Positions 1-64,000 of a stretch of 64,000 bases of DNA are shown in pieces. The stretch spans positions 1 to 64,000 of the forward strand of contig NZ_HE978515.1 in NCBI RefSeq assembly GCF_000311725.1, given 5' to 3'. The position numbers and the translations under genes were made by a program. The notes below the pieces were generated by a model. That model saw nothing but the letters and a program-made list of their open reading frames with translations. It was not told the origin of the DNA and made no database searches. The DNA is from Robertmurraya massiliosenegalensis JC6 (GTDB taxonomy: Bacteria > Bacillota > Bacilli > Bacillales > Cytobacillaceae). Within the stretch, counting starts at the first letter, position 1; each line of letters starts with the position of its first letter.

Positions 1-5
1 GCATA

Positions 6-71
6 GCACATTTTGAATCTATAGAAATACACATATCTGTATACCTTTATTGTTGAATACACTTTGCACAT
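6..71 (-). repeat. Candidate TnsB binding sites at the left end of the Tn7-like element
   Basis: Three similar motifs read inward on the + strand: GCACATTTTGA from base 6, ACACATATCTG from base 29 and GCACATTTCATGA from base 66, spaced 23 and 37 bp. They lie just beyond the tnsC terminator. Tn7 left ends carry a few dispersed TnsB sites, which this resembles. The terminal TGT and the flanking host DNA would lie left of base 1. The motifs are short and AT-rich, and do not obviously match the four sites at 41014-41095, so this is tentative. Confidence 0.35.
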
Positions 72-77
72 TTCATG

Positions 78-108
78 AAAAAAACACTACCGCAATTGCA
101 ATAGTGTT
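78..108 (-). terminator. Terminator of the tnsABC operon
   Basis: AACACTA (83-89) pairs with TAGTGTT (102-108), with TTGC/GCAA pairing inside the loop. On the minus strand the hairpin is followed by a run of seven T. It overlaps the tnsC stop codon at 107-109, so transcription ends directly at the gene end. Confidence 0.8.
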
Positions 109-1099
109 ATCCTATGTTTTTAGCTAATTTTTTGTTTTTATTTTGTTCTAATTCAAATGCATCAAATAAATTAAATTTATCGTTTGTAAAAGGATTTGTG
201 ACAAAGGGTCTTTTTGAATTTTTTATTCTCCTAAATGCCTCATATAAGTGATTTTCGTCAATTGAATCATTTCCACTTTTGGCAGCGAAAGCTGTAGCTT
301 CAACTAGGATTTTATTAACATAATACGGATTTCCATTAGTAGCATAAAACATCTTATCGGACAATTTCTTATCTGCAAGGTATGTTCTATTGTAAAAAGG
401 AAGATCTTCGTCTACAGCCTTTAAGAATGTTCTAAATTCGATTTGTTCTTCTTTTGTTATATATTGGAATCCGTATATTTCTTCTTTATCAAGAAACCTT
501 CTGTCTAGCTGTTCATTATGTTCAAAGATTCTTTTCGATTCTGGCATCCCACATAAAATAATTGGAACATTAGCGTCATCACTAAACTTCTTTATCCATT
601 CAGATGCTTTCCTCAATACAGTTCTTGTATCACGATCAATTAAATGTTGAAACTCATCGATAATAATTAATTCAACTTTACATACTTTAATAAAATGTAG
701 AAGTCTATCGGTTTGAGAAATTTCCGTACCCTTGTCATATGCAGGGTCCCCAAGAGAACTTAATAGACTAGATGCAACCGATTTTGGGGTTGCTCCAACA
801 GGGACCTTATTATAAAGTATTGGTACAATTGTAATCCCATCTATAATCTCTCGTTGAAATCGTTCAGTATACTCTTCTAATACAGTGGATTTTCCTACAC
901 CCGTTTCACCGTATAAGAATAACGTTTCTGCTTGTAAGGAACCACTAGAATAAAAATGTAATTCTTCTATCCTGTTCATAATTTTTTGATATCTGGGATG
1001 TGAGACTATTATAGATTTTGTATGTTCTCTCCTACTTTTCACTTCAACAGGACTTGCAGGAAACCCATTTAATTTTGCAAATTTCTTATTTTCGCTCAC
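107..1099 (-). CDS. tnsC: TnsC-like transposition regulator ATPase
   Basis: AAA+ ATPase that links target-selection proteins (TniQ/TnsD) to the TnsAB transposase in Tn7-like elements. Walker A GETGVGKST lies near residue 64 and Walker B LIIIDEF near residue 148, followed by a sensor-type LCGMPES segment. The start is taken as GTG at 1099 because GGTGGGG lies just upstream and the tnsB stop is at 1101-1103; the open frame extends further upstream inside tnsB but those residues are low-complexity read-through. About 330 residues, normal for short TnsC/TniB-like proteins. Last gene of tnsA-B-C, ending in a strong terminator. Confidence 0.9.
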   Translation of the reverse strand: MSENKKFAKLNGFPASPVEVKSRREHTKSIIVSHPRYQKIMNRIEELHFYSSGSLQAETLFLYGETGVGKSTVLEEYTERFQREIIDGITIVPILYNKVPVGATPKSVASSLLSSLGDPAYDKGTEISQTDRLLHFIKVCKVELIIIDEFQHLIDRDTRTVLRKASEWIKKFSDDANVPIILCGMPESKRIFEHNEQLDRRFLDKEEIYGFQYITKEEQIEFRTFLKAVDEDLPFYNRTYLADKKLSDKMFYATNGNPYYVNKILVEATAFAAKSGNDSIDENHLYEAFRRIKNSKRPFVTNPFTNDKFNLFDAFELEQNKNKKLAKNIG

Positions 1100-1100
1100 A

Positions 1101-3164
1101 TTACCCCACCTTTGGGCTAGTTTTTGTTTTTGTTTCCCAACTTGGTAGATCTTCAATATCAGTAATTTCATAATCCATATAAGAAATATCCTTATCCTGA
1201 CTTTCATTTTTAGAATCATCTTTTTTATTCTTTGTATTTTTCGTTGGCTGTTCATTTTCTAAAATCGTTATATCATCATTACCCAAAGGTATATTCACAT
1301 TTGTTTCTGTTTTTAAAACAGTTTCGGTAATGAATGAAGAACTTACTGTTTCATTTGGTTCATGACCTTTCTTCCATTTTGCTACTATTTTTTCATCTTG
1401 ATCCTGAATAAGTTTTATACTTCTTTTAGAAATAGCTCGACTACGTGGGTTGAAAGTTTTTTTAATTTCTGATTTTCTTTTTGAATCTAATTCAAGCGTT
1501 ACATAAGGAACTGGCAATGTCATATCTATCTTCTTTCTCTTGAATCCGGTTTCATCTGCAATTATATATCGATTGTTAAACGTGTTATAAACATAAACTT
1601 TCCTCATATCACTTAAATCAAATCTTACCCTTACTTTTTCATCTTTTCTGTTGTATTTCTCTAATTCATTCTTTAATTGCATTAGTTCCTTACTTTGATA
1701 ATACTCATTTTCAATGACAACTCCAGTTTGCTGAATTTTCCTTAGTTCCGAACCACCCATAAGCATAATCTTTAGCGAATCTATACTTCTAGGGAGCTGC
1801 AATTCTAATCTTGAATTTGATGCTATGCCTTCTTTCCAAATATTATGAGGAGAATTACCTCTTCTTGTATGATACTTATGTGAAACCATATCAACTATTG
1901 CAATATGTGCCATGTAGATAAAGCCTTGTATTGTGATACAAGCTTTTCCCATAGAGTCATATCTACCTTTTTCCATAATATTAGATAATGTCGTTCCCTT
2001 TAAATCATGAATAAACTTTGTATTTAATTCTCTGAATGCCCTTTCAATAGTACCTTTCTGGTACCCAGAATCAATGGTGCAAAATTGAACCTCCTTCACC
2101 CCTACCTGATAACACGCTTCTTCAAATTCATATGAATCATTAACAGTCGAATTATCAACAACAATTGTATGAGGAATTCCATGTGCAACCCACTTGTTTT
2201 GAACAAGTGGATATAGGTCTTCAATATAGGTTTTAGGCATTATGACATGAATTAAACATTGCTTTAAGGCATTGCTATCAACTGGATTAAATGTAATAAA
2301 AAATCCTAATGGTTCACCAGAATACTTATCAATAGCATATATTAGATTTGGTCTTTTAGGTTTTAAATCTGTTGGATCTATTAACATTACGTCCACAGTT
2401 GTCCAATCTATTTCTACTCGTTGTAATGGACGTGTAGCTAATACTTCTTCCTTGGCCCCATCTCTTTTTAATTTTGCTAAAACTGTTCCATACTTTTCTT
2501 TGTCTAATCTATATATATCAATTAGTTCCTCTTTTCTTCTTCTCACTGTCGCTGGAGATATATATTCTAGTTTTTCATTTGCCTCTACTGCCTCTTTATT
2601 CTCCTCATCTATTAAACAGGTTAATTCAGAATGTATATCTTCTAATGTAACCTTTCCATCACTATATACACAATTCTCAATTGCTTCATTTAATAATTTT
2701 AAAACCCGTTTCTTTGTTCTAGAGCCTTTAGGTCCTGGTTTTTTTGGAACTAGCGAACGTATATCTTCATTTCTTTCCCAGTCTTTTTTCCAGTCATAAA
2801 AAGTAGATTTACCAACCTTACGTTCTAATGATTTTAAATACTCATTTATTTCACTTGGTAATACCTCTCCCTTTATTACCGGTTCTAAAATTCTAAAACG
2901 TTCTAATGCTTCACTTTTTGATGACTCATCTAGGTCGTCTAAATTATGTATTATTAAGAGATTTTCATTTTCCTTCTCATTATTTACCCTAAAGAGCAAT
3001 GAACCATTCCACCATAAATTAAGCAATTCCTGTTTTCGAATAATCTCTATCTTCTTATAATTCAAATTTTCTACTTCATAATCTAATTCCAAATCACGAC
3101 GAACCATATATTCTTTATCATTTATCATAAACTTAGTACCAACTTCAAAATAATAACCAGCCAT
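1101..3164 (-). CDS. tnsB: TnsB-like DDE transposase
   Basis: Transposase subunit that binds the element ends and joins the 3' ends to target DNA. A Mu/Tn7-type helix-turn-helix region (about 100-225) precedes a retroviral-integrase fold whose triad can be read as D253 (EIDWTT), D337 (VVDNST) and E374 (GTIERAF). The C-terminal tail (about 600-687) is lysine- and acid-rich, as expected of the part contacting TnsC. 687 residues is typical. It begins two bases after the tnsA stop and runs straight into the tnsC ribosome site, so the three are one operon. Confidence 0.95.
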   Translation of the reverse strand: MAGYYFEVGTKFMINDKEYMVRRDLELDYEVENLNYKKIEIIRKQELLNLWWNGSLLFRVNNEKENENLLIIHNLDDLDESSKSEALERFRILEPVIKGEVLPSEINEYLKSLERKVGKSTFYDWKKDWERNEDIRSLVPKKPGPKGSRTKKRVLKLLNEAIENCVYSDGKVTLEDIHSELTCLIDEENKEAVEANEKLEYISPATVRRRKEELIDIYRLDKEKYGTVLAKLKRDGAKEEVLATRPLQRVEIDWTTVDVMLIDPTDLKPKRPNLIYAIDKYSGEPLGFFITFNPVDSNALKQCLIHVIMPKTYIEDLYPLVQNKWVAHGIPHTIVVDNSTVNDSYEFEEACYQVGVKEVQFCTIDSGYQKGTIERAFRELNTKFIHDLKGTTLSNIMEKGRYDSMGKACITIQGFIYMAHIAIVDMVSHKYHTRRGNSPHNIWKEGIASNSRLELQLPRSIDSLKIMLMGGSELRKIQQTGVVIENEYYQSKELMQLKNELEKYNRKDEKVRVRFDLSDMRKVYVYNTFNNRYIIADETGFKRKKIDMTLPVPYVTLELDSKRKSEIKKTFNPRSRAISKRSIKLIQDQDEKIVAKWKKGHEPNETVSSSFITETVLKTETNVNIPLGNDDITILENEQPTKNTKNKKDDSKNESQDKDISYMDYEITDIEDLPSWETKTKTSPKVG

Positions 3165-3166
3165 AT

Positions 3167-3808
3167 CTATCCTTGCATCCTTTCAACAATGATATTTTCA
3201 TTTATTTCATTATTAACTAGGTCAGTATAAATTTCTTTAGTATAAATTAAATAATAAAGATTACACTCAAAAACTGCTTCATCAATATCATTGCATGCTA
3301 GTTTTAATTGATGAATAGATGCTTTTTCGCCCAATTCAATTAATTTTCTACGTATTTCATACATTACTCTTTTCCTAATTGAATCCTCACGTACCTCAGA
3401 AAGTATATCTAGATTTTCAATTAAATAACCTTGTCTAATATCTTCTTCCGTCACAACAACGTACTTCATGTTATTTTCCGAACAATATTTCTGCCCCACT
3501 TGAAACTTAAGTACATTTTGTTCATTTTTACTTTTTTCAAATGCTTTAACTTCAAAAATATAGTCTTTATAATCATTTTTCCGAACTAGGAAATCAGGAT
3601 AATATTTTCGCTTTTTTCCTTTGTATGCAAAATCTATTCTAACTGGTTGAAACTCAAAATATATAACGGTCGGGTCAAAGTCTAATAGCTTAATGAAATC
3701 TCTTTCTAAAGTGCTTTCCCAAGGAATCATTCTACGCATTTTTGTGCTACGGTGTTTTCCTCTTATGCTTAATTTATTGCTCGCTTTAATTTTTCTTGAA
3801 CCATTCAT
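3167..3808 (-). CDS. tnsA: TnsA-like endonuclease
   Basis: Cuts the 5' ends of the element, making transposition cut-and-paste together with TnsB. The restriction-endonuclease-like core has E35 (STLERDF), D72 (YYPDFLV) and the E86-V-K88 pair (IFEVKAF). About 213 residues. The ATG at 3808 is preferred over the in-frame TTG at 3814 because AAGGAG lies nine bases before the ATG. First gene of tnsABC; 68 bp separate it from the divergent tniQ start at 3877, so a shared control region is likely. Confidence 0.93.
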   Translation of the reverse strand: MNGSRKIKASNKLSIRGKHRSTKMRRMIPWESTLERDFIKLLDFDPTVIYFEFQPVRIDFAYKGKKRKYYPDFLVRKNDYKDYIFEVKAFEKSKNEQNVLKFQVGQKYCSENNMKYVVVTEEDIRQGYLIENLDILSEVREDSIRKRVMYEIRRKLIELGEKASIHQLKLACNDIDEAVFECNLYYLIYTKEIYTDLVNNEINENIIVERMQG

Positions 3809-3876
3809 TTCCAATTCTCCTTACATAGTTTATTTATACAAGGCAAAACTAGGAAAAAATAATAGGTGGTAATATC

Positions 3877-5712
3877 ATGCTTATATATCCTAAGCCTTAT
3901 GCACATGAAACATTACTTAGCTTTGTTTATCGGGTTGCTCAACAAAATTTAATGGATCCCAGCTGGATTTTTCACATTCTTGAGAACCGCTATTCGATTA
4001 AACTTATCAAAAATATGGTTAATTGGCTTAATGGTGAAGAACTGGAGGCCTTAGCTAACTTTTTAAGGTTACCTATTGAACAAGCAATAGCATTATCAAT
4101 TTCTTTTGATCTTGAAAGGATTGGACTAGGAGTAAGGAATGTTAAGAAAAATCCATGGTTTTTGTATGATAAAACTAGATTTTGTCCTATTTGTCTTGAT
4201 GAGGATAGTTTTCAAAGGAAAATTTGGATCAGCAGCCATTCAATTATATGTTTGGAACATAAGAGATTTTTAATAGACAAATGCACAAATTGTCATAATA
4301 TTATAAATACTAGAGACATTATACAAAATATTTGCCCAAAATGTAACAAGTTTCTTTCATTTTCACAAAATAACTTCGTAAAAAATAATAGTCTTATTCA
4401 ATACCAAAAATTATTAAATAATATCTACTTAAAAAATAGTTTTGAATATGAGCATTCATGGATTAATAATTCAGCTACTTTTCTAAACGCATTAGATTTT
4501 TTATCTATTTGGGCTGCAAAGCTTGTTAAACCTGATAACCTCTCTATTCATGATAGTAATATCTTCTATAAAGGGAGTATATTGGAAAGAAATCATTTGA
4601 AAAACTATAGAACACTTGAACAGTCAATTTGTATATATAACTTCGTATTCAACATCATTAAGAACTGGCCAACAGCTTTCTATCAATTTCTTGAAATGGC
4701 AGAAGAAAATAATGAACAGGCCTTCTTTAGCTTCTTAAAATATGGAATAACAAAATTGATAGGAACTGATTTGTGGCCAATTTCAAAGGAAGTTACAAAT
4801 TTCATTTCTAAGAACAGGATTAAATTAAAAGGTGATCAATTTATCAGGTCGGACGAGATAAAATATATAAATACTAAATTTAACGGTGGAATTATTTATT
4901 CAGAAGTTATTAATTCAGAACCATATTTTTATAAGGGCTTAAAGTTCAACATAATCGAAAAAAGTGAGGTCGATAAACTCCTAGATGAATTTGAGAATAG
5001 TTATACGAAAGAGGAAATAATGACCCATTGGGGATTAAGTTCTAAGGCAGCATTTAATATCTTGAATAGTAACCTAATCGAGGGAACTCATTGTTATAAA
5101 ATTGGTTCTGCGAGTACTTGGATAATACCAATTAAGTCAATAAATAGCATTGAGTCAAAGCTGGAAGAAAGTGATAGCCAACATGTAAAATTGCCAATAT
5201 CTTTAGGCAACTCATTTCAATGGGCTGGTCCACACCATGCAGCATTAATCTTAAGAGGAATGCTATCGGGCAAAATTAAATTTAAATTGAACGGACCAAA
5301 ACTAACCAATACGTTAATAGATAAGCGAGATTGTTATTTTTACTTAAAAGAAATTATTATTAATCAAAGCTTTAATAGCGGATCAATAAACATTCGGGAT
5401 ATAATTTTCATCTTAGGAATAAAGAAATCAGATGTAATATATTGGCTAGAAACTGGACGATTAGGTGAATTCAGCAATACTACTGATTATGTTTACCTAC
5501 CAGTTAACAACTTTCTAACATTTTTAAATCATTATATAACAACTTTCGAATTATCAATTGAATTGAATCTTCATACAAAAAAAATTCTCAAACAGCATAG
5601 TATGGGGAATTTGAATTCAATATCGGGGCCAGAATTAAATGATGGTAAAAGGTTATTGTTTTATAGAAAAGATATAAATTACAAAATTTTTAATAGACTA
5701 CACTCTTTCTAA
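3877..5712 (+). CDS. tniQ: TniQ/TnsD-like target-selection protein, first copy
   Basis: TniQ-domain protein that picks the insertion target for the Tn7-like machinery. The N-terminal TniQ signature (YPKPYAHETLLSFVYR) is followed by a zinc-binding block with C103/C106, C125/H128, C136/C139 and C153/C156. The long C-terminal part (about 330-611) probably carries helix-turn-helix DNA-reading repeats, as in TnsD. 611 residues fits a TnsD-sized protein rather than a short CRISPR-associated TniQ. Transcribed away from tnsA. A second, diverged TniQ is encoded at 39045-40910. Confidence 0.9.
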   Translation: MLIYPKPYAHETLLSFVYRVAQQNLMDPSWIFHILENRYSIKLIKNMVNWLNGEELEALANFLRLPIEQAIALSISFDLERIGLGVRNVKKNPWFLYDKTRFCPICLDEDSFQRKIWISSHSIICLEHKRFLIDKCTNCHNIINTRDIIQNICPKCNKFLSFSQNNFVKNNSLIQYQKLLNNIYLKNSFEYEHSWINNSATFLNALDFLSIWAAKLVKPDNLSIHDSNIFYKGSILERNHLKNYRTLEQSICIYNFVFNIIKNWPTAFYQFLEMAEENNEQAFFSFLKYGITKLIGTDLWPISKEVTNFISKNRIKLKGDQFIRSDEIKYINTKFNGGIIYSEVINSEPYFYKGLKFNIIEKSEVDKLLDEFENSYTKEEIMTHWGLSSKAAFNILNSNLIEGTHCYKIGSASTWIIPIKSINSIESKLEESDSQHVKLPISLGNSFQWAGPHHAALILRGMLSGKIKFKLNGPKLTNTLIDKRDCYFYLKEIIINQSFNSGSINIRDIIFILGIKKSDVIYWLETGRLGEFSNTTDYVYLPVNNFLTFLNHYITTFELSIELNLHTKKILKQHSMGNLNSISGPELNDGKRLLFYRKDINYKIFNRLHSF

Positions 5713-5886
5713 ATGTATATCCATTTTTTACAATAGCATTCTCATTCTTTCCTTTATTATAGCTAAAGTCGAAAGTATTCAGATTTTATCAACAAATTAC
5801 AAATATTCGTTTACTTTTTCTCAGCCTTGCTATATTATGTATTTAAATGCATTTATACTATATTCAGCTCCAATTCAAAGTAATTA

Positions 5887-6066
5887 AGTTGAATAGTTTA
5901 AAGACAAAACATAAAAATAAGAAAAATAGTTTAAAGACAAGAAAAATGAAAAGAAGTTAATTTAAAGATAAAGAAATTGAAAAGAGATAGCTAAAAGAGA
6001 ATAGACATTGAAAAAAGAAAAAGAGTTTAGAGCAAAAATTAATGAATCGTATGGAATATAATTTTA
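5887..6066. repeat. A-rich degenerate ~31-bp repeats
   Basis: At least four imperfect units of about 31 bp follow each other: ATAGTTTAAAGACAA (twice, from about 5894 and 5928), TTAATTTAAAGATAA (about 5958) and TAGCTAAAAGAGAATAG (about 5989), each followed by an AAAAATGAAAAG-like tract. AAGTTGAATAGTTT occurs on both flanks (about 5887 and 6065). Spacing near three helical turns would put A-tracts in phase and bend the DNA. No coding frame is supported. The rest of 5713-6120 is featureless AT-rich DNA. Confidence 0.5.
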
Positions 6067-6127
6067 AGTTGAATAGTTTTGGAAACTAAATAATCAAAAA
6101 AATATAGAGCTGACTATAAAAAAGTTT

Positions 6128-6143
6128 GTATAAGCGCTTATAC
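6128..6143. promoter_or_regulatory. Perfect 16-bp palindrome upstream of the toxin ORF
   Basis: GTATAAGCGCTTATAC is a perfect inverted repeat 31 bp before the start of the holin-like toxin ORF, where an operator would be expected. It does not fit LexA or CcpA consensus sites. The binding protein is unknown. Confidence 0.45.
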
Positions 6144-6174
6144 TCCCGTACTAATTTATAGGGGGGTTTTGCAA

Positions 6175-6270
6175 ATGAAAAGTGAAGTTCTTTCTCTAGT
6201 TCTTCAAGGCATGACTTTCGTTGTCATTCTATTTACTGCAATAATCGCACTAATAGCTTTAACTAAATAA
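6175..6270 (+). CDS. Holin-like toxin peptide (possible type I toxin)
   Basis: A 31-residue peptide beginning MKSEVLSLVLQG with one hydrophobic helix (about 10-28) and ending TK. This is the pattern of Bacillus 'putative holin-like toxin' peptides, many of which belong to type I toxin-antitoxin pairs acting on the membrane. GGGGGG ends eight bases before the ATG and a strong terminator follows at once, so it is a single-gene transcript. The expected antisense RNA antitoxin cannot be seen from sequence alone. Confidence 0.6.
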   Translation: MKSEVLSLVLQGMTFVVILFTAIIALIALTK

Positions 6271-6283
6271 ATGATGTGAAGTT

Positions 6284-6317
6284 AGACAAAGGGATTCCGG
6301 ACCCCTTTGTCTTTCTT
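6284..6317 (+). terminator. Terminator of the toxin ORF
   Basis: AGACAAAGGG pairs with CCCCTTTGTCT around an 8-base loop and is followed by a T-rich stretch, 14 bp after the toxin stop. The DNA from 6320 to 6638 holds no recognisable gene. Confidence 0.75.
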
Positions 6318-6638
6318 GTTTTAAGTTCATTTTTAAATGGTTTTTAAATACAATAATAAGGACTTGGAAAGAAAACTAAATATTTATACTCAAGTTCCTA
6401 ATTTCCTTATTCAACTAAAGCACCCTTTACTTTAAGAAGATTACTTCACAATCCTTTTCACCTCAAAAAACTCAATCCCTTAAATGTGTTGTCCATGCAA
6501 AAGTCGACTTCATATTAAAGAAAAGCGCACGATTGTGGAAGATTAACATTAAAGGGGCACAGTCTGGATAATGCGGATTTTCAACTATAAGTATTTTTTT
6601 GTTTTAAATACCTAATCAATTAGTTTATTTGTGTGACT

Positions 6639-7323
6639 TTAATTATAAACCAATTCATCGTTAGACTTAATCGTTAAGTTTCCTTTTGATAGCTTAATAG
6701 TAATATCAGATTTCTTTGCAATGTTCGGGTCATGAGTGACGACTATGACACACTTCCCTTCGTTATGTGCTAAGGTTTGCAGCAAATCCACGATTTCTTG
6801 AGCTGTATCCTCATCCAGGTTTCCCGTTGGTTCGTCAGCTACGATTAAATCAGCTTCACAGCATAAAGCTCGTGCAATGGATATACGCTGCTGCTGCCCC
6901 CCACTTAATGTCAAAACCTTTTGACGCGCTTGCTCTTCAGAGATTCCAACCCGCTGAAGCATGTCTAAGGCAAAATTCTTCTTGTTTTTTTGTCTCGAAC
7001 CAGTAATCTCCATCGCCGTTAACACATTTTGCAAGGCTGTCATGTATGGGAGGAGATTATAAGATTGAAATACGATTGAAACAAATTTATTTCGAAACCT
7101 TGTTAGGCCGATTTTCTTTATATCTTTTCCTTCATACAGAACTGTTCCATCTTTTGGAATATCTAGTGCACTGGCAAGCGCGAGAAAAGTAGTCTTACCA
7201 GAACCGGAAGGGCCGATAATGGTATAAAAATTCCCTTTATGGAAGCTAACATTAATATTTTTAAGGATGTCATGTCTTTTTATACCAATAACTGATATTT
7301 TGAAATGCAAGCAGAGTAGTCAT
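6639..7323 (-). pseudogene. ABC transporter ATPase (MacB/LolD type), frameshifted near its start
   Basis: ATP-binding subunit of a MacB-like ABC system. Walker A GPSGSGKTT, signature LSGGQQQRI, Walker [10 protein letters not shown] and the H-loop VVTHD are intact. The natural start appears to be ATG at 7323, preceded by AAGGAG, which reads MTTLLAFQNISYWYKK, the usual N-terminus of this family, then stops. The rest continues in another frame from a non-canonical TTG at 7310. One extra base in the A-run near 7278 explains this. Either the gene is decaying or the base is a homopolymer sequencing error. Downstream of the permease gene. Confidence 0.75.
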
Positions 7324-7429
7324 TTTTTATAACTCCTTACCTTATTTTTTGGAGATCTACTGCCTGGCTTACCTCATCACACCGGAACTTACTTTACAGT
7401 AAACCATTGGAAGCCAGACATTAGGTTTA

Positions 7430-8809
7430 TTAATCCTGTTTTGTTAATATTGTTTTAGGCTGCAGCCGAAGGACGGATAAGGATGGCAAGAGTGCCGAAA
7501 CAATTGCAATAAGTACTCCGATTATCATTAACAAACCTAAATCGTCTGCAGTAACTTGCACGTCAAGCTCATCAAGCATTTCTACTTGCTGGGTTTGGGC
7601 CTGTGAAGCCTGCATTCCTGGTCCAAATCCCATGCCTCTTCCTCTTCTAAAAGATTCAGGTGTATTCGTTTGTTCGGCCGATTCCATTTCCTGATTTAGC
7701 AACTGTTCTCCAAGTTGATTTGCTACGACATTTCCACTGGCTGTGGCGATTACAATGGATAGTACTGCGACCATCAAAATTTCGACAATAAATTGGCCGA
7801 CAAGCTTCCATCTTTTTTCCCCTATTGCAAGCAGGACACCCATTTCATATTTTCTTTCCCGGATCGACATCATGACAATCAAACCTAAGATAATGGCTCC
7901 TGCAATGGAAACTAAATAAACGATATTATTCGAAAAATAGGCTACATTTTCAATTGGACCTACCATCTGTTGATACAGCTGATCATCTGCATCGAGATTA
8001 AATGTCTCAAAATCAATGCTGCTGTTTTCTTTTGCCTCATCAATAAAGCTCTGCATGTCAGCAGGATCATCAATATAGTAAATCGCACTGTCGATGGTTC
8101 CTTCATAATCGGAACCTTTGAATGCTGCTGCAACCGTATAAGGTACATATATCTTGTTATAAGGATTTAAGGCTGTGAAATTCATTGCCTGATCTGAACC
8201 TATCGAAGTAGTTTTATAGATACCAACAATCTCAAGGTCTAATGCGATTGAATTATCACTTGGATTTTTAACGGTTATCGTGTCACCGACCATTAAATCA
8301 TTTTCCTCAGCCAATGTTTGTTCAATCATAGTTATATTCGTACCCATATCATCTTCTTTAATGTGGCTGCCTTCCACTATAGTCGAAGTACCATCCATAA
8401 ATTCTGATACAGAATCGGTAAATACAACACCTTGCAGGCTTATATCCCCTTGAGCCATTCCTCCAGGCATACCTCTTACTAGCCCTTGGTTACTAGGAAT
8501 TTCTTCTGAAGTCCCTGTTTCTGCTGTTTCATTTTCAATGGGTTCAAAACTGGAAGCTAGCCCTGTGGTTGCTGAATAAAAATTATAACCTTTGATTTGT
8601 CCGTATGATGTTAGTTCCTCGGCAGATTCAACAGGAATAGGAGTTACCTGAAACCGTGGCCGCTCTCCTCCAGATTGCTGGGCCATCATCTGTTCTCTTA
8701 ATTTTTCTGTATCAACTTGAAGAGTGACATCTGCCCCTAGTTTTTGTCTTGCCAAATCTCCTGACTTTTCCTCAGCAGTCTGGATAGACAGGCCAGCAAG
8801 CACTAACAC
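7430..8809 (-). CDS. MacB/FtsX-type ABC transporter permease, start damaged
   Basis: Permease with the MacB arrangement: an N-terminal helix, a large extracellular domain (about 25-290 here) and three C-terminal helices (about 295-455). The first ATG-like start at 8809 is too late. The same frame stays open upstream to about 8893 and encodes LKRALLSVNARKGKSLLQ and the first membrane helix, but has no usable start codon there. AAAGGAG is followed by AAAAAAATAATTTTTT, as if the G of an ATG was lost. With the broken ATPase this suggests an inactive transporter. Confidence 0.75.
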   Translation of the reverse strand: MLVLAGLSIQTAEEKSGDLARQKLGADVTLQVDTEKLREQMMAQQSGGERPRFQVTPIPVESAEELTSYGQIKGYNFYSATTGLASSFEPIENETAETGTSEEIPSNQGLVRGMPGGMAQGDISLQGVVFTDSVSEFMDGTSTIVEGSHIKEDDMGTNITMIEQTLAEENDLMVGDTITVKNPSDNSIALDLEIVGIYKTTSIGSDQAMNFTALNPYNKIYVPYTVAAAFKGSDYEGTIDSAIYYIDDPADMQSFIDEAKENSSIDFETFNLDADDQLYQQMVGPIENVAYFSNNIVYLVSIAGAIILGLIVMMSIRERKYEMGVLLAIGEKRWKLVGQFIVEILMVAVLSIVIATASGNVVANQLGEQLLNQEMESAEQTNTPESFRRGRGMGFGPGMQASQAQTQQVEMLDELDVQVTADDLGLLMIIGVLIAIVSALLPSLSVLRLQPKTILTKQD

Positions 8810-8957
8810 ACATATAACCGAAAAAACAAAAATTTGCAGTAAGCTTTTGCCTTTTCGCGCATTTACACTTAATAAAGCACGTTTTAAAAAATTATTTTTT
8901 TCTCCTTTTAATAGATTGATAAAGTTTATTTTCCTTTATTTCCAAAAAACATTTCCT

Positions 8958-9824
8958 TTAGAATTCCAAAAACTTCTCAATCTCATATTCTTCATATTTC
9001 TCATCCAGCCAGGCTATATATTCTGTTTCCATCTTTGAATCAAATAAAGTTGTTTTAATCTCCTCTTTTACATCCTCATAAACTGCTTCTTTGGCTTCGA
9101 TTTTATCTACAACTTTGATCACATGGTAACCATATTCAGTCTGAACCGGCTCACTGATTTCCCCAACCCCTAAAGAGAATGCGGCATCTTCAAACTCCTG
9201 GACCATTTCTCCCCGGCTGAAAAAGCCAAGATCCCCTCCTATTTCACTGTTTGATTCATCTGTCGAATATTCAGCGGCTAACTCACCAAAGTCCTCACCA
9301 GCTTCCAGCTTTTCAAGGACCTCCTTGGCAGTTGTCTCATCCTCCAATAAAATATGGCTTGCCTGAACTTGTTCAGCTTGTGCATAACTATCTTTATTTT
9401 CTTCAAAATAAGCAGTCATCTCTTCCTCTGTAATTTCAATTCTAGGTTCGAGCAGCTTATTTGTTGCTAAATACATCTCGATATTTTTTTCAATTGTGGA
9501 GACATCTACCCCACTGCTTGCAAGGATTTCTTCGAATGCCTCTTCTCCGCCATAAGAGTCAGCATTGGCCTTCATTTCTTCTTCAAGCTCCTTCTGTGTT
9601 ACCTCGATATTTTCCTTTTCCATTTCTAATTCAATGATTTTATCTGTTATTAACATGTCTAGCGCATCCAACCCATATTGCGAAACGAGTAGATCATGGA
9701 GATCCTTCTCACTGATCTTTTCTCCATTCACACTTGCAACTTGGTCCCTTGGCACGAAAAATAGCACTACTACTAAAATGACTACTAAAATAGATCCTGT
9801 TATCCAATAGATTCGTTTCATCAA
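8958..9824 (-). CDS. PrsA-like peptidyl-prolyl isomerase (parvulin foldase)
   Basis: Extracytoplasmic foldase for exported proteins. An N-terminal membrane anchor (about 5-23) is followed by a SurA-like N-domain and a parvulin PPIC domain with QASHILLEDE, DLGFFSRGEM and TEYGYHVIKV motifs (about 152-250). 288 residues matches PrsA. There is no LxxC lipobox after the hydrophobic stretch, unlike classical PrsA, so it is probably anchored by the uncleaved helix. Upstream of the ABC permease; it may have served that system. Confidence 0.88.
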   Translation of the reverse strand: MMKRIYWITGSILVVILVVVLFFVPRDQVASVNGEKISEKDLHDLLVSQYGLDALDMLITDKIIELEMEKENIEVTQKELEEEMKANADSYGGEEAFEEILASSGVDVSTIEKNIEMYLATNKLLEPRIEITEEEMTAYFEENKDSYAQAEQVQASHILLEDETTAKEVLEKLEAGEDFGELAAEYSTDESNSEIGGDLGFFSRGEMVQEFEDAAFSLGVGEISEPVQTEYGYHVIKVVDKIEAKEAVYEDVKEEIKTTLFDSKMETEYIAWLDEKYEEYEIEKFLEF

Positions 9825-9922
9825 TTTCTCCTTTATTCGTTTGATGATTGATTACTAGTTAATGTGACTTGAACTTTCATTAATATACCTTTTCTATATA
9901 ATTCAATCTAAACTTCATCCCC

Positions 9923-10247
9923 TATAGAGACTTCGGTAAACAAATATTTGCGAAGATAGTTGAATCACTGATTGCTTCTCCTTCAATTGATACAACCTTT
10001 ACCTTCTTCGAATAATTTCCTCTTCCTAATTCGACAACATGCTTCCTCATCGCAGAGATTGGTCTAGTGATGGTTTGTGCAACAATGACTTCTAAATCCC
10101 ATTCTCCTGTGATGTTGAAACAGCAATCGTACGATCAACCGCACTCACAATCCCTTGAGTCACTTTCCTTGATAATTCAAGCGCGAGGGGATTAGATTTC
10201 GATATATTGCGGCTTTTATCATAAATAGATCTTGTCCCTTTCATAAA
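9923..10247 (-). pseudogene. Histidine-kinase HAMP fragment and small ORF
   Basis: The minus strand reads a short ORF from ATG at 10247 (MKGTRSIYDKSRNISKSNP...), with AGGAGG upstream, ending at 10092. Shortly after, another frame encodes AQTITRPISAMRKHVVELGRG followed by NYSKKVKV, a clear WalK/ResE-type HAMP linker, and then stops at about 9923 without any dimerisation or ATPase domain. This looks like what is left of a sensor kinase after deletions. Whether the 51-codon 5' ORF is a functional small protein is unclear; I do not recognise it. Confidence 0.5.
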
Positions 10248-10272
10248 TGCCCTCCTTTTTTTGTAATAGACT

Positions 10273-10288
10273 CTCGGCATTTGCCGAG
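10273..10288. other. Perfect hairpin CTCGGCATTTGCCGAG
   Basis: A 6-bp GC-rich stem with a 4-base loop in the leader of the small minus-strand ORF at 10092-10247. There is no T-run beside it, so it is not a simple terminator. It may be a leader-RNA structure. Confidence 0.4.
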
Positions 10289-10328
10289 CTTCGTGGTTTA
10301 AGGGTTTTCCTCAAACCAATTTATTTCA

Positions 10329-10358
10329 TCCCTCCTATATTAGGTGGGATTTTTTAAT
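10329..10358 (+). terminator. Hairpin terminator between decayed kinase and IS
   Basis: ATCCCTCCTA pairs with TAGGTGGGAT and is followed by TTTTTT on the + strand. It may end transcripts entering the IS element from the left. Confidence 0.55.
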
Positions 10359-10429
10359 GTTCATTTTTTTAAAAACTGGAAATTAATTATCAAAGTATTT
10401 TCTCGAATTCGACAAGAAACACTTGACTT

Positions 10430-12062
10430 TTCAAAAACACCACAATAATCGCCGGTGAAGGGATTATTTTCCCTTACTACTTGTGATTGAGGTGCCAAAA
10501 TGAAACCAACGCTTATTGCACACGAAACTTATCAAAACTTCGTTCTAAATCAGTTAAATACCCATTATTCGGGTGGCATTCTTACCCTTGTTAATAAGGA
10601 TTGGCCTGTAATTAAAAAGCTATGGATAACTGATCTTTCTTCAGTAACTACATGGCTTAGTGATTCCTTTTCTAAAAAGGGACCAAAGCCTCGTGACCCT
10701 GCCTCTATGATGCGTTCTTATCTGCTTTCCCTATTTGTTCAACCTACTAAAGGTATTACTCACTGGGTTGATCAACTCCGTCGCGTTCCGTTATATGCCA
10801 TTCTTAGCGGATTTGAACCTGGTCTCACACCAGGTGTTGGAACATTTGAAGACTTTTTTAAACGTTTATGGGCCTTCGAAAACCCGAATGTTTTACCGAA
10901 GGTCAAACCCAAGAAGAAAAAGACAAAAAAGAAAAAGAAGACTAAAAAGGGTGCAAAAGCTGAACCCAAGAATCCTGGAATTGTTCGTAAACTCGTTGAT
11001 CGGGCTATTCGTTATGGTTCTAAACAGAAACAACTGCCAGGAGATCGATTATTCGAGTTTTTTCAATCTCAATTTCTTGAAGTTTCAGCAAGACTTGGCC
11101 TTCTTGGAGATCCAAAAGCTCTTGGTGTTGTTGGAGATGGGACACCAGTAGAGACAGCTAGATACCCGAGAAGTAAATCAACATGTAATTGTAGTGCCCA
11201 AGGACTAACGAACTGCACTCATCCACGCAAGTATTCACAACCTGACATCGACTCAGGCTGGGATAGTTCGAGGGAAAAGTACTTCAACGGATATCATCTC
11301 TACATGTTATCCACTAGCGATAGCCAATACGACCTACCGCTATATCCACGGCTGCATCCTGCTTCCCGGCATGATTCAGTCAGCCTAGTGGCAAGTTCAA
11401 TAGAATTTTCGCAACGGTACACCTTGGGCACGATTGATAAAATTCTTCTCGATGCCGCACATGATGCTGAGTCCATTTATGAGCTACTTGAGCATCAAAA
11501 TGTGGAGCCATTCATCGATTTAAATGTTCGAACGAAGAAGAACTTTAGTACGGAAAGTGATATTCAAATATCACCAACAGGTGTTCCAATTTGCCCGATA
11601 GGGAAAGAGATGAAACCCAACGGGTTTGATCAGTCTCAGAATCGGCAAAAATGGCGTTGTCCACTTGCTTGTGGAACGAAAAACACATGCCCAACACCGT
11701 GTTCAAAAGCGAAATATGGTCGCACTTTCCATACATTTAGAGAAGATAATCTACGATTATTTACTAAAACACCAAGGTCCTCTGAAAAATGGAAACTTAT
11801 TTATAAGCGAAGAACCTCTGTTGAACGTTCCAACAAAAGAGAAAAAATAGATTATCACTTAGAATCTGGACGCCACCGGTCAACAAAAATGTGGTACATT
11901 CGCCTATACGCCATAATGATGTGTCAGCACATCGATGCTTGGTACAGCAGTCAGAAAGAGCAGTTAAATATTGAAGAAATCATCTTTCCTAAAGCCGCCT
12001 AGTCAATTTTAAAAAAATAATGGCAATAGGTTTTTTTGTCATGCACATTTTTGAAAATACAA
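10430..12062 (+). mobile_element. Insertion sequence with intact transposase
   Basis: The transposase at 10500-12002 is flanked by candidate inverted ends: CTTTTCAAAAAC near 10434 and ATTTTTGAAAATAC near 12048. The match is about ten bases, so the outer limits are approximate and no target duplication was confirmed. 12063-12300 has no gene I can support. Confidence 0.5.
10500..12002 (+). CDS. DDE transposase of an IS element (IS1182/IS4-like superfamily)
   Basis: 500-residue transposase. Readable landmarks are an N-terminal HTH-type region, a lysine-rich stretch (about 138-160), GVVGDGTPVETA with a likely first catalytic Asp (about 212), a second acidic block ILLDAAHDAESIYELLE (about 315), a Cys-rich insert (CPLACGTKNTCPTPC) and the C-terminal KRRTSVERSNKREK with a likely catalytic Glu. 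The final RLYAIMMCQHIDAWY resembles the end of IS1182/IS4-superfamily enzymes. Family assignment is by pattern only. The frame is uninterrupted, so the element may be active. Confidence 0.8.
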   Translation: MKPTLIAHETYQNFVLNQLNTHYSGGILTLVNKDWPVIKKLWITDLSSVTTWLSDSFSKKGPKPRDPASMMRSYLLSLFVQPTKGITHWVDQLRRVPLYAILSGFEPGLTPGVGTFEDFFKRLWAFENPNVLPKVKPKKKKTKKKKKTKKGAKAEPKNPGIVRKLVDRAIRYGSKQKQLPGDRLFEFFQSQFLEVSARLGLLGDPKALGVVGDGTPVETARYPRSKSTCNCSAQGLTNCTHPRKYSQPDIDSGWDSSREKYFNGYHLYMLSTSDSQYDLPLYPRLHPASRHDSVSLVASSIEFSQRYTLGTIDKILLDAAHDAESIYELLEHQNVEPFIDLNVRTKKNFSTESDIQISPTGVPICPIGKEMKPNGFDQSQNRQKWRCPLACGTKNTCPTPCSKAKYGRTFHTFREDNLRLFTKTPRSSEKWKLIYKRRTSVERSNKREKIDYHLESGRHRSTKMWYIRLYAIMMCQHIDAWYSSQKEQLNIEEIIFPKAA

Positions 12063-12303
12063 TGAAAATAATGAGTGAGCAGGCCATTCCAATCCAATTT
12101 CCAGTAATTTTGTTCATTTCACCCGGAAAAATTGTTGTTTATTCCGAGACCCTATTGTATTATATTAATCTTGGTTTAGCCCTGAAATATGGCTTTTATA
12201 TGCCTTACAAATCATACTTTAAAGGCTAAATGTGTCAGGAAGATGTCAAAGAAATCTACCTAAGCCTTTTTTATCTACAGTAATAGACTATTTTTTTCGC
12301 ACA

Positions 12304-12334
12304 AAAAAACTACTGACCGAAATCAGTAGTTTTA
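12304..12334 (-). terminator. Terminator of the 13.7-12.3 kb two-component operon
   Basis: AAACTACTGA pairs with TCAGTAGTTT around a 6-base loop. On the minus strand it is followed by a run of T, just after the kinase stop at 12343. Confidence 0.8.
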
Positions 12335-12342
12335 TCACTTTA

Positions 12343-13758
12343 TCATTTTGGCAATACAATTCTAAAAGTTGTTCCAGCTGGAGAGCTATCGATTAACATC
12401 AGATTGCCATCAAGTGATTGTGCAATCATCTTGCTAAATGGCAAACCAAGTCCTAGTCCTCTCACTTTATACTTTTTTCCTTGTCCTCGGAAAAACTTCT
12501 CAAAAATAAGGGCTTGCTCTTCTTTTGGAATTCCTCCCCCTGTATCCTTAATATCGATGGTTATTTGATTAGAGGTTTCCGTAAGAATTAAGTCAATTTT
12601 ACCAGCACTTTCGATGGCAGCTTTGGCATTATTAAGAAGGTTCGTAATAATTTGCTGAAGACGTAGCGGATCTACGCTAATAACCTGCTGTTTAGCAAGC
12701 GTAGTTACGGATACCTCTATATTCGTGTCTCCCTGAACAAGTTTCCATTGATGTATAATATCAAGTAATAGCTCATTGATGTCATGCCTTTCCTTTGAAA
12801 CTGGTATTGCATTTGCAGCAAATGAATTGAAAGCTAAAAGATCCTCCACCATCTTTTTCATTTTCGCCGTTTCATTTATGGATAGAGCTAAAAATTCTTT
12901 TGCATCTTCCCCTGTCACGACATCATCATTAAGTGCCTGTAGTAGCCCACTAATTGATGTGACCGGTGTTTTTAATTCATGCGTCACCCCCGCCAGCATT
13001 TCTGTACGGAGTGACTCCAGTTTTTGGAGGCGTTCTGTCATATCCTTGAAAGACTGAACAAGCTCAAATACTTCCTGCTCTTTAATATCATCAGGCAGAT
13101 TAATATTATAATCTCCAGCTTGAACCTGTTTAGCAGCTCTTGCCACATCTTTAATCGGATTCGATAGCCTGCGAGATAGAAAATAAATCGCCGCCCAGCC
13201 CAGCAAGGCAAGACTAATGATCATAACTGCTAACTGCCGGTATTCTTGTTTTACCTGAGTTAAATTATCTTCTAATTCAAAAATAACAACCCATCCCAAA
13301 GTGACATCCTGTGACACGATCGGTGTCTTAACTACATAGAAATCTGTCTTCTCATCTTCTAATTTTAGTTTTAGAACATCCTCTTCCTCATCTAGAACAG
13401 CTGGAGGAAACTGCCGTAACAGCCGATTCCGCGGACGGTTGCTAGAGAGAATGGTACCAGACGCATCAATGATATAAATAGAAGGGTCACTTTCTATATT
13501 CATAAATCTTCCGCGGTCAGTTAAAAATCCCGGCACATCCCCTCTCGGAATCGGTCTTCCTTCACTTAAATTCACAAATCGATCCGCAATTTCCTCTGCC
13601 ATCAGCCTTGTCATGTTTAATCGGTGCTCAAGCGTTGTATGCTTGATCCATGAAGCGGATATCACCGCTATAACGACAAGTCCAATACAGAGGGTGATTA
13701 AATAACGGCTTGTCCAATAGCGGAGCAGCGATATTCTTTTATTATTTTTGATAGACAC
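12343..13758 (-). CDS. Sensor histidine kinase
   Basis: Membrane-bound kinase. Two transmembrane segments (about 15-36 and 176-195) flank an extracellular sensor domain of about 140 residues, then HAMP (about 195-250), a HisKA domain with H in GVTHELKTPVTS (about 258) and an HATPase domain with LLNNAKAAIE, DTGGGIP and GLGLGLPFSK. It pairs with the OmpR-family regulator that overlaps its start by 17 bp. The stimulus is unknown; the pair lies near the PrsA/ABC genes. Confidence 0.9.
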   Translation of the reverse strand: MSIKNNKRISLLRYWTSRYLITLCIGLVVIAVISASWIKHTTLEHRLNMTRLMAEEIADRFVNLSEGRPIPRGDVPGFLTDRGRFMNIESDPSIYIIDASGTILSSNRPRNRLLRQFPPAVLDEEEDVLKLKLEDEKTDFYVVKTPIVSQDVTLGWVVIFELEDNLTQVKQEYRQLAVMIISLALLGWAAIYFLSRRLSNPIKDVARAAKQVQAGDYNINLPDDIKEQEVFELVQSFKDMTERLQKLESLRTEMLAGVTHELKTPVTSISGLLQALNDDVVTGEDAKEFLALSINETAKMKKMVEDLLAFNSFAANAIPVSKERHDINELLLDIIHQWKLVQGDTNIEVSVTTLAKQQVISVDPLRLQQIITNLLNNAKAAIESAGKIDLILTETSNQITIDIKDTGGGIPKEEQALIFEKFFRGQGKKYKVRGLGLGLPFSKMIAQSLDGNLMLIDSSPAGTTFRIVLPK

Positions 13759-14440
13759 AAAATTGATACCCCAATCCTCGAAGTGTTTTAATTTCTCCCT
13801 CTGAGAGAGGCCAATCCCGAAGCGATTTCCTTAGTCTTTTAATCGATAAATCAACCGCCCGGTCACTGCCCTCATACTCCCAACCCCACACATGCTCTAT
13901 TAACTGGTCCCTTGTAAAAGTCTGATTCGGATTTTCTGCCAAAAACAAAAGCAAAGATAAGTCACGCGGCGTTAATTCAATTTCTCTACCATTAATTGTT
14001 ACTCTATGAGAATTGAGATTGATTTGCAATTGTCCAAATTTTCTTGCTGGACCATCATCTATTTGTGCGCGTCTTAAAACTGCATTGACACGCGCCACCA
14101 CCTCATCAGCTATAAATGGTTTTGGAATATAATCATCTGCACCTCCATTCAACCCGGTCAGCCGATAATGAACATCACCCAAGGCCGTTAGCATAATTAC
14201 GGGACATGCACTTGTTTGGCGAATTTCTTTTAAAACCGCCCAGCCATCTTTACCAGGTAGCATCACATCTAATAAAACAAGCGCTGGTTTATGAAGGCAG
14301 AATTTTTCTATTGCTTCATTTCCTTCAAAAGCCTGTACCGTCTTGAAATTTGCTTTTTGCAAATAAACCTTCAGCACCTGGCTAATAGGAACTTCATCTT
14401 CAACAATTAAAATCGTTTTCACGGTCTCATCTCCCTGCAT
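13742..14440 (-). CDS. OmpR-family response regulator
   Basis: Receiver domain (about 5-120) with the acidic pair in VEDE, phospho-acceptor Asp in ALVLLDVMLPGKDG, and K in KPF, followed by a winged-helix domain with LTPRDLSLLLFLAENP and RGLGYQF. All receiver residues are present, in contrast to the sulfur-cluster regulator at 15974-16678. MKTILIVED could be the true N-terminus. Partner of the adjacent kinase. Confidence 0.9.
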   Translation of the reverse strand: MQGDETVKTILIVEDEVPISQVLKVYLQKANFKTVQAFEGNEAIEKFCLHKPALVLLDVMLPGKDGWAVLKEIRQTSACPVIMLTALGDVHYRLTGLNGGADDYIPKPFIADEVVARVNAVLRRAQIDDGPARKFGQLQINLNSHRVTINGREIELTPRDLSLLLFLAENPNQTFTRDQLIEHVWGWEYEGSDRAVDLSIKRLRKSLRDWPLSEGEIKTLRGLGYQFCVYQK

Positions 14441-14650
14441 TAATAACTTAATACAGCAATTTAAACTGAATATATGATACTCTTACAACTGGCTAATGTC
14501 TATATAAAGATAGCATTGAAATAAGTCAGCTTGATGTCAGTGAAATAAAATCCTGCAAATAAATAGCTTACGATGTTCGGCCTCATAAAAAAACTGGGCA
14601 AAACCGTAGCAGTTTCAGATATCTATCATAAAACATAAAAATATAAATGA

Positions 14651-14692
14651 AATAGTCCATCAAATTGTAATTAATTTTGATGGACTATTTTG
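14651..14692. terminator. Long hairpin next to the IS1182 remnant
   Basis: AATAGTCCATCAAA pairs with TTTGATGGACTATT around about 12 bases, with T-rich flanks on both sides. It probably marks the downstream end of the decayed IS1182 copy or a bidirectional terminator. Confidence 0.55.
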
Positions 14693-14759
14693 CTGGTTAT
14701 GCGGCATTGTGCTACTATTAGTGACTATATTAATATTCTAATTTGGGGTGCCACCAGCA

Positions 14760-15045
14760 AAATGCGTTTTGTTGGTGGCCAAAAACCAACGGTAAGCTAC
14801 ATTCGTTTCAATTTCCTTGATTGTTTGTCTCATTGAACGTATGCCAAATCATAATGAATAAATATCCTTTTAATCAGAACAACCTGCATCAATACTTGAA
14901 CGACCTAATGTTGAATAAAGGTTTTCAACCAATGGGTATATGAAGGAGAAATCAATTGCAGCTTCAAGCTTTCTCACATGGAGATCCTATGGTACGACTT
15001 GATCATTTCCAATTGTTCTCTTTCTACGCTATTGTTTCTCGACAT
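14760..15045 (-). pseudogene. Degraded IS1182-family transposase N-terminus
   Basis: Across several frames the minus strand still spells the start of an IS1182-family transposase: SRNNSVEREQLEMI, then LEAAIDFSFIYPLVENLYST, GIRSMRQTIKEIETNVAYRW. Stops and small deletions separate these pieces, and the catalytic part is gone. It shows that the boundary between the worn accessory region and the sulfur cluster has been a site of IS insertion and decay. Confidence 0.8.
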
Positions 15046-15089
15046 ATTTTCCAACCACCCTAATATTCTCTAATAACATTGTAAAATAA

Positions 15090-15136
15090 AAAGGACTGTA
15101 GGCAAACTCAAGAATTATCGAGTTTGTCTACAGCCT
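15090..15136. terminator. Strong hairpin downstream of cstR
   Basis: GGACTGTAGGCAAACTC pairs almost fully with GAGTTTGTCTACAGCCT across a 10-base loop. It lies between the IS1182 remnant and cstR, and probably belonged to the IS end. It can serve as a terminator for the cstR transcript. Confidence 0.6.
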
Positions 15137-15156
15137 GAAAAGACCTTCTAAGGTCT

Positions 15157-15417
15157 TTATCTACTTTTTACAAGTAATTCAACTGCTTCTTTTACAAGTT
15201 CCTCTGTGCTTTCCCCTTTTTCATCCGCGTTACGTACACATGCAACCAAGTTAGAGCTAACCACTACTCCAATTGTTCGATCAATAGCTGTACGAGCTGC
15301 GGAAAGTTGAGTAATAACGTCTTTACAATCTTTATTTTCTTCCATCATTCGTAAAATACCGCGTAATTGTCCTTCGATACGTTTTATGCGGTTCTTTATT
15401 TTCTCATCGTAATCCAT
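15157..15417 (-). CDS. cstR: CstR-type persulfide-sensing repressor
   Basis: CsoR/RcnR-family all-helical DNA-binding repressor. The paired thiols C31 (NKDCKDVITQ) and C60 (NLVACV) are present while the copper-binding His of CsoR is absent (TAIDRTIG), the mark of CstR proteins that sense hydropersulfides by forming di- and polysulfide bridges. 86 residues, very close in pattern to staphylococcal CstR. Second gene after the cysteine-less rhodanese at 15455-15814. A perfect ATACCC...GGGTAT palindrome upstream of that gene suggests autorepression, and similar sites occur through the cluster. Confidence 0.92.
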   Translation of the reverse strand: MDYDEKIKNRIKRIEGQLRGILRMMEENKDCKDVITQLSAARTAIDRTIGVVVSSNLVACVRNADEKGESTEELVKEAVELLVKSR

Positions 15418-15454
15418 GTAAATTCCCCCCTTTGATCGTAGGTTTGATGATTCC

Positions 15455-15814
15455 CTATTTTACTGCTAATTCTTCGATAAATTTCTGAGAATCACTCACT
15501 GTATATCCAGTCACTTGGAATCCTTTGCGTCTTAAGATTCGGATAGCTACGTTTTTTTCAAGTCTATTTAAAGCCACAACATGAACCTTCTTATCTGGTA
15601 TCTCATAACAATACCTTTCCAAATAGGCAACAGGAATATTAATAGATTTCTCGATTACATCTTTGTATGATATATTGTAGTCTCTTACATCTATGACCTC
15701 AACATCCGTAAAATTAACTTTTAATATATCTTCACAGTGTATACCAGCTACAGGGAAATACCTCTTATATAATTCCCATAGTATAAATAGTATCAAAAGT
15801 AAAAACAATATCAA
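15455..15814 (-). CDS. Membrane-anchored rhodanese-like protein lacking the catalytic Cys
   Basis: One N-terminal membrane helix (about 1-16) and a rhodanese fold (EVIDVRD near 39, SINIPVAYLER near 59). Where catalytic rhodaneses have VVxCxxGxRS, this protein has VVALNRLEKN, so the sulfur-carrying cysteine is replaced by Leu and the loop is unlike an active one. Its layout copies the active membrane rhodanese at 24719-25078. First gene of the cstR operon, 37 bp before cstR, behind a CstR-type operator. A non-catalytic, perhaps binding, role is inferred. Confidence 0.75.
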   Translation of the reverse strand: MILFLLLILFILWELYKRYFPVAGIHCEDILKVNFTDVEVIDVRDYNISYKDVIEKSINIPVAYLERYCYEIPDKKVHVVALNRLEKNVAIRILRRKGFQVTGYTVSDSQKFIEELAVK

Positions 15815-15866
15815 TAGCTTAACAACCCCTTAAGGCAATAAATTAAGGAAACACTGTAGAATTATT

Positions 15867-15886
15867 ATATACCCATATGGGTATAT
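15867..15886. promoter_or_regulatory. CstR-type operator (perfect palindrome)
   Basis: ATATACCCATATGGGTATAT is a perfect 20-bp palindrome 53 bp upstream of the rhodanese-cstR operon. It has the ATACC/GGTAT core and G/C tracts known from CsoR/CstR operators. The clearest of several such sites in the cluster. Confidence 0.75.
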
Positions 15887-15946
15887 TGTCAATCACCCAA
15901 CTCACCTTGTGTTTAAAGTAGAAACTATTTTTTCAAAATATAAAAA

Positions 15947-15968
15947 ACCCGCCGTTTAGGCGAGTCGA
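15947..15968 (-). terminator. Terminator after the atypical response regulator
   Basis: CTCGCC-TAAAC-GGCGGG followed by TTTTTT on the minus strand, a few bases past the stop at 15974. Confidence 0.8.
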
Positions 15969-15973
15969 AAAAA

Positions 15974-16678
15974 TTAAAATGCTATAAATCGATAACCGAT
16001 ACCTCTGACCGATTCAATGATTTCTCCGTCAGTTATGTGCACCTTAAACTTTTCGCGGAGTTTTAAAATATGAACGTCAATCGTTCGTTCCGAAACAATC
16101 TTATCATCGGTTGGATATAATTCATCCAAGATTTGGTGACGCGTCAATGTTTGGTTTGGGTGTCTCATCAGAAAGTAAAGAAGGCGGAATTCATGCAGAG
16201 TTAATGAAATCTCATGTCCTTGATATCTTACTTCTCCTTTTAATGGCTTTAGGACAATACCTCGATACGATATTTTACTACAACGATGGGCCGTTCTTCT
16301 TAAGACCGTTTCAACCCGTGCAATCAGCTCCTCATGACGGAAGGGCTTACGTATAAAGTCGTCAGCTCCTAATCGTAAAGCTTTAACAGTAGCCATTTCA
16401 TCAGTAAGACCAGATACAACCATGAGTGGTATTTCACTTTTTTGTTCTTTTCTGATCCACTTACAAAGGTCATATCCACTTCTATCTGGTAAAAGGAGCT
16501 CACTGATACAAAAGCATGGGTCAAAGGTCAAAAAATAGTCTTTTGCTGTTTTATAAGAAGTAGCCCCAAGAACATCAAATCCTGCATCCTCTAATTGTTT
16601 CCTTATCGTATCTCGGATTTGCTCATCACTATCTACAATCAATATTGATTTTCCTCGTTTATTCAAAACTCTCACCAC
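15974..16678 (-). CDS. OmpR-family response regulator with Glu in place of the phospho-acceptor Asp
   Basis: Receiver plus winged-helix regulator, 234 residues, clearly related to the regulator at 30077-30769. In that relative the acceptor site reads IILDLMLP; here the aligned site is CISELLLP, so Asp is replaced by Glu at residue 60, and the acidic pocket VEDN is VDSD. Glu at this position often mimics phosphorylation. No kinase gene adjoins it, whereas the relative has one. It lies directly downstream of a TlpA gene, as the relative does, so the pair arose by duplication and this copy lost its kinase. Constitutive activity is inferred. Confidence 0.88.
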   Translation of the reverse strand: MVRVLNKRGKSILIVDSDEQIRDTIRKQLEDAGFDVLGATSYKTAKDYFLTFDPCFCISELLLPDRSGYDLCKWIRKEQKSEIPLMVVSGLTDEMATVKALRLGADDFIRKPFRHEELIARVETVLRRTAHRCSKISYRGIVLKPLKGEVRYQGHEISLTLHEFRLLYFLMRHPNQTLTRHQILDELYPTDDKIVSERTIDVHILKLREKFKVHITDGEIIESVRGIGYRFIAF

Positions 16679-16680
16679 AT

Positions 16681-17244
16681 TTATTCTACACTATTTATTA
16701 GCTCTGTCATCAATTCCTTATCCATTGGTCCAACGATTTTCTTACGAATAATTCCATTTGAATCTATAATATAGCTTGTTGGTATTGTATATGCTTGGTA
16801 CGTATCCCCTCCGAGATCCCCTTCTTTATCCAAAGGAATTGGAAATGTTAATCCATATTCCTCAACGAACTTTCCTATTTCCGAAGTATCCTTCTCCAAA
16901 GTTGTTAGATTTACCGCAATTACTTCTACTCCATTTTTAGCTTGTTCCTCGTAAAAATCCTGCATATGGGGCATTTCTGCTTTACAAGGAGGACACCATG
17001 TTGCCCAAAAGTTTAAAATCACTTTTTTTCCAACCATATCTGAAAGTTTAAGTTGTTCCCCTTTTAATGTCTTTAATTCAAAATCCGGAGCTTTATTACC
17101 TTCTTCAATCCCTACCTCAATATCCTCTGATACCTCTTCTGTTTTCTTCGCTTTTTCCGCATCCGCTTTTGAAAATTGGGTATCATAAATTGCCCAACCT
17201 ACCAGACCTACTAATCCTAAAATAATGATTATATTTCGTATCAT
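16681..17244 (-). CDS. TlpA/ResA-like thiol-disulfide oxidoreductase
   Basis: Membrane-anchored extracytoplasmic thioredoxin. N-terminal helix (about 3-20), then a redoxin fold with FWATWCPPCKAE (CPPC at 84-87) and a TIPTSYIID cis-Pro loop (about 155). 187 residues. Such proteins reduce disulfides or polysulfides outside the membrane with electrons from CcdA-type partners; a CcdA is encoded at 31398-32156. It precedes the atypical response regulator by two bases, in the same order as TlpA and regulator in the second copy. Confidence 0.9.
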   Translation of the reverse strand: MIRNIIIILGLVGLVGWAIYDTQFSKADAEKAKKTEEVSEDIEVGIEEGNKAPDFELKTLKGEQLKLSDMVGKKVILNFWATWCPPCKAEMPHMQDFYEEQAKNGVEVIAVNLTTLEKDTSEIGKFVEEYGLTFPIPLDKEGDLGGDTYQAYTIPTSYIIDSNGIIRKKIVGPMDKELMTELINSVE

Positions 17245-17363
17245 ATGTGATCACCTCTCATTAAAAAAATGTAAACGAAGGTAAATAGTCACTAAGGTTC
17301 TCAACCTCAGTTATATTTTCGAACAAGATTACTCCCTTCTGAAGCTATATCTGTGATTTGATT

Positions 17364-18017
17364 TTATTTTTTATTTAGATAAAACCAAGAAATGAGAATT
17401 AAACTAATAAAAAACCATTGCTCCATGGTAAATAAAAATAGTCGAACACTTTGCGGTAATAAAGTAAGCTGTAAAATAACCATAATAAATAACCAAATGA
17501 TCATCACATTTACTAGTCCATTCAGAGATGGCTTACGTATAAGAATGAACAGTAATAGAATAAAAGTGATAACCCCAAGTGCTACATGATAGAGTGTTTC
17601 AGTACCAAGAAGTATAGCTGCAAGCGTTTGATACCCACCCACTACTACTAAACTATAATTGAGAACAATCTGGATCATTTGATGTTCCGACAAGCTCATT
17701 TTCTTTAACTTATAAAATACAAATAAGATTGTTATTATAACCGCAATTAATAATCCGTCTGATCCACCAGTAAAGTATAAAAGTGAAAGAGGACTTTTTA
17801 GGACCAGCTGTGGCTCAAGTATTAGTAAGCTGGCTTTCCAGGAGACAAATCCGATAAAAATACCGTTTGACAGGATATCAAAAATCTTCTTTTGAGAATC
17901 CTTTTCATGAGTAACTTTTAACCATACTTTTATAAAAACAAGCCCTGCTATAATTGCTATTCCAAGAATGACCCATTTTAGTAGAATTGATAAAGAACCT
18001 ATTTGAATAACTGCCAT
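17364..18017 (-). CDS. Polytopic membrane protein, function unknown
   Basis: 217 residues with about six or seven hydrophobic helices. The segment SNGIFIGFVSWKASLLILEP and the following YFTGGSDGLLIA are faintly like prolipoprotein diacylglyceryl transferase-family proteins, but the catalytic His and Arg motifs of Lgt are not evident. It precedes a TlpA thioredoxin and lies behind an ATACC/GGGTAT site at 18066-18085, so it probably belongs to the persulfide-controlled set and may help electron or thiol transfer across the membrane. Confidence 0.6.
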   Translation of the reverse strand: MAVIQIGSLSILLKWVILGIAIIAGLVFIKVWLKVTHEKDSQKKIFDILSNGIFIGFVSWKASLLILEPQLVLKSPLSLLYFTGGSDGLLIAVIITILFVFYKLKKMSLSEHQMIQIVLNYSLVVVGGYQTLAAILLGTETLYHVALGVITFILLLFILIRKPSLNGLVNVMIIWLFIMVILQLTLLPQSVRLFLFTMEQWFFISLILISWFYLNKK

Positions 18018-18065
18018 TCGTTTTTCCCCTTAATTTCATGGATTACAGGTTAACCGCATGTTCAT

Positions 18066-18085
18066 TATACCATACCGGGTATATA
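18066..18085. promoter_or_regulatory. Possible CstR-type operator
   Basis: TATACCATACCGGGTATATA combines ATACC and GGGTAT halves about 50 bp upstream of the membrane protein gene at 17364-18017. Spacing differs from the palindrome at 15867, so the assignment is weaker. Confidence 0.45.
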
Positions 18086-18108
18086 TAAATATACTCTAAG
18101 TTGGTTAT

Positions 18109-18507
18109 TCAATTATTTGCTAAACCACGTATCTCAAATGTTTCGGTGATTTGAATTGAATCCTTAACAGATTGTATCATACTACAGTTTTTCCGAGTAA
18201 CTTCTAACGATTTTTGAATTTGTTTTTCACTTATGTTCTTTCCGGTTACTATAAAATGAAGATTTATTTTGGTGACTCGGTTTGCTTCCTCGGGATTTCT
18301 ATCGACGGTTGCTCTAACCCTTATAGAATCCACTTGTATTCGTTTCTTTTCCAGCACTTTAGTAAATATTCCAGAACTACAGCCTACTAATGAAGAAACA
18401 AGTAACTCAACAGGCCTTACTCCCTTGTGAGGATCTGCTGAGACATGTAACTCCTGATATTCGGTTTGTATACGGCATGAGCCATCTCTTACTTCGTATT
18501 CAAACAA
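18109..18507 (-). CDS. OsmC/YhfA-family thiol peroxidase-like protein
   Basis: 132 residues with both conserved cysteines of the OsmC family: C43 in SSLVGCSSGIF and C108 in TRKNCSMIQS, with RPVELLVSSL typical of the YhfA branch. OsmC proteins reduce organic hydroperoxides, and relatives in Gram-positive bacteria respond to hydrogen sulfide and persulfides. The setting between sulfur genes favours the latter substrate range. Confidence 0.85.
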   Translation of the reverse strand: MFEYEVRDGSCRIQTEYQELHVSADPHKGVRPVELLVSSLVGCSSGIFTKVLEKKRIQVDSIRVRATVDRNPEEANRVTKINLHFIVTGKNISEKQIQKSLEVTRKNCSMIQSVKDSIQITETFEIRGLANN

Positions 18508-18599
18508 TTCGTTTCTACCTCCTGCATAGTGAAAACTTTATTTACACTATTATGGCATAGAATTATTAAGTTTCTGTTAAGAGGCTTTTGAAAAAAGTT

Positions 18600-20036
18600 C
18601 TAAACACTAATTATGGATGGTGGACCTCCAGTAGAAAAAGGTCCTTTTTCGGATAAATATGCTTTTATCACTTCAATTGCGTGTACATGTTTCGGTTGTT
18701 TTCTGTTGCTATATTGTTTAAAGAGCTGTTCTCCCGCACTAATAATGCGATAAACCTTCTCTGGGTTAAAGGGTTCACCATTAATCGCTAAATACTGAAT
18801 ACGATGTCCCTTTGGATTATAGGGCTTATATGTCATAAATAAGCCACTGGAACGTAAGACATAGCCTCCCTTTTGTTGAAACGGATCTGTCGAATATACT
18901 TGTTCAAGATTTTTTTCTAGTTCTTGAAAGATTTCATTACCTGTTAGCTCCAACGAAAAAATCTCCGGGTTGGTAGGGATGATTGTATGCAAATCATATA
19001 AAGATATGTTTCCTGGTGCGACAGGAGTACCGTATCTCCACCCGTGAGAAAATGAAAAATCTGCATCAAATGGGTAAAGATAAGAGTTTGTTATGAGCTT
19101 GTCCATCGGCGCTTCGTTTAGCGTCATTCTATGAAGCAATGTATCAGATTTTCCGACTATTTCTTCTTTCATAAACGAATAAGGCTCCATTACCTGTTGA
19201 ATTAGGTAATTAATTTTGTCATTATCTTCAAATTGACTTACATCTAACGGAATAAATTTATGCGAGTAGTCTATAACTCTGTTCTTCTCACATGTTACTT
19301 CCAGTAATCCGAGAAAGGAACCACTAGCTCCCGATTGAAAGATAAGGGTTTCATTTTGAATGATTGGTTTTGTTATACGGTCATGACTGTGTCCACTCAC
19401 AATCACATGGATACCACTAACCAATGATGCTAGTTTGTAATCAAGCGGTAATCCCATATGGCTTAAAAGGACTATGAGATCGACATTCTCCTTTTGTAAA
19501 GCTTCAACACACCTCTTAACCTCATCTACCCCAATTGAAAATTCTAAGCCAGCAGAAAAAGCCTCAGGCATCGTTACATCTACATATGGATAGGTTGTTC
19601 CAATTACACCAACAGTGACATCATTCACTTCTTTTACAATATAGGGTTCAAATAATGAGGTGACCCTCGTTTCCTTTATATGTACATTACATGCGACTGC
19701 AGGAAATGGCAGCTGCTTCACCAATTTTACAAGTTGATCTGGTTCATACGCGTAATCCCAATTGCCTGGAACAAATGCATCAATTTGCATCTCCTGTAAA
19801 AGCGGAAGGACCGCTTCGCCCCTCGACAAAACCAGTGGGGCAGTGCCGTGAAATAAATCTCCACCGTCTAGGAACAAGACATTTTGGTTCCGTTTTAGTT
19901 CTTTAACAAATTGAAAAATCCTTGAAAAGCCACCTACCCTCCGGAGATGATAGTTGCTATTCCAAAAGAGCTCATTATGTTCCTCAAAATTTCCATGTGT
20001 ATCATTCTGCTGAATAATTGTAAGTTTCTTTGCCAT
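18600..20036 (-). CDS. SoxB-like 5'-nucleotidase-superfamily hydrolase
   Basis: Metallophosphoesterase fold with NDTHG, GGDLFHG, LLSHMG and SGHSHD metal motifs in the N-terminal 230 residues and a 5'-nucleotidase C-terminal domain. The usual GNHEFD box is GNWDYAYEP, and the substrate-side motifs FSHGWRYGT and LRSSGLFMTY resemble SoxB thiosulfohydrolase more than UshA. There is no signal peptide, so it acts in the cytoplasm, unlike periplasmic SoxB. With TusA, DsrE and rhodaneses around it, release of sulfate or sulfite from a carrier-bound sulfur chain is plausible. A YunD-type nucleotidase is the alternative. Confidence 0.75.
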   Translation of the reverse strand: MAKKLTIIQQNDTHGNFEEHNELFWNSNYHLRRVGGFSRIFQFVKELKRNQNVLFLDGGDLFHGTAPLVLSRGEAVLPLLQEMQIDAFVPGNWDYAYEPDQLVKLVKQLPFPAVACNVHIKETRVTSLFEPYIVKEVNDVTVGVIGTTYPYVDVTMPEAFSAGLEFSIGVDEVKRCVEALQKENVDLIVLLSHMGLPLDYKLASLVSGIHVIVSGHSHDRITKPIIQNETLIFQSGASGSFLGLLEVTCEKNRVIDYSHKFIPLDVSQFEDNDKINYLIQQVMEPYSFMKEEIVGKSDTLLHRMTLNEAPMDKLITNSYLYPFDADFSFSHGWRYGTPVAPGNISLYDLHTIIPTNPEIFSLELTGNEIFQELEKNLEQVYSTDPFQQKGGYVLRSSGLFMTYKPYNPKGHRIQYLAINGEPFNPEKVYRIISAGEQLFKQYSNRKQPKHVHAIEVIKAYLSEKGPFSTGGPPSIISV

Positions 20037-20115
20037 CATCCCAACTCCTCATAGTAATTGATTTATGAGTAGTATGAGCATCTTTAAAATCTATAGTAGA
20101 AAAATTTCCACAAAC

Positions 20116-20141
20116 AAAAAAGGAGGGTGTGCTCCTCCTTT
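20116..20141 (-). terminator. Terminator of the TauE-DsrE-DsrE-selenoprotein operon
   Basis: AAGGAGG/CCTCCTT hairpin followed by TTTTTTG on the minus strand, five bases after the TAA that closes the two-UGA ORF. Its position supports 20146-20295 as the true last gene of the operon. Confidence 0.8.
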
Positions 20142-20145
20142 CTCG

Positions 20146-20295
20146 TTAAAATATTTTTTGTAGCAATATAATGACTCCTACCAGGAGCCAGACAAGAACA
20201 CCAGGTCATATTGGCGGAATGCCCTTAACCTTTGAGTCCTTGTTTGTCTTAATTCCTCAAGTACCATTACCACAATTCTTGTTGGGCTTCTCCAT
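20146..20295 (-). CDS. Predicted small membrane selenoprotein with two in-frame UGA codons
   Basis: From ATG at 20295 (GGGGTG ribosome site seven bases upstream) to TAA at 20146 the frame encodes 49 residues with UGA at codons 13 (20257-20259) and 30 (20206-20208) and no other stop. Reading UGA as U gives MEKPNKNCGNGTUG, a charged middle, GIPPIUPG, then a hydrophobic helix VLVWLLVGVIILLQ. U13 is five residues after C8, as in a redox pair. A SECIS-like hairpin follows the second UGA. It is the last gene of an operon with two DsrE genes and TauE. I know no described family with this layout. The alternative is a pseudogene with two Cys-to-stop changes, less likely given the intact frame. Confidence 0.7.
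20172..20190 (-). promoter_or_regulatory. SECIS-like hairpin after the second UGA
   Basis: On the minus strand UGGCUCC pairs with GGAGUCA (six Watson-Crick pairs and one G-U) around the loop UGGUA, starting 15 bases after the UGA at 20206-20208. Bacterial SECIS elements place a G near the start of an apical loop about 16-37 bases after the UGA; here the loop begins 22 bases after. The G-U pair makes the fold stable only on the coding strand. Confidence 0.65.
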
Positions 20296-20331
20296 TGTTT
20301 CACCCCATTTCAATTTTGGTACAACTACACG

Positions 20332-20712
20332 TTAAAAATGAACAAAAAGGTCAGCTGACACCGCTTCATTAAGGATCCACTTTATCGGAACCTGTTCAAT
20401 CGAGTATAAAAAATTTGTATGATTTTGAATATCTAAATCAACAGCATACAATTTAACCCCCGAGTCTACTGCTATATCAAAGAGTTCGCGAATAGTTGGT
20501 GCGTTAAAATTCTTTAACGCTTTTGACAAATATTCAGTTCCATCAGAAACAACTGGAACAAACCCTTTATCAAGTAAATTAACACCTTTTCTTAAAAAAG
20601 CTAATGAAACATTAGCTCCTGAAGAAGCTGCGCCAACCGCAATATTCAATGGAGGATATGCCGATTCTAATTCATCATGTAAGACTAACACAACTACTTT
20701 TCGTTTTTTCAT
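20332..20712 (-). CDS. DsrE-fold protein without cysteine
   Basis: 126-residue DsrE/DsrF-like protein of the sulfur-relay fold (VVVLVLHDELESAYPPLNIA at the N-terminus, SADLFVHF at the C-terminus). Active relatives carry a conserved Cys in VKLIACQM; here the aligned segment is VKLYAVDLDI and the whole protein has no Cys. It therefore cannot carry persulfide itself and may be a structural partner of the Cys-containing DsrE encoded 13 bases upstream. The two-UGA small protein gene follows it directly. Confidence 0.8.
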   Translation of the reverse strand: MKKRKVVVLVLHDELESAYPPLNIAVGAASSGANVSLAFLRKGVNLLDKGFVPVVSDGTEYLSKALKNFNAPTIRELFDIAVDSGVKLYAVDLDIQNHTNFLYSIEQVPIKWILNEAVSADLFVHF

Positions 20713-20725
20713 TAGAAGTCCCCCT

Positions 20726-21067
20726 TCAATAGCTCAAAACGGCATCTGCTTCATATGCTTTTTCTAGAAAAGTTACAACACCAGCTAATTCGGCTCCATC
20801 TATAAGTTCAAGACCATCTGCAATTAATACATTCATTTGACAACCAAATAATTTTATTCCTTTATCAACTGCATTTTGTAAAAGAATATCTAGATCAACA
20901 TTATGATTCCTTTTTCTAACCTTTACATAATTCTTATCAAGAACTCTTGCACCATCAAGGTCAAAGAATACACTTACTTTATGCCCATTCTCGACCATGC
21001 GTAAAGCTTCTTTTAAAACAAAGGGTACATTTGAACGTAATGATACAAAGAAAACAAAATTTCTCAT
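20726..21067 (-). CDS. DsrE-fold sulfur-relay protein
   Basis: DsrE/DsrF-like protein of about 113 residues. The start at 21067 follows AAGGAAGGG; an in-frame ATG at 21094 lies too close to the tauE end. The conserved sulfur-carrying Cys is present in IKLFGCQMNV (about residue 74). Its stop is TGA, but relatives end at the same point, so this UGA is a normal stop. Likely partner of the Cys-less DsrE downstream, in the manner of heteromeric TusBCD/DsrEFH rings. Confidence 0.85.
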   Translation of the reverse strand: MRNFVFFVSLRSNVPFVLKEALRMVENGHKVSVFFDLDGARVLDKNYVKVRKRNHNVDLDILLQNAVDKGIKLFGCQMNVLIADGLELIDGAELAGVVTFLEKAYEADAVLSY

Positions 21068-21109
21068 AAAGATTACCCTTCCTTCTTTAAGCATATCGGT
21101 CTCTTTATT

Positions 21110-21886
21110 TTATAGAATATCCATCCAAATCTTCACTGCAGTTGCAGCGATTAAAATTGCAAGGATAATCTGTAAAACCTTTGTGTTCATCTTCTTCCCT
21201 GCATTTGCACCTAGTGGTGAAGCAATTAAGCTTGCTACAATCATAATAATGGCTGGAACATATTCAATTTGGCCTGTTGTTATTTTTCCTACAGTAGAAC
21301 CAATGGATGAAATAAATGTAATTGCAAGTGAAGATGCGATTGTCATTCTGGTAGGAATTTTTAAGACAACGAGCATGATCGGTACAAGTAAAAATGCGCC
21401 GGCTGCTCCAACAATCCCAGCACCTAAACCTACAATAAAGGCAAGTACAGCAGCTAACCACTTATTAAAAGTAACTTGGTCAAATGGAACATCATCTACA
21501 TTTTTTTTCGGAATGAACATCATAACAGCAGCAATTAACGCTAACACACCATAGACTACGTTAATTCCACCCTCTGACATAAATTTGGATCCAAATCCAC
21601 CAACAAAACTACCTACTAAAATACTAATCCCCATATAGAGAATCAGTGTTTTATTTAAATACCCACCTTTACGATATGCCCAGACACCACCAATAGTTGC
21701 AAAAAATACTTGAACAGCACTGATTCCTGATACCTCATGAGCACTGAAAGCTGCTAAACCAAATAATGGTGGAATATATAATAGCATTGGATATTTAATG
21801 ATAGATCCACCGATTCCTAACATTCCTGAGATATATGAACCAATAAAACCAATTAGAAAAATTGTAATGATAAATGTAAAATCCAT
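21110..21886 (-). CDS. TauE/SafE-family sulfite/organosulfonate exporter, copy 1
   Basis: 258-residue membrane protein with about eight helices and the duplicated TauE/SafE pattern ([17 protein letters not shown] near 25-45, [18 protein letters not shown] near 158). Members export sulfite or sulfoacetate, and here probably remove sulfite formed by persulfide dioxygenase. It is almost the same protein as the copy at 26572-27351, differing mainly by conservative changes, so the two arose by a fairly recent duplication. First gene of the operon ending in the two-UGA ORF. Confidence 0.92.
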
Positions 21887-21905
21887 TTATGTTTACCTCC
21901 TCTTG

Positions 21906-21939
21906 AGAAAAGGGAACCATATACGGTTCCCTTTTTTTG
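21906..21939. terminator. Bidirectional hairpin between tusA and tauE
   Basis: GGGAACC-ATATA-CGGTTCCC with T-runs in both directions, between the TusA stop and the TauE start. It separates or attenuates expression of the downstream TauE-DsrE operon. Confidence 0.8.
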
Positions 21940-21944
21940 GTTGT

Positions 21945-22172
21945 TTACGCCTTTTTAATCCAGAACTTTAATACTTCATTATCTTCTTCGTGCTTTATTA
22001 GTTCATGACCACCAGACTTAGCCCAAGCTGTTAGGTCATTTATAGCACCTTTGTCAGTTGCATGAATTTCAAGGACTTGGCCTGATTCGATTTCATTCAT
22101 TGCTTTTTTTGTTTTTACGATCGGCATTGGACATGCGAGTCCTTTTGCATCTAATACCTTTGCTATATTCAT
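21945..22172 (-). CDS. tusA: TusA-family sulfur carrier
   Basis: 75-residue sulfur carrier with the CPMP motif (KGLACPMPIVKTKK); the Cys accepts persulfide sulfur. ATG at 22172 is chosen over 22193 because AGGAGG lies eight bases upstream. One of five TusA-domain genes in the window. It follows the rhodanese-dioxygenase fusion by 33 bp, the same order as at 32382-33755, so it probably hands sulfur to or from that enzyme. Confidence 0.93.
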   Translation of the reverse strand: MNIAKVLDAKGLACPMPIVKTKKAMNEIESGQVLEIHATDKGAINDLTAWAKSGGHELIKHEEDNEVLKFWIKKA

Positions 22173-22205
22173 AAGAATAACTCCTCCTATCAATTAAGTT
22201 CGTAA

Positions 22206-23333
22206 TTAGCGTACCGCACAACGGTTTGGTCCGATTTCCATTTCACGTTGTTTTTCTTCATCAGGAGAAATATTCCCCATGTTTGTTTCACGGATTTCTT
22301 GATATGCATTTGGTTGTGGTGGTAGGTTTTCTGTTACGATTCTTCTAAATTCTGCTTCGTCCTTAATATTTAGACCATGGTTCTTCGCAAATAGTGTTCC
22401 TAGTTTTTCGGATACACTTCCATCTTCATTTAATTCGTCAATAATCATGAAGTGAGCAGGTAAAACCACTAGGTCATCAGACAATTCTTTATAACGGTTA
22501 TAAAGAGTTTCTCTTAGATCTCCTACCCAATCCTGTGCTAAACCAGCAAGGTCCGGTCTACCGATTGAATCAATAAACAGAATATCACCCGAAAGTAAGA
22601 ATTTTTCATCAACAACAAAAGAAGTAGAGCCAATTGTGTGACCAGGAGAATACAGTGCATGAATAGTAATTGTTGTATTTCCAATTGTCACATCTTGACC
22701 GCCTTCTAAAGCTGCGTATTCAAACGTAACTTCTGTTGCATCTTTAGGTGGTAACCAGTAAGTTGCATTTGTGGCTTCAGCTATTTTTCTTCCTCCTGAA
22801 ATATGGTCAGCATGTAAGTGAGTATCAAATACATGTTTAACTTGCGCACCCTTGCTATCAGCAAAATCAAGGAAGATATCCGTCATACGAGTTGCATCGA
22901 TAATCGCTGCTTCACCGTTTGATACCACCATGTAAGATAGACAGCCTTTTCCGATACGAACGAATTGATAGACTTCTCCACCATCTTTTAAATCGCCCAC
23001 TTTAACTGGCTCTAAGTGCTCACTCCAAGCCTTCATACCACCTTTAAGGTAGGATACAGTTAGCCCAGCTTCAGAAAGCATATCAGCTACCATTATAGAT
23101 GAACCTTCCTTGGCACAAACTACTAAGATATCCTTATCTTTTGGCAATTTTTCAAGGATTTCTTCAACCCCGTCTAGTAATTCAAAGTAAGGAATGTTTA
23201 AATAGTCGAAGTTTTCACCTTCAATTTTCCAATCGTTAAAATCACTTTCGTTACGAACATCTAAGATAAAAAACGGTTCTCTATCAAACACTTTTCTCGT
23301 AACATCTTTTGCAGTCATTACATTAACAGTCAT
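22206..23333 (-). CDS. Rhodanese-persulfide dioxygenase fusion, copy 1
   Basis: 375 residues: an N-terminal rhodanese domain with catalytic C73 (VVCAKEGSS) and a metallo-beta-lactamase domain with THLHADH (H172, H174, D176, H177), PGHTIGS and LPAHF metal motifs, as in ETHE1-type persulfide dioxygenases. It ends in GPNRCAVR, as does copy 2. The domain order is the reverse of staphylococcal CstB. The likely reaction is oxidation of glutathione- or bacillithiol-type persulfide to sulfite, with the rhodanese moving sulfane sulfur. Preceded by glutaredoxin and followed by TusA. Confidence 0.9.
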
Positions 23334-23340
23334 CTATCAA

Positions 23341-23358
23341 TTACCCCCTATGGTATTA
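23341..23358. promoter_or_regulatory. Possible CstR-type operator overlapping a ribosome site
   Basis: TTACCCCCTATGGTATTA carries an ATACC/GGGGGTA arrangement just before the dioxygenase start at 23333. The GGGGGT also serves as ribosome site, so the match may be fortuitous. Confidence 0.35.
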
Positions 23359-23392
23359 TTAAAATTAAAAATTTTTATATTACGATTACTTA

Positions 23393-23626
23393 TTAATTTT
23401 TTAGTGCTGTCATGATACTATTCGGATCATAGCCTAGGACCCATTTTCCATTTACTTCAGTTTGGGGTACACCCATTTGACCAGTTTTATTTACAACATA
23501 CTGCATCATTTCCGGTTTTGATTCAACATTAATTTCAGTAAAAGGAATATTTTGATCTGCTAAAAAATTTTTCAACATTACACAATAAGGACAACGAGTT
23601 GTCGTGTACACTGTAATATTATTCAT
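23393..23626 (-). CDS. Glutaredoxin-like protein
   Basis: 77 residues with the dithiol CPYC motif (C12, C15), cis-Pro GVPQTEVNGKW and a YDP C-terminal segment, the NrdH/glutaredoxin pattern. Start 23626 follows AAGGAG; the in-frame ATG at 23653 overlaps the upstream gene. In the cluster it probably reduces mixed disulfides or persulfides on TusA/rhodanese proteins. It follows TusA-rhodanese with slight overlap of leader sequence. Confidence 0.88.
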   Translation of the reverse strand: MNNITVYTTTRCPYCVMLKNFLADQNIPFTEINVESKPEMMQYVVNKTGQMGVPQTEVNGKWVLGYDPNSIMTALKN

Positions 23627-23645
23627 GAGTTCATTACTCCTTATC

Positions 23646-24224
23646 TCATTCATTTGTTAAACTAGTAGTTTTTCCAGCCCACTTGCTCATTCCAGGTACC
23701 ACATTAATTACGTTTTTGAAACCTTTTTCTGTAAGCTTTTGTGATGCTAAATCACTTCGACTACCTGTGCGGCAAACAACATAGACTTCTTTTTCTTCAT
23801 TTAGCTCATTCACTCTTTCCTCTAATTCTCCTAATGGGATAGAAACTGCCCCCGGAATATGATTAAATGCATATTCGGCAGCTTCACGAACATCGAGGAC
23901 AAGAATATCTTTACCAGAAGAAATAGCATTTTCTAAATCATCGTTCGTTACTACATGGGGATGTTTTTTCTCTGTAACTTCCTCACCGCTTGCTTTACGA
24001 ATGTAATGTTTAAGTACATCGCCTTCTTCTATTGTGCCAAGATATTGATGCCCAGTACTTGCAGCCCACGCTTTGAGATCTGCCTTTGACCCTTTATCAG
24101 TTGCTTGCACCTCTATAACTTGCCCGCCTTCTAAATTATTGATCGCTTTCTTAGTTTTCACAATTGGCATTGGACATGCCAATCCTTTTGCATCTAATAC
24201 AAGATTCGTTTTTAATGACTCCAT
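23646..24224 (-). CDS. TusA-rhodanese fusion, copy 1
   Basis: 192 residues: TusA domain (C17 in ACPMP, about 1-78), a charged linker, and a rhodanese domain with C151 in VVCRTGSRSD. Sulfur can pass between two cysteines of one chain. GGAGG precedes the ATG at 24224. Heads the operon fusion-glutaredoxin-dioxygenase-TusA, behind an ATACC-N6-GGTAT site. Near-identical arrangement to 34172-34741. Confidence 0.92.
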   Translation of the reverse strand: MESLKTNLVLDAKGLACPMPIVKTKKAINNLEGGQVIEVQATDKGSKADLKAWAASTGHQYLGTIEEGDVLKHYIRKASGEEVTEKKHPHVVTNDDLENAISSGKDILVLDVREAAEYAFNHIPGAVSIPLGELEERVNELNEEKEVYVVCRTGSRSDLASQKLTEKGFKNVINVVPGMSKWAGKTTSLTNE

Positions 24225-24342
24225 TCGATTACCTCCGAAAAAATAATTTTAACGTTAAATCATCAATCAAAATCAATACTTGGACACCTATACATAAGCT
24301 GCATAAATGTCCATATTAAATAAGAAGCTGTACTTCACCAAT

Positions 24343-24358
24343 ATACCAGCAACGGTAT
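24343..24358. promoter_or_regulatory. CstR-type operator upstream of the TusA-rhodanese operon
   Basis: ATACC-AGCAAC-GGTAT is an inverted repeat about 120 bp upstream of the operon start at 24224, with TATAAT beside it on the minus strand. Confidence 0.5.
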
Positions 24359-24375
24359 TATACAACTCAAAAAAG

Positions 24376-24672
24376 TTATTCAACTTTACCTTCCCAAGCG
24401 AGCATACCGCCCTCCATGTTGATCACTTTGAATCCTTGTCCTTCAAGGAATTGAGAAGCTCTTCCACTTCTACCACCTGAACGGCAAACCATAACATATT
24501 CTTTTGACTTATCAAGTTCGTTCATACGGAATTCTATTAGTCCTAATGGAATATTAACCGCTCCAGGTATTCTTCCAGCTGCAACCTCATCAACTTCACG
24601 AACATCGATAATATTTAAGGTTGTTCCTTCACTTAGTAAAGTTTCAACTTCTTTTGCTGTTAGTTGTTTCAT
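24376..24672 (-). CDS. Single-domain rhodanese sulfurtransferase
   Basis: 98 residues with catalytic C63 in VMVCRSGGRSG, DVREVDEV and PGAVNIPLG motifs. Cytoplasmic. Follows the membrane rhodanese by about 46 bp. A well-formed GGAGG precedes its ATG. Confidence 0.92.
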   Translation of the reverse strand: MKQLTAKEVETLLSEGTTLNIIDVREVDEVAAGRIPGAVNIPLGLIEFRMNELDKSKEYVMVCRSGGRSGRASQFLEGQGFKVINMEGGMLAWEGKVE

Positions 24673-24718
24673 TATGATTTCCTCCTATTAAATTTGATAA
24701 TATTAACTATAAATATCC

Positions 24719-25078
24719 TTATCTCCAGGAGCTTACGCCACCTTTAACATTTGTTATATGCTTAAAACCCAATTTTTTTAATTGTTTGCTAGCTTTTTGA
24801 CTTCTCATACCACTTTGACAAATCACAACTACTTCTTTATCTTTTGAAAGTTCATTCGTTTTTTGAGCAAGCTGATGAAGGGGCATATTTTTAAATCCTT
24901 TAATATGATAGCCTTTGAACTCACCAGGAGTACGAACATCAATAAATTGTTTGTTTTTGTCCTTTAATTCATTCTTCAATTCAGCCGTGGTAATATTTCT
25001 TACTCCAGTTGTAGGAATAAGACGTTGTACGATAAAAATTACAATTAGTGCAAAAACGATATAATTGATGTATTCCAT
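24719..25078 (-). CDS. Membrane-anchored rhodanese
   Basis: About 119 residues: one N-terminal helix (about 4-20) and a rhodanese domain with catalytic Cys in VVICQSGMRSQ (about residue 87). CAGGAGG seven bases before the ATG at 25078 sets the start. Active counterpart of the Cys-less protein at 15455-15814. It follows DsrE by about 30 bp in the TusA-DsrE-rhodanese operon. Confidence 0.9.
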   Translation of the reverse strand: MEYINYIVFALIVIFIVQRLIPTTGVRNITTAELKNELKDKNKQFIDVRTPGEFKGYHIKGFKNMPLHQLAQKTNELSKDKEVVVICQSGMRSQKASKQLKKLGFKHITNVKGGVSSWR

Positions 25079-25108
25079 GTTCATTCCTCCTGTTTGCAAC
25101 AAAGTATT

Positions 25109-25588
25109 TTAGATAAACAGGTTTACATTTCCATCTTCAGCATCTGCCAAATAAGCTGCCACTCCTGCTAATTCAACATCATCTAAAAGTTCTTCTTGTT
25201 TAAGTCCAAGTAAATCCATTGTCATTGTACATGCGACAAGCTTGATATCTTGCTCTTGCGCCATTTCAATAAGCTGTGGTAATGGTAACGCATTGTGTTT
25301 TTTAATAACATCTTTAATCATTTTTGGCCCCATACCCGCCATATTCATTTTTGAAAGCCCTAGTTTATTTGCACCTCTAGGCATCATTTTGCCAAACATT
25401 TTTTCAATAAAGCTTTTTTCAGCTTTAATTTCTTCATCCTTACGTAGTGCATTTAATCCCCAAAATGTATGGAAAATTGTCACTTCATGATCATAGGCTG
25501 CTGCTCCATTCGCTATAATATAAGCTGCCATTACCTTGTCATAATCACCGCTAAATAATACGATAGTTGTTTTTTTTCTTTCAGTCAT
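25109..25588 (-). CDS. DsrE/DsrF-like sulfur-relay protein
   Basis: About 159 residues with the long DsrE form common in Firmicutes: IVLFSGDYDKVMAAYIIANG at the start, an inserted methionine-rich loop (MFGKMMPRGANKLG) and the conserved Cys in IKLVACTMTMDLLG. Start 25588 follows GGGGAGG. Between TusA (6 codon-sized gap) and the membrane rhodanese. It probably takes sulfur from TusA. Confidence 0.9.
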   Translation of the reverse strand: MTERKKTTIVLFSGDYDKVMAAYIIANGAAAYDHEVTIFHTFWGLNALRKDEEIKAEKSFIEKMFGKMMPRGANKLGLSKMNMAGMGPKMIKDVIKKHNALPLPQLIEMAQEQDIKLVACTMTMDLLGLKQEELLDDVELAGVAAYLADAEDGNVNLFI

Positions 25589-25617
25589 TTTGTTTCCTCC
25601 CCGTTTCCTCAAAAAAA

Positions 25618-25845
25618 TTAGCCTTTTTTAATATAAAAATATAGAACACCATTTTCTTCTTTTGTTTCAACTAGTTCATGTCCTGTTGATGCTGTCCATG
25701 CTGTTAAATCGCTTTTCGCACCTTTGTCAGTTGCAAGAACCTCTAAGATCTGCCCTGACTCAAGACCATCAATTGCTTTTTTTGTTTTTACAATCGGCAT
25801 TGGGCAAGCTAACCCTTTTGCATCTAATACTTTATCTATATTCAT
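25618..25845 (-). CDS. tusA: TusA-family sulfur carrier
   Basis: 75 residues with the ACPMPIVKTKK carrier motif. First gene of the operon TusA-DsrE-membrane rhodanese-rhodanese. The 240-bp leader carries two CstR-type operators and an FNR-type box, so this carrier probably sits under the most elaborate promoter of the cluster. Confidence 0.93.
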   Translation of the reverse strand: MNIDKVLDAKGLACPMPIVKTKKAIDGLESGQILEVLATDKGAKSDLTAWTASTGHELVETKEENGVLYFYIKKG

Positions 25846-25878
25846 GTAGATTACCTCCGTTTTTTTATTTTTACCTTT

Positions 25879-25894
25879 ACCCCTATGGGTATAA
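25879..25894. promoter_or_regulatory. CstR-type operator, promoter-proximal
   Basis: TACCCCTATGGGTATA, an ATACC-like inverted repeat with C/G tracts, 34 bp upstream of the TusA start at 25845. Confidence 0.6.
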
Positions 25895-25964
25895 TGTTAA
25901 CTAAAATAAAAATGGGTGTCAACCCTATTATTTACTTAATTATTATTCAAACTTTATATGATGC

Positions 25965-25980
25965 TGTGATAAAAATCACA
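25965..25980. promoter_or_regulatory. FNR/CRP-type box
   Basis: TGTGATAAAAATCACA fits the TGTGA-N6-TCACA palindrome of Bacillus Fnr. It lies between two CstR-type operators upstream of TusA. The same arrangement recurs at 34827, implying oxygen control added to persulfide control. Confidence 0.65.
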
Positions 25981-25991
25981 TTACCTATGTT

Positions 25992-26009
25992 ATACCCTAA
26001 TGGGTATAT
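25992..26009. promoter_or_regulatory. CstR-type operator, promoter-distal
   Basis: ATACCCTAATGGGTATAT, almost identical to the perfect palindrome at 15867 and followed by the same TTGTCAA sequence. Confidence 0.7.
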
Positions 26010-26021
26010 TGTCAACATATA

Positions 26022-26062
26022 AAATAAAAAAGTTGGATGCATTTTTCACATACACCCAACTA
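26022..26062 (-). terminator. Terminator after the DUF302 gene
   Basis: AGTTGGGTG...CATCCAACT hairpin followed by TTTTTTATTTT on the minus strand, just past the stop at 26069. Confidence 0.7.
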
Positions 26063-26068
26063 TAGCTA

Positions 26069-26455
26069 TTACACGCTTTTCTCAATACATCTTATTAGTC
26101 TTTCTTCAATATCCTTAGCAAGAGTCTGTATCTTTTCATCATTCATCATGGTAATGAGTGATGTCGGTCTTGGCATTCCAATACTTGTCTTTTCATTATC
26201 AGTATAGACCACTATCTTACATGGTAGGAAATAACCTGCAATTAAGTTTTCACTCATTACTCTATACGCTTCATGGGGATTACATACTTCAAGAACTTTA
26301 AACTCTCTTTGAAAATCAAGACCTTTTGATTGCAATTTTTCCTTCAAATCGAAATTCCACAACACACCAAATTGTTCCTCTTTTAAGTTGTCCTCTAGGC
26401 TTTTTATAGCCTCTTCTATATTCTTATTCGTTGTAACCGTATAATCAAACATCAT
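26069..26455 (-). CDS. DUF302 family protein
   Basis: 128-residue DUF302 protein, recognised by FDYTVTTNKNIEEAIKSL, FQREFKVLEVCNPHEAYRV and FLPCKIVVYTD. The role is unknown; family members often sit beside sulfur-oxidation and heavy-metal genes. It contains Cys in EVCNP and LPCK. It is separated from the upstream TauE copy by a short stretch that encodes the tail of another, lost gene. Confidence 0.85.
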   Translation of the reverse strand: MMFDYTVTTNKNIEEAIKSLEDNLKEEQFGVLWNFDLKEKLQSKGLDFQREFKVLEVCNPHEAYRVMSENLIAGYFLPCKIVVYTDNEKTSIGMPRPTSLITMMNDEKIQTLAKDIEERLIRCIEKSV

Positions 26456-26465
26456 GATTCCCCTT

Positions 26466-26566
26466 TACCCATTATTTTACGTCAGTTAAAACTGCATAGA
26501 CTGCTTCATGAAAAATCTTAACAGTAGGTTGAAATCCATTGCTATGTAAAAAATTCTCCGATTCTT
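26466..26566 (-). pseudogene. C-terminal remnant of an unrecognised gene
   Basis: Between the TauE stop and DUF302 an open frame without start reads ESENFLHSNGFQPTVKIFHE followed by AVYAVLTDVK and stops at 26466. It looks like a genuine protein end rather than random sequence, with TauE copy 2 joined on top of it. This may be the scar of the deletion that formed this part of the second gene set. I do not recognise the family. Confidence 0.4.
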
Positions 26567-26571
26567 TATTT

Positions 26572-27351
26572 TTAAAACAATATATCTACCCAAATCTTAA
26601 TAGATGTTGCAAGGATTAATACTGCTAATATCCACTGTAGAATTTTCGTATTTACTTTTTTACCAATATTTGCTCCTATTGGTGAAGCAATTAAACTTGC
26701 GACAACCATGATTAGAGCTGGGAAATACTCTACCTGACCGGTTGTTAATTTTCCAATGGTTGCTCCAATAGAAGATATAAATGTTATTGCCAATGACGAA
26801 GCAATCGTCATACGAGTTGGTATTTTTAAGACCACAAGCATGATAGGTACTAAAATAAATGCACCCGCTGCTCCTACAATTCCAGCCCCAACTCCTACAA
26901 TTAGTGCTAGAATGGCAGCCAACCATTTATTAAAGGTTACTTGCTCTAGTGGAATGTCATCTATTCCTTTTTTGGGGATAAACATCATTGCAGCTGCAAT
27001 GACTGCCAGTATCCCGTAAACAAGATTAATTGCTCCCTCACTCAAAAGTTTAGAGCCATATCCCCCTATAAAGCTTCCTATTAATATGGCTACACCCATA
27101 TATATAATAAGTGTCTTGTTTAAGTAGCCACCTTTTCGATATGCCCATACACCCCCAATCGTTGCAAAAAACACCTGAACCGCGCTAATTCCTGAAACCT
27201 CGTGAGCACTAAATGCAGCTAGTCCAAATAACGGTGGTATGTATAGTAGCATAGGGTATTTAATAATCGATCCACCAATTCCAACCATACCAGAAATAAA
27301 TGAACCAATGAATCCTATTAAGAAAATTACGATTATAAATAAGAAATCCAT
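26572..27351 (-). CDS. TauE/SafE-family sulfite/organosulfonate exporter, copy 2
   Basis: 259 residues, same helices and motifs as copy 1 at 21110-21886 ([35 protein letters not shown]). Most differences are conservative (Ile/Val, Phe/Tyr), pointing to recent duplication followed by drift at synonymous sites. Probably exports sulfite. It follows the MFS gene after a terminator. Confidence 0.92.
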
Positions 27352-27473
27352 AATTCAATCCACCTCCTCTAAACCTTATTATTTCAATTACAGGAGTTAA
27401 AATACGAGGTGAATTTTTCCCACAAACTTCTTAATAGCTGGTACAAAAAAGTTAATATTTAACTTGCCATAAA

Positions 27474-27506
27474 AAAAAGATAGGTTTTATACCTATCTAA
27501 TCAATC
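27474..27506 (-). terminator. Terminator of the MFS transporter gene
   Basis: GATAGGT-TTTAT-ACCTATC hairpin followed by a T-run on the minus strand. Confidence 0.8.
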
Positions 27507-27515
27507 ATTATAATA

Positions 27516-28805
27516 TTACTTTTTTCGCCTTGACCATATTATGATGGGAACAAGTAACAATGAAAAAATTCCTCCAAAAAGAGAGAGAGTTGCATAACTA
27601 GAATTGGCTACAATGACTCCAGATAATCCACCACCTGTAGCCCCAGATATTGCTACCAAAACATCTACGGATCCTTGCGTTTTTGCACGGCTGTGCGGAT
27701 CAGTTGAATCAACAAGAAGTGCCGTACCACTAATTAAACCAAAATTCCATCCGAGTCCTAGCAATACTAGAGCGATGGTAAGGAATAACATCGAGTTACC
27801 TGGTGCAACAGCTGCAAAAACACCTGCAGCCAATAATGTTACACCGGAAGCGATAGCCATGGTATTTCGTCCAATCTTGTCAACAAGTATTCCAGTTATA
27901 AGGGATGGTAAATACATAGCACCAATATGGAATCCTATTATCATTCCTACGTCACTCAAACCATGACCATGATGACCCATATGGATTGGAGTCATTGTCA
28001 TAATTGCAACCATTACCACTTGCGTTAACACCATTACTGTTGCGGCGGCAAAAATCCCTCTTTTATTATTCATAAGCATATTTATTTTTTCATTTGTACG
28101 ATCATTGTTTTGTGCACTTGCTATTTTTTTAGCGATAATAAGTGGATCAGGACGCATAAAAATTAGGATCACTAAACCTGCAAGAAAATAGGTTCCAGCT
28201 GCTAAGATAAATGGCCCAGATAATTCAGGCATACCAATTTTTGATGCAAACCTTCCCATAACTTCTACTAAATTGGGACCTGCAACCGCACCAAATGTAG
28301 TGGATACTAATGCCATACTAATTGCTGTTGCTCTTTGTTTTGAGTTTGCCAAATCAGTTCCAGCATATCTAGCCTGAAGATTAGTAGCGCTACCGGCACC
28401 GTATATGAGCAATGCAGCAAAAAGAAGTAGAATATTATTAAAAACAGCTGAAATGACTACACCAACAGCTCCTATACCGCCTAGTATGAAACCTGTTGCA
28501 AGCCCTAATCTGCGACCAAAACGTTGGGATAGCCTTCCCACGAGAAGTGCTGCCCCTGCAGAACCTAAAGTGAATAAAGCAGTAGGTAACCCTGAAATAT
28601 CATCCGTTCCCAGCATGTCCTTTGCAAGCAATGCACCTACAGTAATACCTGCAGCAAGACCTGCACCACCAAAAATCTGTGAAATAACAACTACCATTAG
28701 TGTTCGCTTGTATAAGGTATTCTGCTTCTCACTAGAATAAATAGGACTCTGAGAAGATTCTGATTCAGTTTTCTTATCTAGAGACTCACTATTTTTATTT
28801 GTCAT
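27516..28805 (-). CDS. MFS transporter
   Basis: 429-residue major facilitator with 12 predicted helices after a hydrophilic N-terminus, GRLSQRFGRRLG after helix 2 and the central loop at about 235-250. A histidine-rich HMGHHGHGLSD loop follows helix 7. Substrate unknown; the position behind a CstR-type operator suggests export of a sulfur compound or of a drug-like stress product. Confidence 0.85.
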   Translation of the reverse strand: MTNKNSESLDKKTESESSQSPIYSSEKQNTLYKRTLMVVVISQIFGGAGLAAGITVGALLAKDMLGTDDISGLPTALFTLGSAGAALLVGRLSQRFGRRLGLATGFILGGIGAVGVVISAVFNNILLLFAALLIYGAGSATNLQARYAGTDLANSKQRATAISMALVSTTFGAVAGPNLVEVMGRFASKIGMPELSGPFILAAGTYFLAGLVILIFMRPDPLIIAKKIASAQNNDRTNEKINMLMNNKRGIFAAATVMVLTQVVMVAIMTMTPIHMGHHGHGLSDVGMIIGFHIGAMYLPSLITGILVDKIGRNTMAIASGVTLLAAGVFAAVAPGNSMLFLTIALVLLGLGWNFGLISGTALLVDSTDPHSRAKTQGSVDVLVAISGATGGGLSGVIVANSSYATLSLFGGIFSLLLVPIIIWSRRKK

Positions 28806-28896
28806 ACATGTTTGCTCCTTCCAGCTAAACTACAAATGGGTCTTTTGTGATCAGAAAATGTTTTTTTGTAATAGTTAACATAAACACTTATTCAAT

Positions 28897-28914
28897 AATA
28901 CCATATGGGGTATA
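28897..28914. promoter_or_regulatory. CstR-type operator upstream of the MFS gene
   Basis: ATACCATATGGGGTATAT, an imperfect palindrome with the same core as at 15867, about 90 bp upstream of the MFS start. Confidence 0.65.
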
Positions 28915-28921
28915 TAAAATA

Positions 28922-28964
28922 GAATAAAAAAATAGCTAGGAGTAATGTTTCCAAGCTATTTTAC
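28922..28964 (-). terminator. Terminator of the CcdA-TlpA-regulator-kinase operon
   Basis: AATAGCTTGG pairs with CCTAGCTATT, followed by TTTTTTTATT on the minus strand, after the kinase stop at 28996. Confidence 0.75.
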
Positions 28965-28995
28965 TAATTAGTTTTTTTAATGTTAACTAGATTTA

Positions 28996-30084
28996 TTAAG
29001 TGGTGCGGCCTAAAGGCAAAGTAAACCAGAATGAATTATAATTCTGATTTGATAGTAGCCCAATCTTTCCATTATGATGTTCAACAATTTCTTTTGAAAT
29101 CGAGAGTCCAAGTCCTGTTCCACCCGTTTCGCTATTTCTTGAAGAATCAGTTCGATAAAATCTCTCAAAGATTCTTTCTTGGTCCAAATCTGAAATTCGT
29201 TGGCTTGGTCCACTTACTGTCACAAGGTAGTCTTCATCCAATGCTTCACCTTTTATTATAATTGGCCCTGTGCCCTCATAATAACGGATTGCATTATCGA
29301 TCAAATTACTAATTACCTGTGGAATTCCTCCATTTATAACAGTCACTATTCCATATTCCGTTTGTAATTCTACTTTAATACCTCTCTGATCCAATAACCA
29401 CTTAAACATTTCAACGGATTGCTCTATAAGTAAGCGCATATCTACGTGCTGTCTTTCAGTAAAGTTTTGTATGGACGCATAATCCCATTCTTTTAATATC
29501 TCAAACTGTTCAACCATATGCGTAAGACGTTTAGATTCTTGCTGAAGTGATTCATATAGTTTTGGGTTACCTTCAATGACCCCATTACTTAGTGCATTTA
29601 AGTAACCATTTAAATTTGATAACGGCGTTCGAAATTCATGAGACAGATCCGAAATAAGCTTCTGTCGAAATTGTTGATTATTCTTTAATTGCTGTACTAA
29701 TTCATTAAAATGGAGAATAAGTTGTTCTATCTCTCCATCCGATTTCACTTTAATTGGTTCGGGATAATGCCCTTGCTTCATAATTTTTGTAGACTCTATC
29801 AATCTATTCAATGGTTTAATTAACTTCGTTGTTAAATAAAAATGAACTACGCTACCCATTATGATTACACTGACACTAAATAACCATAAATATTGAAAAA
29901 GTGTCGTATTGAACTCATTCTGTTTTTGAGCATTAATTTGCCCCATTCCGTCAACCAAGAAACAAGCTGTGTTATAGATTGCCCAACTACTCAAGATGAT
30001 AAATATGGCAATAACTATAATATTGGTCAGAGTTAATCTCCATAAAACCTTTTTGGGAAAGCATGATTTTAACACTTTATCCAT
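28996..30084 (-). CDS. Sensor histidine kinase of the sulfur cluster
   Basis: Membrane kinase of about 362 residues. Start ATG 30084 (MDKVLKS) overlaps the regulator stop at 30077, a coupled pair; the longer frame reaches into the regulator gene. Two helices (about 18-38, 60-83), HAMP, HisKA with H in DLSHEFRTPLSN, then HATPase with NLIDNAIRYYE and GTGLGLSISKE. The extracytoplasmic loop is very short (about 20 residues) and a Cys (TACF) sits in the first helix, hinting at sensing within the membrane or through the TlpA/CcdA partners encoded upstream. Confidence 0.9.
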   Translation of the reverse strand: MDKVLKSCFPKKVLWRLTLTNIIVIAIFIILSSWAIYNTACFLVDGMGQINAQKQNEFNTTLFQYLWLFSVSVIIMGSVVHFYLTTKLIKPLNRLIESTKIMKQGHYPEPIKVKSDGEIEQLILHFNELVQQLKNNQQFRQKLISDLSHEFRTPLSNLNGYLNALSNGVIEGNPKLYESLQQESKRLTHMVEQFEILKEWDYASIQNFTERQHVDMRLLIEQSVEMFKWLLDQRGIKVELQTEYGIVTVINGGIPQVISNLIDNAIRYYEGTGPIIIKGEALDEDYLVTVSGPSQRISDLDQERIFERFYRTDSSRNSETGGTGLGLSISKEIVEHHNGKIGLLSNQNYNSFWFTLPLGRTT

Positions 30085-30769
30085 CAACAAATTTATACCC
30101 CATTCCTCTGACCGTTTGTATTCGTTTTGGAGAAGAAGGATTATCTTCAATTTTTTCTCGTAGCTTTTTAATATGTGCATCGATCGTCCTATCTAATATC
30201 ATTTTATCAGCATAGGGGTATAATTGATTTAGTAAGTCCTCTCTTGTTAAAACTACATTCGGATTTCTTAAGAAATGATATAAAAGTTTGAACTCGTGCT
30301 TAGTTAAATTTAACTTTTTATCATATAAAATAACCTCGCCTTTTCTAGGTTTTATACATAAACCACCATATGTTATCTTTTGGCAAAATTGCCCAGCCCT
30401 CCTCAGAACAGCTTCGACATGGGCCAGAAGTTCATCAGGATCAAAAGGCTTAGTTAGATAATCATCTGCACCCATTTTCAATCCCTTTATCCGATCATCG
30501 ATACGTACTTTAGCCGACAACATAATTATGGATACCTCATTTTGCTCTTGTTCTCTAACCCACACACAAAAGTCTTCTCCACTTAACTTTGGAAGCATTA
30601 AATCAAGAATAATTAAACATGGATGGTATGTTAAGAAGGCATCTTTTGCTCCTATCCCATCTTCTGCTTCAATAACATGATATCCTTCCTTCTCTAAGTA
30701 GATTTTGATTAACTCGCGAATCATTTGATTATCTTCAACAACTAGTATGGATTGTGTCACATAGGTCAC
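30077..30769 (-). CDS. OmpR-family response regulator of the sulfur cluster
   Basis: 230 residues, receiver with VVEDN acidic pocket, acceptor Asp in IILDLMLPKLSG and KPFDPDE, then a winged-helix DNA-binding domain ending RGMGYKFVDG. Functional parent-like relative of the D-to-E regulator at 15974-16678. It follows TlpA by about 30 bp and overlaps its kinase. Confidence 0.92.
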   Translation of the reverse strand: MTYVTQSILVVEDNQMIRELIKIYLEKEGYHVIEAEDGIGAKDAFLTYHPCLIILDLMLPKLSGEDFCVWVREQEQNEVSIIMLSAKVRIDDRIKGLKMGADDYLTKPFDPDELLAHVEAVLRRAGQFCQKITYGGLCIKPRKGEVILYDKKLNLTKHEFKLLYHFLRNPNVVLTREDLLNQLYPYADKMILDRTIDAHIKKLREKIEDNPSSPKRIQTVRGMGYKFVDG

Positions 30770-30799
30770 CCCTTGTCCATTGTACTAAACAACTAATGC

Positions 30800-31393
30800 T
30801 TATTTCACCTTTTCGAATTCTTGAGCCATTGAATCATAATTCATTGCGCCTATGGAAATAAATTGTATATGCCCATTTGAATCTAACAAATAAGAAGTAG
30901 GATATGCATGTACTTGGTAAGTATCCGATACACTTAAGTTTTCATCAAGCAACACGGGAAAAGTCAAACCAAAATTCTCTACAAACTTTATAACATCTTC
31001 TTGACTTGTTTCAGTTTGTGTCAAGTTAACAGCTAATATCTCAATATCTTTCTTTTCATATAATTCCTGCATGTCAGGCATCTCTGCTCTACATGGTGGG
31101 CACCAAGTTGCCCAAAAGTTAATAAAGACAGGTTTACCTCTATAATCAGACAGACTAACAGTTTCTCCATTCAATGTTTTAAGCTGAAAGTCGGGTGCTA
31201 ATTCACCCTTTTTAATTCCACTACTATCAGATGTTGTCATTATATCATCATTCGTTTCTCCTTCTGATAAGGTGTTTTGCGTTGTTGTCTCACCATTGGA
31301 AAATACTGCATCAATAATTACCCAACTAAACATCCCGAATATAATTACAGCTAGAATTATTTTATTTAATTTACTCAAATCTTTAACCTCCAA
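30800..31393 (-). CDS. TlpA/ResA-like thiol-disulfide oxidoreductase, copy 2
   Basis: 197 residues: membrane anchor (about 10-30), a Ser/Thr-rich spacer, and a redoxin domain with CPPC at 98-101 (FWATWCPPCRAE) and cis-Pro AYPTSYLLD. Follows CcdA by four bases, so electrons can pass from CcdA. Related to 16681-17244. Confidence 0.92.
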   Translation of the reverse strand: MEVKDLSKLNKIILAVIIFGMFSWVIIDAVFSNGETTTQNTLSEGETNDDIMTTSDSSGIKKGELAPDFQLKTLNGETVSLSDYRGKPVFINFWATWCPPCRAEMPDMQELYEKKDIEILAVNLTQTETSQEDVIKFVENFGLTFPVLLDENLSVSDTYQVHAYPTSYLLDSNGHIQFISIGAMNYDSMAQEFEKVK

Positions 31394-31397
31394 GCTA

Positions 31398-32156
31398 CTA
31401 TCCTAATTTTGATAACCATGTTCCTTCTACGATATCAAGTAAAAAGCCCGTAATACGCGGCATTAAGCCTAAGAATAATACTAGACCCATTAAAATCATA
31501 ATTAGTCCGCCCATTTTCATAATCAATGAACTTTTACGTACTATCCACTTTGTTGACCCGAGGAAGAAAGTCAATATTAAATAAGGTAAAGCAAAGCCAA
31601 TTATATACATCATTGTATATATCATACCTTGTGCCGGATTACTTGCGGCCAATAGCAATATTGAACCAAAGATTGGTCCTATACAAGGGGTCCATCCAGC
31701 AGCAAAGCCAAGTCCCACAAAAAAAGTCCCTAAATATCCTGAAGGTTTTCTAGCAAACTGAAAACGCCTTTCCTTCATCAATAAAGAGATATTTAACCAC
31801 CCCGCAACAAACAACCCCATTACAATTAAAAAGATACCTGCAATTCTCTGAATAAACAGTCCTGTTTCACCGTTTAATATCGTTTGAATCCATTCACCAA
31901 AAAAGGAAGCACTTGCACCTAAGCTAATAAAAACTAGTGAAACACCTAATAAAAATACGATAGAATGACTTAATAATTTCCCGCGTATTTTGGTATTTTG
32001 TTTTTCATGTAGTTCTTTCACACTTATTCCAGTTATGTAGGATAGATATGCTGGAAAAATAGGAAGTACACAAGGCGAGAGAAAAGATAGCGCTCCAGCA
32101 GACATAGCTAGTAACATTCCTACAATTATTACCGTATCTGCTCCAATTACATTCAT
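31398..32156 (-). CDS. ccdA: CcdA-type transmembrane electron carrier
   Basis: About 252 residues with six or more helices and the two key cysteines in LSPCVLPIFPAY and GWTPCIGPIFGS, as in CcdA/DsbD. It moves electrons from cytoplasmic thioredoxin to external TlpA proteins. Start 32156 (MNVIGAD) follows GAGGGG. First gene of CcdA-TlpA-regulator-kinase. Confidence 0.93.
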   Translation of the reverse strand: MNVIGADTVIIVGMLLAMSAGALSFLSPCVLPIFPAYLSYITGISVKELHEKQNTKIRGKLLSHSIVFLLGVSLVFISLGASASFFGEWIQTILNGETGLFIQRIAGIFLIVMGLFVAGWLNISLLMKERRFQFARKPSGYLGTFFVGLGFAAGWTPCIGPIFGSILLLAASNPAQGMIYTMMYIIGFALPYLILTFFLGSTKWIVRKSSLIMKMGGLIMILMGLVLFLGLMPRITGFLLDIVEGTWLSKLG

Positions 32157-32280
32157 AGAAACCCCTCTTTCCATTTGATATATTTAATAAAAACAAACTA
32201 TTTAGTAGTCCCTAAAAAATATAATAAAAGTCCAATGTGAAAATTCTATGAAAATAACGAAATTCTTTTCACTTTAAATT

Positions 32281-32320
32281 AGTAATAGCGCCTCTACTTC
32301 AGTAGAGACGCTATTTTCCA
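32281..32320. terminator. Hairpin between TusA and ccdA
   Basis: AATAGCG-CCTCTACT pairs with AGTAGAG-CGCTATT with only a 2-base loop. T-run is weak on either side. It separates two minus-strand operons. Confidence 0.6.
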
Positions 32321-32381
32321 GTCATATGAATATTACTCACTTCACAGGGAATAGAGGACTTATAGCTACCTATCTTATTTG

Positions 32382-32615
32382 TTATCCTTTTTTAATCCAA
32401 AACTTTAGTACGCCATTTTCCTCTTCATCTTTAATTAGTTCATGTCCACCTGATTTCGCCCATGCTGTTAAATCATTTTTAGCACCCTTATCGGTCGCAT
32501 GAATTTCCAAAACATCTCCTAATTCCAATGTGTCCATTTCTTTCTTTGTTCTAACGATGGGCATAGGACAGGCGAGACCTTTACAATCCAACACCTTAGT
32601 TGATTGAACAGACAT
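32382..32615 (-). CDS. tusA: TusA-family sulfur carrier
   Basis: 77 residues with KGLACPMPIVRTKK; an extra Cys in LDCKG. Follows the second dioxygenase fusion by 15 bases, repeating the arrangement at 21945-23333. Confidence 0.93.
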   Translation of the reverse strand: MSVQSTKVLDCKGLACPMPIVRTKKEMDTLELGDVLEIHATDKGAKNDLTAWAKSGGHELIKDEEENGVLKFWIKKG

Positions 32616-32630
32616 TGTGTTTCCTCCTTA

Positions 32631-33755
32631 CTACCTAACCGCACATCGATTTGGTCCAATTTCCATTTCCCGCTGTTGCTCTAGTTCCGGATTGATCTTA
32701 CCCATATTTGTTTCACGTATTTCCTGATATGAATTCGGTTGAGGAGGAAGATTTTCGGTTACTGTCCTTCTGAATTCATTTTCATCCTGTATATTTAATC
32801 CATGATTTTCTTTATAGAGGACTCCAAGTTTCTCAGATACACTTCCGTCATCATTCATTTCATGATGAGTCATAAAGTGTGCTGGGAGAACTAAAAGGTC
32901 ATCTGCTAGTTCCTTATATCGCTTATATAAGGAATTTCGAAGATCGCTAACCCAATCCTCAGCTTTTCCTGCAAGATCTGGGCGACCAATCGAATCAATG
33001 AATAAAATATCTCCTGTTAATAAATATTGATCATCCACGACAAAGGATGTACTCCCGATTGTATGTCCAGGTGAGTATACTGCTTTAATTGTCGTTTCTC
33101 CTACCTGATATTCATCACCATCCTGAATATGGTTATATTCATATGTGACTTCATCAGCATCCTTAGGTGGTAAACAATAAGTAGCACCATGTTTTTCGGC
33201 AAGCTTTCTCCCACCTGATATATGGTCTGCATGTAGATGAGTATCAAGTACATGTGTCATCTGGATGTTGTGCTCACTAATGAACTCCTCGTATTGCTCG
33301 ATCATTCGGTTTGTATCAATCATTGCTCCTTTGCCATTTGATTCGATTAGGTAAGACAAACAACCTTTCCCAATACGAACAAATTGATAAATAGAACCAC
33401 CTTTTTTTAAGTCACCAATTTTTATTGGTTCCAAGTGTTCACTCCAGGCTTTCATTCCACCTTCTATAGAAAACACATTATTAGTGAAACCAGCTTCCGT
33501 AATTTGATCGGCTACAAATTCAGAGGAGCCACCTTTTGCACAAATGACATAGATATCTTTATCTTTTGGTAACTGATCTTCAACAGGTTCAATTCCATCA
33601 ATTAACTCGAAATAGGGTTTATTGATAACTTCAACATTTTCACCTTCAATTTTCCAATCATCAAAATCATCCGTGTTTCTTGCATCAAGAATAAAAATCG
33701 TCTCTTTGCTTAGTATTTTTTTTACGAGCTCTTTTACAGTAATTGTTTGTGCCAA
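32631..33755 (-). CDS. Rhodanese-persulfide dioxygenase fusion, copy 2
   Basis: 374 residues with the same layout as copy 1: rhodanese C72 (VICAKGGSS) and metallo-beta-lactamase THLHADH, PGHTIGS, LPAHF, and the same NRCAVR ending. Paralogue by duplication, moderately diverged. Between DsrE and TusA. Confidence 0.9.
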
Positions 33756-33768
33756 ATTTGTCCCCTCC

Positions 33769-34158
33769 TTAGAATGTAAGTGTTACGTCTGCATCCTTCG
33801 CAAACGTTAAGAAGGTTACGGCTCCTCCAACATCAATACCTTCCACAAAATGCTCTTTTTCTAAGCTCATCACATCCATTGTCATCTGACAGGCAATCAT
33901 TTTGACACCCATTTCGCTTGCCATGGAAACTAATTCTTCAATAGGGGGAACATTAGCCTTTTTAAAGCCCTCTTGGAAATGCTCTGTACCCGCCGGCATT
34001 GGTAAGTTTTTATGTCCCTCTTTATGAATGAGGTTTAACCCCTCAAATGTAAAAAAGATTCCTACTTCTGCATCCGTTGCTGCGGCAGCAGTTGCTATAT
34101 TAAAAACCTTATATGCATCGAACATACCACCATTTGCAGCAATAATCGCTACTTTCAT
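33769..34158 (-). CDS. DsrE-fold sulfur-relay protein
   Basis: 129 residues ([20 protein letters not shown] at the start) with the carrier Cys in [14 protein letters not shown]. 13 bases downstream of the TusA-rhodanese fusion and 13 bases before the dioxygenase, so one operon of four sulfur-relay genes. Confidence 0.9.
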
Positions 34159-34171
34159 GATTAATTCCTCC

Positions 34172-34741
34172 TTATTTACTCTCGATTTGGCCTTTCCAGT
34201 CCTTCATACCCGGCACAACATTTTTTACATGTTGAAACCCTTTTGCTGTAAGCTGTTGAGCTGCTAAATCACTTCGACTCCCTGTGCGACATATAACATG
34301 AAGGTTTTCGCTTTTATCTATTTCCTCAAAGCGGTTTTCTAACTCGCCTAAAGGTATATTAATAGCACCGGGAATGTGCCCAAATGCATATTCAGCTGGT
34401 TCTCTCACATCAAGTATTGTAATTTTTTCGTTACCATCAATTGAATTTTTAAGATCTTCGAGTGTAACCACAGCATCGTGTTTCTTTTCAGGTTTTTCCT
34501 CTTCCAACGTTGCTTTACGAAGATAGTGCTTTAATGTATCCCCTTCTGTGACCGTCCCTAAATATTGATTACCCGTGCTCTCTGCCCATGCCTTGATATC
34601 TGCAGTAGATCCTTTGTCAGTTGCCTGGATCTCCATTACTTGTCCTGGTTCAAGCGTGGTCATTTCTTTTTTCGTTTTTACAATCGGCATTGGACATGCA
34701 AGACCTTTCGCATCAAGAACTCGATTCGCTGTTACCGCCAT
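34172..34741 (-). CDS. TusA-rhodanese fusion, copy 2
   Basis: 189 residues, TusA domain with C16 (ACPMP) and rhodanese domain with C151 (VICRTGSRSD). Paralogue of 23646-24224. First gene of fusion-DsrE-dioxygenase-TusA. Divergent from the CoA-disulfide reductase gene across a promoter region with FNR and CstR-type sites. Confidence 0.92.
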   Translation of the reverse strand: MAVTANRVLDAKGLACPMPIVKTKKEMTTLEPGQVMEIQATDKGSTADIKAWAESTGNQYLGTVTEGDTLKHYLRKATLEEEKPEKKHDAVVTLEDLKNSIDGNEKITILDVREPAEYAFGHIPGAINIPLGELENRFEEIDKSENLHVICRTGSRSDLAAQQLTAKGFQHVKNVVPGMKDWKGQIESK

Positions 34742-34826
34742 ATGATACGCCTCCTTTCAAGACTATTATTTCTAATTAGGCTAATTGAATACCATCTAGG
34801 GCACTTCCACAAATTTCTTTCGCTGA

Positions 34827-34842
34827 TGTGATTTTTATCACA
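34827..34842. promoter_or_regulatory. FNR/CRP-type box in the divergent promoter region
   Basis: TGTGATTTTTATCACA, the TGTGA-N6-TCACA palindrome, between the fusion gene (34741) and the CoA-disulfide reductase (34922). Reverse complement of the box at 25965, except in the spacer centre. Confidence 0.65.
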
Positions 34843-34853
34843 TCTTTTTTATT

Positions 34854-34883
34854 TACCCCGGATTAGTATAGGGGTGGGGGTAT
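34854..34883. promoter_or_regulatory. G-tract operator-like region
   Basis: TACCCC is followed 11 bases later by GGGGTGGGGGTAT, which holds CstR-type half sites in a degenerate arrangement next to the FNR box and before the reductase start. Confidence 0.45.
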
Positions 34884-34921
34884 TGTTGAAGATAAATTTT
34901 TCTTATAAGGAGAGATTATAG

Positions 34922-36568
34922 ATGGGTAAAAAAATTGTAGTTGTCGGTGGCGTTGCGGGCGGAGCTACTGCTGCAGCAAGACTTAGAAGATTAGATGAAA
35001 GTTCACAAATCGTTTTATTTGAAAGAGGAGAACATATTTCCTTCGCAAACTGCGGTTTACCATACTATATAGGAGAAACCATCAAAAAACGTGAAAAACT
35101 ACTTGTTCAAACAGTAGATGGAATGAGTAAAAAATTCAATTTGGATATTAGAAATGTAAGTAAAGTAACAAAGATTAACCGTGATACTAAAACTGTTTCA
35201 GTTAAAAATCTAAAAACTAGTGAGGAATACGAAGAAAGCTATGATGTTCTCGTTCTTTCTCCGGGAGCAAAGCCACTTGTTCCACCTATTCCAGGTTTAA
35301 ACGAGGCTAAAAACGTATTTACACTTCGCAATATACCTGATACTGATAAAATTAAAGGCTTTGTTGATAATAAACAACCAAAAGAAGCTGTTGTAATCGG
35401 TGGTGGTTTCATCGGCTTAGAAATGGCAGAAAATCTTGTAGAACGTGGAGTAAAGGTGACAATAATTGAAATGGCAAACCAAGTAATGGCTCCACTTGAT
35501 TATGAAATGGCTACTATTGTACACAAACACCTCATTGACAAAGGAGTAAACCTCCTACTTGAAGATGGTGTAAAAGCATTTGAAGATCAAGGTAAAACTG
35601 TTGTTTTATCAAGCGGAAACAAAGTATCTACAGATATGATTATTTTATCTATTGGCGTTCGTCCAGAAAACACATTAGCTGCCGATGCAGGTCTTGAAGT
35701 TTCTGAACGTGGCGGAATTAAGGTAAATGAGTACCTTCAAACAAGTGATGAGTCAATATATGCGCTTGGTGATGCAATTGAAGTTGTTGACTTTATTAGC
35801 AGAACCTCTGCCATGGTTCCACTCGCAGGACCTGCAAACCGTCAAGGACGTATCGCTGCCAATAATATTTATGGGAAAAATGAAAAGTACCGTGGGACTC
35901 TAGGGACAGCTATTGCCAAGGTTTTTGATTTAGCAGTTGCTACAACAGGCAATAACGAAAAGGTACTACAAAGACTTGGAGTAAATTATAAAGTACTTCA
36001 TATCCATCCAGCTTCACACGCAGGTTATTATCCAGGAGCACATCCAATCGCGCTTAAATTGATTTTCGAAGAATCAACAGGAAAAATCTTTGGAGCACAG
36101 GCAGTTGGAGCAGATGGTGTAGATAAGAGAATTGATGTTATCGCTACCGCAATCAAAGGTGGATTAACTGTATTTGATTTAACTGAGCTTGAATTAGCGT
36201 ATGCTCCTCCATTCTCATCTGCCAAAGACCCAGTTAACATGGCTGGATATGTTGCTACAAACATGATTGATGAAGGTGTTGAAACCGTTCAATGGTATGA
36301 AATCGATGCAATTGTAGAAGATGGAGGATTGCTTATTGACGTTCGTGAACCAAGTGAAAGAGAAGCTGGTTACATCAAAGGATCAGTCAATATTCCATTA
36401 GGAGAGATCCGCGACCGCTTTGAAGAACTCCCTAAGGACAAAACAATTTATGTATCATGTCAAGTAGGGTTAAGAGGATATCTTGCTACAAGAACTTTAA
36501 TGGCCAACGGTTTTAAAGTAAAGAATCTTGATGGTGGTTGGAAAACATATTCAGCTGTATATCATTAA
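34922..36568 (+). CDS. CoA-disulfide reductase-rhodanese fusion (CoADR-RHD)
   Basis: 548 residues: FAD/NAD(P)H-dependent pyridine nucleotide-disulfide reductase with the single redox C44 (FANCGLPYYIG) and a C-terminal rhodanese domain with C513 (VSCQVGLRG). This is the Npsr/CoADR-RHD type known from Bacillus and Shewanella, which reduces CoA persulfide and polysulfides. AAGGAG precedes the start. It closes the sulfur cluster on its right side and is the only + strand gene in it. Confidence 0.93.
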   Translation: MGKKIVVVGGVAGGATAAARLRRLDESSQIVLFERGEHISFANCGLPYYIGETIKKREKLLVQTVDGMSKKFNLDIRNVSKVTKINRDTKTVSVKNLKTSEEYEESYDVLVLSPGAKPLVPPIPGLNEAKNVFTLRNIPDTDKIKGFVDNKQPKEAVVIGGGFIGLEMAENLVERGVKVTIIEMANQVMAPLDYEMATIVHKHLIDKGVNLLLEDGVKAFEDQGKTVVLSSGNKVSTDMIILSIGVRPENTLAADAGLEVSERGGIKVNEYLQTSDESIYALGDAIEVVDFISRTSAMVPLAGPANRQGRIAANNIYGKNEKYRGTLGTAIAKVFDLAVATTGNNEKVLQRLGVNYKVLHIHPASHAGYYPGAHPIALKLIFEESTGKIFGAQAVGADGVDKRIDVIATAIKGGLTVFDLTELELAYAPPFSSAKDPVNMAGYVATNMIDEGVETVQWYEIDAIVEDGGLLIDVREPSEREAGYIKGSVNIPLGEIRDRFEELPKDKTIYVSCQVGLRGYLATRTLMANGFKVKNLDGGWKTYSAVYH

Positions 36569-36964
36569 TTAAAAAAAGTTCACAAAGTGTTAATCCGTCT
36601 TGGGGACCTTTATTCTCTTTGTTATATACCGTTAAGAAAAGTGTTAATTAAATATGAGACTATTGCACATATGGGAATTATAAATAAGAATAACCAAGAC
36701 TATATCAATAATAATTCAACTTTTTTATGAAATTGGCAGGAAAGAGTCCGGTTCTAAACTGTATTCATTCCTGCTAATTAGCTACATAATACAAAAACTT
36801 TAACTTTTGAGTGACAAGCCCAAATACACTGCCTTTATAGTTATTTAGGATATATGCCACTGATTCCAGACTTTTTTACTAATCATAAAAAATCTACAAA
36901 ACAAAATAGGTTGAGTATCCCGGTTGAATATGGAGCCTTCTCTCCTTTTTTACCAGCATTTTTA
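36569..36964. other. Non-coding stretch, nothing recognised
   Basis: About 400 bp of AT-rich DNA between the reductase and the methyltransferase. I see no ORF, including with UGA read through, and no clear hairpin or promoter. Confidence 0.5.
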
Positions 36965-37594
36965 TTAGTCCAGTTTTTGGCCTACAAATTGAATAACATG
37001 TGCTAAGCCGGTATGCAATTCTCCCTCATATCGAATAGCCTCACCCATAAAGAAGTGAACAATCCGCCAATCCGAAAAGGTATGCAGGAACTCTTCTGGA
37101 GAATATAGGGAATCAATATCTCTTGGTCCCCCGCTTTTATAGGGAAGTTGATAAATTGAATATACTTCTGTTATAAAATACCCCCCTGGCTTTACTGCCT
37201 TTTTTACTCCTGCAAGTGTTTTATTACGTATTTCCTTGGGGAAGTGTCCAAAAACACAAATAATTTCATCCCACATTTCTGTTTCCCAAACAGCTTCATT
37301 CAAATCTACATACTCTGTTTGAACAGTTACTCCTTTGTTCTCGGCAAGCTTTCTTGTTTTTTGCAGTCCAGACTCCGCATAATCCCAAGCAGTCACCCTC
37401 ATTCCTTGTTCAGCTAAAAAAACGGCATTCCGGCCTTCACCTTCAGCAATAGCCAAAGCATCCCCGGATAATTGAAGTTTTTCCTGCATTTCGGATATGA
37501 ACACATTTGGCTCTGTCCCATAAACATAATTCTCAGTTTGAAAACGATTATTCCAATGGTTGTTCATAATATTCTCCTTTCCGGCCCTAATCAA
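36965..37594 (-). CDS. SAM-dependent methyltransferase (TehB/UbiE-like)
   Basis: 209 residues, class I methyltransferase with ALAIAEGEGRNAVFLAEQG (SAM-binding motif I) and VTAWDYAESGLQK (motif II). The NHWNNRFQTENYVYGTEPN start is shared with TehB-like enzymes thought to methylate tellurite, selenite or thiols. ATG at 37570 (MNNHWNN) with GGAG upstream is the likelier start than 37594. A thiol or selenium methylation role would fit the neighbourhood but is inference. Confidence 0.8.
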   Translation of the reverse strand: MIRAGKENIMNNHWNNRFQTENYVYGTEPNVFISEMQEKLQLSGDALAIAEGEGRNAVFLAEQGMRVTAWDYAESGLQKTRKLAENKGVTVQTEYVDLNEAVWETEMWDEIICVFGHFPKEIRNKTLAGVKKAVKPGGYFITEVYSIYQLPYKSGGPRDIDSLYSPEEFLHTFSDWRIVHFFMGEAIRYEGELHTGLAHVIQFVGQKLD

Positions 37595-37599
37595 ATATG

Positions 37600-37627
37600 T
37601 AAAAAAGGGCTAAAAATAGCCCTTTAA
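37600..37627 (-). terminator. Terminator of the HesB-like gene
   Basis: AAAGGGCT-ATTTTT-AGCCCTTT followed by TTTT on the minus strand, directly after the HesB-like stop at 37630. Confidence 0.8.
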
Positions 37628-37629
37628 CT

Positions 37630-37917
37630 TTAAACTCGAAGCACAGTAAACTGTCCGCCTCCGAATAATGTCTTTACATAATCAATCTTTACATCATTAA
37701 AATATACTTGATCTCTTTCATTTATTAAAAAGCTGATTCCATCCTGCTCTGTTATTTCATCATTTTCTAAAGCTGACTCTTCCAGAGTCAGACGAAGCTG
37801 CGGTCCCCCTCAGCCAACGCCCATAGAAAAGCGAATCAGCGGTTTTCTACCCTCATCGATGATATCTTGAACCTCTTTGATAATGGCTGAAATTGCAGCA
37901 TGTGTTACTTTGACCAT
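37630..37917 (-). CDS. HesB-like selenoprotein with one in-frame UGA
   Basis: 95 codons from ATG 37917 to TAA 37630, interrupted only by UGA at codon 36 (37810-37812). Reading it as U gives RFSMGVGUGGPQLRLTL, the position of the conserved Cys in IscA/HesB-like proteins; the C-terminal half (FLINERDQVYFNDVKIDYV, then FGGGQF) continues the family pattern. HesB-like selenoproteins with UGA here are an established family. A SECIS-type hairpin starts 18 bases after the UGA. It has its own terminator. The role is probably iron-sulfur or redox chemistry; a pseudogene is the alternative. Confidence 0.85.
37773..37791 (-). promoter_or_regulatory. SECIS-type hairpin of the HesB-like gene
   Basis: Minus strand CUGACUC-UGGAA-GAGUCAG, a perfect 7-bp stem. 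The loop begins 25 bases after the UGA and starts UGG, like the hairpin at 20172-20190 (UGGUA). Position and loop match bacterial SECIS rules. Confidence 0.75.
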
Positions 37918-38272
37918 TTTAACACCCCCGTTTCCTTTTTTATAGTATTTGTATTTTTCGAATGATTAATATACTGCTATAGGTATTTTGTATTCAAGTA
38001 AATTTATCTTGTCAATTATCACAACTGGTACCATGCTTTAAATAATAGCTCTTTCTTAGTCTTTTCTAGAAGTTATGAACTAGTAAACAATCTGTCCTAC
38101 AGTGATAAAAACTATATTAAAGACGGTACATTACATTGGCTATAATTACTGAATATAAACGTATCCCTTCTGTACCATATTCATGCTATTGTTTCAATTC
38201 TAATATGCACGAAATTATTTTACTTACCTTCACAATAGTGAAAAGCTACCCTTTTCAACAAAAATGCTTAAT

Positions 38273-38308
38273 AAAAAACACCGCTAGTGCAGCGATGTAA
38301 AAATGTGC
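38273..38308 (-). terminator. Terminator and possible TnsB site
   Basis: ACACCGCT-AGTGC-AGCGATGT hairpin (38278-38298), with TTTTTT on the minus strand, can end transcription from 38609-38857. ATGTGC at 38303-38308 (minus TGCACATTT) matches the left-end motifs GCACATTT at 6 and 66 in inverted orientation, so an element end near here is possible. 37918-38272 has no gene. Confidence 0.5.
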
Positions 38309-38438
38309 ATAAGGTAATATCTCGAAATTGTATTAAGGAAGTAATCACTTCAAATTCTTGATAAATAATCTTTATGAATTAGACATATTATCCCTAATTT
38401 TTCTATCCTACTTGAATAAAAAATGACTTTCCCAATCA

Positions 38439-38516
38439 TTAATTGATATATTCCCAATAGACCTCATTGATTTTTTTGTCGCGTTCACGTTGAATCTTTT
38501 CGAATAAAGCACCCAT
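38439..38516 (-). CDS. Very small ORF or gene remnant
   Basis: 25 codons reading MGALFEKIQRERDKKINEVY and ending WEYIN; the open frame extends about 20 codons further upstream without a start. The amphipathic, charged sequence looks like the tail of a larger protein. No ribosome site is convincing. Possibly debris of a gene at the element end. Confidence 0.3.
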   Translation of the reverse strand: MGALFEKIQRERDKKINEVYWEYIN

Positions 38517-38608
38517 TTCAGAAACATTCGATATCTTGCTTATGTTTTTAATGTTAAATTTTTGTGAGTTTCTTATTCACAGGTGCAAATTGTCAACAGT
38601 TACATTCC

Positions 38609-38857
38609 TTAGAATTTTGTGTAATCATAAAACCAAACTCTATCAGAGATATACTTAATGTGTCCATCCTCTACTGCTTTTTTCCACTTGTATATTGATA
38701 TTTGATTTAACGCCTCAATTTCACCTTTACTTCTTATTCTATGGCGCTTTCTTCTTCTTCTTAAATGTGAAGCTATGATTTGATTTGCATTTTTTCTTTC
38801 TTGTTCAATAACTTTATCAAGATCTTCTAACTTCATTCTTCTCATTGTCTTCCCCAT
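38609..38857 (-). CDS. Small basic protein of unknown function
   Basis: 82 residues with a strongly basic helix (HLRRRRKRHRIRSKGEIE, about 31-48) followed by an aromatic C-terminus (WKKAVEDGHIKYISDRVWFY) like a small DNA-binding or MerR/excisionase-type fold with a wing. It follows the second tniQ, so it may be a transposon accessory protein. I do not recognise the family. Confidence 0.5.
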   Translation of the reverse strand: MGKTMRRMKLEDLDKVIEQERKNANQIIASHLRRRRKRHRIRSKGEIEALNQISIYKWKKAVEDGHIKYISDRVWFYDYTKF

Positions 38858-39044
38858 TTTTAGAATTTCTTTTGCAGCTTGATACTGTGCTATCTCTTAT
38901 TTTCTTAAAATTTATAGACTCGTTTGTATGAATTTTTCTAAATTTTCAAACAACACAGTTTTACATTTACATAAAAAAGCTCAGAGAAAATTCACTCTGA
39001 GAGATTATTGCGTCTTTAATGAAAAAGTACATCTCAGGGTAAAA

Positions 39045-40910
39045 CTACATAATAACTTTTACACTAGTAAGATGATTTAAAAACTTATTAAGTTTATCAA
39101 TACATTCTTGTCTGTCATATATTAATGGATCGTTACTTTTTTTCTTTTTATTTAGTGGATCGATTTTCATTAAATAAATATAATTTTGTACTATTTGATT
39201 GCTGATACCATCGTCAAACTTCTTAATCATATCTTTAATTTCATTTGAAAATATAAATTTACTTTTAAATTTTTGAATATCGCTTTCTTCAACTACTAAG
39301 TAACTACCAATATTCTTGGATTCCAAATATAAATTATCTAATAAATAAGCAACCTTCTCTGTAGAAATCCCAAGTTTTTTTGCTATGTCACCTTTAGTGT
39401 TATATTGTCTTCTAATTGCTAGCTGATTAACTTCACTTTCAACAAAAACCAATGAACTTAATGACGTTACTTCTTCATTTGCTCTATATACAGAAAGTTC
39501 TCCATTAATAATATCTTGAAAAACCCCTCTTAGTCCTGTTCTAAACTGACAGTATTTTCTTACTACCGAATTAAAACCAATATATTCTATATTTTTTTGG
39601 GGTTGAAATGGTTTAGCAGTTAGGTTCAAAAATTGAAAAAAACTTATTATTGAGGAAGCTTCAAACTTATGATAACCATTTCTAACTTTCCCCTTTTTTA
39701 TTACTCCAATTTCTTCTAAAGCAATTGACTGTCGCAGTGTAAGAGTATATCTCTTCAACTTATCAATTTCCAAGTCAATTTTAGCTTCATTCGCTTTGTA
39801 ATCTGACAAACTTTTTAAATTAACAAGAGTATGTTCCCTTGATTTTTTGACTGATTTCGTTTCTAACTTCCCACTTTCAATTAATTTATTTATAGTACCA
39901 ATTCTTTTGTTTAAGAAATCAGCTGCTTCCTGTCTAGTTAACCATTGTTTATTAAGAAATTCCCTGTTTTGCCCTCTAACCTTCATAATATTACCATTCC
40001 AGTGGTAATTGATATAGTTTGCAAATGCTTCATACATAAAGTACAAGTTCTTATCTTTACCATATTTTCCAACCATGTCTTTGTAAATCCTTCCAAACCC
40101 TCGCAGCAGGCCCTCGTTTTGATTACCCAATTTTCTATGATAATTATCTAAAAATGTATAGAAGGAATCGGGGAAATTCTCAAAGGAATTAAATATATCA
40201 TTCATAATACTATTTCTTTGCTCAACTGAAAAATTAGCATTAACTGTTTTATGTAAAAATTTCGAAGTTAGATTAGTGATAATAAACAATGCATCTTTAA
40301 AATCTAATGAGTATAGGAAGTTATTATTTGAGGTATGTATTCCATGCATTTTTTCATAAATGAATCTTTCAATCCCATTTTCATCTAAGTAAACAGGCAT
40401 CATATTACGATAATCTCTGCCACATATACATTTTGATAAATTGCTTTTAGTTTTAATAAAAATTTTCCTATGACAAGTATCACATTTATTAATTAACAAG
40501 CACTTATGAATATGACACATATTATACTGATGAAGATCCCAAACTTTTTTGTAATATAGATCCTGATTAAGGCAGTGAGGGCAAATTTTCACGTTCAATC
40601 TATGTATCTTAACTCTCAAAGTTGAATCTATAAAGCTATCAGTATTATTATAATCCCCTAATGCCGGTAAAAAAGTCATCCCTATTATTGTTTCTATATC
40701 TAAGTTAGTCATGTCGGAAAGCTTTTGCAAGCTGGGATGGTCGGAATCACAATTATAAATATGATTTATTACGTGAAGAGAATTTACAAGATTTAGACAT
40801 TCAAATACCCACTTTGTTTTTTCGTATTTATTTTCAGTGGTCAATCTTATAATAAAACTACTTATACTCTCATCTATCTTAGGCTGAGGTACTATCAAAA
40901 AGTTTCTCAT
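39045..40910 (-). CDS. tniQ: TniQ/TnsD-like target-selection protein, second copy
   Basis: 621 residues. TniQ opening (VPQPKIDESISSFIIRLT), zinc block with C110/C113, C132/H135, C143/C146 and C161/C163, then a long C-terminal part with helix-turn-helix-like segments (TRQEAADFLNKRIGTINKLI near 312, AKKLGISTEKVAYLLDNL near 512). Only distantly similar to 3877-5712, so it probably recognises another target. Its start lies 104 bp from the first of four tandem end repeats, the position tnsA has in Tn7. Confidence 0.9.
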   Translation of the reverse strand: MRNFLIVPQPKIDESISSFIIRLTTENKYEKTKWVFECLNLVNSLHVINHIYNCDSDHPSLQKLSDMTNLDIETIIGMTFLPALGDYNNTDSFIDSTLRVKIHRLNVKICPHCLNQDLYYKKVWDLHQYNMCHIHKCLLINKCDTCHRKIFIKTKSNLSKCICGRDYRNMMPVYLDENGIERFIYEKMHGIHTSNNNFLYSLDFKDALFIITNLTSKFLHKTVNANFSVEQRNSIMNDIFNSFENFPDSFYTFLDNYHRKLGNQNEGLLRGFGRIYKDMVGKYGKDKNLYFMYEAFANYINYHWNGNIMKVRGQNREFLNKQWLTRQEAADFLNKRIGTINKLIESGKLETKSVKKSREHTLVNLKSLSDYKANEAKIDLEIDKLKRYTLTLRQSIALEEIGVIKKGKVRNGYHKFEASSIISFFQFLNLTAKPFQPQKNIEYIGFNSVVRKYCQFRTGLRGVFQDIINGELSVYRANEEVTSLSSLVFVESEVNQLAIRRQYNTKGDIAKKLGISTEKVAYLLDNLYLESKNIGSYLVVEESDIQKFKSKFIFSNEIKDMIKKFDDGISNQIVQNYIYLMKIDPLNKKKKSNDPLIYDRQECIDKLNKFLNHLTSVKVIM

Positions 40911-41013
40911 ATAATCCCTCCATTATCCAAAGAATATTCAGTCATTTACAAATAAAGAAAATAGAGAAGCTAAAAACTTCTCTATTTTTTATTTAACTCA
41001 ATTTAGTCCAGCA

Positions 41014-41095
41014 AATTATGAAAATCATTCCGGAGAATTATGAAAATCATTCCGACGAATTATGAACAGATTCCGATTAATTATGAAAAATTACA
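41014..41095. repeat. Right end of the Tn7-like element: four tandem 22-bp TnsB-type sites
   Basis: AATTATGAAAATCATTCCG-like units begin at 41014, 41036, 41058 and 41079 (spacing 22, 22, 21). The first two are nearly identical and the last is degenerate, ending TTACA at 41095. Tn7 right ends carry four abutting TnsB sites and terminate in ACA, so this is a textbook layout. The reading frame of a CotF-like gene enters from the right and is broken exactly at 41095, which fixes the end. The expected 5-bp target copy is TTTAA at 41096-41100. Confidence 0.8.
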
Positions 41096-41179
41096 TTTAA
41101 CTAAACAGATCGTTTTAAAATTAAGGATTTCATGAGTCTCCATCGTTTCATGAAAAGCCAATGTTTCTTGTTGTTCCAA
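41096..41179 (-). pseudogene. CotF-like spore coat gene cut by the transposon end
   Basis: From TTG at 41179 (GGGGGTGAG ribosome site) the minus strand encodes LEQQETLAFHETMETHEILN and FKTICLVK, the usual start of small CotF-related coat proteins and similar to the intact gene at 41330. After 28 codons it runs into the transposon terminal TGT and stops at 41081. The remainder of the gene should be beyond the other transposon end. Confidence 0.75.
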
Positions 41180-41329
41180 CTTCTCACCCCCTACATACCG
41201 TTTACTTTCCCCATTCTAAAATTACTTTAGCAATTATGTTTTTTGGTAATTTATCCCCTTTAATGATTAATGAATAATTAAGATTAGAAAATTGAAATAT
41301 TAGAAACGATAAGAGAAAGGAGTATGAAC

Positions 41330-41539
41330 ATGGTGAAACAATTAGCCTTACATGAAACTTTAGAGGTGCATGAACTTTTAATCGTGAAAAATTTGACTCT
41401 GACAAAGTCAGCAACAATGAATAAGCTTGTTCAAGACCCTGAATTAAAAGCAATCCTGACACAAGAAGTCGCAGCTGATACGATGTTTATTGAAAAACTG
41501 AAGAATTATTTAACAGATGGGAGTAATCAAAATGAATAA
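41330..41539 (+). CDS. Small spore coat protein (CotF-related)
   Basis: 69 residues (MVKQLALHETLEVHELLIVK...), the short partner type of CotF family coat proteins. ATG 41330 follows GGAG at a good distance. Its last bases ATGAATAA overlap the start of the next gene, so the two are coupled. Divergent from the interrupted CotF-like gene. Confidence 0.75.
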   Translation: MVKQLALHETLEVHELLIVKNLTLTKSATMNKLVQDPELKAILTQEVAADTMFIEKLKNYLTDGSNQNE

Positions 41540-41834
41540 CTTAATGAAAACGATTATGGGGATGGGAGCGATGACCGATAAAGTTATTGCTACAGACTTC
41601 CTTGTCTCCACAAAAGCTGGAATTCGGAACCTTTCCTTTGCTCTAACCGAAACAACGACACCAGAGTTAAGGACTGCCATAAGAGATGAGCTAAGAAATG
41701 CTGTGCAAACCCATGAAAGAATCACCCATTTCATGATTGAAAGGGGGATTTATCATCCTCATGATTTAAGCAAACAACTTGAAATCGACATGCAGATTAC
41801 AGACACTGCCTTACAGCTTTCGGAGGAACATTAA
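41532..41834 (+). CDS. CotF-family spore coat protein
   Basis: 100 residues with the coat F signature: DKVIATDFLVSTKAGIRNLS, a four-helix-type body and ERITHFMIERGIYHPHD near the end. Start 41532 follows GGGAG. Deposited on spores; both genes support a spore-forming host. Confidence 0.85.
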   Translation: MNNLMKTIMGMGAMTDKVIATDFLVSTKAGIRNLSFALTETTTPELRTAIRDELRNAVQTHERITHFMIERGIYHPHDLSKQLEIDMQITDTALQLSEEH

Positions 41835-41841
41835 GAACAAA

Positions 41842-41867
41842 AACTCCTGTTTATTTGCAGGAGTTTA
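41842..41867. terminator. Bidirectional terminator between coat and acetyltransferase genes
   Basis: AAACTCCTG-TTTATTT-GCAGGAGTTT hairpin between convergent genes. Confidence 0.8.
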
Positions 41868-41876
41868 AGCACTGTA

Positions 41877-42371
41877 TCATAATTTTTTTTCATAGCAATA
41901 AAAGGGGAGTTCCCTACCATGGAAAGACATTTCTCCAGCCTTTTTATATCCTAGTTTCATAAATAAACGTTGTGCTTTACGATTAAGTGAATACGTATCA
42001 ATTCTTAAATAGGGTACTCCATTTTTAATGGCAATCTTTTCTGCATGTTGTATTAGCTGACTTGCTATCCCGCTTCCTCTTTCGTTCGGATCGACAACAA
42101 GACGGTGAAACGTATACGCAGGACCTTCATTCTCCCAAGGAATTCCCTTATATTCTAAAGGTTCATTTTGATCAACGGTAATGGAACCAATCAAATTATT
42201 AGATTTTTCCATAACATACAATGCGACATTATCAACATCTTCAGTAAATATTTCAACATTTGGATATGTATCATTCCATTGATCATTTTGTTCTTCTGCC
42301 ATGATCGTAACAGTATCCTTGACAATCATCATCAGTGCGTCAATATCTTCAATTTTTCCTTGTCTGAGCAT
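41877..42371 (-). CDS. GNAT-family N-acetyltransferase
   Basis: 164 residues, acetyl-CoA binding motif in VDPNERGSGIASQLIQHAE and IDTYSLNRKAQRLFMKLGY. Substrate unknown. Convergent with the coat genes. Confidence 0.88.
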   Translation of the reverse strand: MLRQGKIEDIDALMMIVKDTVTIMAEEQNDQWNDTYPNVEIFTEDVDNVALYVMEKSNNLIGSITVDQNEPLEYKGIPWENEGPAYTFHRLVVDPNERGSGIASQLIQHAEKIAIKNGVPYLRIDTYSLNRKAQRLFMKLGYKKAGEMSFHGRELPFYCYEKKL

Positions 42372-42556
42372 GTATCTATCCCCTTTACTAGCATCATAAT
42401 TTTCATCATAACAAGCTCCTTAATAGAAGTCCAACCATGAACAACGAACAAATGAACTTATGAAAATAGTTTTGGAAAGAATGCGAAAGTCTAAATCCTT
42501 CATCAATCATCTTTATTTAATCTCCACCGTATATTTAAAGAGAATGGAGGATGAAT

Positions 42557-43420
42557 ATGGAACCTTTGCGGAATAAATATGTAACTGAAAAAGACGGTCA
42601 ATTATGGTTTACGGAAGATGAACGAGATAATTTAAAAATAAGCTATCGAATTAAAAAAATCATCTTTGAAGAAAAGTCTCCATTTCAACACATTATGATT
42701 TTAGATTCCTATGATTTTGGAAGAATGCTCGTCTTAGATGGAGTTGTTCAAACGACGACAATGGATGGTCATTATTACAATGAAATGATTTCCCATGTCC
42801 CTCTTTCCATCCACCCATCACCAAAGAATGTCCTCATAATCGGTGGTGGAGATTGTGGCGTTGCCCATGAAGTATGTCGATACAAACTAATCGAACAGAT
42901 AGATATGGTCGAGATTGACGAAAAGGTTGTTCAAGTAAGCATAGCGTTGTTGCCAGAGATATCAGGTCATTTATCTGATGCTCGTGTTCATTTTTTCTAT
43001 GAAAATGGCCAAAAATTTGTTCAAAACAGAACGAAAGAATACGATCTCATTATCATCGATTCATCGGATCCAGTTGGTCCTGCTGCAGCTTTGTTTGAAA
43101 AAAAGTTTTATAAAAATATACATTCGGCATTAAAAGATGATGGATTAATGGTTTGTCAAAGTCAATCCCCTCTGTTTCATCAAGAAATGATGAAACAATG
43201 CTACTCGAGAATTAGTCAAATTTTTCCGAAGACGATGCTCTATACTGCCGTAATCCCCACCTATCCAGGCGGATTATGGAGCTTTACCATCGGCTCAAAA
43301 CAATACGACACAGAAAATATGACAAATCGATATACGAAGGAAACACGCTATGTTAATGAATCGATTCTATCGAGCTGTTTTTTCCATCCGCAGTTTTTGA
43401 AAATGATATTAAAAGAATAA
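42557..43420 (+). CDS. speE: Spermidine synthase-like aminopropyltransferase
   Basis: 287 residues with the SpeE fold: LDGVVQTTTMDGHYYNEMISH, SAM-site motif VLIIGGGDCGVAHEV (GGGDGG is more usual; here a Cys), IDSSDPVGPA and IPTYPGGLWSF. Transfers aminopropyl from decarboxylated SAM to a diamine. GGAGG sets the start at 42557. Single gene followed by a terminator. Confidence 0.9.
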   Translation: MEPLRNKYVTEKDGQLWFTEDERDNLKISYRIKKIIFEEKSPFQHIMILDSYDFGRMLVLDGVVQTTTMDGHYYNEMISHVPLSIHPSPKNVLIIGGGDCGVAHEVCRYKLIEQIDMVEIDEKVVQVSIALLPEISGHLSDARVHFFYENGQKFVQNRTKEYDLIIIDSSDPVGPAAALFEKKFYKNIHSALKDDGLMVCQSQSPLFHQEMMKQCYSRISQIFPKTMLYTAVIPTYPGGLWSFTIGSKQYDTENMTNRYTKETRYVNESILSSCFFHPQFLKMILKE

Positions 43421-43464
43421 AAAGGAAGGCCGGTAGACATCGTCCTCTACCAGCCATCCTTTTT
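43421..43464. terminator. Bidirectional terminator
   Basis: AAAAGGAAGGCCGGTAGA pairs with TCTACCAGCCATCCTTTTT, between convergent speE and capA. Confidence 0.8.
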
Positions 43465-43467
43465 ATC

Positions 43468-44640
43468 CTAGTTCTTCACCTCATACTGGAGCCAATCTGA
43501 GCCATTAATCTGATTCGAAACATCAATTATTTTTTGTTTCACACGTTCTTTTTCTTTTCCTTCTAACATAGTTGGGCGGTAATCATTTCGATTCGTTAGA
43601 GAAGATATAGAAAAAGGAATAACTTTAATTTCCTTTTTGTCTGTTAGGTTTCCATTTTGCAAATGAAAGGTTTGCTGAAAGACATAAGTATCTTTATCGC
43701 TTGGGTTACGGTTTCCGCCAAACATGAAGTTTCCTAAACTATAAACAATAAATTTCCCATTATACTCTTCAATGCCTTGTACAACATGGGGATGATGGCC
43801 AACAACCAAATCCGCTCCATTGTCGACCGTAAAGCGAGCAAGTGTTTGCTGAGATTGAGTAGGAACATATTCTCTCTCTACGCCCCAATGGAAATGTACA
43901 AGAATAAGTTCTACACCTTGATTTCGTAATTCTGTTATATCGTTTGAAATCCGGCTGCGAATTTCAGTCGTATCAGCCCATCCCTCATAGCCTAATGCCC
44001 CTACTTTTACATCTTTTATTGTCGTGACATATTTATGGTCATAGCCGAAGTATCCAATATTCTCGTTCTTTAATGATGTCATTGTGTCATCATAACCTTG
44101 TTGTAAATAATCATGAATATGATTATTGGCAAGATTTACAGATTCAATTCCAGCTAATGAAAGGATTTTTGCATAGGAGGGGTCCCCTTTAAAGCGGAAT
44201 TTTTTTTCTGCTTTCCTTGTAGCATTCGTAAGAGTCGTCTCTAGATTCACCGTTGAGAGGTCATCACCTTTGAAAACATCCTTCAAACCGCCTACAAAAT
44301 GAGAAAGTCCATTTTGATCCGCCTCATGTACAAAGGTGCCATGATAACCAAACGATTCATCTGTACCGAGTGTAAAGTCACCTGCAGCACTGATCTTAAT
44401 CGTTGTCTCCATGACCGGCTCCTCTTTTGGCAGAGGCTGTTTCGTCGATTGAGGTAAAATCCCATTTGTCCCGATCTCTCGAATATGACTCATTTCTGTT
44501 AAATTGTTAGCATCTTTTTGCAGCATGTAATAAACTAGAAAACCGCCAGCAATAATAATCATAAAGACTCCAATCAAATAGGGTAAAAACCTATTTTTAT
44601 GGCGGCGCTTTTCCTTACTTCTCTCTTTTCTGCTTGTCAT
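43468..44640 (-). CDS. CapA-family polyglutamate-synthesis-type protein
   Basis: 390 residues: membrane anchor (about 20-41), then a CapA metallophosphoesterase-like domain with AAGDFTLGTD, NLETTLTN, NLANNHIHDY, VHFHWGVE and GHHPHVVQG. No capB/C neighbours, so a cell-surface role other than capsule assembly is possible. Confidence 0.88.
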   Translation of the reverse strand: MTSRKERSKEKRRHKNRFLPYLIGVFMIIIAGGFLVYYMLQKDANNLTEMSHIREIGTNGILPQSTKQPLPKEEPVMETTIKISAAGDFTLGTDESFGYHGTFVHEADQNGLSHFVGGLKDVFKGDDLSTVNLETTLTNATRKAEKKFRFKGDPSYAKILSLAGIESVNLANNHIHDYLQQGYDDTMTSLKNENIGYFGYDHKYVTTIKDVKVGALGYEGWADTTEIRSRISNDITELRNQGVELILVHFHWGVEREYVPTQSQQTLARFTVDNGADLVVGHHPHVVQGIEEYNGKFIVYSLGNFMFGGNRNPSDKDTYVFQQTFHLQNGNLTDKKEIKVIPFSISSLTNRNDYRPTMLEGKEKERVKQKIIDVSNQINGSDWLQYEVKN

Positions 44641-44864
44641 CTTAAGTATTTTCCCCTTTTATTGTCTAAAACCACATTTTTTGTTACTAGTGTGTTCATT
44701 TGGCTAGAAAGTATTACGTAAGAAATCTAATACATCTATACTACCATCCGAAGGTATACATAAAAAGAAAAAAATGATAAGATTTCAAAATTTACCCACT
44801 AGTATAATATGGAAAAATCCTAGGGAATCTGACGGTGTTTATCTTTGGATTTAAAAATCCTTTC

Positions 44865-45884
44865 TTACTGTGGAATCTCTAACACAATTTTCCCAAAATG
44901 CTTTCCATTTTCCATCTCATCGTGAGCATCTTCTACCCTCTCTAATGGAAAAACATCACTTACAACCGGTTTAAGTTTATACTCATTAAAAAGATTTAAC
45001 ATTTTCATAAATTCATTTCGATTTCCCATTGTCGTACCCATAAGCGTTAATTGTTTGAAAAAAATATGCGGCATTAGGAGATGATTGACAGGTCCTAATG
45101 TAGAACCAAATGAGACAATTTTGCTACCAGGCTTGGCTAGCTTAATTAAGTCCTTTAATGTATCCCCTCCGATAGAATCGATGGCAAGGTCAGCTCCTCC
45201 AGATAGTGAAGACAATTGCTTTACCCAATCTTCTTGACGATAATTAACACCGCCTGTTGCACCGAGTTCGAGCGCCTTTTCAATTTTTTCGTCACTACTT
45301 GAGGTGATGTATACCTTTGCACCTAAAGCCGATGCAATTTGTAACGCAAGCGTTGCAACTCCTCCACCAATACCAGGAATAATCACAGTCTCACCAGCTT
45401 GAACCTGTCCCTTAGTAACAACGGCACGATAAGCAGTTAAGCCACCTAAAGGTAATGCAGCAGCTTCTTCCCATGTTAAATGCTCAGGTTTCGGAAAGAC
45501 ATTTTCAGCTGGAACTTTTATATATTGCGCATATGTACCATTAATGGGTACCCCGAGTACAGAAAAATTAGCTTCTGGAAAGTTAGGATTTTCTCCCCAA
45601 CCCATTCCAGGATTTATGACCACTTCATGACCAATCTTAAACCCTTCAACCCCATCGCCAATTTCAGCAACAACCCCTGCTCCATCAGAACCAGGAATAG
45701 ATGGGACACGGATCCCAGGATAGAGACCTTGACGAATAAAGACATCTCTTCGATTTAAAGCAGCTGTTTTGAGTCGAATCACTACTTCACCTGCTCCAGC
45801 TGTTGGTGTCTCCACTTCCTCATAGTACAAATTCGCCATACTTTCACCAGGTTTTACCTTATCTTTTAAAACGAATGCTTTCAT
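44865..45884 (-). CDS. Zinc-type alcohol dehydrogenase/quinone oxidoreductase
   Basis: 339-residue MDR-family NADPH oxidoreductase: GSDGAGVVAEIG, PLGGLTAYRAV and the Rossmann GIGGGVATLALQIA. No zinc-site cysteines, so quinone-reductase-like. Single gene. Confidence 0.88.
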   Translation of the reverse strand: MKAFVLKDKVKPGESMANLYYEEVETPTAGAGEVVIRLKTAALNRRDVFIRQGLYPGIRVPSIPGSDGAGVVAEIGDGVEGFKIGHEVVINPGMGWGENPNFPEANFSVLGVPINGTYAQYIKVPAENVFPKPEHLTWEEAAALPLGGLTAYRAVVTKGQVQAGETVIIPGIGGGVATLALQIASALGAKVYITSSSDEKIEKALELGATGGVNYRQEDWVKQLSSLSGGADLAIDSIGGDTLKDLIKLAKPGSKIVSFGSTLGPVNHLLMPHIFFKQLTLMGTTMGNRNEFMKMLNLFNEYKLKPVVSDVFPLERVEDAHDEMENGKHFGKIVLEIPQ

Positions 45885-46073
45885 CATTTTCTCTCCTTTT
45901 TACCGTCTATAAATAAATCTTAACATAATCTACCATGAAGAAGACTGATTTTGAAAACCCTTACCTTGGCGATTTTATGAATTATCTTTCATTACCATAC
46001 CACTCAATGGAGAAAACTCATTTATTTGTGATAATCTAATGATGTAGAAGATTTCATTAGGGATGTGTTAATC

Positions 46074-46817
46074 ATGAGCAATTTATTACCACCAAAAGGT
46101 GACTTTCAAACCTTTAGCGACGAAGAACATTATGCTGAAAAAGTGAAGGAATGGGGACTATCAGCAACAAAAGAAGTAAAAAAAGAGTTTTGGTACAAAA
46201 CGGGTAACCATGAATGCAAAGTTACCATTAAGGGATATGAAGCATATGGCAAGGGCGAAGAATATAACACGCTTGTGATTGAATTTGACGATGGTCAATT
46301 GAGTTGCATCCATCCGGCTTACTTAAAAGAAATGCAAGCCTCAAGCTTCACAAAAACAGTCATCACAGATTCAGAAAAAATGATGGTTGAACCGAAAAAA
46401 GAAGCCCGCCAAAAAATCGAGAAAAAGACAACTACCACAAGCGAAAAAGCACCTAAAAAAGAAAAGAAGGCAGCACCGAAAAAAATTGAACTGCCTTTAG
46501 AGAAGGTTCATTTCTCTGCAGAGGTGCAACAGTTCGCTTATAGCTGGAACCATTTTAATGAAGAAAATGATGAAGTTATTGTGCTAAAAGATGTCGTAAT
46601 CGCACAGGAACCACCATTAGAAATAGGACTAGCATGGTGTAGCCACTCCAAAACATTGAAAAAATTTGCACTCTCTCCAGGAGATAAGCTCGAGTTTGAT
46701 GGGAAAATTGTGAAGAAAAAACTTCCCAATGGAAAGGATGTAGAAGAGGAATACTTAGTTCCCGAACCTGCTCCATATAAGGTAAATAACCCATCTAAAA
46801 TCGTCAAAAGCGAATAA
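46074..46817 (+). CDS. Conserved hypothetical protein
   Basis: About 247 residues in two parts: an N-terminal domain (to about 100; YNTLVIEFDDGQLSCIHPAY), a Lys/Glu/Thr-rich linker (about 105-140) and a C-terminal domain with AQEPPLEIGLAWCSHSKTL and SPGDKLEFDGKIVKKKL, which looks like an OB or beta-barrel domain. I do not recognise a function. Start at the second Met, MSNLLPPKG. Confidence 0.6.
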   Translation: MSNLLPPKGDFQTFSDEEHYAEKVKEWGLSATKEVKKEFWYKTGNHECKVTIKGYEAYGKGEEYNTLVIEFDDGQLSCIHPAYLKEMQASSFTKTVITDSEKMMVEPKKEARQKIEKKTTTTSEKAPKKEKKAAPKKIELPLEKVHFSAEVQQFAYSWNHFNEENDEVIVLKDVVIAQEPPLEIGLAWCSHSKTLKKFALSPGDKLEFDGKIVKKKLPNGKDVEEEYLVPEPAPYKVNNPSKIVKSE

Positions 46818-46850
46818 TATTTCTGGTCGTCTGAGACAATTTCCCTTGTT

Positions 46851-48767
46851 TCAACGACCTGCTTCTTCATATTTTTGCTTATAATGTGCTAAAGCAAGCA
46901 ATGGATAAATATAACGATAACTATGATAGTGAATATAGAAGTCTCCAGCCATCCCCTGTCCTTTCGGATAATCGGTTGTCCAGTCATCACGTTTTAGGTG
47001 ATTTAGTAAATACGTGATCCCCTTCTTGATTTCTTTCGATGGACGTTCATTCGCTGCGATGAGAGCATCAACTGCCCATGCTGTATGAGTCAGCGTGCTT
47101 GTAAGTGGCACAAACTTATTCTCACTATCACTTTTACATGACTCTCCCCAGCCACCGTCTTCATTTTGAACTTTTTTAATCCAAAGAAGTCCATTGGCAA
47201 CAGCCGAATTCGCAGGAGATACACCAACAGCTATTAAACCGGTAATGGCTGCCCATGTACCGTATAGATAACAGATTCCCCATCTACCGTACCAAGAACC
47301 ATCCATTTCTTGATTACGTTCAAGTGATTGAATCCCTGCCTGAACAATAGAATGGGTGTATGTTAGATGGGTGTATTCTCCTAGAAACTGCAAGGTTCTC
47401 CCTGTTAAATCTGGTGAAGGGGGATCCGTGAGGATAAATTCAGCTTTTTCAATTGGCAACATTTTAAAAAATGAACGATTTGTATTTTTCTCAAATGCTG
47501 GCCAGCCCCCATCATCATTTTGCATTGATAGTACCCAAAGAATCCCTCTTTCCCATGCTTGACGATCATGAGTATTAGTCGTGACAGAACGTGCGATGGC
47601 GCGTAAAGAAGCTGTTGTATCATCGACATCTGGATTAATCGTATTAATATGGGAAAATCCCCACCCTCCTGGAAATGCATTCGGATTATGGATGACCCAA
47701 TCTCCATACAAATGATGCTGTTTCTTTAGTAAGTATTGGTTTGCTCTATCGATAACCTTATCTTCTGGCGTTACCCCTGCTTCTTGTAAGGCGTAACTGA
47801 TTAAAGAAGTATTCCAAACGGATGCCGTTGTATATTGCATATGGCTGTGCCCTTTTACGATTGTCCTCATTGACTTAAGCCCTTTGACAGCTCGTTGAAT
47901 CAACGGTTTCAGGCTATCATCTTGTAAAGCATGTAAAGCAAAGATCATGAGAAATGTTGAACTGAAATAGTTATAAAAAGTGCCATCCTTTTCAATATGG
48001 GAGAGCATATATTGTTTTGCTTTCATTTTTGCCTTCTTCTTAAGTTGACTTGGTAGTCCTACTAATTGTTTAATTCCATCGGTTATAAGTGAGGTGAAGG
48101 AACGCCATTGTTCCATTTCTTCTTCGTTTCCTCCTTCTTCCCGCAAAAATAACTCCGATAAATCTGGACTATTTTTCGTTTTCATCGAAAATTTATGGTC
48201 TGCTAGAATCATAATGGGAAGCAAATTGGCGCGTCCAAACACGGATAATTGATAGAAATTAATCGGAAAAGAGACTGGAAACAACATGAACTCTAAAGGG
48301 ATGAAAAAAGCGGGCCATTTATATTGACCAGTAATCGCAAGCATAATTTTCGTAAACAAGTGAGCCTTATTTGCACCACCATTCGCTAAGATATATCTTC
48401 TTGCTATTCTTAATCGTTTATCTGTTTTCTCAAGGTATCCAGAATATAATAACGCATAATATGCTTCTACAGTCGCCGTTACGTTCCCTTCACCTTGATC
48501 ATAAAATAACTTCCATGCTCCATTCTCTTCCTGTTTACTCAAAATTCTTTTCGTCAGTTCCTGTATTAAGTTTTCATCATCAATCTCTAACGTTCTTAAT
48601 AAAATGATCATATAGCAATCAGTTGAGATTCCTGTTTCAAAAGGGTACTCCCATGACCCTGATTCCGACTGATCCCTTTTCAAAGTATCAATTAAGAATT
48701 TGATTCCATCCTGTACATTTTCTTGCAATGTTATCACTCCAGTAGAGGAAATTGTTTCTATATTCAT
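46851..48767 (-). CDS. shc: Squalene-hopene cyclase
   Basis: 638 residues with many QW repeats (QESGSWEYPFETG, QNDDGGWPAFEKN, QNEDGGWGESCKS) and the catalytic acid motif DVDDTTAS. Cyclises squalene or related polyprenoids to hopene/sesquarterpenes in the membrane. Length and motifs are complete. Divergent from the DUF2515 gene at 48833. Confidence 0.95.
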   Translation of the reverse strand: MNIETISSTGVITLQENVQDGIKFLIDTLKRDQSESGSWEYPFETGISTDCYMIILLRTLEIDDENLIQELTKRILSKQEENGAWKLFYDQGEGNVTATVEAYYALLYSGYLEKTDKRLRIARRYILANGGANKAHLFTKIMLAITGQYKWPAFFIPLEFMLFPVSFPINFYQLSVFGRANLLPIMILADHKFSMKTKNSPDLSELFLREEGGNEEEMEQWRSFTSLITDGIKQLVGLPSQLKKKAKMKAKQYMLSHIEKDGTFYNYFSSTFLMIFALHALQDDSLKPLIQRAVKGLKSMRTIVKGHSHMQYTTASVWNTSLISYALQEAGVTPEDKVIDRANQYLLKKQHHLYGDWVIHNPNAFPGGWGFSHINTINPDVDDTTASLRAIARSVTTNTHDRQAWERGILWVLSMQNDDGGWPAFEKNTNRSFFKMLPIEKAEFILTDPPSPDLTGRTLQFLGEYTHLTYTHSIVQAGIQSLERNQEMDGSWYGRWGICYLYGTWAAITGLIAVGVSPANSAVANGLLWIKKVQNEDGGWGESCKSDSENKFVPLTSTLTHTAWAVDALIAANERPSKEIKKGITYLLNHLKRDDWTTDYPKGQGMAGDFYIHYHSYRYIYPLLALAHYKQKYEEAGR

Positions 48768-48832
48768 ATTCCCTCCTTAAACCGAACATTCACGAGAAAT
48801 CATGACTACATAAAACAAAGGAGGAGAAAAGC

Positions 48833-49972
48833 TTGGGCAAGCTTTTTACAAAAGAGTCTCCCTTTCTACCTGAGTCTTTGAGGCGAATTAAAAAAGGGTT
48901 ACGAGCAAACAAGAAAAAGTCTCCACATACTCCTTCCTTAGAAGAGAGGAACATCATAAAAAAAATAGAAGAAGAAACAAAAGAATGGAATGTAAATAAT
49001 GTAACGAGAACAAAAGCTTATCTTGATTTTTCTTTGAAACGTCCTGAAGTCCAATGGGCTTTTTTAGGTCATATGGTATCCAGAAATGGCGGTTGGAATA
49101 TGACCGATTTAAAAGGTGGATTCCTCACAAAACTTCTTTCTAGTAATGAAGCTCTCAGCTTCTTCAACTTTTTAGAGAGAGGAAATTGGCTGATTTTTCA
49201 AGATGCCTATCCTCAATTTCTTTTATATGAGGAAAGTTTAAAAAGAGGAGAAAAGCTTTTTCATTTATTACCACAATTTCACGTTTCTCAATTTATGGAA
49301 ACCATCTGGAATGACTTTTGGTCCCATCGTGATCCCTCGTTATTAACGACAGCATTAATCATAAACGAACAGAGCTATTTAGAAGAACGAGTCATTCGTC
49401 ACCCAACATATAAGAAGGAAGTGTTAGATTCTTTAGAGTTTATGCTACAGGACATCCTCTCCATGAACCACATTTTATTTCCATTTGAAGAGAATGGACA
49501 AATACAATTAGTCGGAGAAACTCTTCATCATTTTCAAAGTCTGCATGAGCGTATCCTCCTCGGCAAAAGACTCTATAACATTTTATACGATGATAAAAGG
49601 AGATTAGAAAAAATTCAAGAATGGGCTAAAAGGACACCACATACCGGCTCAAGAAAGGATTATTGGCCCCATATTTTTAATTCGATTGAAGAAGTTGTAC
49701 CAGGAACCGAACTAAAGAGACGTTTGAAAGGCTGTCAACTGATTCCTGGAGCGTATCGTTTCTATAGCCCAGCCTTAACGAATGCGTGGAATAATCAAGC
49801 TCATGAGACTGCTGAATTAGGAGATTGGTATAAAAGCTGGAAAGTTATCTACTATTTGCTCGACGAAGCAAAAAATGAAGAAAATGGAGAGATCGAAAAT
49901 GATTACTGTAAAACCCTTGAAAGACTTGAACTCGCAGCCATCGCCAAAAAAGCCGTATCACTATTGGGATAG
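48833..49972 (+). CDS. DUF2515 family protein
   Basis: 379 residues beginning TTG at 48833 after GGAGGAG. Resembles YppC/DUF2515 proteins (AFLGHMVSRNGGWNMTDLKG, AHETAELGDWYKSW). Function unknown; the pairing with shc recurs in bacilli as I recall it. Overlaps the next gene. Confidence 0.75.
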   Translation: MGKLFTKESPFLPESLRRIKKGLRANKKKSPHTPSLEERNIIKKIEEETKEWNVNNVTRTKAYLDFSLKRPEVQWAFLGHMVSRNGGWNMTDLKGGFLTKLLSSNEALSFFNFLERGNWLIFQDAYPQFLLYEESLKRGEKLFHLLPQFHVSQFMETIWNDFWSHRDPSLLTTALIINEQSYLEERVIRHPTYKKEVLDSLEFMLQDILSMNHILFPFEENGQIQLVGETLHHFQSLHERILLGKRLYNILYDDKRRLEKIQEWAKRTPHTGSRKDYWPHIFNSIEEVVPGTELKRRLKGCQLIPGAYRFYSPALTNAWNNQAHETAELGDWYKSWKVIYYLLDEAKNEENGEIENDYCKTLERLELAAIAKKAVSLLG

Positions 49973-50345
49973 ACTATTACCGACTGTCCTTTTAGCTACC
50001 TTAATCGGAACCTATTTAGATCTCTACTTTGTCGGAAAAGGGTTATATTCCTTTCCGCTTCGACCTTTTCCGTCTATCTTTACGATTAATCTATTATTTA
50101 CTACCATTGTCCTCCCCATTTTTATTATCGTGTTTATACTCCTTTCCTTAAGGCTACAAAAGTGGATGAAGTTGATGTTTATCCTTACATTAAGTACGCT
50201 AATGGCAGCATTTGAAAAATTTGCAGAGTCCCTTGGCCTTTTTGTTCATCACGCTGCATGGCAACACTATTACTCTTTTTTTGGATACAGTGTTTACTTA
50301 AGTTTCATCCTCCTGTTCTATCATTTATTAACCATTAATGACTAG
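49899..50345 (+). CDS. CBO0543-family-like membrane protein
   Basis: 148 residues, four predicted helices, with WDRLLPTVLLATLIGTYLDL at the start. Start ATG 49899 after GGAGAG, inside the last 74 bases of the DUF2515 gene in another frame, so translation is probably coupled. Function unknown. Confidence 0.65.
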   Translation: MITVKPLKDLNSQPSPKKPYHYWDRLLPTVLLATLIGTYLDLYFVGKGLYSFPLRPFPSIFTINLLFTTIVLPIFIIVFILLSLRLQKWMKLMFILTLSTLMAAFEKFAESLGLFVHHAAWQHYYSFFGYSVYLSFILLFYHLLTIND

Positions 50346-51192
50346 ATAATCCTTTAGCATAAGGAATTATCTGCTTCAGTAACTCGACATTTACATTTGT
50401 CTTACAGCCCATTTTCTCTAGCATCAAGACCAAATCTTCTGTCGCAATATTCCCTGTCGCCCCAGGAGAATAAGGACAACCACCGAGTCCAGCAATAGAG
50501 CTATCAAATTTTGTGATTCCTGCTTGTAACGCTGCAATTACATTCGCTAATGCCATTCTTTCTGTGTCATGAAAATGTGCGACAAACGTCATTTCTGGAA
50601 AGAACTCTCGCAATCTCATAAAACGCTCATAGACTATTTTGGGATTGGCCTGACCATTCGTATCGCCCATGTCCATTTCATCTACTCCGTAGTGAATCAA
50701 TGATTCACAAATGTAACGTACTTGTTCAAACGAAACATCCCCCTCATAAGGGCAGGAAAAAGACATGGAAACATATCCGCGGATAAATATTCCTTTCTTT
50801 TTTGCCAATTTAATTAACTGCTTACACTCTACTAACGAATCAGCAATGGATCGATTAATATTCTTTCGATTAAATGTCTCACTGGCCCCAATAAAAACAG
50901 CAACTTGTGGAACCCCAACAGAAATCGCCCGTTCAAGTGCTTTCAAATTAGGTGTAAGTGCCAGATAGGTCAGTCCTAATTCCTGACAATAGTGAGCAAT
51001 TTCCTCAGCGTTTGCCATTTGTGGAACCCATTTAGGGTGGACAAAGGATGCCGTTTCAATTCTTGCAAAACCGCATTCTGCCAATCTTTTAATTAATGTT
51101 TTTTTATCAACCATTGCAATCGGTTTCGGCTCATTTTGTAAACCATCGCGAGGACCGACTTCGATAATTTCCACTTCTTTAGGCACATACAT
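50335..51192 (-). CDS. Hydroxymethylglutaryl-CoA lyase (YngG type)
   Basis: 285 residues with VEIIEVGPRDGLQNE, the metal motif FHDTERMA, and the GLGGCPYSPGATGN catalytic Cys signature. Cleaves HMG-CoA to acetyl-CoA and acetoacetate in leucine degradation. AAGGAGG sets the start at 51192. Ends in overlap with the convergent 49899-50345. Confidence 0.93.
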   Translation of the reverse strand: MYVPKEVEIIEVGPRDGLQNEPKPIAMVDKKTLIKRLAECGFARIETASFVHPKWVPQMANAEEIAHYCQELGLTYLALTPNLKALERAISVGVPQVAVFIGASETFNRKNINRSIADSLVECKQLIKLAKKKGIFIRGYVSMSFSCPYEGDVSFEQVRYICESLIHYGVDEMDMGDTNGQANPKIVYERFMRLREFFPEMTFVAHFHDTERMALANVIAALQAGITKFDSSIAGLGGCPYSPGATGNIATEDLVLMLEKMGCKTNVNVELLKQIIPYAKGLSSH

Positions 51193-51259
51193 TGCACAAA
51201 CCTCCTTCATTATAGGAAAAGTTCAATTACTACAATGTATGCGCCTAATCTTTTGCTTA

Positions 51260-52630
51260 CTATTTAAAAACCATTTTTATATACTTTAGACCATTTTTAA
51301 CATTAGGATAGCGTAGAGGAATATCAAATAAGGTCGTTTGCTTTAAAATGCTTTTTTTATGTGAAAAGGTATCAAAACTTTCCTTACCATGGTAGGCTCC
51401 AGTTCCGCTATTTCCTACTCCACCAAATGGTAGATAAGGACTTGAAATATGGTACACTGTGTCATTAATGCAACCACCACCAAATGAAACATGAGCGAGA
51501 ATCTTCTCTTGCACGGTATTGCTTTCTGTAAATAAATACAACGCTAACGGCTTTGGATGGTTAACGATTTCTGTTACTACTTCTGGTAGCTGTTCATACT
51601 CAAGCACTGGAAGGATTGGACCAAAGATTTCATTGTCCATTACTTTGTCCTCCCATGTTATATCCGTTAGTACAGTTGGAGAAATCAATAATTGTTCCAG
51701 TGACGTTTCCCCACCATGAAAAATGGAACCTTCTGATAAAAATGATTCGAGCCTGTTAAAATGGCGCTTGCTAACAATTCTTGTATACTCCATATTTTTT
51801 AAAGGTTCCAGACCATAAAGTTCTGTCAACGCATTTCTTAAATGAGTTAAAAACGCTTCCTTAATGCTTTTATGTACGTATATGTAATCAGGAGCAATGC
51901 AAGTCTGACCAGCGTTCATAAACTTTCCCCAAGCAATTCGTTTCGCAGCAATCTTTAGATTTGCATCTTGATGAACAATACATGGGCTCTTTCCACCTAA
52001 TTCAAGTGTCACTGGGGTTAAATGTTTCGATGCTGCTTTCATGATAATCTTTCCCACTTCAACACTGCCGGTAAAAAAGATGTAATCAAGTCTTTCATTC
52101 AAAAGGGCTTCACTCGTTTCAACCCCACCTTCGACGACTGTAATGTATTCTTTTGGAAAATGGCGCTTCATTAGTTCAGCAAGAACTTCTGATGTTCTAG
52201 GTGTGAGTTCTGATGGTTTTACAATCGCACAATTCCCTGCCGCAATGGCACCAATAAGTGGAGCAATTGCCAGTTGAAACGGGTAATTCCATGGGGCAAT
52301 TATTAAGGTTACTCCATACGGTTCAGGGTAAATATAGCTTTTTGAACCAATGTGAGTGAACGGTGTTTTCACTTTTCGCGGTTTTGCCCAGCGCCGGAGA
52401 TTTTTTAAAGTGAAGCGTATTTCTTCAAGAACAATGCCAATTTCAGTAGAATAGGCATCAAATTCAGACTTATTCAAATCATCCTTCAAACTTTGTATGA
52501 GCTGCTGTTCCCCTTCGCGAATTGCGTTGCCTAACTTTTGTAAAGCTTCAATGCGAAAGGCTAAATCTTTCGTCTCACCTGTTTGAAAATAAGCTCTTTG
52601 CTTTAATAATAGATCAGCGTAATTAAACAT
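51260..52630 (-). CDS. Aldehyde dehydrogenase
   Basis: 456 residues, class 3-like aldehyde dehydrogenase (YwdH type) with catalytic Cys in NAGQTCIAPDY, Glu in LELGGKSPC, and APWNYPFQLAIAPLIGAIAAG. A hydrophobic C-terminal tail (YPNVKNGLKYIKMVFK) suggests membrane association as in fatty-aldehyde dehydrogenases. Confidence 0.93.
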   Translation of the reverse strand: MFNYADLLLKQRAYFQTGETKDLAFRIEALQKLGNAIREGEQQLIQSLKDDLNKSEFDAYSTEIGIVLEEIRFTLKNLRRWAKPRKVKTPFTHIGSKSYIYPEPYGVTLIIAPWNYPFQLAIAPLIGAIAAGNCAIVKPSELTPRTSEVLAELMKRHFPKEYITVVEGGVETSEALLNERLDYIFFTGSVEVGKIIMKAASKHLTPVTLELGGKSPCIVHQDANLKIAAKRIAWGKFMNAGQTCIAPDYIYVHKSIKEAFLTHLRNALTELYGLEPLKNMEYTRIVSKRHFNRLESFLSEGSIFHGGETSLEQLLISPTVLTDITWEDKVMDNEIFGPILPVLEYEQLPEVVTEIVNHPKPLALYLFTESNTVQEKILAHVSFGGGCINDTVYHISSPYLPFGGVGNSGTGAYHGKESFDTFSHKKSILKQTTLFDIPLRYPNVKNGLKYIKMVFK

Positions 52631-52811
52631 TCCTTCATTCTCCTAAAACAGACTTTTCCATCTGTGCTACTAAGGTATCGTATTATTCGGAATGGTCGAC
52701 ATTAGGCCAGTCCAAAACCATTAATCGTACAGAAAAAAACCTATAAAATGATAGTACCAATAATCGAGCGTTGATGCGAAAATTTCTATCTCATTTCCTC
52801 TCATAAAATTG

Positions 52812-52857
52812 AAAAAGACAATAAAGACGACTACATAACCGTTCTTTATTGTCTTTC
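52812..52857 (-). terminator. Terminator of the thiolase-SDR operon
   Basis: AAAGACAATAAAGA pairs with TTCTTTATTGTCTTT across about 14 bases, directly after the SDR stop. The 230 bp between this and the aldehyde dehydrogenase hold no gene. Confidence 0.75.
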
Positions 52858-52862
52858 ATTCT

Positions 52863-53633
52863 TTATTTTGGTTGCATTCTGATAGCTCCATCAAGTCGAA
52901 TCGTATCTCCATTGAGCATTGGATTTTCAATGATGCTTGTTGCTAACATTGCATATTCAGCAGGATAGCCTAATCTCTTAGGGAAAGGAACCATAGCCCC
53001 AAGCGCCTCTTTTGCTGAAGTAGGAAGTGATTCAAACATAGGAGTATCAATCAGGCCTGGTGCGATGCTGACGTTTCGTATTCCATATTTAGCTAACTCT
53101 CTTGCAATCGGCAAAGTCATCCCAACAACTCCGCCCTTCGAAGCACTGTAAGCAGCCTGACCAATTTGACCTTCAAAAGCAGCTACTGAAGCGGTGCTAA
53201 TTATAACACCTCGTTCTCCTTCTTCGTTTGGCGTATTCGCAATCATTTTTTCTGCAGCTAAACGAATGACATTGAATGTTCCGATCAAGTTCACTTGAAT
53301 CACTTTCGAGAAGGTTGATAAATCATGAGGTTCTTCACGCCCTAGTACTTTTTTAGCAATACCAATCCCTGCACAATTGATCACTGCATGAAGAGCTCCA
53401 AACTTCTCAATCGTTTTACGAATGGCATGTAATACTTGTTCTTCACTTGTTACATCCGTCTCGATATAAAGAGTACGTTCAGAACCAAGCTTCTCTACTA
53501 ATGCCATCCCTTTTTCCTCTGCTACATCCAAAATCGCCACATAGCCTCCATGCTCGACAATTCGTGTTACCGTTGCTTCGCCTAAGCCAGACGCACCACC
53601 TGTGACTAAGGCTACGATATTATGTAGTTTCAT
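52863..53633 (-). CDS. SDR-family 3-hydroxyacyl-CoA dehydrogenase
   Basis: 256 residues; NAD site [12 protein letters not shown], catalytic YSASK, and [16 protein letters not shown]. Closest in pattern to type-2 hydroxyacyl-CoA dehydrogenase (HSD17B10) enzymes. Follows thiolase by 27 bp, giving the last two steps of a beta-oxidation-type pathway. Confidence 0.9.
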
Positions 53634-53660
53634 CTACTCATCTCCTTTATTAATCATAAT

Positions 53661-54809
53661 CTAGCATTTTTCAATAATGGTAGCGTTCGCCATGCCCCCT
53701 CCCTCGCATACTGCTTGCAGGCCATATTTACCATTTGTTCTCTCTAGTTCATGCATCATTGTAATCATGAGTCGAGCCCCACTTGCTCCAAGCGGATGTC
53801 CTAATGCAATCGCTCCACCATTCGGATTTAACTTTTTAGAATCCGCCCCTATTTCTGTTAACCAAACAAGCGGTACGGGGGCAAATGCCTCGTTTACTTC
53901 ATACGTATCAATAGCATCTATTGAAAGTCCTGCTTTTTTCAGTACATCCTTTGTTGCTTCTATCGGTCCCGTCAGCATTAATGTTGGGTCAGAACCGACG
54001 ACTGTACGAGCAATTATTTTAAATCTTGGTTTAAGGCCGAGTTCCTCTGCTTTTTCTTTAGACATTAATAAAAGTGCTGCAGCCCCATCGCTCATTTGAC
54101 TTGAATTTCCAGCATGAATTTTACCATCTTCAATAAATACTGGCTTCAATGTTGCCAGTTTCTCAAGAGATGTTTCTCGTCTTGGCCCTTCATCTTGAGT
54201 CATCATCTGTTTCGTTCCATCATCAAGAGTAATCTCTATTGGCATGATTTCTCGATTAAAATAGCCTTTGTCTTGGGCATGTAATGCTCGTTGATGACTC
54301 TCAAAAGCAAATTTATCGAGCTCATTTCTCTTTAATCCCCATTGCTCAACAATGCGCTCTGCAGAAAGTCCTTGATTAATCATTTCATAACGGGAAGTAA
54401 GAGCTTTACTCCAGTCAGTTGTTTTCCTCGTTGAATTCATCGGTACTCTTGACATACTTTCCACTCCACCAGCAATTACAATATCCATATCTCCACTTAA
54501 AATAGCTTGCGCTGCAAAATGAACGGCTTGTTGACCTGAGCCACATTGCCGATCAATCGTAGTCCCTGGTACTTCAATAGGAAAATCTGCCATTAATGCA
54601 GCCGAACGAGCGATATTTACTCCTTGTTCTTCTACTTGAGATACACATCCTAAAATAACGTCCTCTACCATTTCCGCTGAAATGCCTGCACGAATCACCA
54701 ATTCCTTTAACACCTTTGCCGCCAATTCATCAGGTCTTTCATTCTTCAATAATCCGTTTCTTTTTCCAACAGGTGTTCTTACAGCTTCCACAATCACGAC
54801 TTCTCTCAT
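53661..54809 (-). CDS. Acetyl-CoA acyltransferase (thiolase)
   Basis: 382 residues with the nucleophile Cys in TIDRQCGSGQQAVH, GHPLGASGARL and CEGGGMANATI. Degradative thiolase. A perfect cre site lies 55 bp upstream, so glucose should repress it through CcpA. Confidence 0.95.
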   Translation of the reverse strand: MREVVIVEAVRTPVGKRNGLLKNERPDELAAKVLKELVIRAGISAEMVEDVILGCVSQVEEQGVNIARSAALMADFPIEVPGTTIDRQCGSGQQAVHFAAQAILSGDMDIVIAGGVESMSRVPMNSTRKTTDWSKALTSRYEMINQGLSAERIVEQWGLKRNELDKFAFESHQRALHAQDKGYFNREIMPIEITLDDGTKQMMTQDEGPRRETSLEKLATLKPVFIEDGKIHAGNSSQMSDGAAALLLMSKEKAEELGLKPRFKIIARTVVGSDPTLMLTGPIEATKDVLKKAGLSIDAIDTYEVNEAFAPVPLVWLTEIGADSKKLNPNGGAIALGHPLGASGARLMITMMHELERTNGKYGLQAVCEGGGMANATIIEKC

Positions 54810-54864
54810 ATAGAAACCTCCTTAAAATATCCTATGTTATGAAACTACTTTATTATCCTAATAA

Positions 54865-54882
54865 TTTGTTAACGCTTACAAA
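54865..54882. promoter_or_regulatory. CcpA cre site
   Basis: The minus strand reads TTTGTAAGCGTTAACAAA, which fits WTGNAANCGNWNNCA at every fixed position. Upstream of thiolase. Confidence 0.75.
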
Positions 54883-54969
54883 TAAATCCACCAACCTATT
54901 TTTGCTCTTAACAAACCAATTATATCATGTTTAATTTAAAATTTTCTGTAAATTAATCAAAGAGGTTGA

Positions 54970-56529
54970 TTGAATAATTTTTATAAGCTATTCAGAAAAA
55001 AAGGATTTTTTTCCCTCATCTATATGCTAAAATACCTAGAGACATTGAGAAAAGGATTGAGAATATTGAAAAATTTAATAGACAAATTTAAACGTTTCAT
55101 ATCTAAACAAACGAAAGAAACTCCACAAGAGTTTATCCATGAGAATAATGTACAGCTATTAAAAAGATTAAACATTGTATCCATCATTCTTACGATACTG
55201 TATCTTTTTTATCTATACGCTGACTTTGTCATGTTGAACAGTGTTGAAAATACTTTATTCCGATACATTCTCATTGTTATTCATCTCTTAAGCTTATTCA
55301 TTTCAATCATTTATTTATGTATCTACCCGAATATAAAAAAGAGCGCGACATTTATAAACTCTAAAAAGGCGACGATCTTAATTGTTTCATATATTTCCAT
55401 GTACTTGTTGCTCGGTGCAGCAGGCTCTATAAACAGTCAAAACTTTTCAGGAAACATAGATGCCTATATCACAATTGTAATAGGAGTAGCTGTTTTATTT
55501 CATCTAAGTCCAATTTTTCTCATTCCTGCCTTTCTTATTGCCCATCTTATTCTTTATATCGGTTTACTCTACACTGTTCATGATTCTGCAGATTTAGTAA
55601 CGAAGCAAATTAATTCAACTGCAACTGTCATCATCGCTTTATTTATTGGCATCATTTTCTACTCAAATAAAAAGAAAGAGTACTTTCATCAAGAGAATTT
55701 TGCCAAACTTTTTGAAATTAACCCTTACCCACTTGTCTTAACGAAGATCAATGATGGGAAAATAGTGAAGATTAACCAACGAGCCCTTCGATTTTACGGG
55801 AAAAATGAGGATGAACTCGACAAAGTACGTGCAGGAGAATTTTATAAGAACGAAAAACAGCGGGTAGACATGATAGAACAACTAAAGAATTATGGTTTTG
55901 TAAAAAATCTCGTGCTCGAACAAAAAACCGCAAATGGAGAATATAAATGGGTCCAATTAAATTATGAGTTAGTTGAATATGGAGGAGAACAATGTATTCT
56001 TGCAGGTGTTACAGATGTAACGAGCTTAAAAGAAATCGAAGCCGAGCTTATGCTTCATGCCACAATTGATCCTCTAACGGGTATTCGTAATCGTCGAAGT
56101 GGGCTTCAATATCTTAATGAGCTTCTGGTTAATAGTAAAACATCAGGGGAATCTTTTATCCTCTGTTTTATTGATGTTAATAATTTGAAAATAGTCAATG
56201 ATAAGTATGGACATGCTGAAGGAGATAATTTAATTAAGACCGTTTGTCAAATTATCCAAGAACAGATCGAGGAACAAGATCTCTTTTTCCGCTATGGCGG
56301 TGATGAATTCATCATCGTGTTCACTGAAAAGGAAGTTCATGAAGTTCATCAGTTGTGGGAGAGGATCGTAGTCCTTTTATCTGAAACTACCCCAAAACCG
56401 TATCAAATTTCCGTTAGCCATGGCTTAATTTCATATGATCCGAATCAAGACATGACACTGCAAGAAATGATTGAACAAGCAGATCAGGAAATGTATCGAG
56501 AAAAGCAATTGTTGAAACGTTTAGTGTAA
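54970..56529 (+). CDS. Membrane-bound diguanylate cyclase
   Basis: 519 residues: six helices (about 60-235), a PAS domain (about 240-355) and a GGDEF domain with intact FRYGGDEFIIVF and DPLTGIRNRRS. Makes cyclic di-GMP. The start is uncertain: TTG 54970 after AGAGG, or a later codon, since the first 30 residues are basic and low in homologous features. Confidence 0.88.
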   Translation: MNNFYKLFRKKGFFSLIYMLKYLETLRKGLRILKNLIDKFKRFISKQTKETPQEFIHENNVQLLKRLNIVSIILTILYLFYLYADFVMLNSVENTLFRYILIVIHLLSLFISIIYLCIYPNIKKSATFINSKKATILIVSYISMYLLLGAAGSINSQNFSGNIDAYITIVIGVAVLFHLSPIFLIPAFLIAHLILYIGLLYTVHDSADLVTKQINSTATVIIALFIGIIFYSNKKKEYFHQENFAKLFEINPYPLVLTKINDGKIVKINQRALRFYGKNEDELDKVRAGEFYKNEKQRVDMIEQLKNYGFVKNLVLEQKTANGEYKWVQLNYELVEYGGEQCILAGVTDVTSLKEIEAELMLHATIDPLTGIRNRRSGLQYLNELLVNSKTSGESFILCFIDVNNLKIVNDKYGHAEGDNLIKTVCQIIQEQIEEQDLFFRYGGDEFIIVFTEKEVHEVHQLWERIVVLLSETTPKPYQISVSHGLISYDPNQDMTLQEMIEQADQEMYREKQLLKRLV

Positions 56530-56535
56530 AGAGAG

Positions 56536-56584
56536 AGGCTGGAATCAACAAGTCGGTGGTAACGACTTGTTGATTCCAGTTTGG
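56536..56584 (+). terminator. Terminator of the diguanylate cyclase gene
   Basis: CTGGAATCAACAAGTCG pairs with CGACTTGTTGATTCCAG around six bases, followed by TTT. Confidence 0.8.
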
Positions 56585-56629
56585 AGCGGATAAATTGTTC
56601 GTATAAACAGTTGGATTATCGGTATGAAA

Positions 56630-56817
56630 AAATAACAGGAAAAATTCCGCTTAATGAGCAACCATCATGAAAAAGAGCCGAAATAACAGGAATAATTCCT
56701 GCTATTCCCTGTAAAAATGCTAAAATAAACGATTTTGCCTTCTATAAGCGGAAAATCTTCCGTTATTTCCTCTAAAAGGGACTCCATTGGGGAGATAACA
56801 GGAAAAATTCCGCTTAA
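56630..56817. repeat. Dispersed 23-bp imperfect repeats
   Basis: AATAACAGGAAAAATTCCGC-type units at 56630, 56691 and 56795 and one inverted copy at 56746. Each is itself a partial palindrome (GGAAAAATTCC). They resemble the short intergenic repeats common in bacilli. 56820-57050 holds nothing else recognisable. Confidence 0.6.
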
Positions 56818-57050
56818 GGGGTGAGAGAGTTGGAGCAAACTAGGGTCTTATAGTAGAATTTTAGACAAAGCGGAAATCGAGTGGGATTCTTGAAGGCTAA
56901 TTTGCGTTTCACTCGATTTTTTTGAACGTGGAAAAAACGAAATGGGTCTTGCGTTCATACAAAAATAGAGAAAGGTGATTTGAGTACCCTCAGGATTCAC
57001 CTTTCTCATGATCTGAAGCTAGTTATGTCCCAGCTTCTTCCTTTTTCTCT

Positions 57051-57299
57051 TTAACTAATTTCCTCTTCCGATTGTTCATCGTGAAGATATTGACGTTTAC
57101 TAGCGACTTGAGTTAGTTCAGTTCTTTTCACTAAATACTGCAAATGTTGGAGAGGCATAGAGCCATGGCCCTTTCCTTCGGCTAACGTAAACTGAACGGT
57201 ACCGCCACTTAAATTCGTAATCGTTAACGATCTTGCTGAATTATAATATCCCTTAATATCTTTTGAAATTTGAAACTTTGCACCAACCTCTATTGACAT
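57051..57299 (-). CDS. DUF2187 (YkvS-like) protein
   Basis: 82 residues; GAKFQISKDIKGYYNSARS followed by a small beta-barrel-like pattern as in YkvS, but longer at the C-terminus. Function unknown. Confidence 0.65.
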   Translation of the reverse strand: MSIEVGAKFQISKDIKGYYNSARSLTITNLSGGTVQFTLAEGKGHGSMPLQHLQYLVKRTELTQVASKRQYLHDEQSEEEIS

Positions 57300-57375
57300 T
57301 CAAACTACTCCTTTTTTGAGTAGTATGCCCTTAAATAAAGTCGTTTCATACATTTTCCAAAGCTGTTATGAACTG

Positions 57376-57975
57376 TTATTTAAACCAACCTTTTTCTTTA
57401 AAATGAGTAATGGCTTCGATTCTGTTTTTTACGTCTAATTTATCTAGTATCGTTGAAATATAATTACGTACTGTACCTGTTTTAATGCTCAGTTCTTCGG
57501 CAATTTCTTTTGTGTTCCGCCCATCTGCCACAAGTTCAAGAACCTCTAACTCCCGATCAGTAAGTGGATTATCTCCTGCGTACATATCATCCATCAATTC
57601 CGGAGCGTATACCCTTCTTCCAGAATTCACATCTCGAATCGATTTTGCTAACTCTTCACTCGGACTATCTTTAAGCAAATATCCTTTAACACCAGCCTTT
57701 AGCGCACGTTGAAAATAGCCAGTGCGAGCAAAGGTGGTGAGAATCATGACGTTGCAATCAAAGCCCTTCATTTCTTCGGCCGCTTCTAATCCCGTTTTTT
57801 CTGGCATTTCAATATCCATTAAACATATGTCCGGCTTTAATTGACGAACTAATTTAATTGCCTCTTCCCCATTTGAAGCTTTCCCGACAATTTCCATATC
57901 ATCTTCAAGACTAAGTAAGGAGCCTAATGCTCCTAGAAGCATTCGTTGATCCTCTGCAATCACAATCCTGATCAT
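57376..57975 (-). CDS. desR: DesR-like response regulator
   Basis: 199-residue NarL/LuxR-type regulator: acceptor Asp in CLMDIEMPEKTG and HTH in LTDRELEVLELVADGRNTKE. Overlaps the kinase gene by four bases and lies next to the desaturase, as in the DesK-DesR cold-shock system. Confidence 0.9.
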   Translation of the reverse strand: MIRIVIAEDQRMLLGALGSLLSLEDDMEIVGKASNGEEAIKLVRQLKPDICLMDIEMPEKTGLEAAEEMKGFDCNVMILTTFARTGYFQRALKAGVKGYLLKDSPSEELAKSIRDVNSGRRVYAPELMDDMYAGDNPLTDRELEVLELVADGRNTKEIAEELSIKTGTVRNYISTILDKLDVKNRIEAITHFKEKGWFK

Positions 57976-59105
57976 CCTCTAATTCCCTCCCTTATATTTT
58001 TAATATTTGGAACCGTCATCACAATCACAGTCCCATTTCTTGTTAATATTTCTAAGCTGCCATTTACAAATTCAAGTCGTTCTCTTATCCCTAGTAAACC
58101 GCTTCCCTTATTATCATTCATTTGTTCTTGTATCCCAATGCCATTATCGATAACTTCAATGCGAATATCATTGATCGATTGAGAGATCGTTATTTTACAA
58201 GAAGTCGCTTGACTGTGCTTCACCACATTTGTAACGATTTCTTTTAAACACATGCTTAATATATTTTCTAAAAACAGTGAGATGTTTGTTAATGATTCCT
58301 TTTGTACAACTGTAAGGTCAATTTCAGCTGCTTCCAATAATTTACTTACTTCAACTAACTCATCCTTTAAGCGAATTCCTCTCATAGAGGAAACCATTTT
58401 ACGAACTTCATTTAACGCTTGACGTGAAGTTTGTTGAATATCTTTTAATTCACTTCTGGCCTGTTCCGGGTCTTTATAGACAAGTTTTCTTGCTAAATCA
58501 GACTTTAATCCAATTAAAGAAAGTCTTTGGCCAAGTGTATCATGAAGGTCGCGGGCGATACGTTGCCGTTCCTCTTGCTTAACAAGCTCAGCGATCCTTT
58601 TATTTGCATACTCAAGTTGTTCTTCTAACTTTCCTTGCTTCTTTTTATTATAGAGATTAAAAGGGAGTAGAATAACGCTTATCCATATAATGATGACAAA
58701 TGGGAGTTGTTCGATAAAAAGACTCTTTTGCATCACTAAATTATAGTTAATAGCTGCCGTTGTAACGACTAAATGAATGACATATAAAGTTAAAAAGGCG
58801 ACTCGATTTCGAATATTCCCATTATAATAAGCTATATAAAATGCGAAATAAATAAAATCAAATAGAATCGTCATTGTCATCGAGATGCTAATTAAAATGA
58901 TCGTCCACACATACACAGGCCATTTTTTTGATAAGAAAGCAAAACGGTAAGTAATAAAGAAAGTAGCCGTTAAAAGTAGTCCGATGATAATTTCCATTGT
59001 AGAAGACGATTGAAAAATAAAATAAAATGGCAATATGCTAATAATTGTCCAAATATAAGGAGATATTCCTGAAAATTTTTGCTTGAGCATTTGTTTATTG
59101 AACAT
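57972..59105 (-). CDS. desK: DesK-like sensor kinase
   Basis: About 377 residues, HisKA_3 type: about four or five membrane helices, phospho-His in RQRIARDLHDTLGQRLS and HATPase GSGLLGIRERLE. Senses membrane thickness/fluidity in the known family. Start 59105 (MFNKQML) follows GAGGA; the longer frame to 59150 lacks a ribosome site. Confidence 0.88.
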   Translation of the reverse strand: MFNKQMLKQKFSGISPYIWTIISILPFYFIFQSSSTMEIIIGLLLTATFFITYRFAFLSKKWPVYVWTIILISISMTMTILFDFIYFAFYIAYYNGNIRNRVAFLTLYVIHLVVTTAAINYNLVMQKSLFIEQLPFVIIIWISVILLPFNLYNKKKQGKLEEQLEYANKRIAELVKQEERQRIARDLHDTLGQRLSLIGLKSDLARKLVYKDPEQARSELKDIQQTSRQALNEVRKMVSSMRGIRLKDELVEVSKLLEAAEIDLTVVQKESLTNISLFLENILSMCLKEIVTNVVKHSQATSCKITISQSINDIRIEVIDNGIGIQEQMNDNKGSGLLGIRERLEFVNGSLEILTRNGTVIVMTVPNIKNIREGIRG

Positions 59106-59172
59106 AATATGAGTCCTCGAAATTTTATGACTTTCCTCAAATTTTATCACAATTAGGAAACTCTCAAAAAGA

Positions 59173-59201
59173 AAATAGTCGCTCTAGGTTAGAACGACTA
59201 A
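59173..59201 (-). terminator. Terminator of the desaturase gene
   Basis: AGTCGTTCTA-ACC-TAGAGCGACT followed by TTTTC on the minus strand. It separates des from desKR. Confidence 0.75.
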
Positions 59202-59207
59202 TTACGA

Positions 59208-60233
59208 TTACACTTCAGGCGTAATTTTTGCTTTACTTGCCTTCTTTGCTTTCAATTCCCTAAACCCGACAAACTTCTTTTCATTTTCGTCCCAAAGATG
59301 AAATTTGATCGATTCAATACTAGTTGATAATGTCACGGTTGGTACATTTTGTAACGGTGGAGTATGTTCATGTGCTTGTTCAAGTTTGTAATTCGGAATC
59401 CGTGGACTTAAATGGTGAACATGGTGGTAACCAATATTACCTGTAAACCATTGCAGTGCTTTTGGAAGCTTATAAAATGAGCTCCCTTCAACGGCCGCCC
59501 GTACATACTCCCAGCTATCATCTTCCTCAAAGTATGAATCTTCAAATGTATGCTGAACATAAAACAACCATATTCCTGCAGCACCTGAAATCATGAAAAT
59601 CGTTCCTTGAATGAAAAGGAATGACTGCCAGCCAAGTGTTATACAAAGTAAAGCCGTTAATCCAACAATCGCTACATTTGATACATATGTGTTTATACGT
59701 TCTTTTTTACGAGCACCTTTTCGATTAAAACGATTTTCGATTAAAAATACGTAAATTGGACCTAACACAAACATGACAAATGGATTGCGATATAATCGAT
59801 ATTTAATTTTTGTCCACTTATCTGCTTGTAAATATTCGTCTACTGTGAGCATCCAAATATCACCTGTACCACGTTTATCTAGATTCGAGCTAGTAGCATG
59901 ATGAACAGAATGATTATGTTGCCACTGACGATATGGGAATAATGTTAAAATGCCAGTGATCGTTCCCAAAATATCATTGGCTTTTCGATTTCTAAAAAAT
60001 GAGTAATGGCAGCAATCATGAAAAATGATGAACACTCTCACTAAAAATCCAGCTGCAATAACAGACAAAATAAACGTTAACACATAGGAGATCGTCAAAG
60101 CTTGATAAGCGAGTATCCATAATAAAAAGAATGGAATCATCGTGTTTCCTATCTGGAGGATACTATTTTTTGTAGTGGATTTTTCAAACGGAGCCATTTG
60201 TTTTCGAAGACTTCTTTGCTTTTCTTTAATCAT
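59208..60233 (-). CDS. des: Fatty acid desaturase (Des type)
   Basis: About 341 residues, membrane di-iron enzyme with His boxes HDCCHYSFF, HNHSVHHA and HHVHHLSP. Introduces a double bond into phospholipid acyl chains on cooling. Start 60233 follows AAGGGATG. A DesR-type inverted repeat lies about 80 bp upstream. Confidence 0.92.
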   Translation of the reverse strand: MIKEKQRSLRKQMAPFEKSTTKNSILQIGNTMIPFFLLWILAYQALTISYVLTFILSVIAAGFLVRVFIIFHDCCHYSFFRNRKANDILGTITGILTLFPYRQWQHNHSVHHATSSNLDKRGTGDIWMLTVDEYLQADKWTKIKYRLYRNPFVMFVLGPIYVFLIENRFNRKGARKKERINTYVSNVAIVGLTALLCITLGWQSFLFIQGTIFMISGAAGIWLFYVQHTFEDSYFEEDDSWEYVRAAVEGSSFYKLPKALQWFTGNIGYHHVHHLSPRIPNYKLEQAHEHTPPLQNVPTVTLSTSIESIKFHLWDENEKKFVGFRELKAKKASKAKITPEV

Positions 60234-60313
60234 GCACTTGCATCCCTTCGTCATCTGTTTTTTTATACTATGTTAATCATAACAAAGGCTATAAATTATG
60301 GTAGACATAGTTG

Positions 60314-60330
60314 TCATGTTCAATACATGA
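60314..60330. promoter_or_regulatory. DesR-type operator upstream of des
   Basis: TCATG-TTCAATA-CATGA inverted repeat, with ATGTCAT copies on either side (about 60303 and 60334). DesR of B. subtilis binds TCATGA-type repeats upstream of des. Confidence 0.55.
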
Positions 60331-60383
60331 TAAATGTCATATATAAGATATTTTTTTTACTTTTTTTGTGTTTTAACCAAAAA

Positions 60384-60411
60384 AATCCTTCGTTCAAATG
60401 ACCGAAGGACG
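60384..60411 (-). terminator. Terminator of the glycosidase gene
   Basis: TCCTTCGGTCATTTGAACGAAGGA hairpin followed by TTTTTT on the minus strand, past the stop at 60419. Confidence 0.8.
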
Positions 60412-60418
60412 ATATATT

Positions 60419-62266
60419 TTATTTACACCCTAGAATACAATGACCATCAGGGGGCAAGACAAAACTTTCTTCAACGTATGTTCCCTTTACTAGATCACAA
60501 TACAGACTTCCTAATTCGAGAGGAAATGGATTTTTCGAACGATTTACCCCTACGATTACTTTTTCAACATCATTTTTTCTTTGAAAAATAAATACTTGTT
60601 CATTTGCAAATATGGTTTCATAGCTTCCTTCTTTAAAAACATCCCATTCTTTTCTGAGTGCTCCTAAATTTTGATACCATTTAAGTAACTCTGTACTCTC
60701 TTTTCCCCATGGAAAGCAGCGACGATTAAACGGATCTTCATAGCCTTCCATCCCTACTTCATCACCGTAATAAATACATGGTACACCTGGTAAAGTCATT
60801 TGAATTAAACTCGCCATTTTTAACAGTTTGATCGCCTTCTGTTTTTCCTCATCTGACATGATCGTATTAGCCTGCACTTCTCTTGTCGTTTCATCTAATT
60901 CTTTGCCACCTAAAGCGGTTAGAATCCGTTTCGTATCATGTGTACCAAGCATATTCATTAAACAATGTACGACGCAAAGTGGATAATTTTGCAAAATCGA
61001 TGTGACGACTTCATGTAAATTTTCGGCATCCCCATATCTTACAAATCGAATGATCGCATTCATGAATGGATAATTCATAATGCTATCCATTTGTTGTCCT
61101 AACAGATAGCGCCGTCTTTGCCCATAGGACATTTTATAGGAAGCATCTTCCCAAACCTCACCGATTAAGAGTGTATCACTATTATAGCTCTTTACTGCAT
61201 TACGAAAGGAGTCAATGAAACGGTCTGGTAATTCATCTAGGACATCCAGCCTCCATCCAGATGCCCCCTCCTTCAACCATTTCCTCGCTATCCCTTCACT
61301 TCCTGTAATAAAATCTAAAAAGGTAGGTTCATTTTCATTTACAGCTGGCAATGTTTTGATCCCCCACCAACTCTCATATAAATCTGGATAATCTAAGAAG
61401 GTATACCACGAGTAAAAAGGGGATTCTTTCGACTGATAAGCACCAATACTATCATATGACCCATTTTTATTAAAATAAACACTATTAGATCCGGTGTGAT
61501 TAAAAACTCCATCGAGAAGGATTCGAATTCCTCGTTTTTTACTTTCCTGACAAAGTTTGCGAAACTCCTCTATTGTACCAAACGTCGAATCAATTTTTGT
61601 AAAATCACCAGTGTCATACTTATGATTAGAGAATGCCTCAAAAATTGGACTTAAATATATACATGTGACACCTAATTCTTTAAGATAATCTAATTTATTC
61701 AAGATCCCTTTTAAGTTCCCTCCGAAGAAATCATTATTAACTATTTCTCCTTCTTCATTTGGAAGATAAACAGGGATGCCGCCCCAGTCATCTCGCCATA
61801 CAATATTTTCTTTTGTCGGCGGAACCCCTATTCGAGCAAAACGATCCACGAAAATATGATAAATTAGCCCCCCCTTAATCCAATCAGGTGTCTTGAAGGA
61901 ATGATCATATACCGTTAACTGCCAAGAAGGTGGTTCCTCGTTTGAATCCAAAATGCTTAGCCCTTTTTTTCCAATATAAAAAGTGTTTGAAACGCTTTCC
62001 AATTGAAAGTAATACCAGTTAAGCCCCTGCCGCTCGACGTTTATCGTTGTGGTATAAACATCTTTGCCTCCCTTAATTCCATCCCAATTCATTTTTAAAT
62101 ATTGATAATGATTGGTTTCATCATTAATCAAGACGAGGCAAACACTTTTTATATAATAAGTACGAGGAATTTCAATCTCAAATTCTATCGACGATTCAGT
62201 TGATACGGCACCAGATGGATGACGAAAGTTCCCTTCCTTAAATCGTGAACAGATTTGCTCTAACAC
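60419..62266 (-). CDS. GH13 maltodextrin hydrolase (neopullulanase/cyclomaltodextrinase-like)
   Basis: 615 residues: N-terminal carbohydrate-binding domain, then an alpha-amylase barrel with DGVFNHTGSN, GWRLDVLDELP (nucleophile Asp), LIGEVWEDA (acid Glu) and MLGTHDTKR. GTG start at 62266 after AAGGAGCT. Cytoplasmic; trims limit dextrins made by the phosphorylase encoded just upstream. Confidence 0.9.
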   Translation of the reverse strand: MLEQICSRFKEGNFRHPSGAVSTESSIEFEIEIPRTYYIKSVCLVLINDETNHYQYLKMNWDGIKGGKDVYTTTINVERQGLNWYYFQLESVSNTFYIGKKGLSILDSNEEPPSWQLTVYDHSFKTPDWIKGGLIYHIFVDRFARIGVPPTKENIVWRDDWGGIPVYLPNEEGEIVNNDFFGGNLKGILNKLDYLKELGVTCIYLSPIFEAFSNHKYDTGDFTKIDSTFGTIEEFRKLCQESKKRGIRILLDGVFNHTGSNSVYFNKNGSYDSIGAYQSKESPFYSWYTFLDYPDLYESWWGIKTLPAVNENEPTFLDFITGSEGIARKWLKEGASGWRLDVLDELPDRFIDSFRNAVKSYNSDTLLIGEVWEDASYKMSYGQRRRYLLGQQMDSIMNYPFMNAIIRFVRYGDAENLHEVVTSILQNYPLCVVHCLMNMLGTHDTKRILTALGGKELDETTREVQANTIMSDEEKQKAIKLLKMASLIQMTLPGVPCIYYGDEVGMEGYEDPFNRRCFPWGKESTELLKWYQNLGALRKEWDVFKEGSYETIFANEQVFIFQRKNDVEKVIVGVNRSKNPFPLELGSLYCDLVKGTYVEESFVLPPDGHCILGCK

Positions 62267-62326
62267 AGTGACAGCTCCTTATTTCTTTTGCTGTACATTC
62301 CGAACTTACGCTCAAATTGTAACAAG

Positions 62327-64000
62327 TCATATGAGAGTAGGAATGTTCCATATTTGCTTCGTATATTCTTGTATGCTCCTGTCTGCGGCAAAACGCTCAG
62401 CACCAGCAATATTCATCAATGACATTTGATTCCATTTAATAGGATCATTATACTCATCTAACAATTGTTGATAAACGCCTAGATAGTCCTGAAAGTCAGC
62501 GAGACACATATAGGGATCCCCGATCCCGTAATCTCCTACCAATAAATATCGGTAAATGGATTCAAATGATTCTCCGTTAAATCCTTGTCGCAAGGAATTG
62601 ACCACTTTATGGATCTTTTCATTATTATGATAATAAGAGGATGCCGCATAGCCTTCCTTCCATTTTCTTTCCACTTCTTCTGCATTCATACCAAAAATAA
62701 ACATATTTTCTTTTCCAACTGCTTCATGGATCTCTACGTTAGCCCCATCCATTGTCCCAATGGTTAACGCTCCATTAATCATCATTTTCATATTCCCTGT
62801 CCCGCTCGCTTCTTTACCTGCCAAGGAAATTTGTTCACTAACCTCAGCTGCAGGCAATAAGCTTTCTGCCATCGTAACATCATAATTTTCTAAAAAAACC
62901 ACACGAATTTTTTCCCGTATCGTAGCATCCTTTTCAATATGGGCACTTAAATGCCAAATTAGACGTATCACTTCTTTGGCCGTATAGTAGCCTGGCGCTG
63001 CCTTCGCTGCAAACAAAAAAGTCTGCGGTGGTATATTTAAATTAGGATTTTCTTTTAAGTCTAAATAGATTGATATAATTCTCAATGCATTGAGCAACTG
63101 TCGTTTGTATTCATGTAGTCTCTTTGCCTGAACAACGAAAATAGATTCAGGATCCATAGTCACTCCATATTTATGCATTCGATTAGCAAAACGAATTTTA
63201 TTCGCTAATTTAATGGATTGTAATTGTTCAAGAACGCTGTTATCTTCATAAAAAACACGAAACTTCCCAAGTTGTCTTGCATCTTTTTTATACCTGGTTC
63301 CAATGCATTCGTCCAAAAGCTTTCCTAATAGCGGATTAGACTGACAAAGCCATCTCCGATGCGCAATTCCATTTGTAACACTGGTGAATTTTTTTGCTTC
63401 GACTTGATAATAATCAGAAAAGACTTGTTTCTTTAAAATATCGGAATGAAGCTTTGATACTCCATTGACGCGAGATGAACCAATGACACATAAATTTGCC
63501 ATCCTAATTTGTCCATGACTAATAATCGCCATCCGCTCAATTTTATCCCAATCTCCCGGATACCGTTTCCATAATTCTTGACAATAGCTTTCATTCAATC
63601 CTTTAATAATTCCATAGATTCTTGGTAATTGTCCTTTTATTAAATCTTCTGGCCATTTTTCCAGTGCTTCTGACAAGACAGTATGATTTGTATAGCTAAC
63701 GGTTTGCTTTACGATTTGATAAGCTTTTGGCCAACTGTATTGATACTCATCGAGAAGAATACGCATCAATTCAGGGATACAAAGAGCAGGATGTGTATCA
63801 TTTACATGAATCGCTACTTTGGCGCTAAAGTTGTCTAATGATTCATATTGTTGTAAATGCTCTGAGATAATATCTTGAATCGTCGCTGAGACAAGAAAAT
63901 ACTGTTGTTTTAATCGTAATGATTTGCCTTCAAAGTGATTATCTGAAGGATATAACACTTTACAAATCAGTTCTGCATTCATTTTTTCTGTCATTGCCCG
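62327..64000 (-). CDS. glgP: Glycogen phosphorylase, N-terminus outside the window
   Basis: C-terminal about 557 residues of an enzyme of about 800. Releases glucose 1-phosphate from alpha-1,4-glucans. PLP-lysine region EASGTGNMKMMINGALTIGT is complete, with TNHTVLSEALEKWP and QAKRLHEYKRQLLN. The frame is open through base 64000. Confidence 0.93.
   Translation of the reverse strand, partial: RAMTEKMNAELICKVLYPSDNHFEGKSLRLKQQYFLVSATIQDIISEHLQQYESLDNFSAKVAIHVNDTHPALCIPELMRILLDEYQYSWPKAYQIVKQTVSYTNHTVLSEALEKWPEDLIKGQLPRIYGIIKGLNESYCQELWKRYPGDWDKIERMAIISHGQIRMANLCVIGSSRVNGVSKLHSDILKKQVFSDYYQVEAKKFTSVTNGIAHRRWLCQSNPLLGKLLDECIGTRYKKDARQLGKFRVFYEDNSVLEQLQSIKLANKIRFANRMHKYGVTMDPESIFVVQAKRLHEYKRQLLNALRIISIYLDLKENPNLNIPPQTFLFAAKAAPGYYTAKEVIRLIWHLSAHIEKDATIREKIRVVFLENYDVTMAESLLPAAEVSEQISLAGKEASGTGNMKMMINGALTIGTMDGANVEIHEAVGKENMFIFGMNAEEVERKWKEGYAASSYYHNNEKIHKVVNSLRQGFNGESFESIYRYLLVGDYGIGDPYMCLADFQDYLGVYQQLLDEYNDPIKWNQMSLMNIAGAERFAADRSIQEYTKQIWNIPTLI

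Follow-up and report, generated by a model that had tools for sequence, protein, structure and literature searches.

A predicted family of small two-selenocysteine membrane proteins with one recognisable SECIS-like hairpin, from Robertmurraya massiliosenegalensis and its relatives

Whether a bacterial UGA codon can be read as selenocysteine (Sec) without a standard SECIS element downstream is the question raised by one small gene of Robertmurraya massiliosenegalensis JC6. The gene lies in the window, the whole stretch of 64,000 nucleotides that was analysed (contig NZ_HE978515.1, positions 1 to 64,000), and an initial annotation made from the letters of this stretch had predicted that it encodes a small membrane protein with two Sec residues. 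The frame is as claimed there, with 49 codons broken only by UGA at codons 13 and 30, and translates on the minus strand (20146-20295) as MEKPNKNCGNGTUGIKTNKDSKVKGIPPIUPGVLVWLLVGVIILLQKIF*. The ribosome site, the terminator behind the frame and the C-terminal membrane helix that had been proposed with it were also found, and the parts of the gene are as follows.

20301..20306, minus strand: ribosome-binding site GGGGTG, 6-11 bases upstream of the ATG
20146..20295, minus strand: coding sequence for the small protein with two UGAs, 49 codons and TAA (sequence reading and homologues)
20272..20274, minus strand: Cys8, which opens the motif C-x(4-5)-U; 97 of 99 distinct proteins have Cys here
20257..20259, minus strand: UGA1, codon 13, predicted Sec (translation and conservation; Cys in G965)
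20206..20208, minus strand: UGA2, codon 30, a predicted Sec where the membrane helix starts (translation and conservation; Cys in G500 and G965)
20172..20190, minus strand: SECIS-like hairpin of UGA2, with a loop beginning 23 nt past the UGA
20152..20205, minus strand: membrane helix, codons 31-48 (hydropathy and AlphaFold2)
20114..20146, minus strand: intrinsic terminator-like hairpin beginning at the stop codon (z -4.74)

A purine-rich match of at least 4 bases precedes 102 of the 103 intact relatives, as judged with a loose pattern and no control. AlphaFold2 placed a helix at residues 31-48 with a block pLDDT of 90-91, the mean pLDDT of the protein being 66 and values being low outside the helix. 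The N-terminal tail is basic (net +4 across residues 1-31), and the family members that were read are 45-64 amino acids long.

Relatives of the gene were detected in 77 of 193 genomes of the host family (78 matched, one false match removed) and in 52 of 397 genomes sampled from the host order (56 matched, four false matches removed), and in another order of the phylum both UGAs are kept in three of the eight genomes searched (G917, G995, G996; genomes carry our own labels). Counted by hand, the family labels under which both UGAs are kept number 19 within the order and one beyond it. The gene is carried, among others, on plasmids of Cytobacillus oceanisediminis, C. firmus and Mesobacillus foraminis, and it also occurs on contigs from Lederbergia citri and three Bacillus sp. 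Nucleotide searches (blastn) matched four plasmids and no phage, whereas tblastn of the translation against plasmids and phages returned nothing at E 1, which indicates that tblastn is insensitive for so short a protein. Standard gene callers had been said to miss the gene; in agreement with this, the gene table of three plasmid records, incomplete by its own account, has no gene over the match, and the check extends to those three.

Frames in the 81 rows of the family search were read for 76 and for three of the other five genomes, with G073 and G075 unread. The order search gave 58 rows, of which 39 and then 11 were read, the other eight (two in G000 and six in a single genus) being places already read in the family set. 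On frame reading, G130 and G057:C83 from the family search and G332, G491, G527 and G568 from the order search were rejected as non-members, and the weak phylum matches in G652, G672, G686, G816, G836 and G998 (the last from the other order) stand outside the member counts. The comparative set comprises 110 places, namely 73 of 76 family copies, 36 of 40 order copies and that of M. foraminis; removal of six broken or partial copies and of G194 (no start found, third UGA) leaves 103 intact copies. G965, G995, G996 and 11 order copies read later are outside the intact, hairpin and neighbourhood counts.

Broken copies comprise the host's own paralogue and those in G059, G191, G495, G974 and G179, together with the second copy in G452, which has an in-frame TAG. 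G059 and G191, which hold broken copies alone, and G179, which holds a degenerate remnant, are still among the 77, and G495, with a broken copy, is still among the 52. The host paralogue (G000:C1:822356-822511) keeps both UGAs and carries a further in-frame TAA; its neighbours are a CsoR-like regulator on one side and, on the other, a 285-aa gene labelled TlpA-like, and it has intact relatives elsewhere. At one locus (L065, G051:C132:9264-9654) two copies of the small gene adjoin each other, one of them partial and with a hairpin mismatch. A different small open reading frame in G057 (L097 5001-5135), with a Cys pair, a similar helix and a weak score, is probably unrelated.

Both UGAs behave as sense codons in this set. 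All 103 intact copies have TGA at codon 13, and 102 have it at codon 30, the exception being TGT (Cys); the final stops of the same 103 copies vary among TAA (68), TGA (18) and TAG (17). Substitutions flanking both UGAs are of coding type on either side. Pro follows UGA2 in 99 of 99 distinct proteins and Gly follows UGA1 in 88 of 99, all four codons being used in each case, and the Cys before UGA1 is encoded by TGT in 60 proteins and TGC in 37. Translation past UGA2 in another frame was considered, since many copies have an AUG that overlaps UGA2, and was rejected on the codon-position divergence, which fits the annotated frame. As a side observation, the Ile before UGA2 (20209-20211 in the window) is ATA in 83 of the 84 distinct proteins with Ile there and ATT in G965, a third-base constraint that lies outside the hairpin.

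Two genomes under one family label have Cys at these columns. In G500 the UGA2 column is Cys (PPICPG) and UGA1 is still UGA; in G965 both columns are Cys, the frame runs without a stop, and the gene stands behind two rhodanese genes. Alignment of UGA with Cys, by which selenoproteins are recognised, is therefore seen at UGA2 in G500 and G965 and at UGA1 in G965, and UGA-containing relatives, likewise looked for in selenoproteins, occur in other Sec-using organisms. Since G965 has selB, loss of selB does not explain its Cys form. The two-Sec prediction is thus upheld by relatives that keep UGA at both columns, with Cys at the second or at both in these two genomes.

A SECIS-like hairpin after the second UGA had also been predicted, and comparison bears this out. 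In the window copy a hairpin of -10.4 kcal/mol follows UGA2, which is modest when taken alone (z -1.54; 17 of 200 shuffles were as good). A scan with our own version of the bSECIS model outlined in PMC13188914, limited to unbroken stems, found a model hairpin at -7.5 kcal/mol or better in 85.1% of 101 distinct sequences versus 1.8% of shuffles, and at -4 kcal/mol or better in 96% versus 10%. Consensus folding of 95 sequences gave -9.73 kcal/mol, whereas alignments with shuffled columns gave -0.30 (sd 0.82); pairs are exchanged in it, CG being replaced by GC in three. Divergence at codon positions 1, 2 and 3 is 0.042, 0.171 and 0.082 in the hairpin versus 0.187, 0.369 and 0.719 just before it; the hairpin codon that varies among Val, Ala and Gly ends in A in 99 of 99, and Leu is CTG in 99 of 99. 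The compared sequences show that the bases of this predicted hairpin are under constraint at the RNA level. The element resembles the bSECIS model as described in PMC13188914 in that its loop lies 23 nt after the UGA, G is present in the first two loop bases, and the window copy has an 8-pair stem, with energies of -9.6 to -10.4 kcal/mol. In the Cys forms the energy of the model hairpin falls to as little as -0.2 kcal/mol in G965 and is still -6.7 kcal/mol in G500.

At UGA1 the picture is different, and the weak point conceded from the outset, that the first UGA has no clear hairpin, still stands: no common SECIS was found. In the window copy nothing downstream of UGA1 beats shuffles (z 0.17). 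Over 106 sequences a UGA1 hairpin occurs in 9.4% versus 8.8% of shuffles at -4 kcal/mol and in 6.6% versus 1.7% at -7.5 kcal/mol, the stronger threshold being reached by seven sequences (G319, G057, G043, G917, G020, G021, G018). A consensus structure was found in none of eight length groups; this grouping mixes clades, so a clade-specific UGA1 element could be missed by it. Unlike UGA2, UGA1 in most members thus has no element of the kind modelled in PMC13188914. The two UGAs are 42-66 nt apart, which puts the loop of the UGA2 hairpin 65-89 nt from UGA1 (42-66 plus 23), outside the spacing of 16-37 given for that model. The assignment of Sec at UGA1 is made because the codon is conserved and is Cys in G965, the bSECIS model being matched behind UGA1 in only the seven sequences named. 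One SECIS could conceivably serve two UGAs, the UGA2 hairpin driving Sec insertion at UGA1 as well, or UGA1 could use another signal, for example the GGA/GGC-AT that is frequent right after it; we put these possibilities forward with reserve.

The host appears equipped to decode such codons. Its selB scores 359.9 bits in a profile search (cut-off 242.25), and its tRNA-Sec scores 56.7 bits with an RNA model (cut-off 47) and has the anticodon TCA (UCA), ARAGORN also calling a tRNA-SeC, so the check on host Sec machinery that had been suggested came out positive for selB and tRNA-Sec. The RNA model is not fully specific, as it also passes in 5 of 14 control genomes, selB passing in 2 of the 14. 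Among the open reading frames listed within 18-19 kb around selB and tRNA-Sec, neither selA nor selD was recognised. With shared ancestry uncorrected, the gene is found in 75 of 170 selB genomes versus 2 of 23 without a selB match in the family, and in 49 of 179 versus 3 of 218 in the order, where 130 of 179 selB genomes are without it. The five genomes that have the gene and no selB match are G172, G176, G389, G452 and G523, of which G172 and G176 also have no tRNA-Sec over the cut-off and G389 is a draft of 480 contigs. The other four share one closely similar gene type, also present on Cytobacillus plasmids, and we infer that in them the gene is a recent, idle arrival. The initial annotation would have given up its prediction if the host had no Sec machinery, or if homologues lacked the frame or had neither Cys nor UGA at both columns; selB and tRNA-Sec are present, and the homologues have the frame with Cys or UGA at both columns.

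Several other explanations of the frame have to be weighed against this evidence. It is conceivable that UGA2 alone encodes Sec, with UGA1 acting as a regulatory stop or being read through as Trp at a low level, so that the full protein would be rare or the site a switch. Some read-through of UGA by tRNA-Trp does occur in Bacillus subtilis, and the lack of a common hairpin behind UGA1 would fit. However, UGA1 is kept in every intact copy and is replaced in G965 by Cys, not Trp; the Cys before it and the Gly after it are conserved; the seven sequences named above do have a model hairpin behind it; and an in-frame start codon lies between the UGAs in only 21 of 103 copies, all of which makes this explanation unlikely. 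The conserved piece might instead be an RNA element without a protein (a terminator, attenuator or small RNA with the hairpin as its core), in view of its highly conserved hairpin, which has a terminator-like score. Such an element would hardly account for the divergence by codon position ahead of the hairpin or for the free third base of the Pro codon, and the Cys/Cys relative G965 keeps the protein and its rhodanese neighbours and not the model hairpin, so that we regard this explanation as very improbable. A decayed gene carrying two stop codons is less credible still: broken copies do exist, but 103 copies, that of the window included, are intact save at the same two columns across about 20 family labels. 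The frame is of coding character before and after each UGA, both UGAs persist among the relatives, Cys replaces each of them in one relative or more, the UGA2 hairpin is conserved and the host has SelB and tRNA-Sec. On these grounds the frame is very probably a real gene for a small two-selenocysteine protein, as far as comparative sequence data can establish this.

No family with this layout had been known to the initial annotation, and the comparisons agree. Scans of 34 members against NCBIfam and Pfam gave no convincing match (best NCBIfam E 0.13, to a lipoprotein model), and none of the 119 families or subfamilies in Table 1 of a 2026 review (PMC13188914) fits; the families of Haft and Tolstoy (2025) were compared through that table. 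Among the literature matches listed (titles and starts of abstracts; for example, the best 30 of 748 and 10 of 2,361), no earlier report of the family was found. Bacterial proteins with two Sec residues catalogued in the review are TsoB (NF045694, UxxxxU), MbdU (NF045648) and a selenobacteriocin (TIGR04081). The present protein is like them in having two Sec in one bacterial protein, and TsoB, which is rhodanese/DsbD-like according to the review, is likewise concerned with sulfur/thiol chemistry. It differs from all three in its 45-64 residues, its single membrane helix, its C-x(4-5)-U ... PPIUPG arrangement and the lack of a convincing NCBIfam match. The kind of protein is known, but the family is new and its layout unusual, two UGAs being accompanied by one recognisable SECIS.

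In the window the small gene was said to end an operon of TauE and two DsrE genes. Its final position and these neighbours are as described, and the run on the same strand is longer than claimed, reading TusA-like, DsrE, two rhodanese-like, TusA-rhodanese, glutaredoxin-like, rhodanese-metallo-beta-lactamase, TusA, TauE, DsrE and DsrE, with the small gene last. Likeness to annotated homologues, and not a profile, gave the names of the first TusA, of both rhodanese-like genes and of the glutaredoxin-like gene.

20332..20712, minus strand: DsrE-like protein, 126 aa, without any cysteine (translation and profile)
20726..21094, minus strand: DsrE-like protein, 122 aa, with GCQMN (translation and profile)
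21110..21886, minus strand: TauE/SafE exporter, YrkJ-like (profile)
21887..21944, minus strand: TusA-TauE gap with a terminator-like hairpin, -18.2 kcal/mol (folding)
21945..22193, minus strand: TusA, YrkI-like (profile)
22206..23333, minus strand: rhodanese and metallo-beta-lactamase fold, persulfide-dioxygenase-like (PDO-like) (profile)
23393..23653, minus strand: glutaredoxin-like protein (name from an annotated plasmid homologue, by likeness)
23646..24224, minus strand: TusA-rhodanese fusion (profile)
24376..25102, minus strand: two single-domain rhodanese-like genes (names from annotated homologues)
25109..25612, minus strand: DsrE, DrsE_2 family (profile)

The remark that one DsrE has lost its own cysteine fits the 126-aa neighbour, which has none, the 122-aa one having GCQMN. 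Since a terminator-like hairpin lies between TusA and TauE, the last four genes (TauE, DsrE, DsrE and the small gene) may be expressed partly on their own. Upstream (25618-27351) stand genes for a TusA-like protein, a DUF302 protein and another TauE-like protein, DUF302 alone being profile-checked, which suggests that the sulfur cluster is partly duplicated. Downstream (17364-18017) is a 217-aa membrane protein without a Pfam match, relatives of which adjoin CcdA and TlpA genes at several loci of the small gene. No Rfam family matched anywhere in the window at gathering scores.

The small gene thus stands in the window within a sulfane-sulfur gene cluster of the yrk/cst type. In Bacillus licheniformis a yrkD-yrkEFHIJ-ydfQ cluster is described as oxidising sulfide and sulfane sulfur (PMC9918477), and the likeness extends to a CstR-like repressor, DsrE, rhodanese, PDO-like, TusA and TauE genes and to a hairpin between TusA and TauE, reported there and also present here. 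After TauE the B. licheniformis list has ydfQ, a thioredoxin homologue, whereas here the two-Sec protein ends the run in much the same place; the string 'selen' does not occur in the main text of PMC9918477.

The surroundings of the gene, about 5 kb on each side, were compared at 94 loci, after 16 of the 110 that were too short, among them the window's own copy, had been dropped. Neighbour labels are best blastp matches to window or plasmid proteins, with a few cluster members named by eye, and the counts are given without a random-locus control. At least one sulfur-type gene was present at 73 of 94 loci and two or more kinds at 52, with none labelled at 21. PDO-like genes were found at 45 loci, DsrE at 40, TusA-rhodanese at 38, TusA at 37, TauE at 32 and a CstR/CsoR-like regulator at 20, and TauE stands upstream, directly or with DsrE genes between, at 21. 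Other neighbours are TlpA-like genes (27), the 217-aa membrane protein (12), CcdA (8) and reductase-like genes named by eye (11); directly behind the small gene is a TlpA-like or 217-aa-like gene at 15 loci and a reductase-like gene at 10.

These surroundings allow a function to be sketched. The basic N-terminal tail with its C-x(4-5)-U motif would lie in the cytosol, and the second Sec, in PPIUPG, would be placed where the single helix enters the membrane, the helix keeping the protein near TauE and the DsrE, TusA and rhodanese persulfide carriers. The Cys-Sec pair could then be loaded with sulfane sulfur or electrons by carriers in the cytosol, and these could be handed on at the membrane by the second Sec, either to reduce per- or polysulfides or for the use of partners in the membrane. 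A membrane-tethered thiol/selenol relay in persulfide detoxification is accordingly offered as a tentative outline. A selenoprotein for extracytoplasmic thiol redox, working with CcdA and TlpA, or for a flavin disulfide reductase, would make the sulfur operons only one setting of the gene, and the TlpA-like, 217-aa, CcdA and reductase-like neighbours, including those directly behind it, speak for this. Yet sulfur carriers are commoner in the same neighbourhoods, and TauE, directly or across DsrE genes, precedes the small gene at 21 of the 94 loci, so that such a role seems less likely. Taken together, the evidence points with considerable confidence to a two-Sec small membrane protein, for which a membrane-tethered thiol/selenol redox relay is the likeliest, still tentative, role.

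A protein of this kind would add a two-Sec selenoprotein family, which spans Bacillus relatives under about 20 family labels as well as one other order, and would tie selenium to sulfide and persulfide detoxification in these bacteria. If a single SECIS does serve both UGAs, or UGA1 is decoded through another signal, the family would represent a new mode of Sec decoding in bacteria, and the protein so decoded would be one that acts on sulfane sulfur at the membrane.
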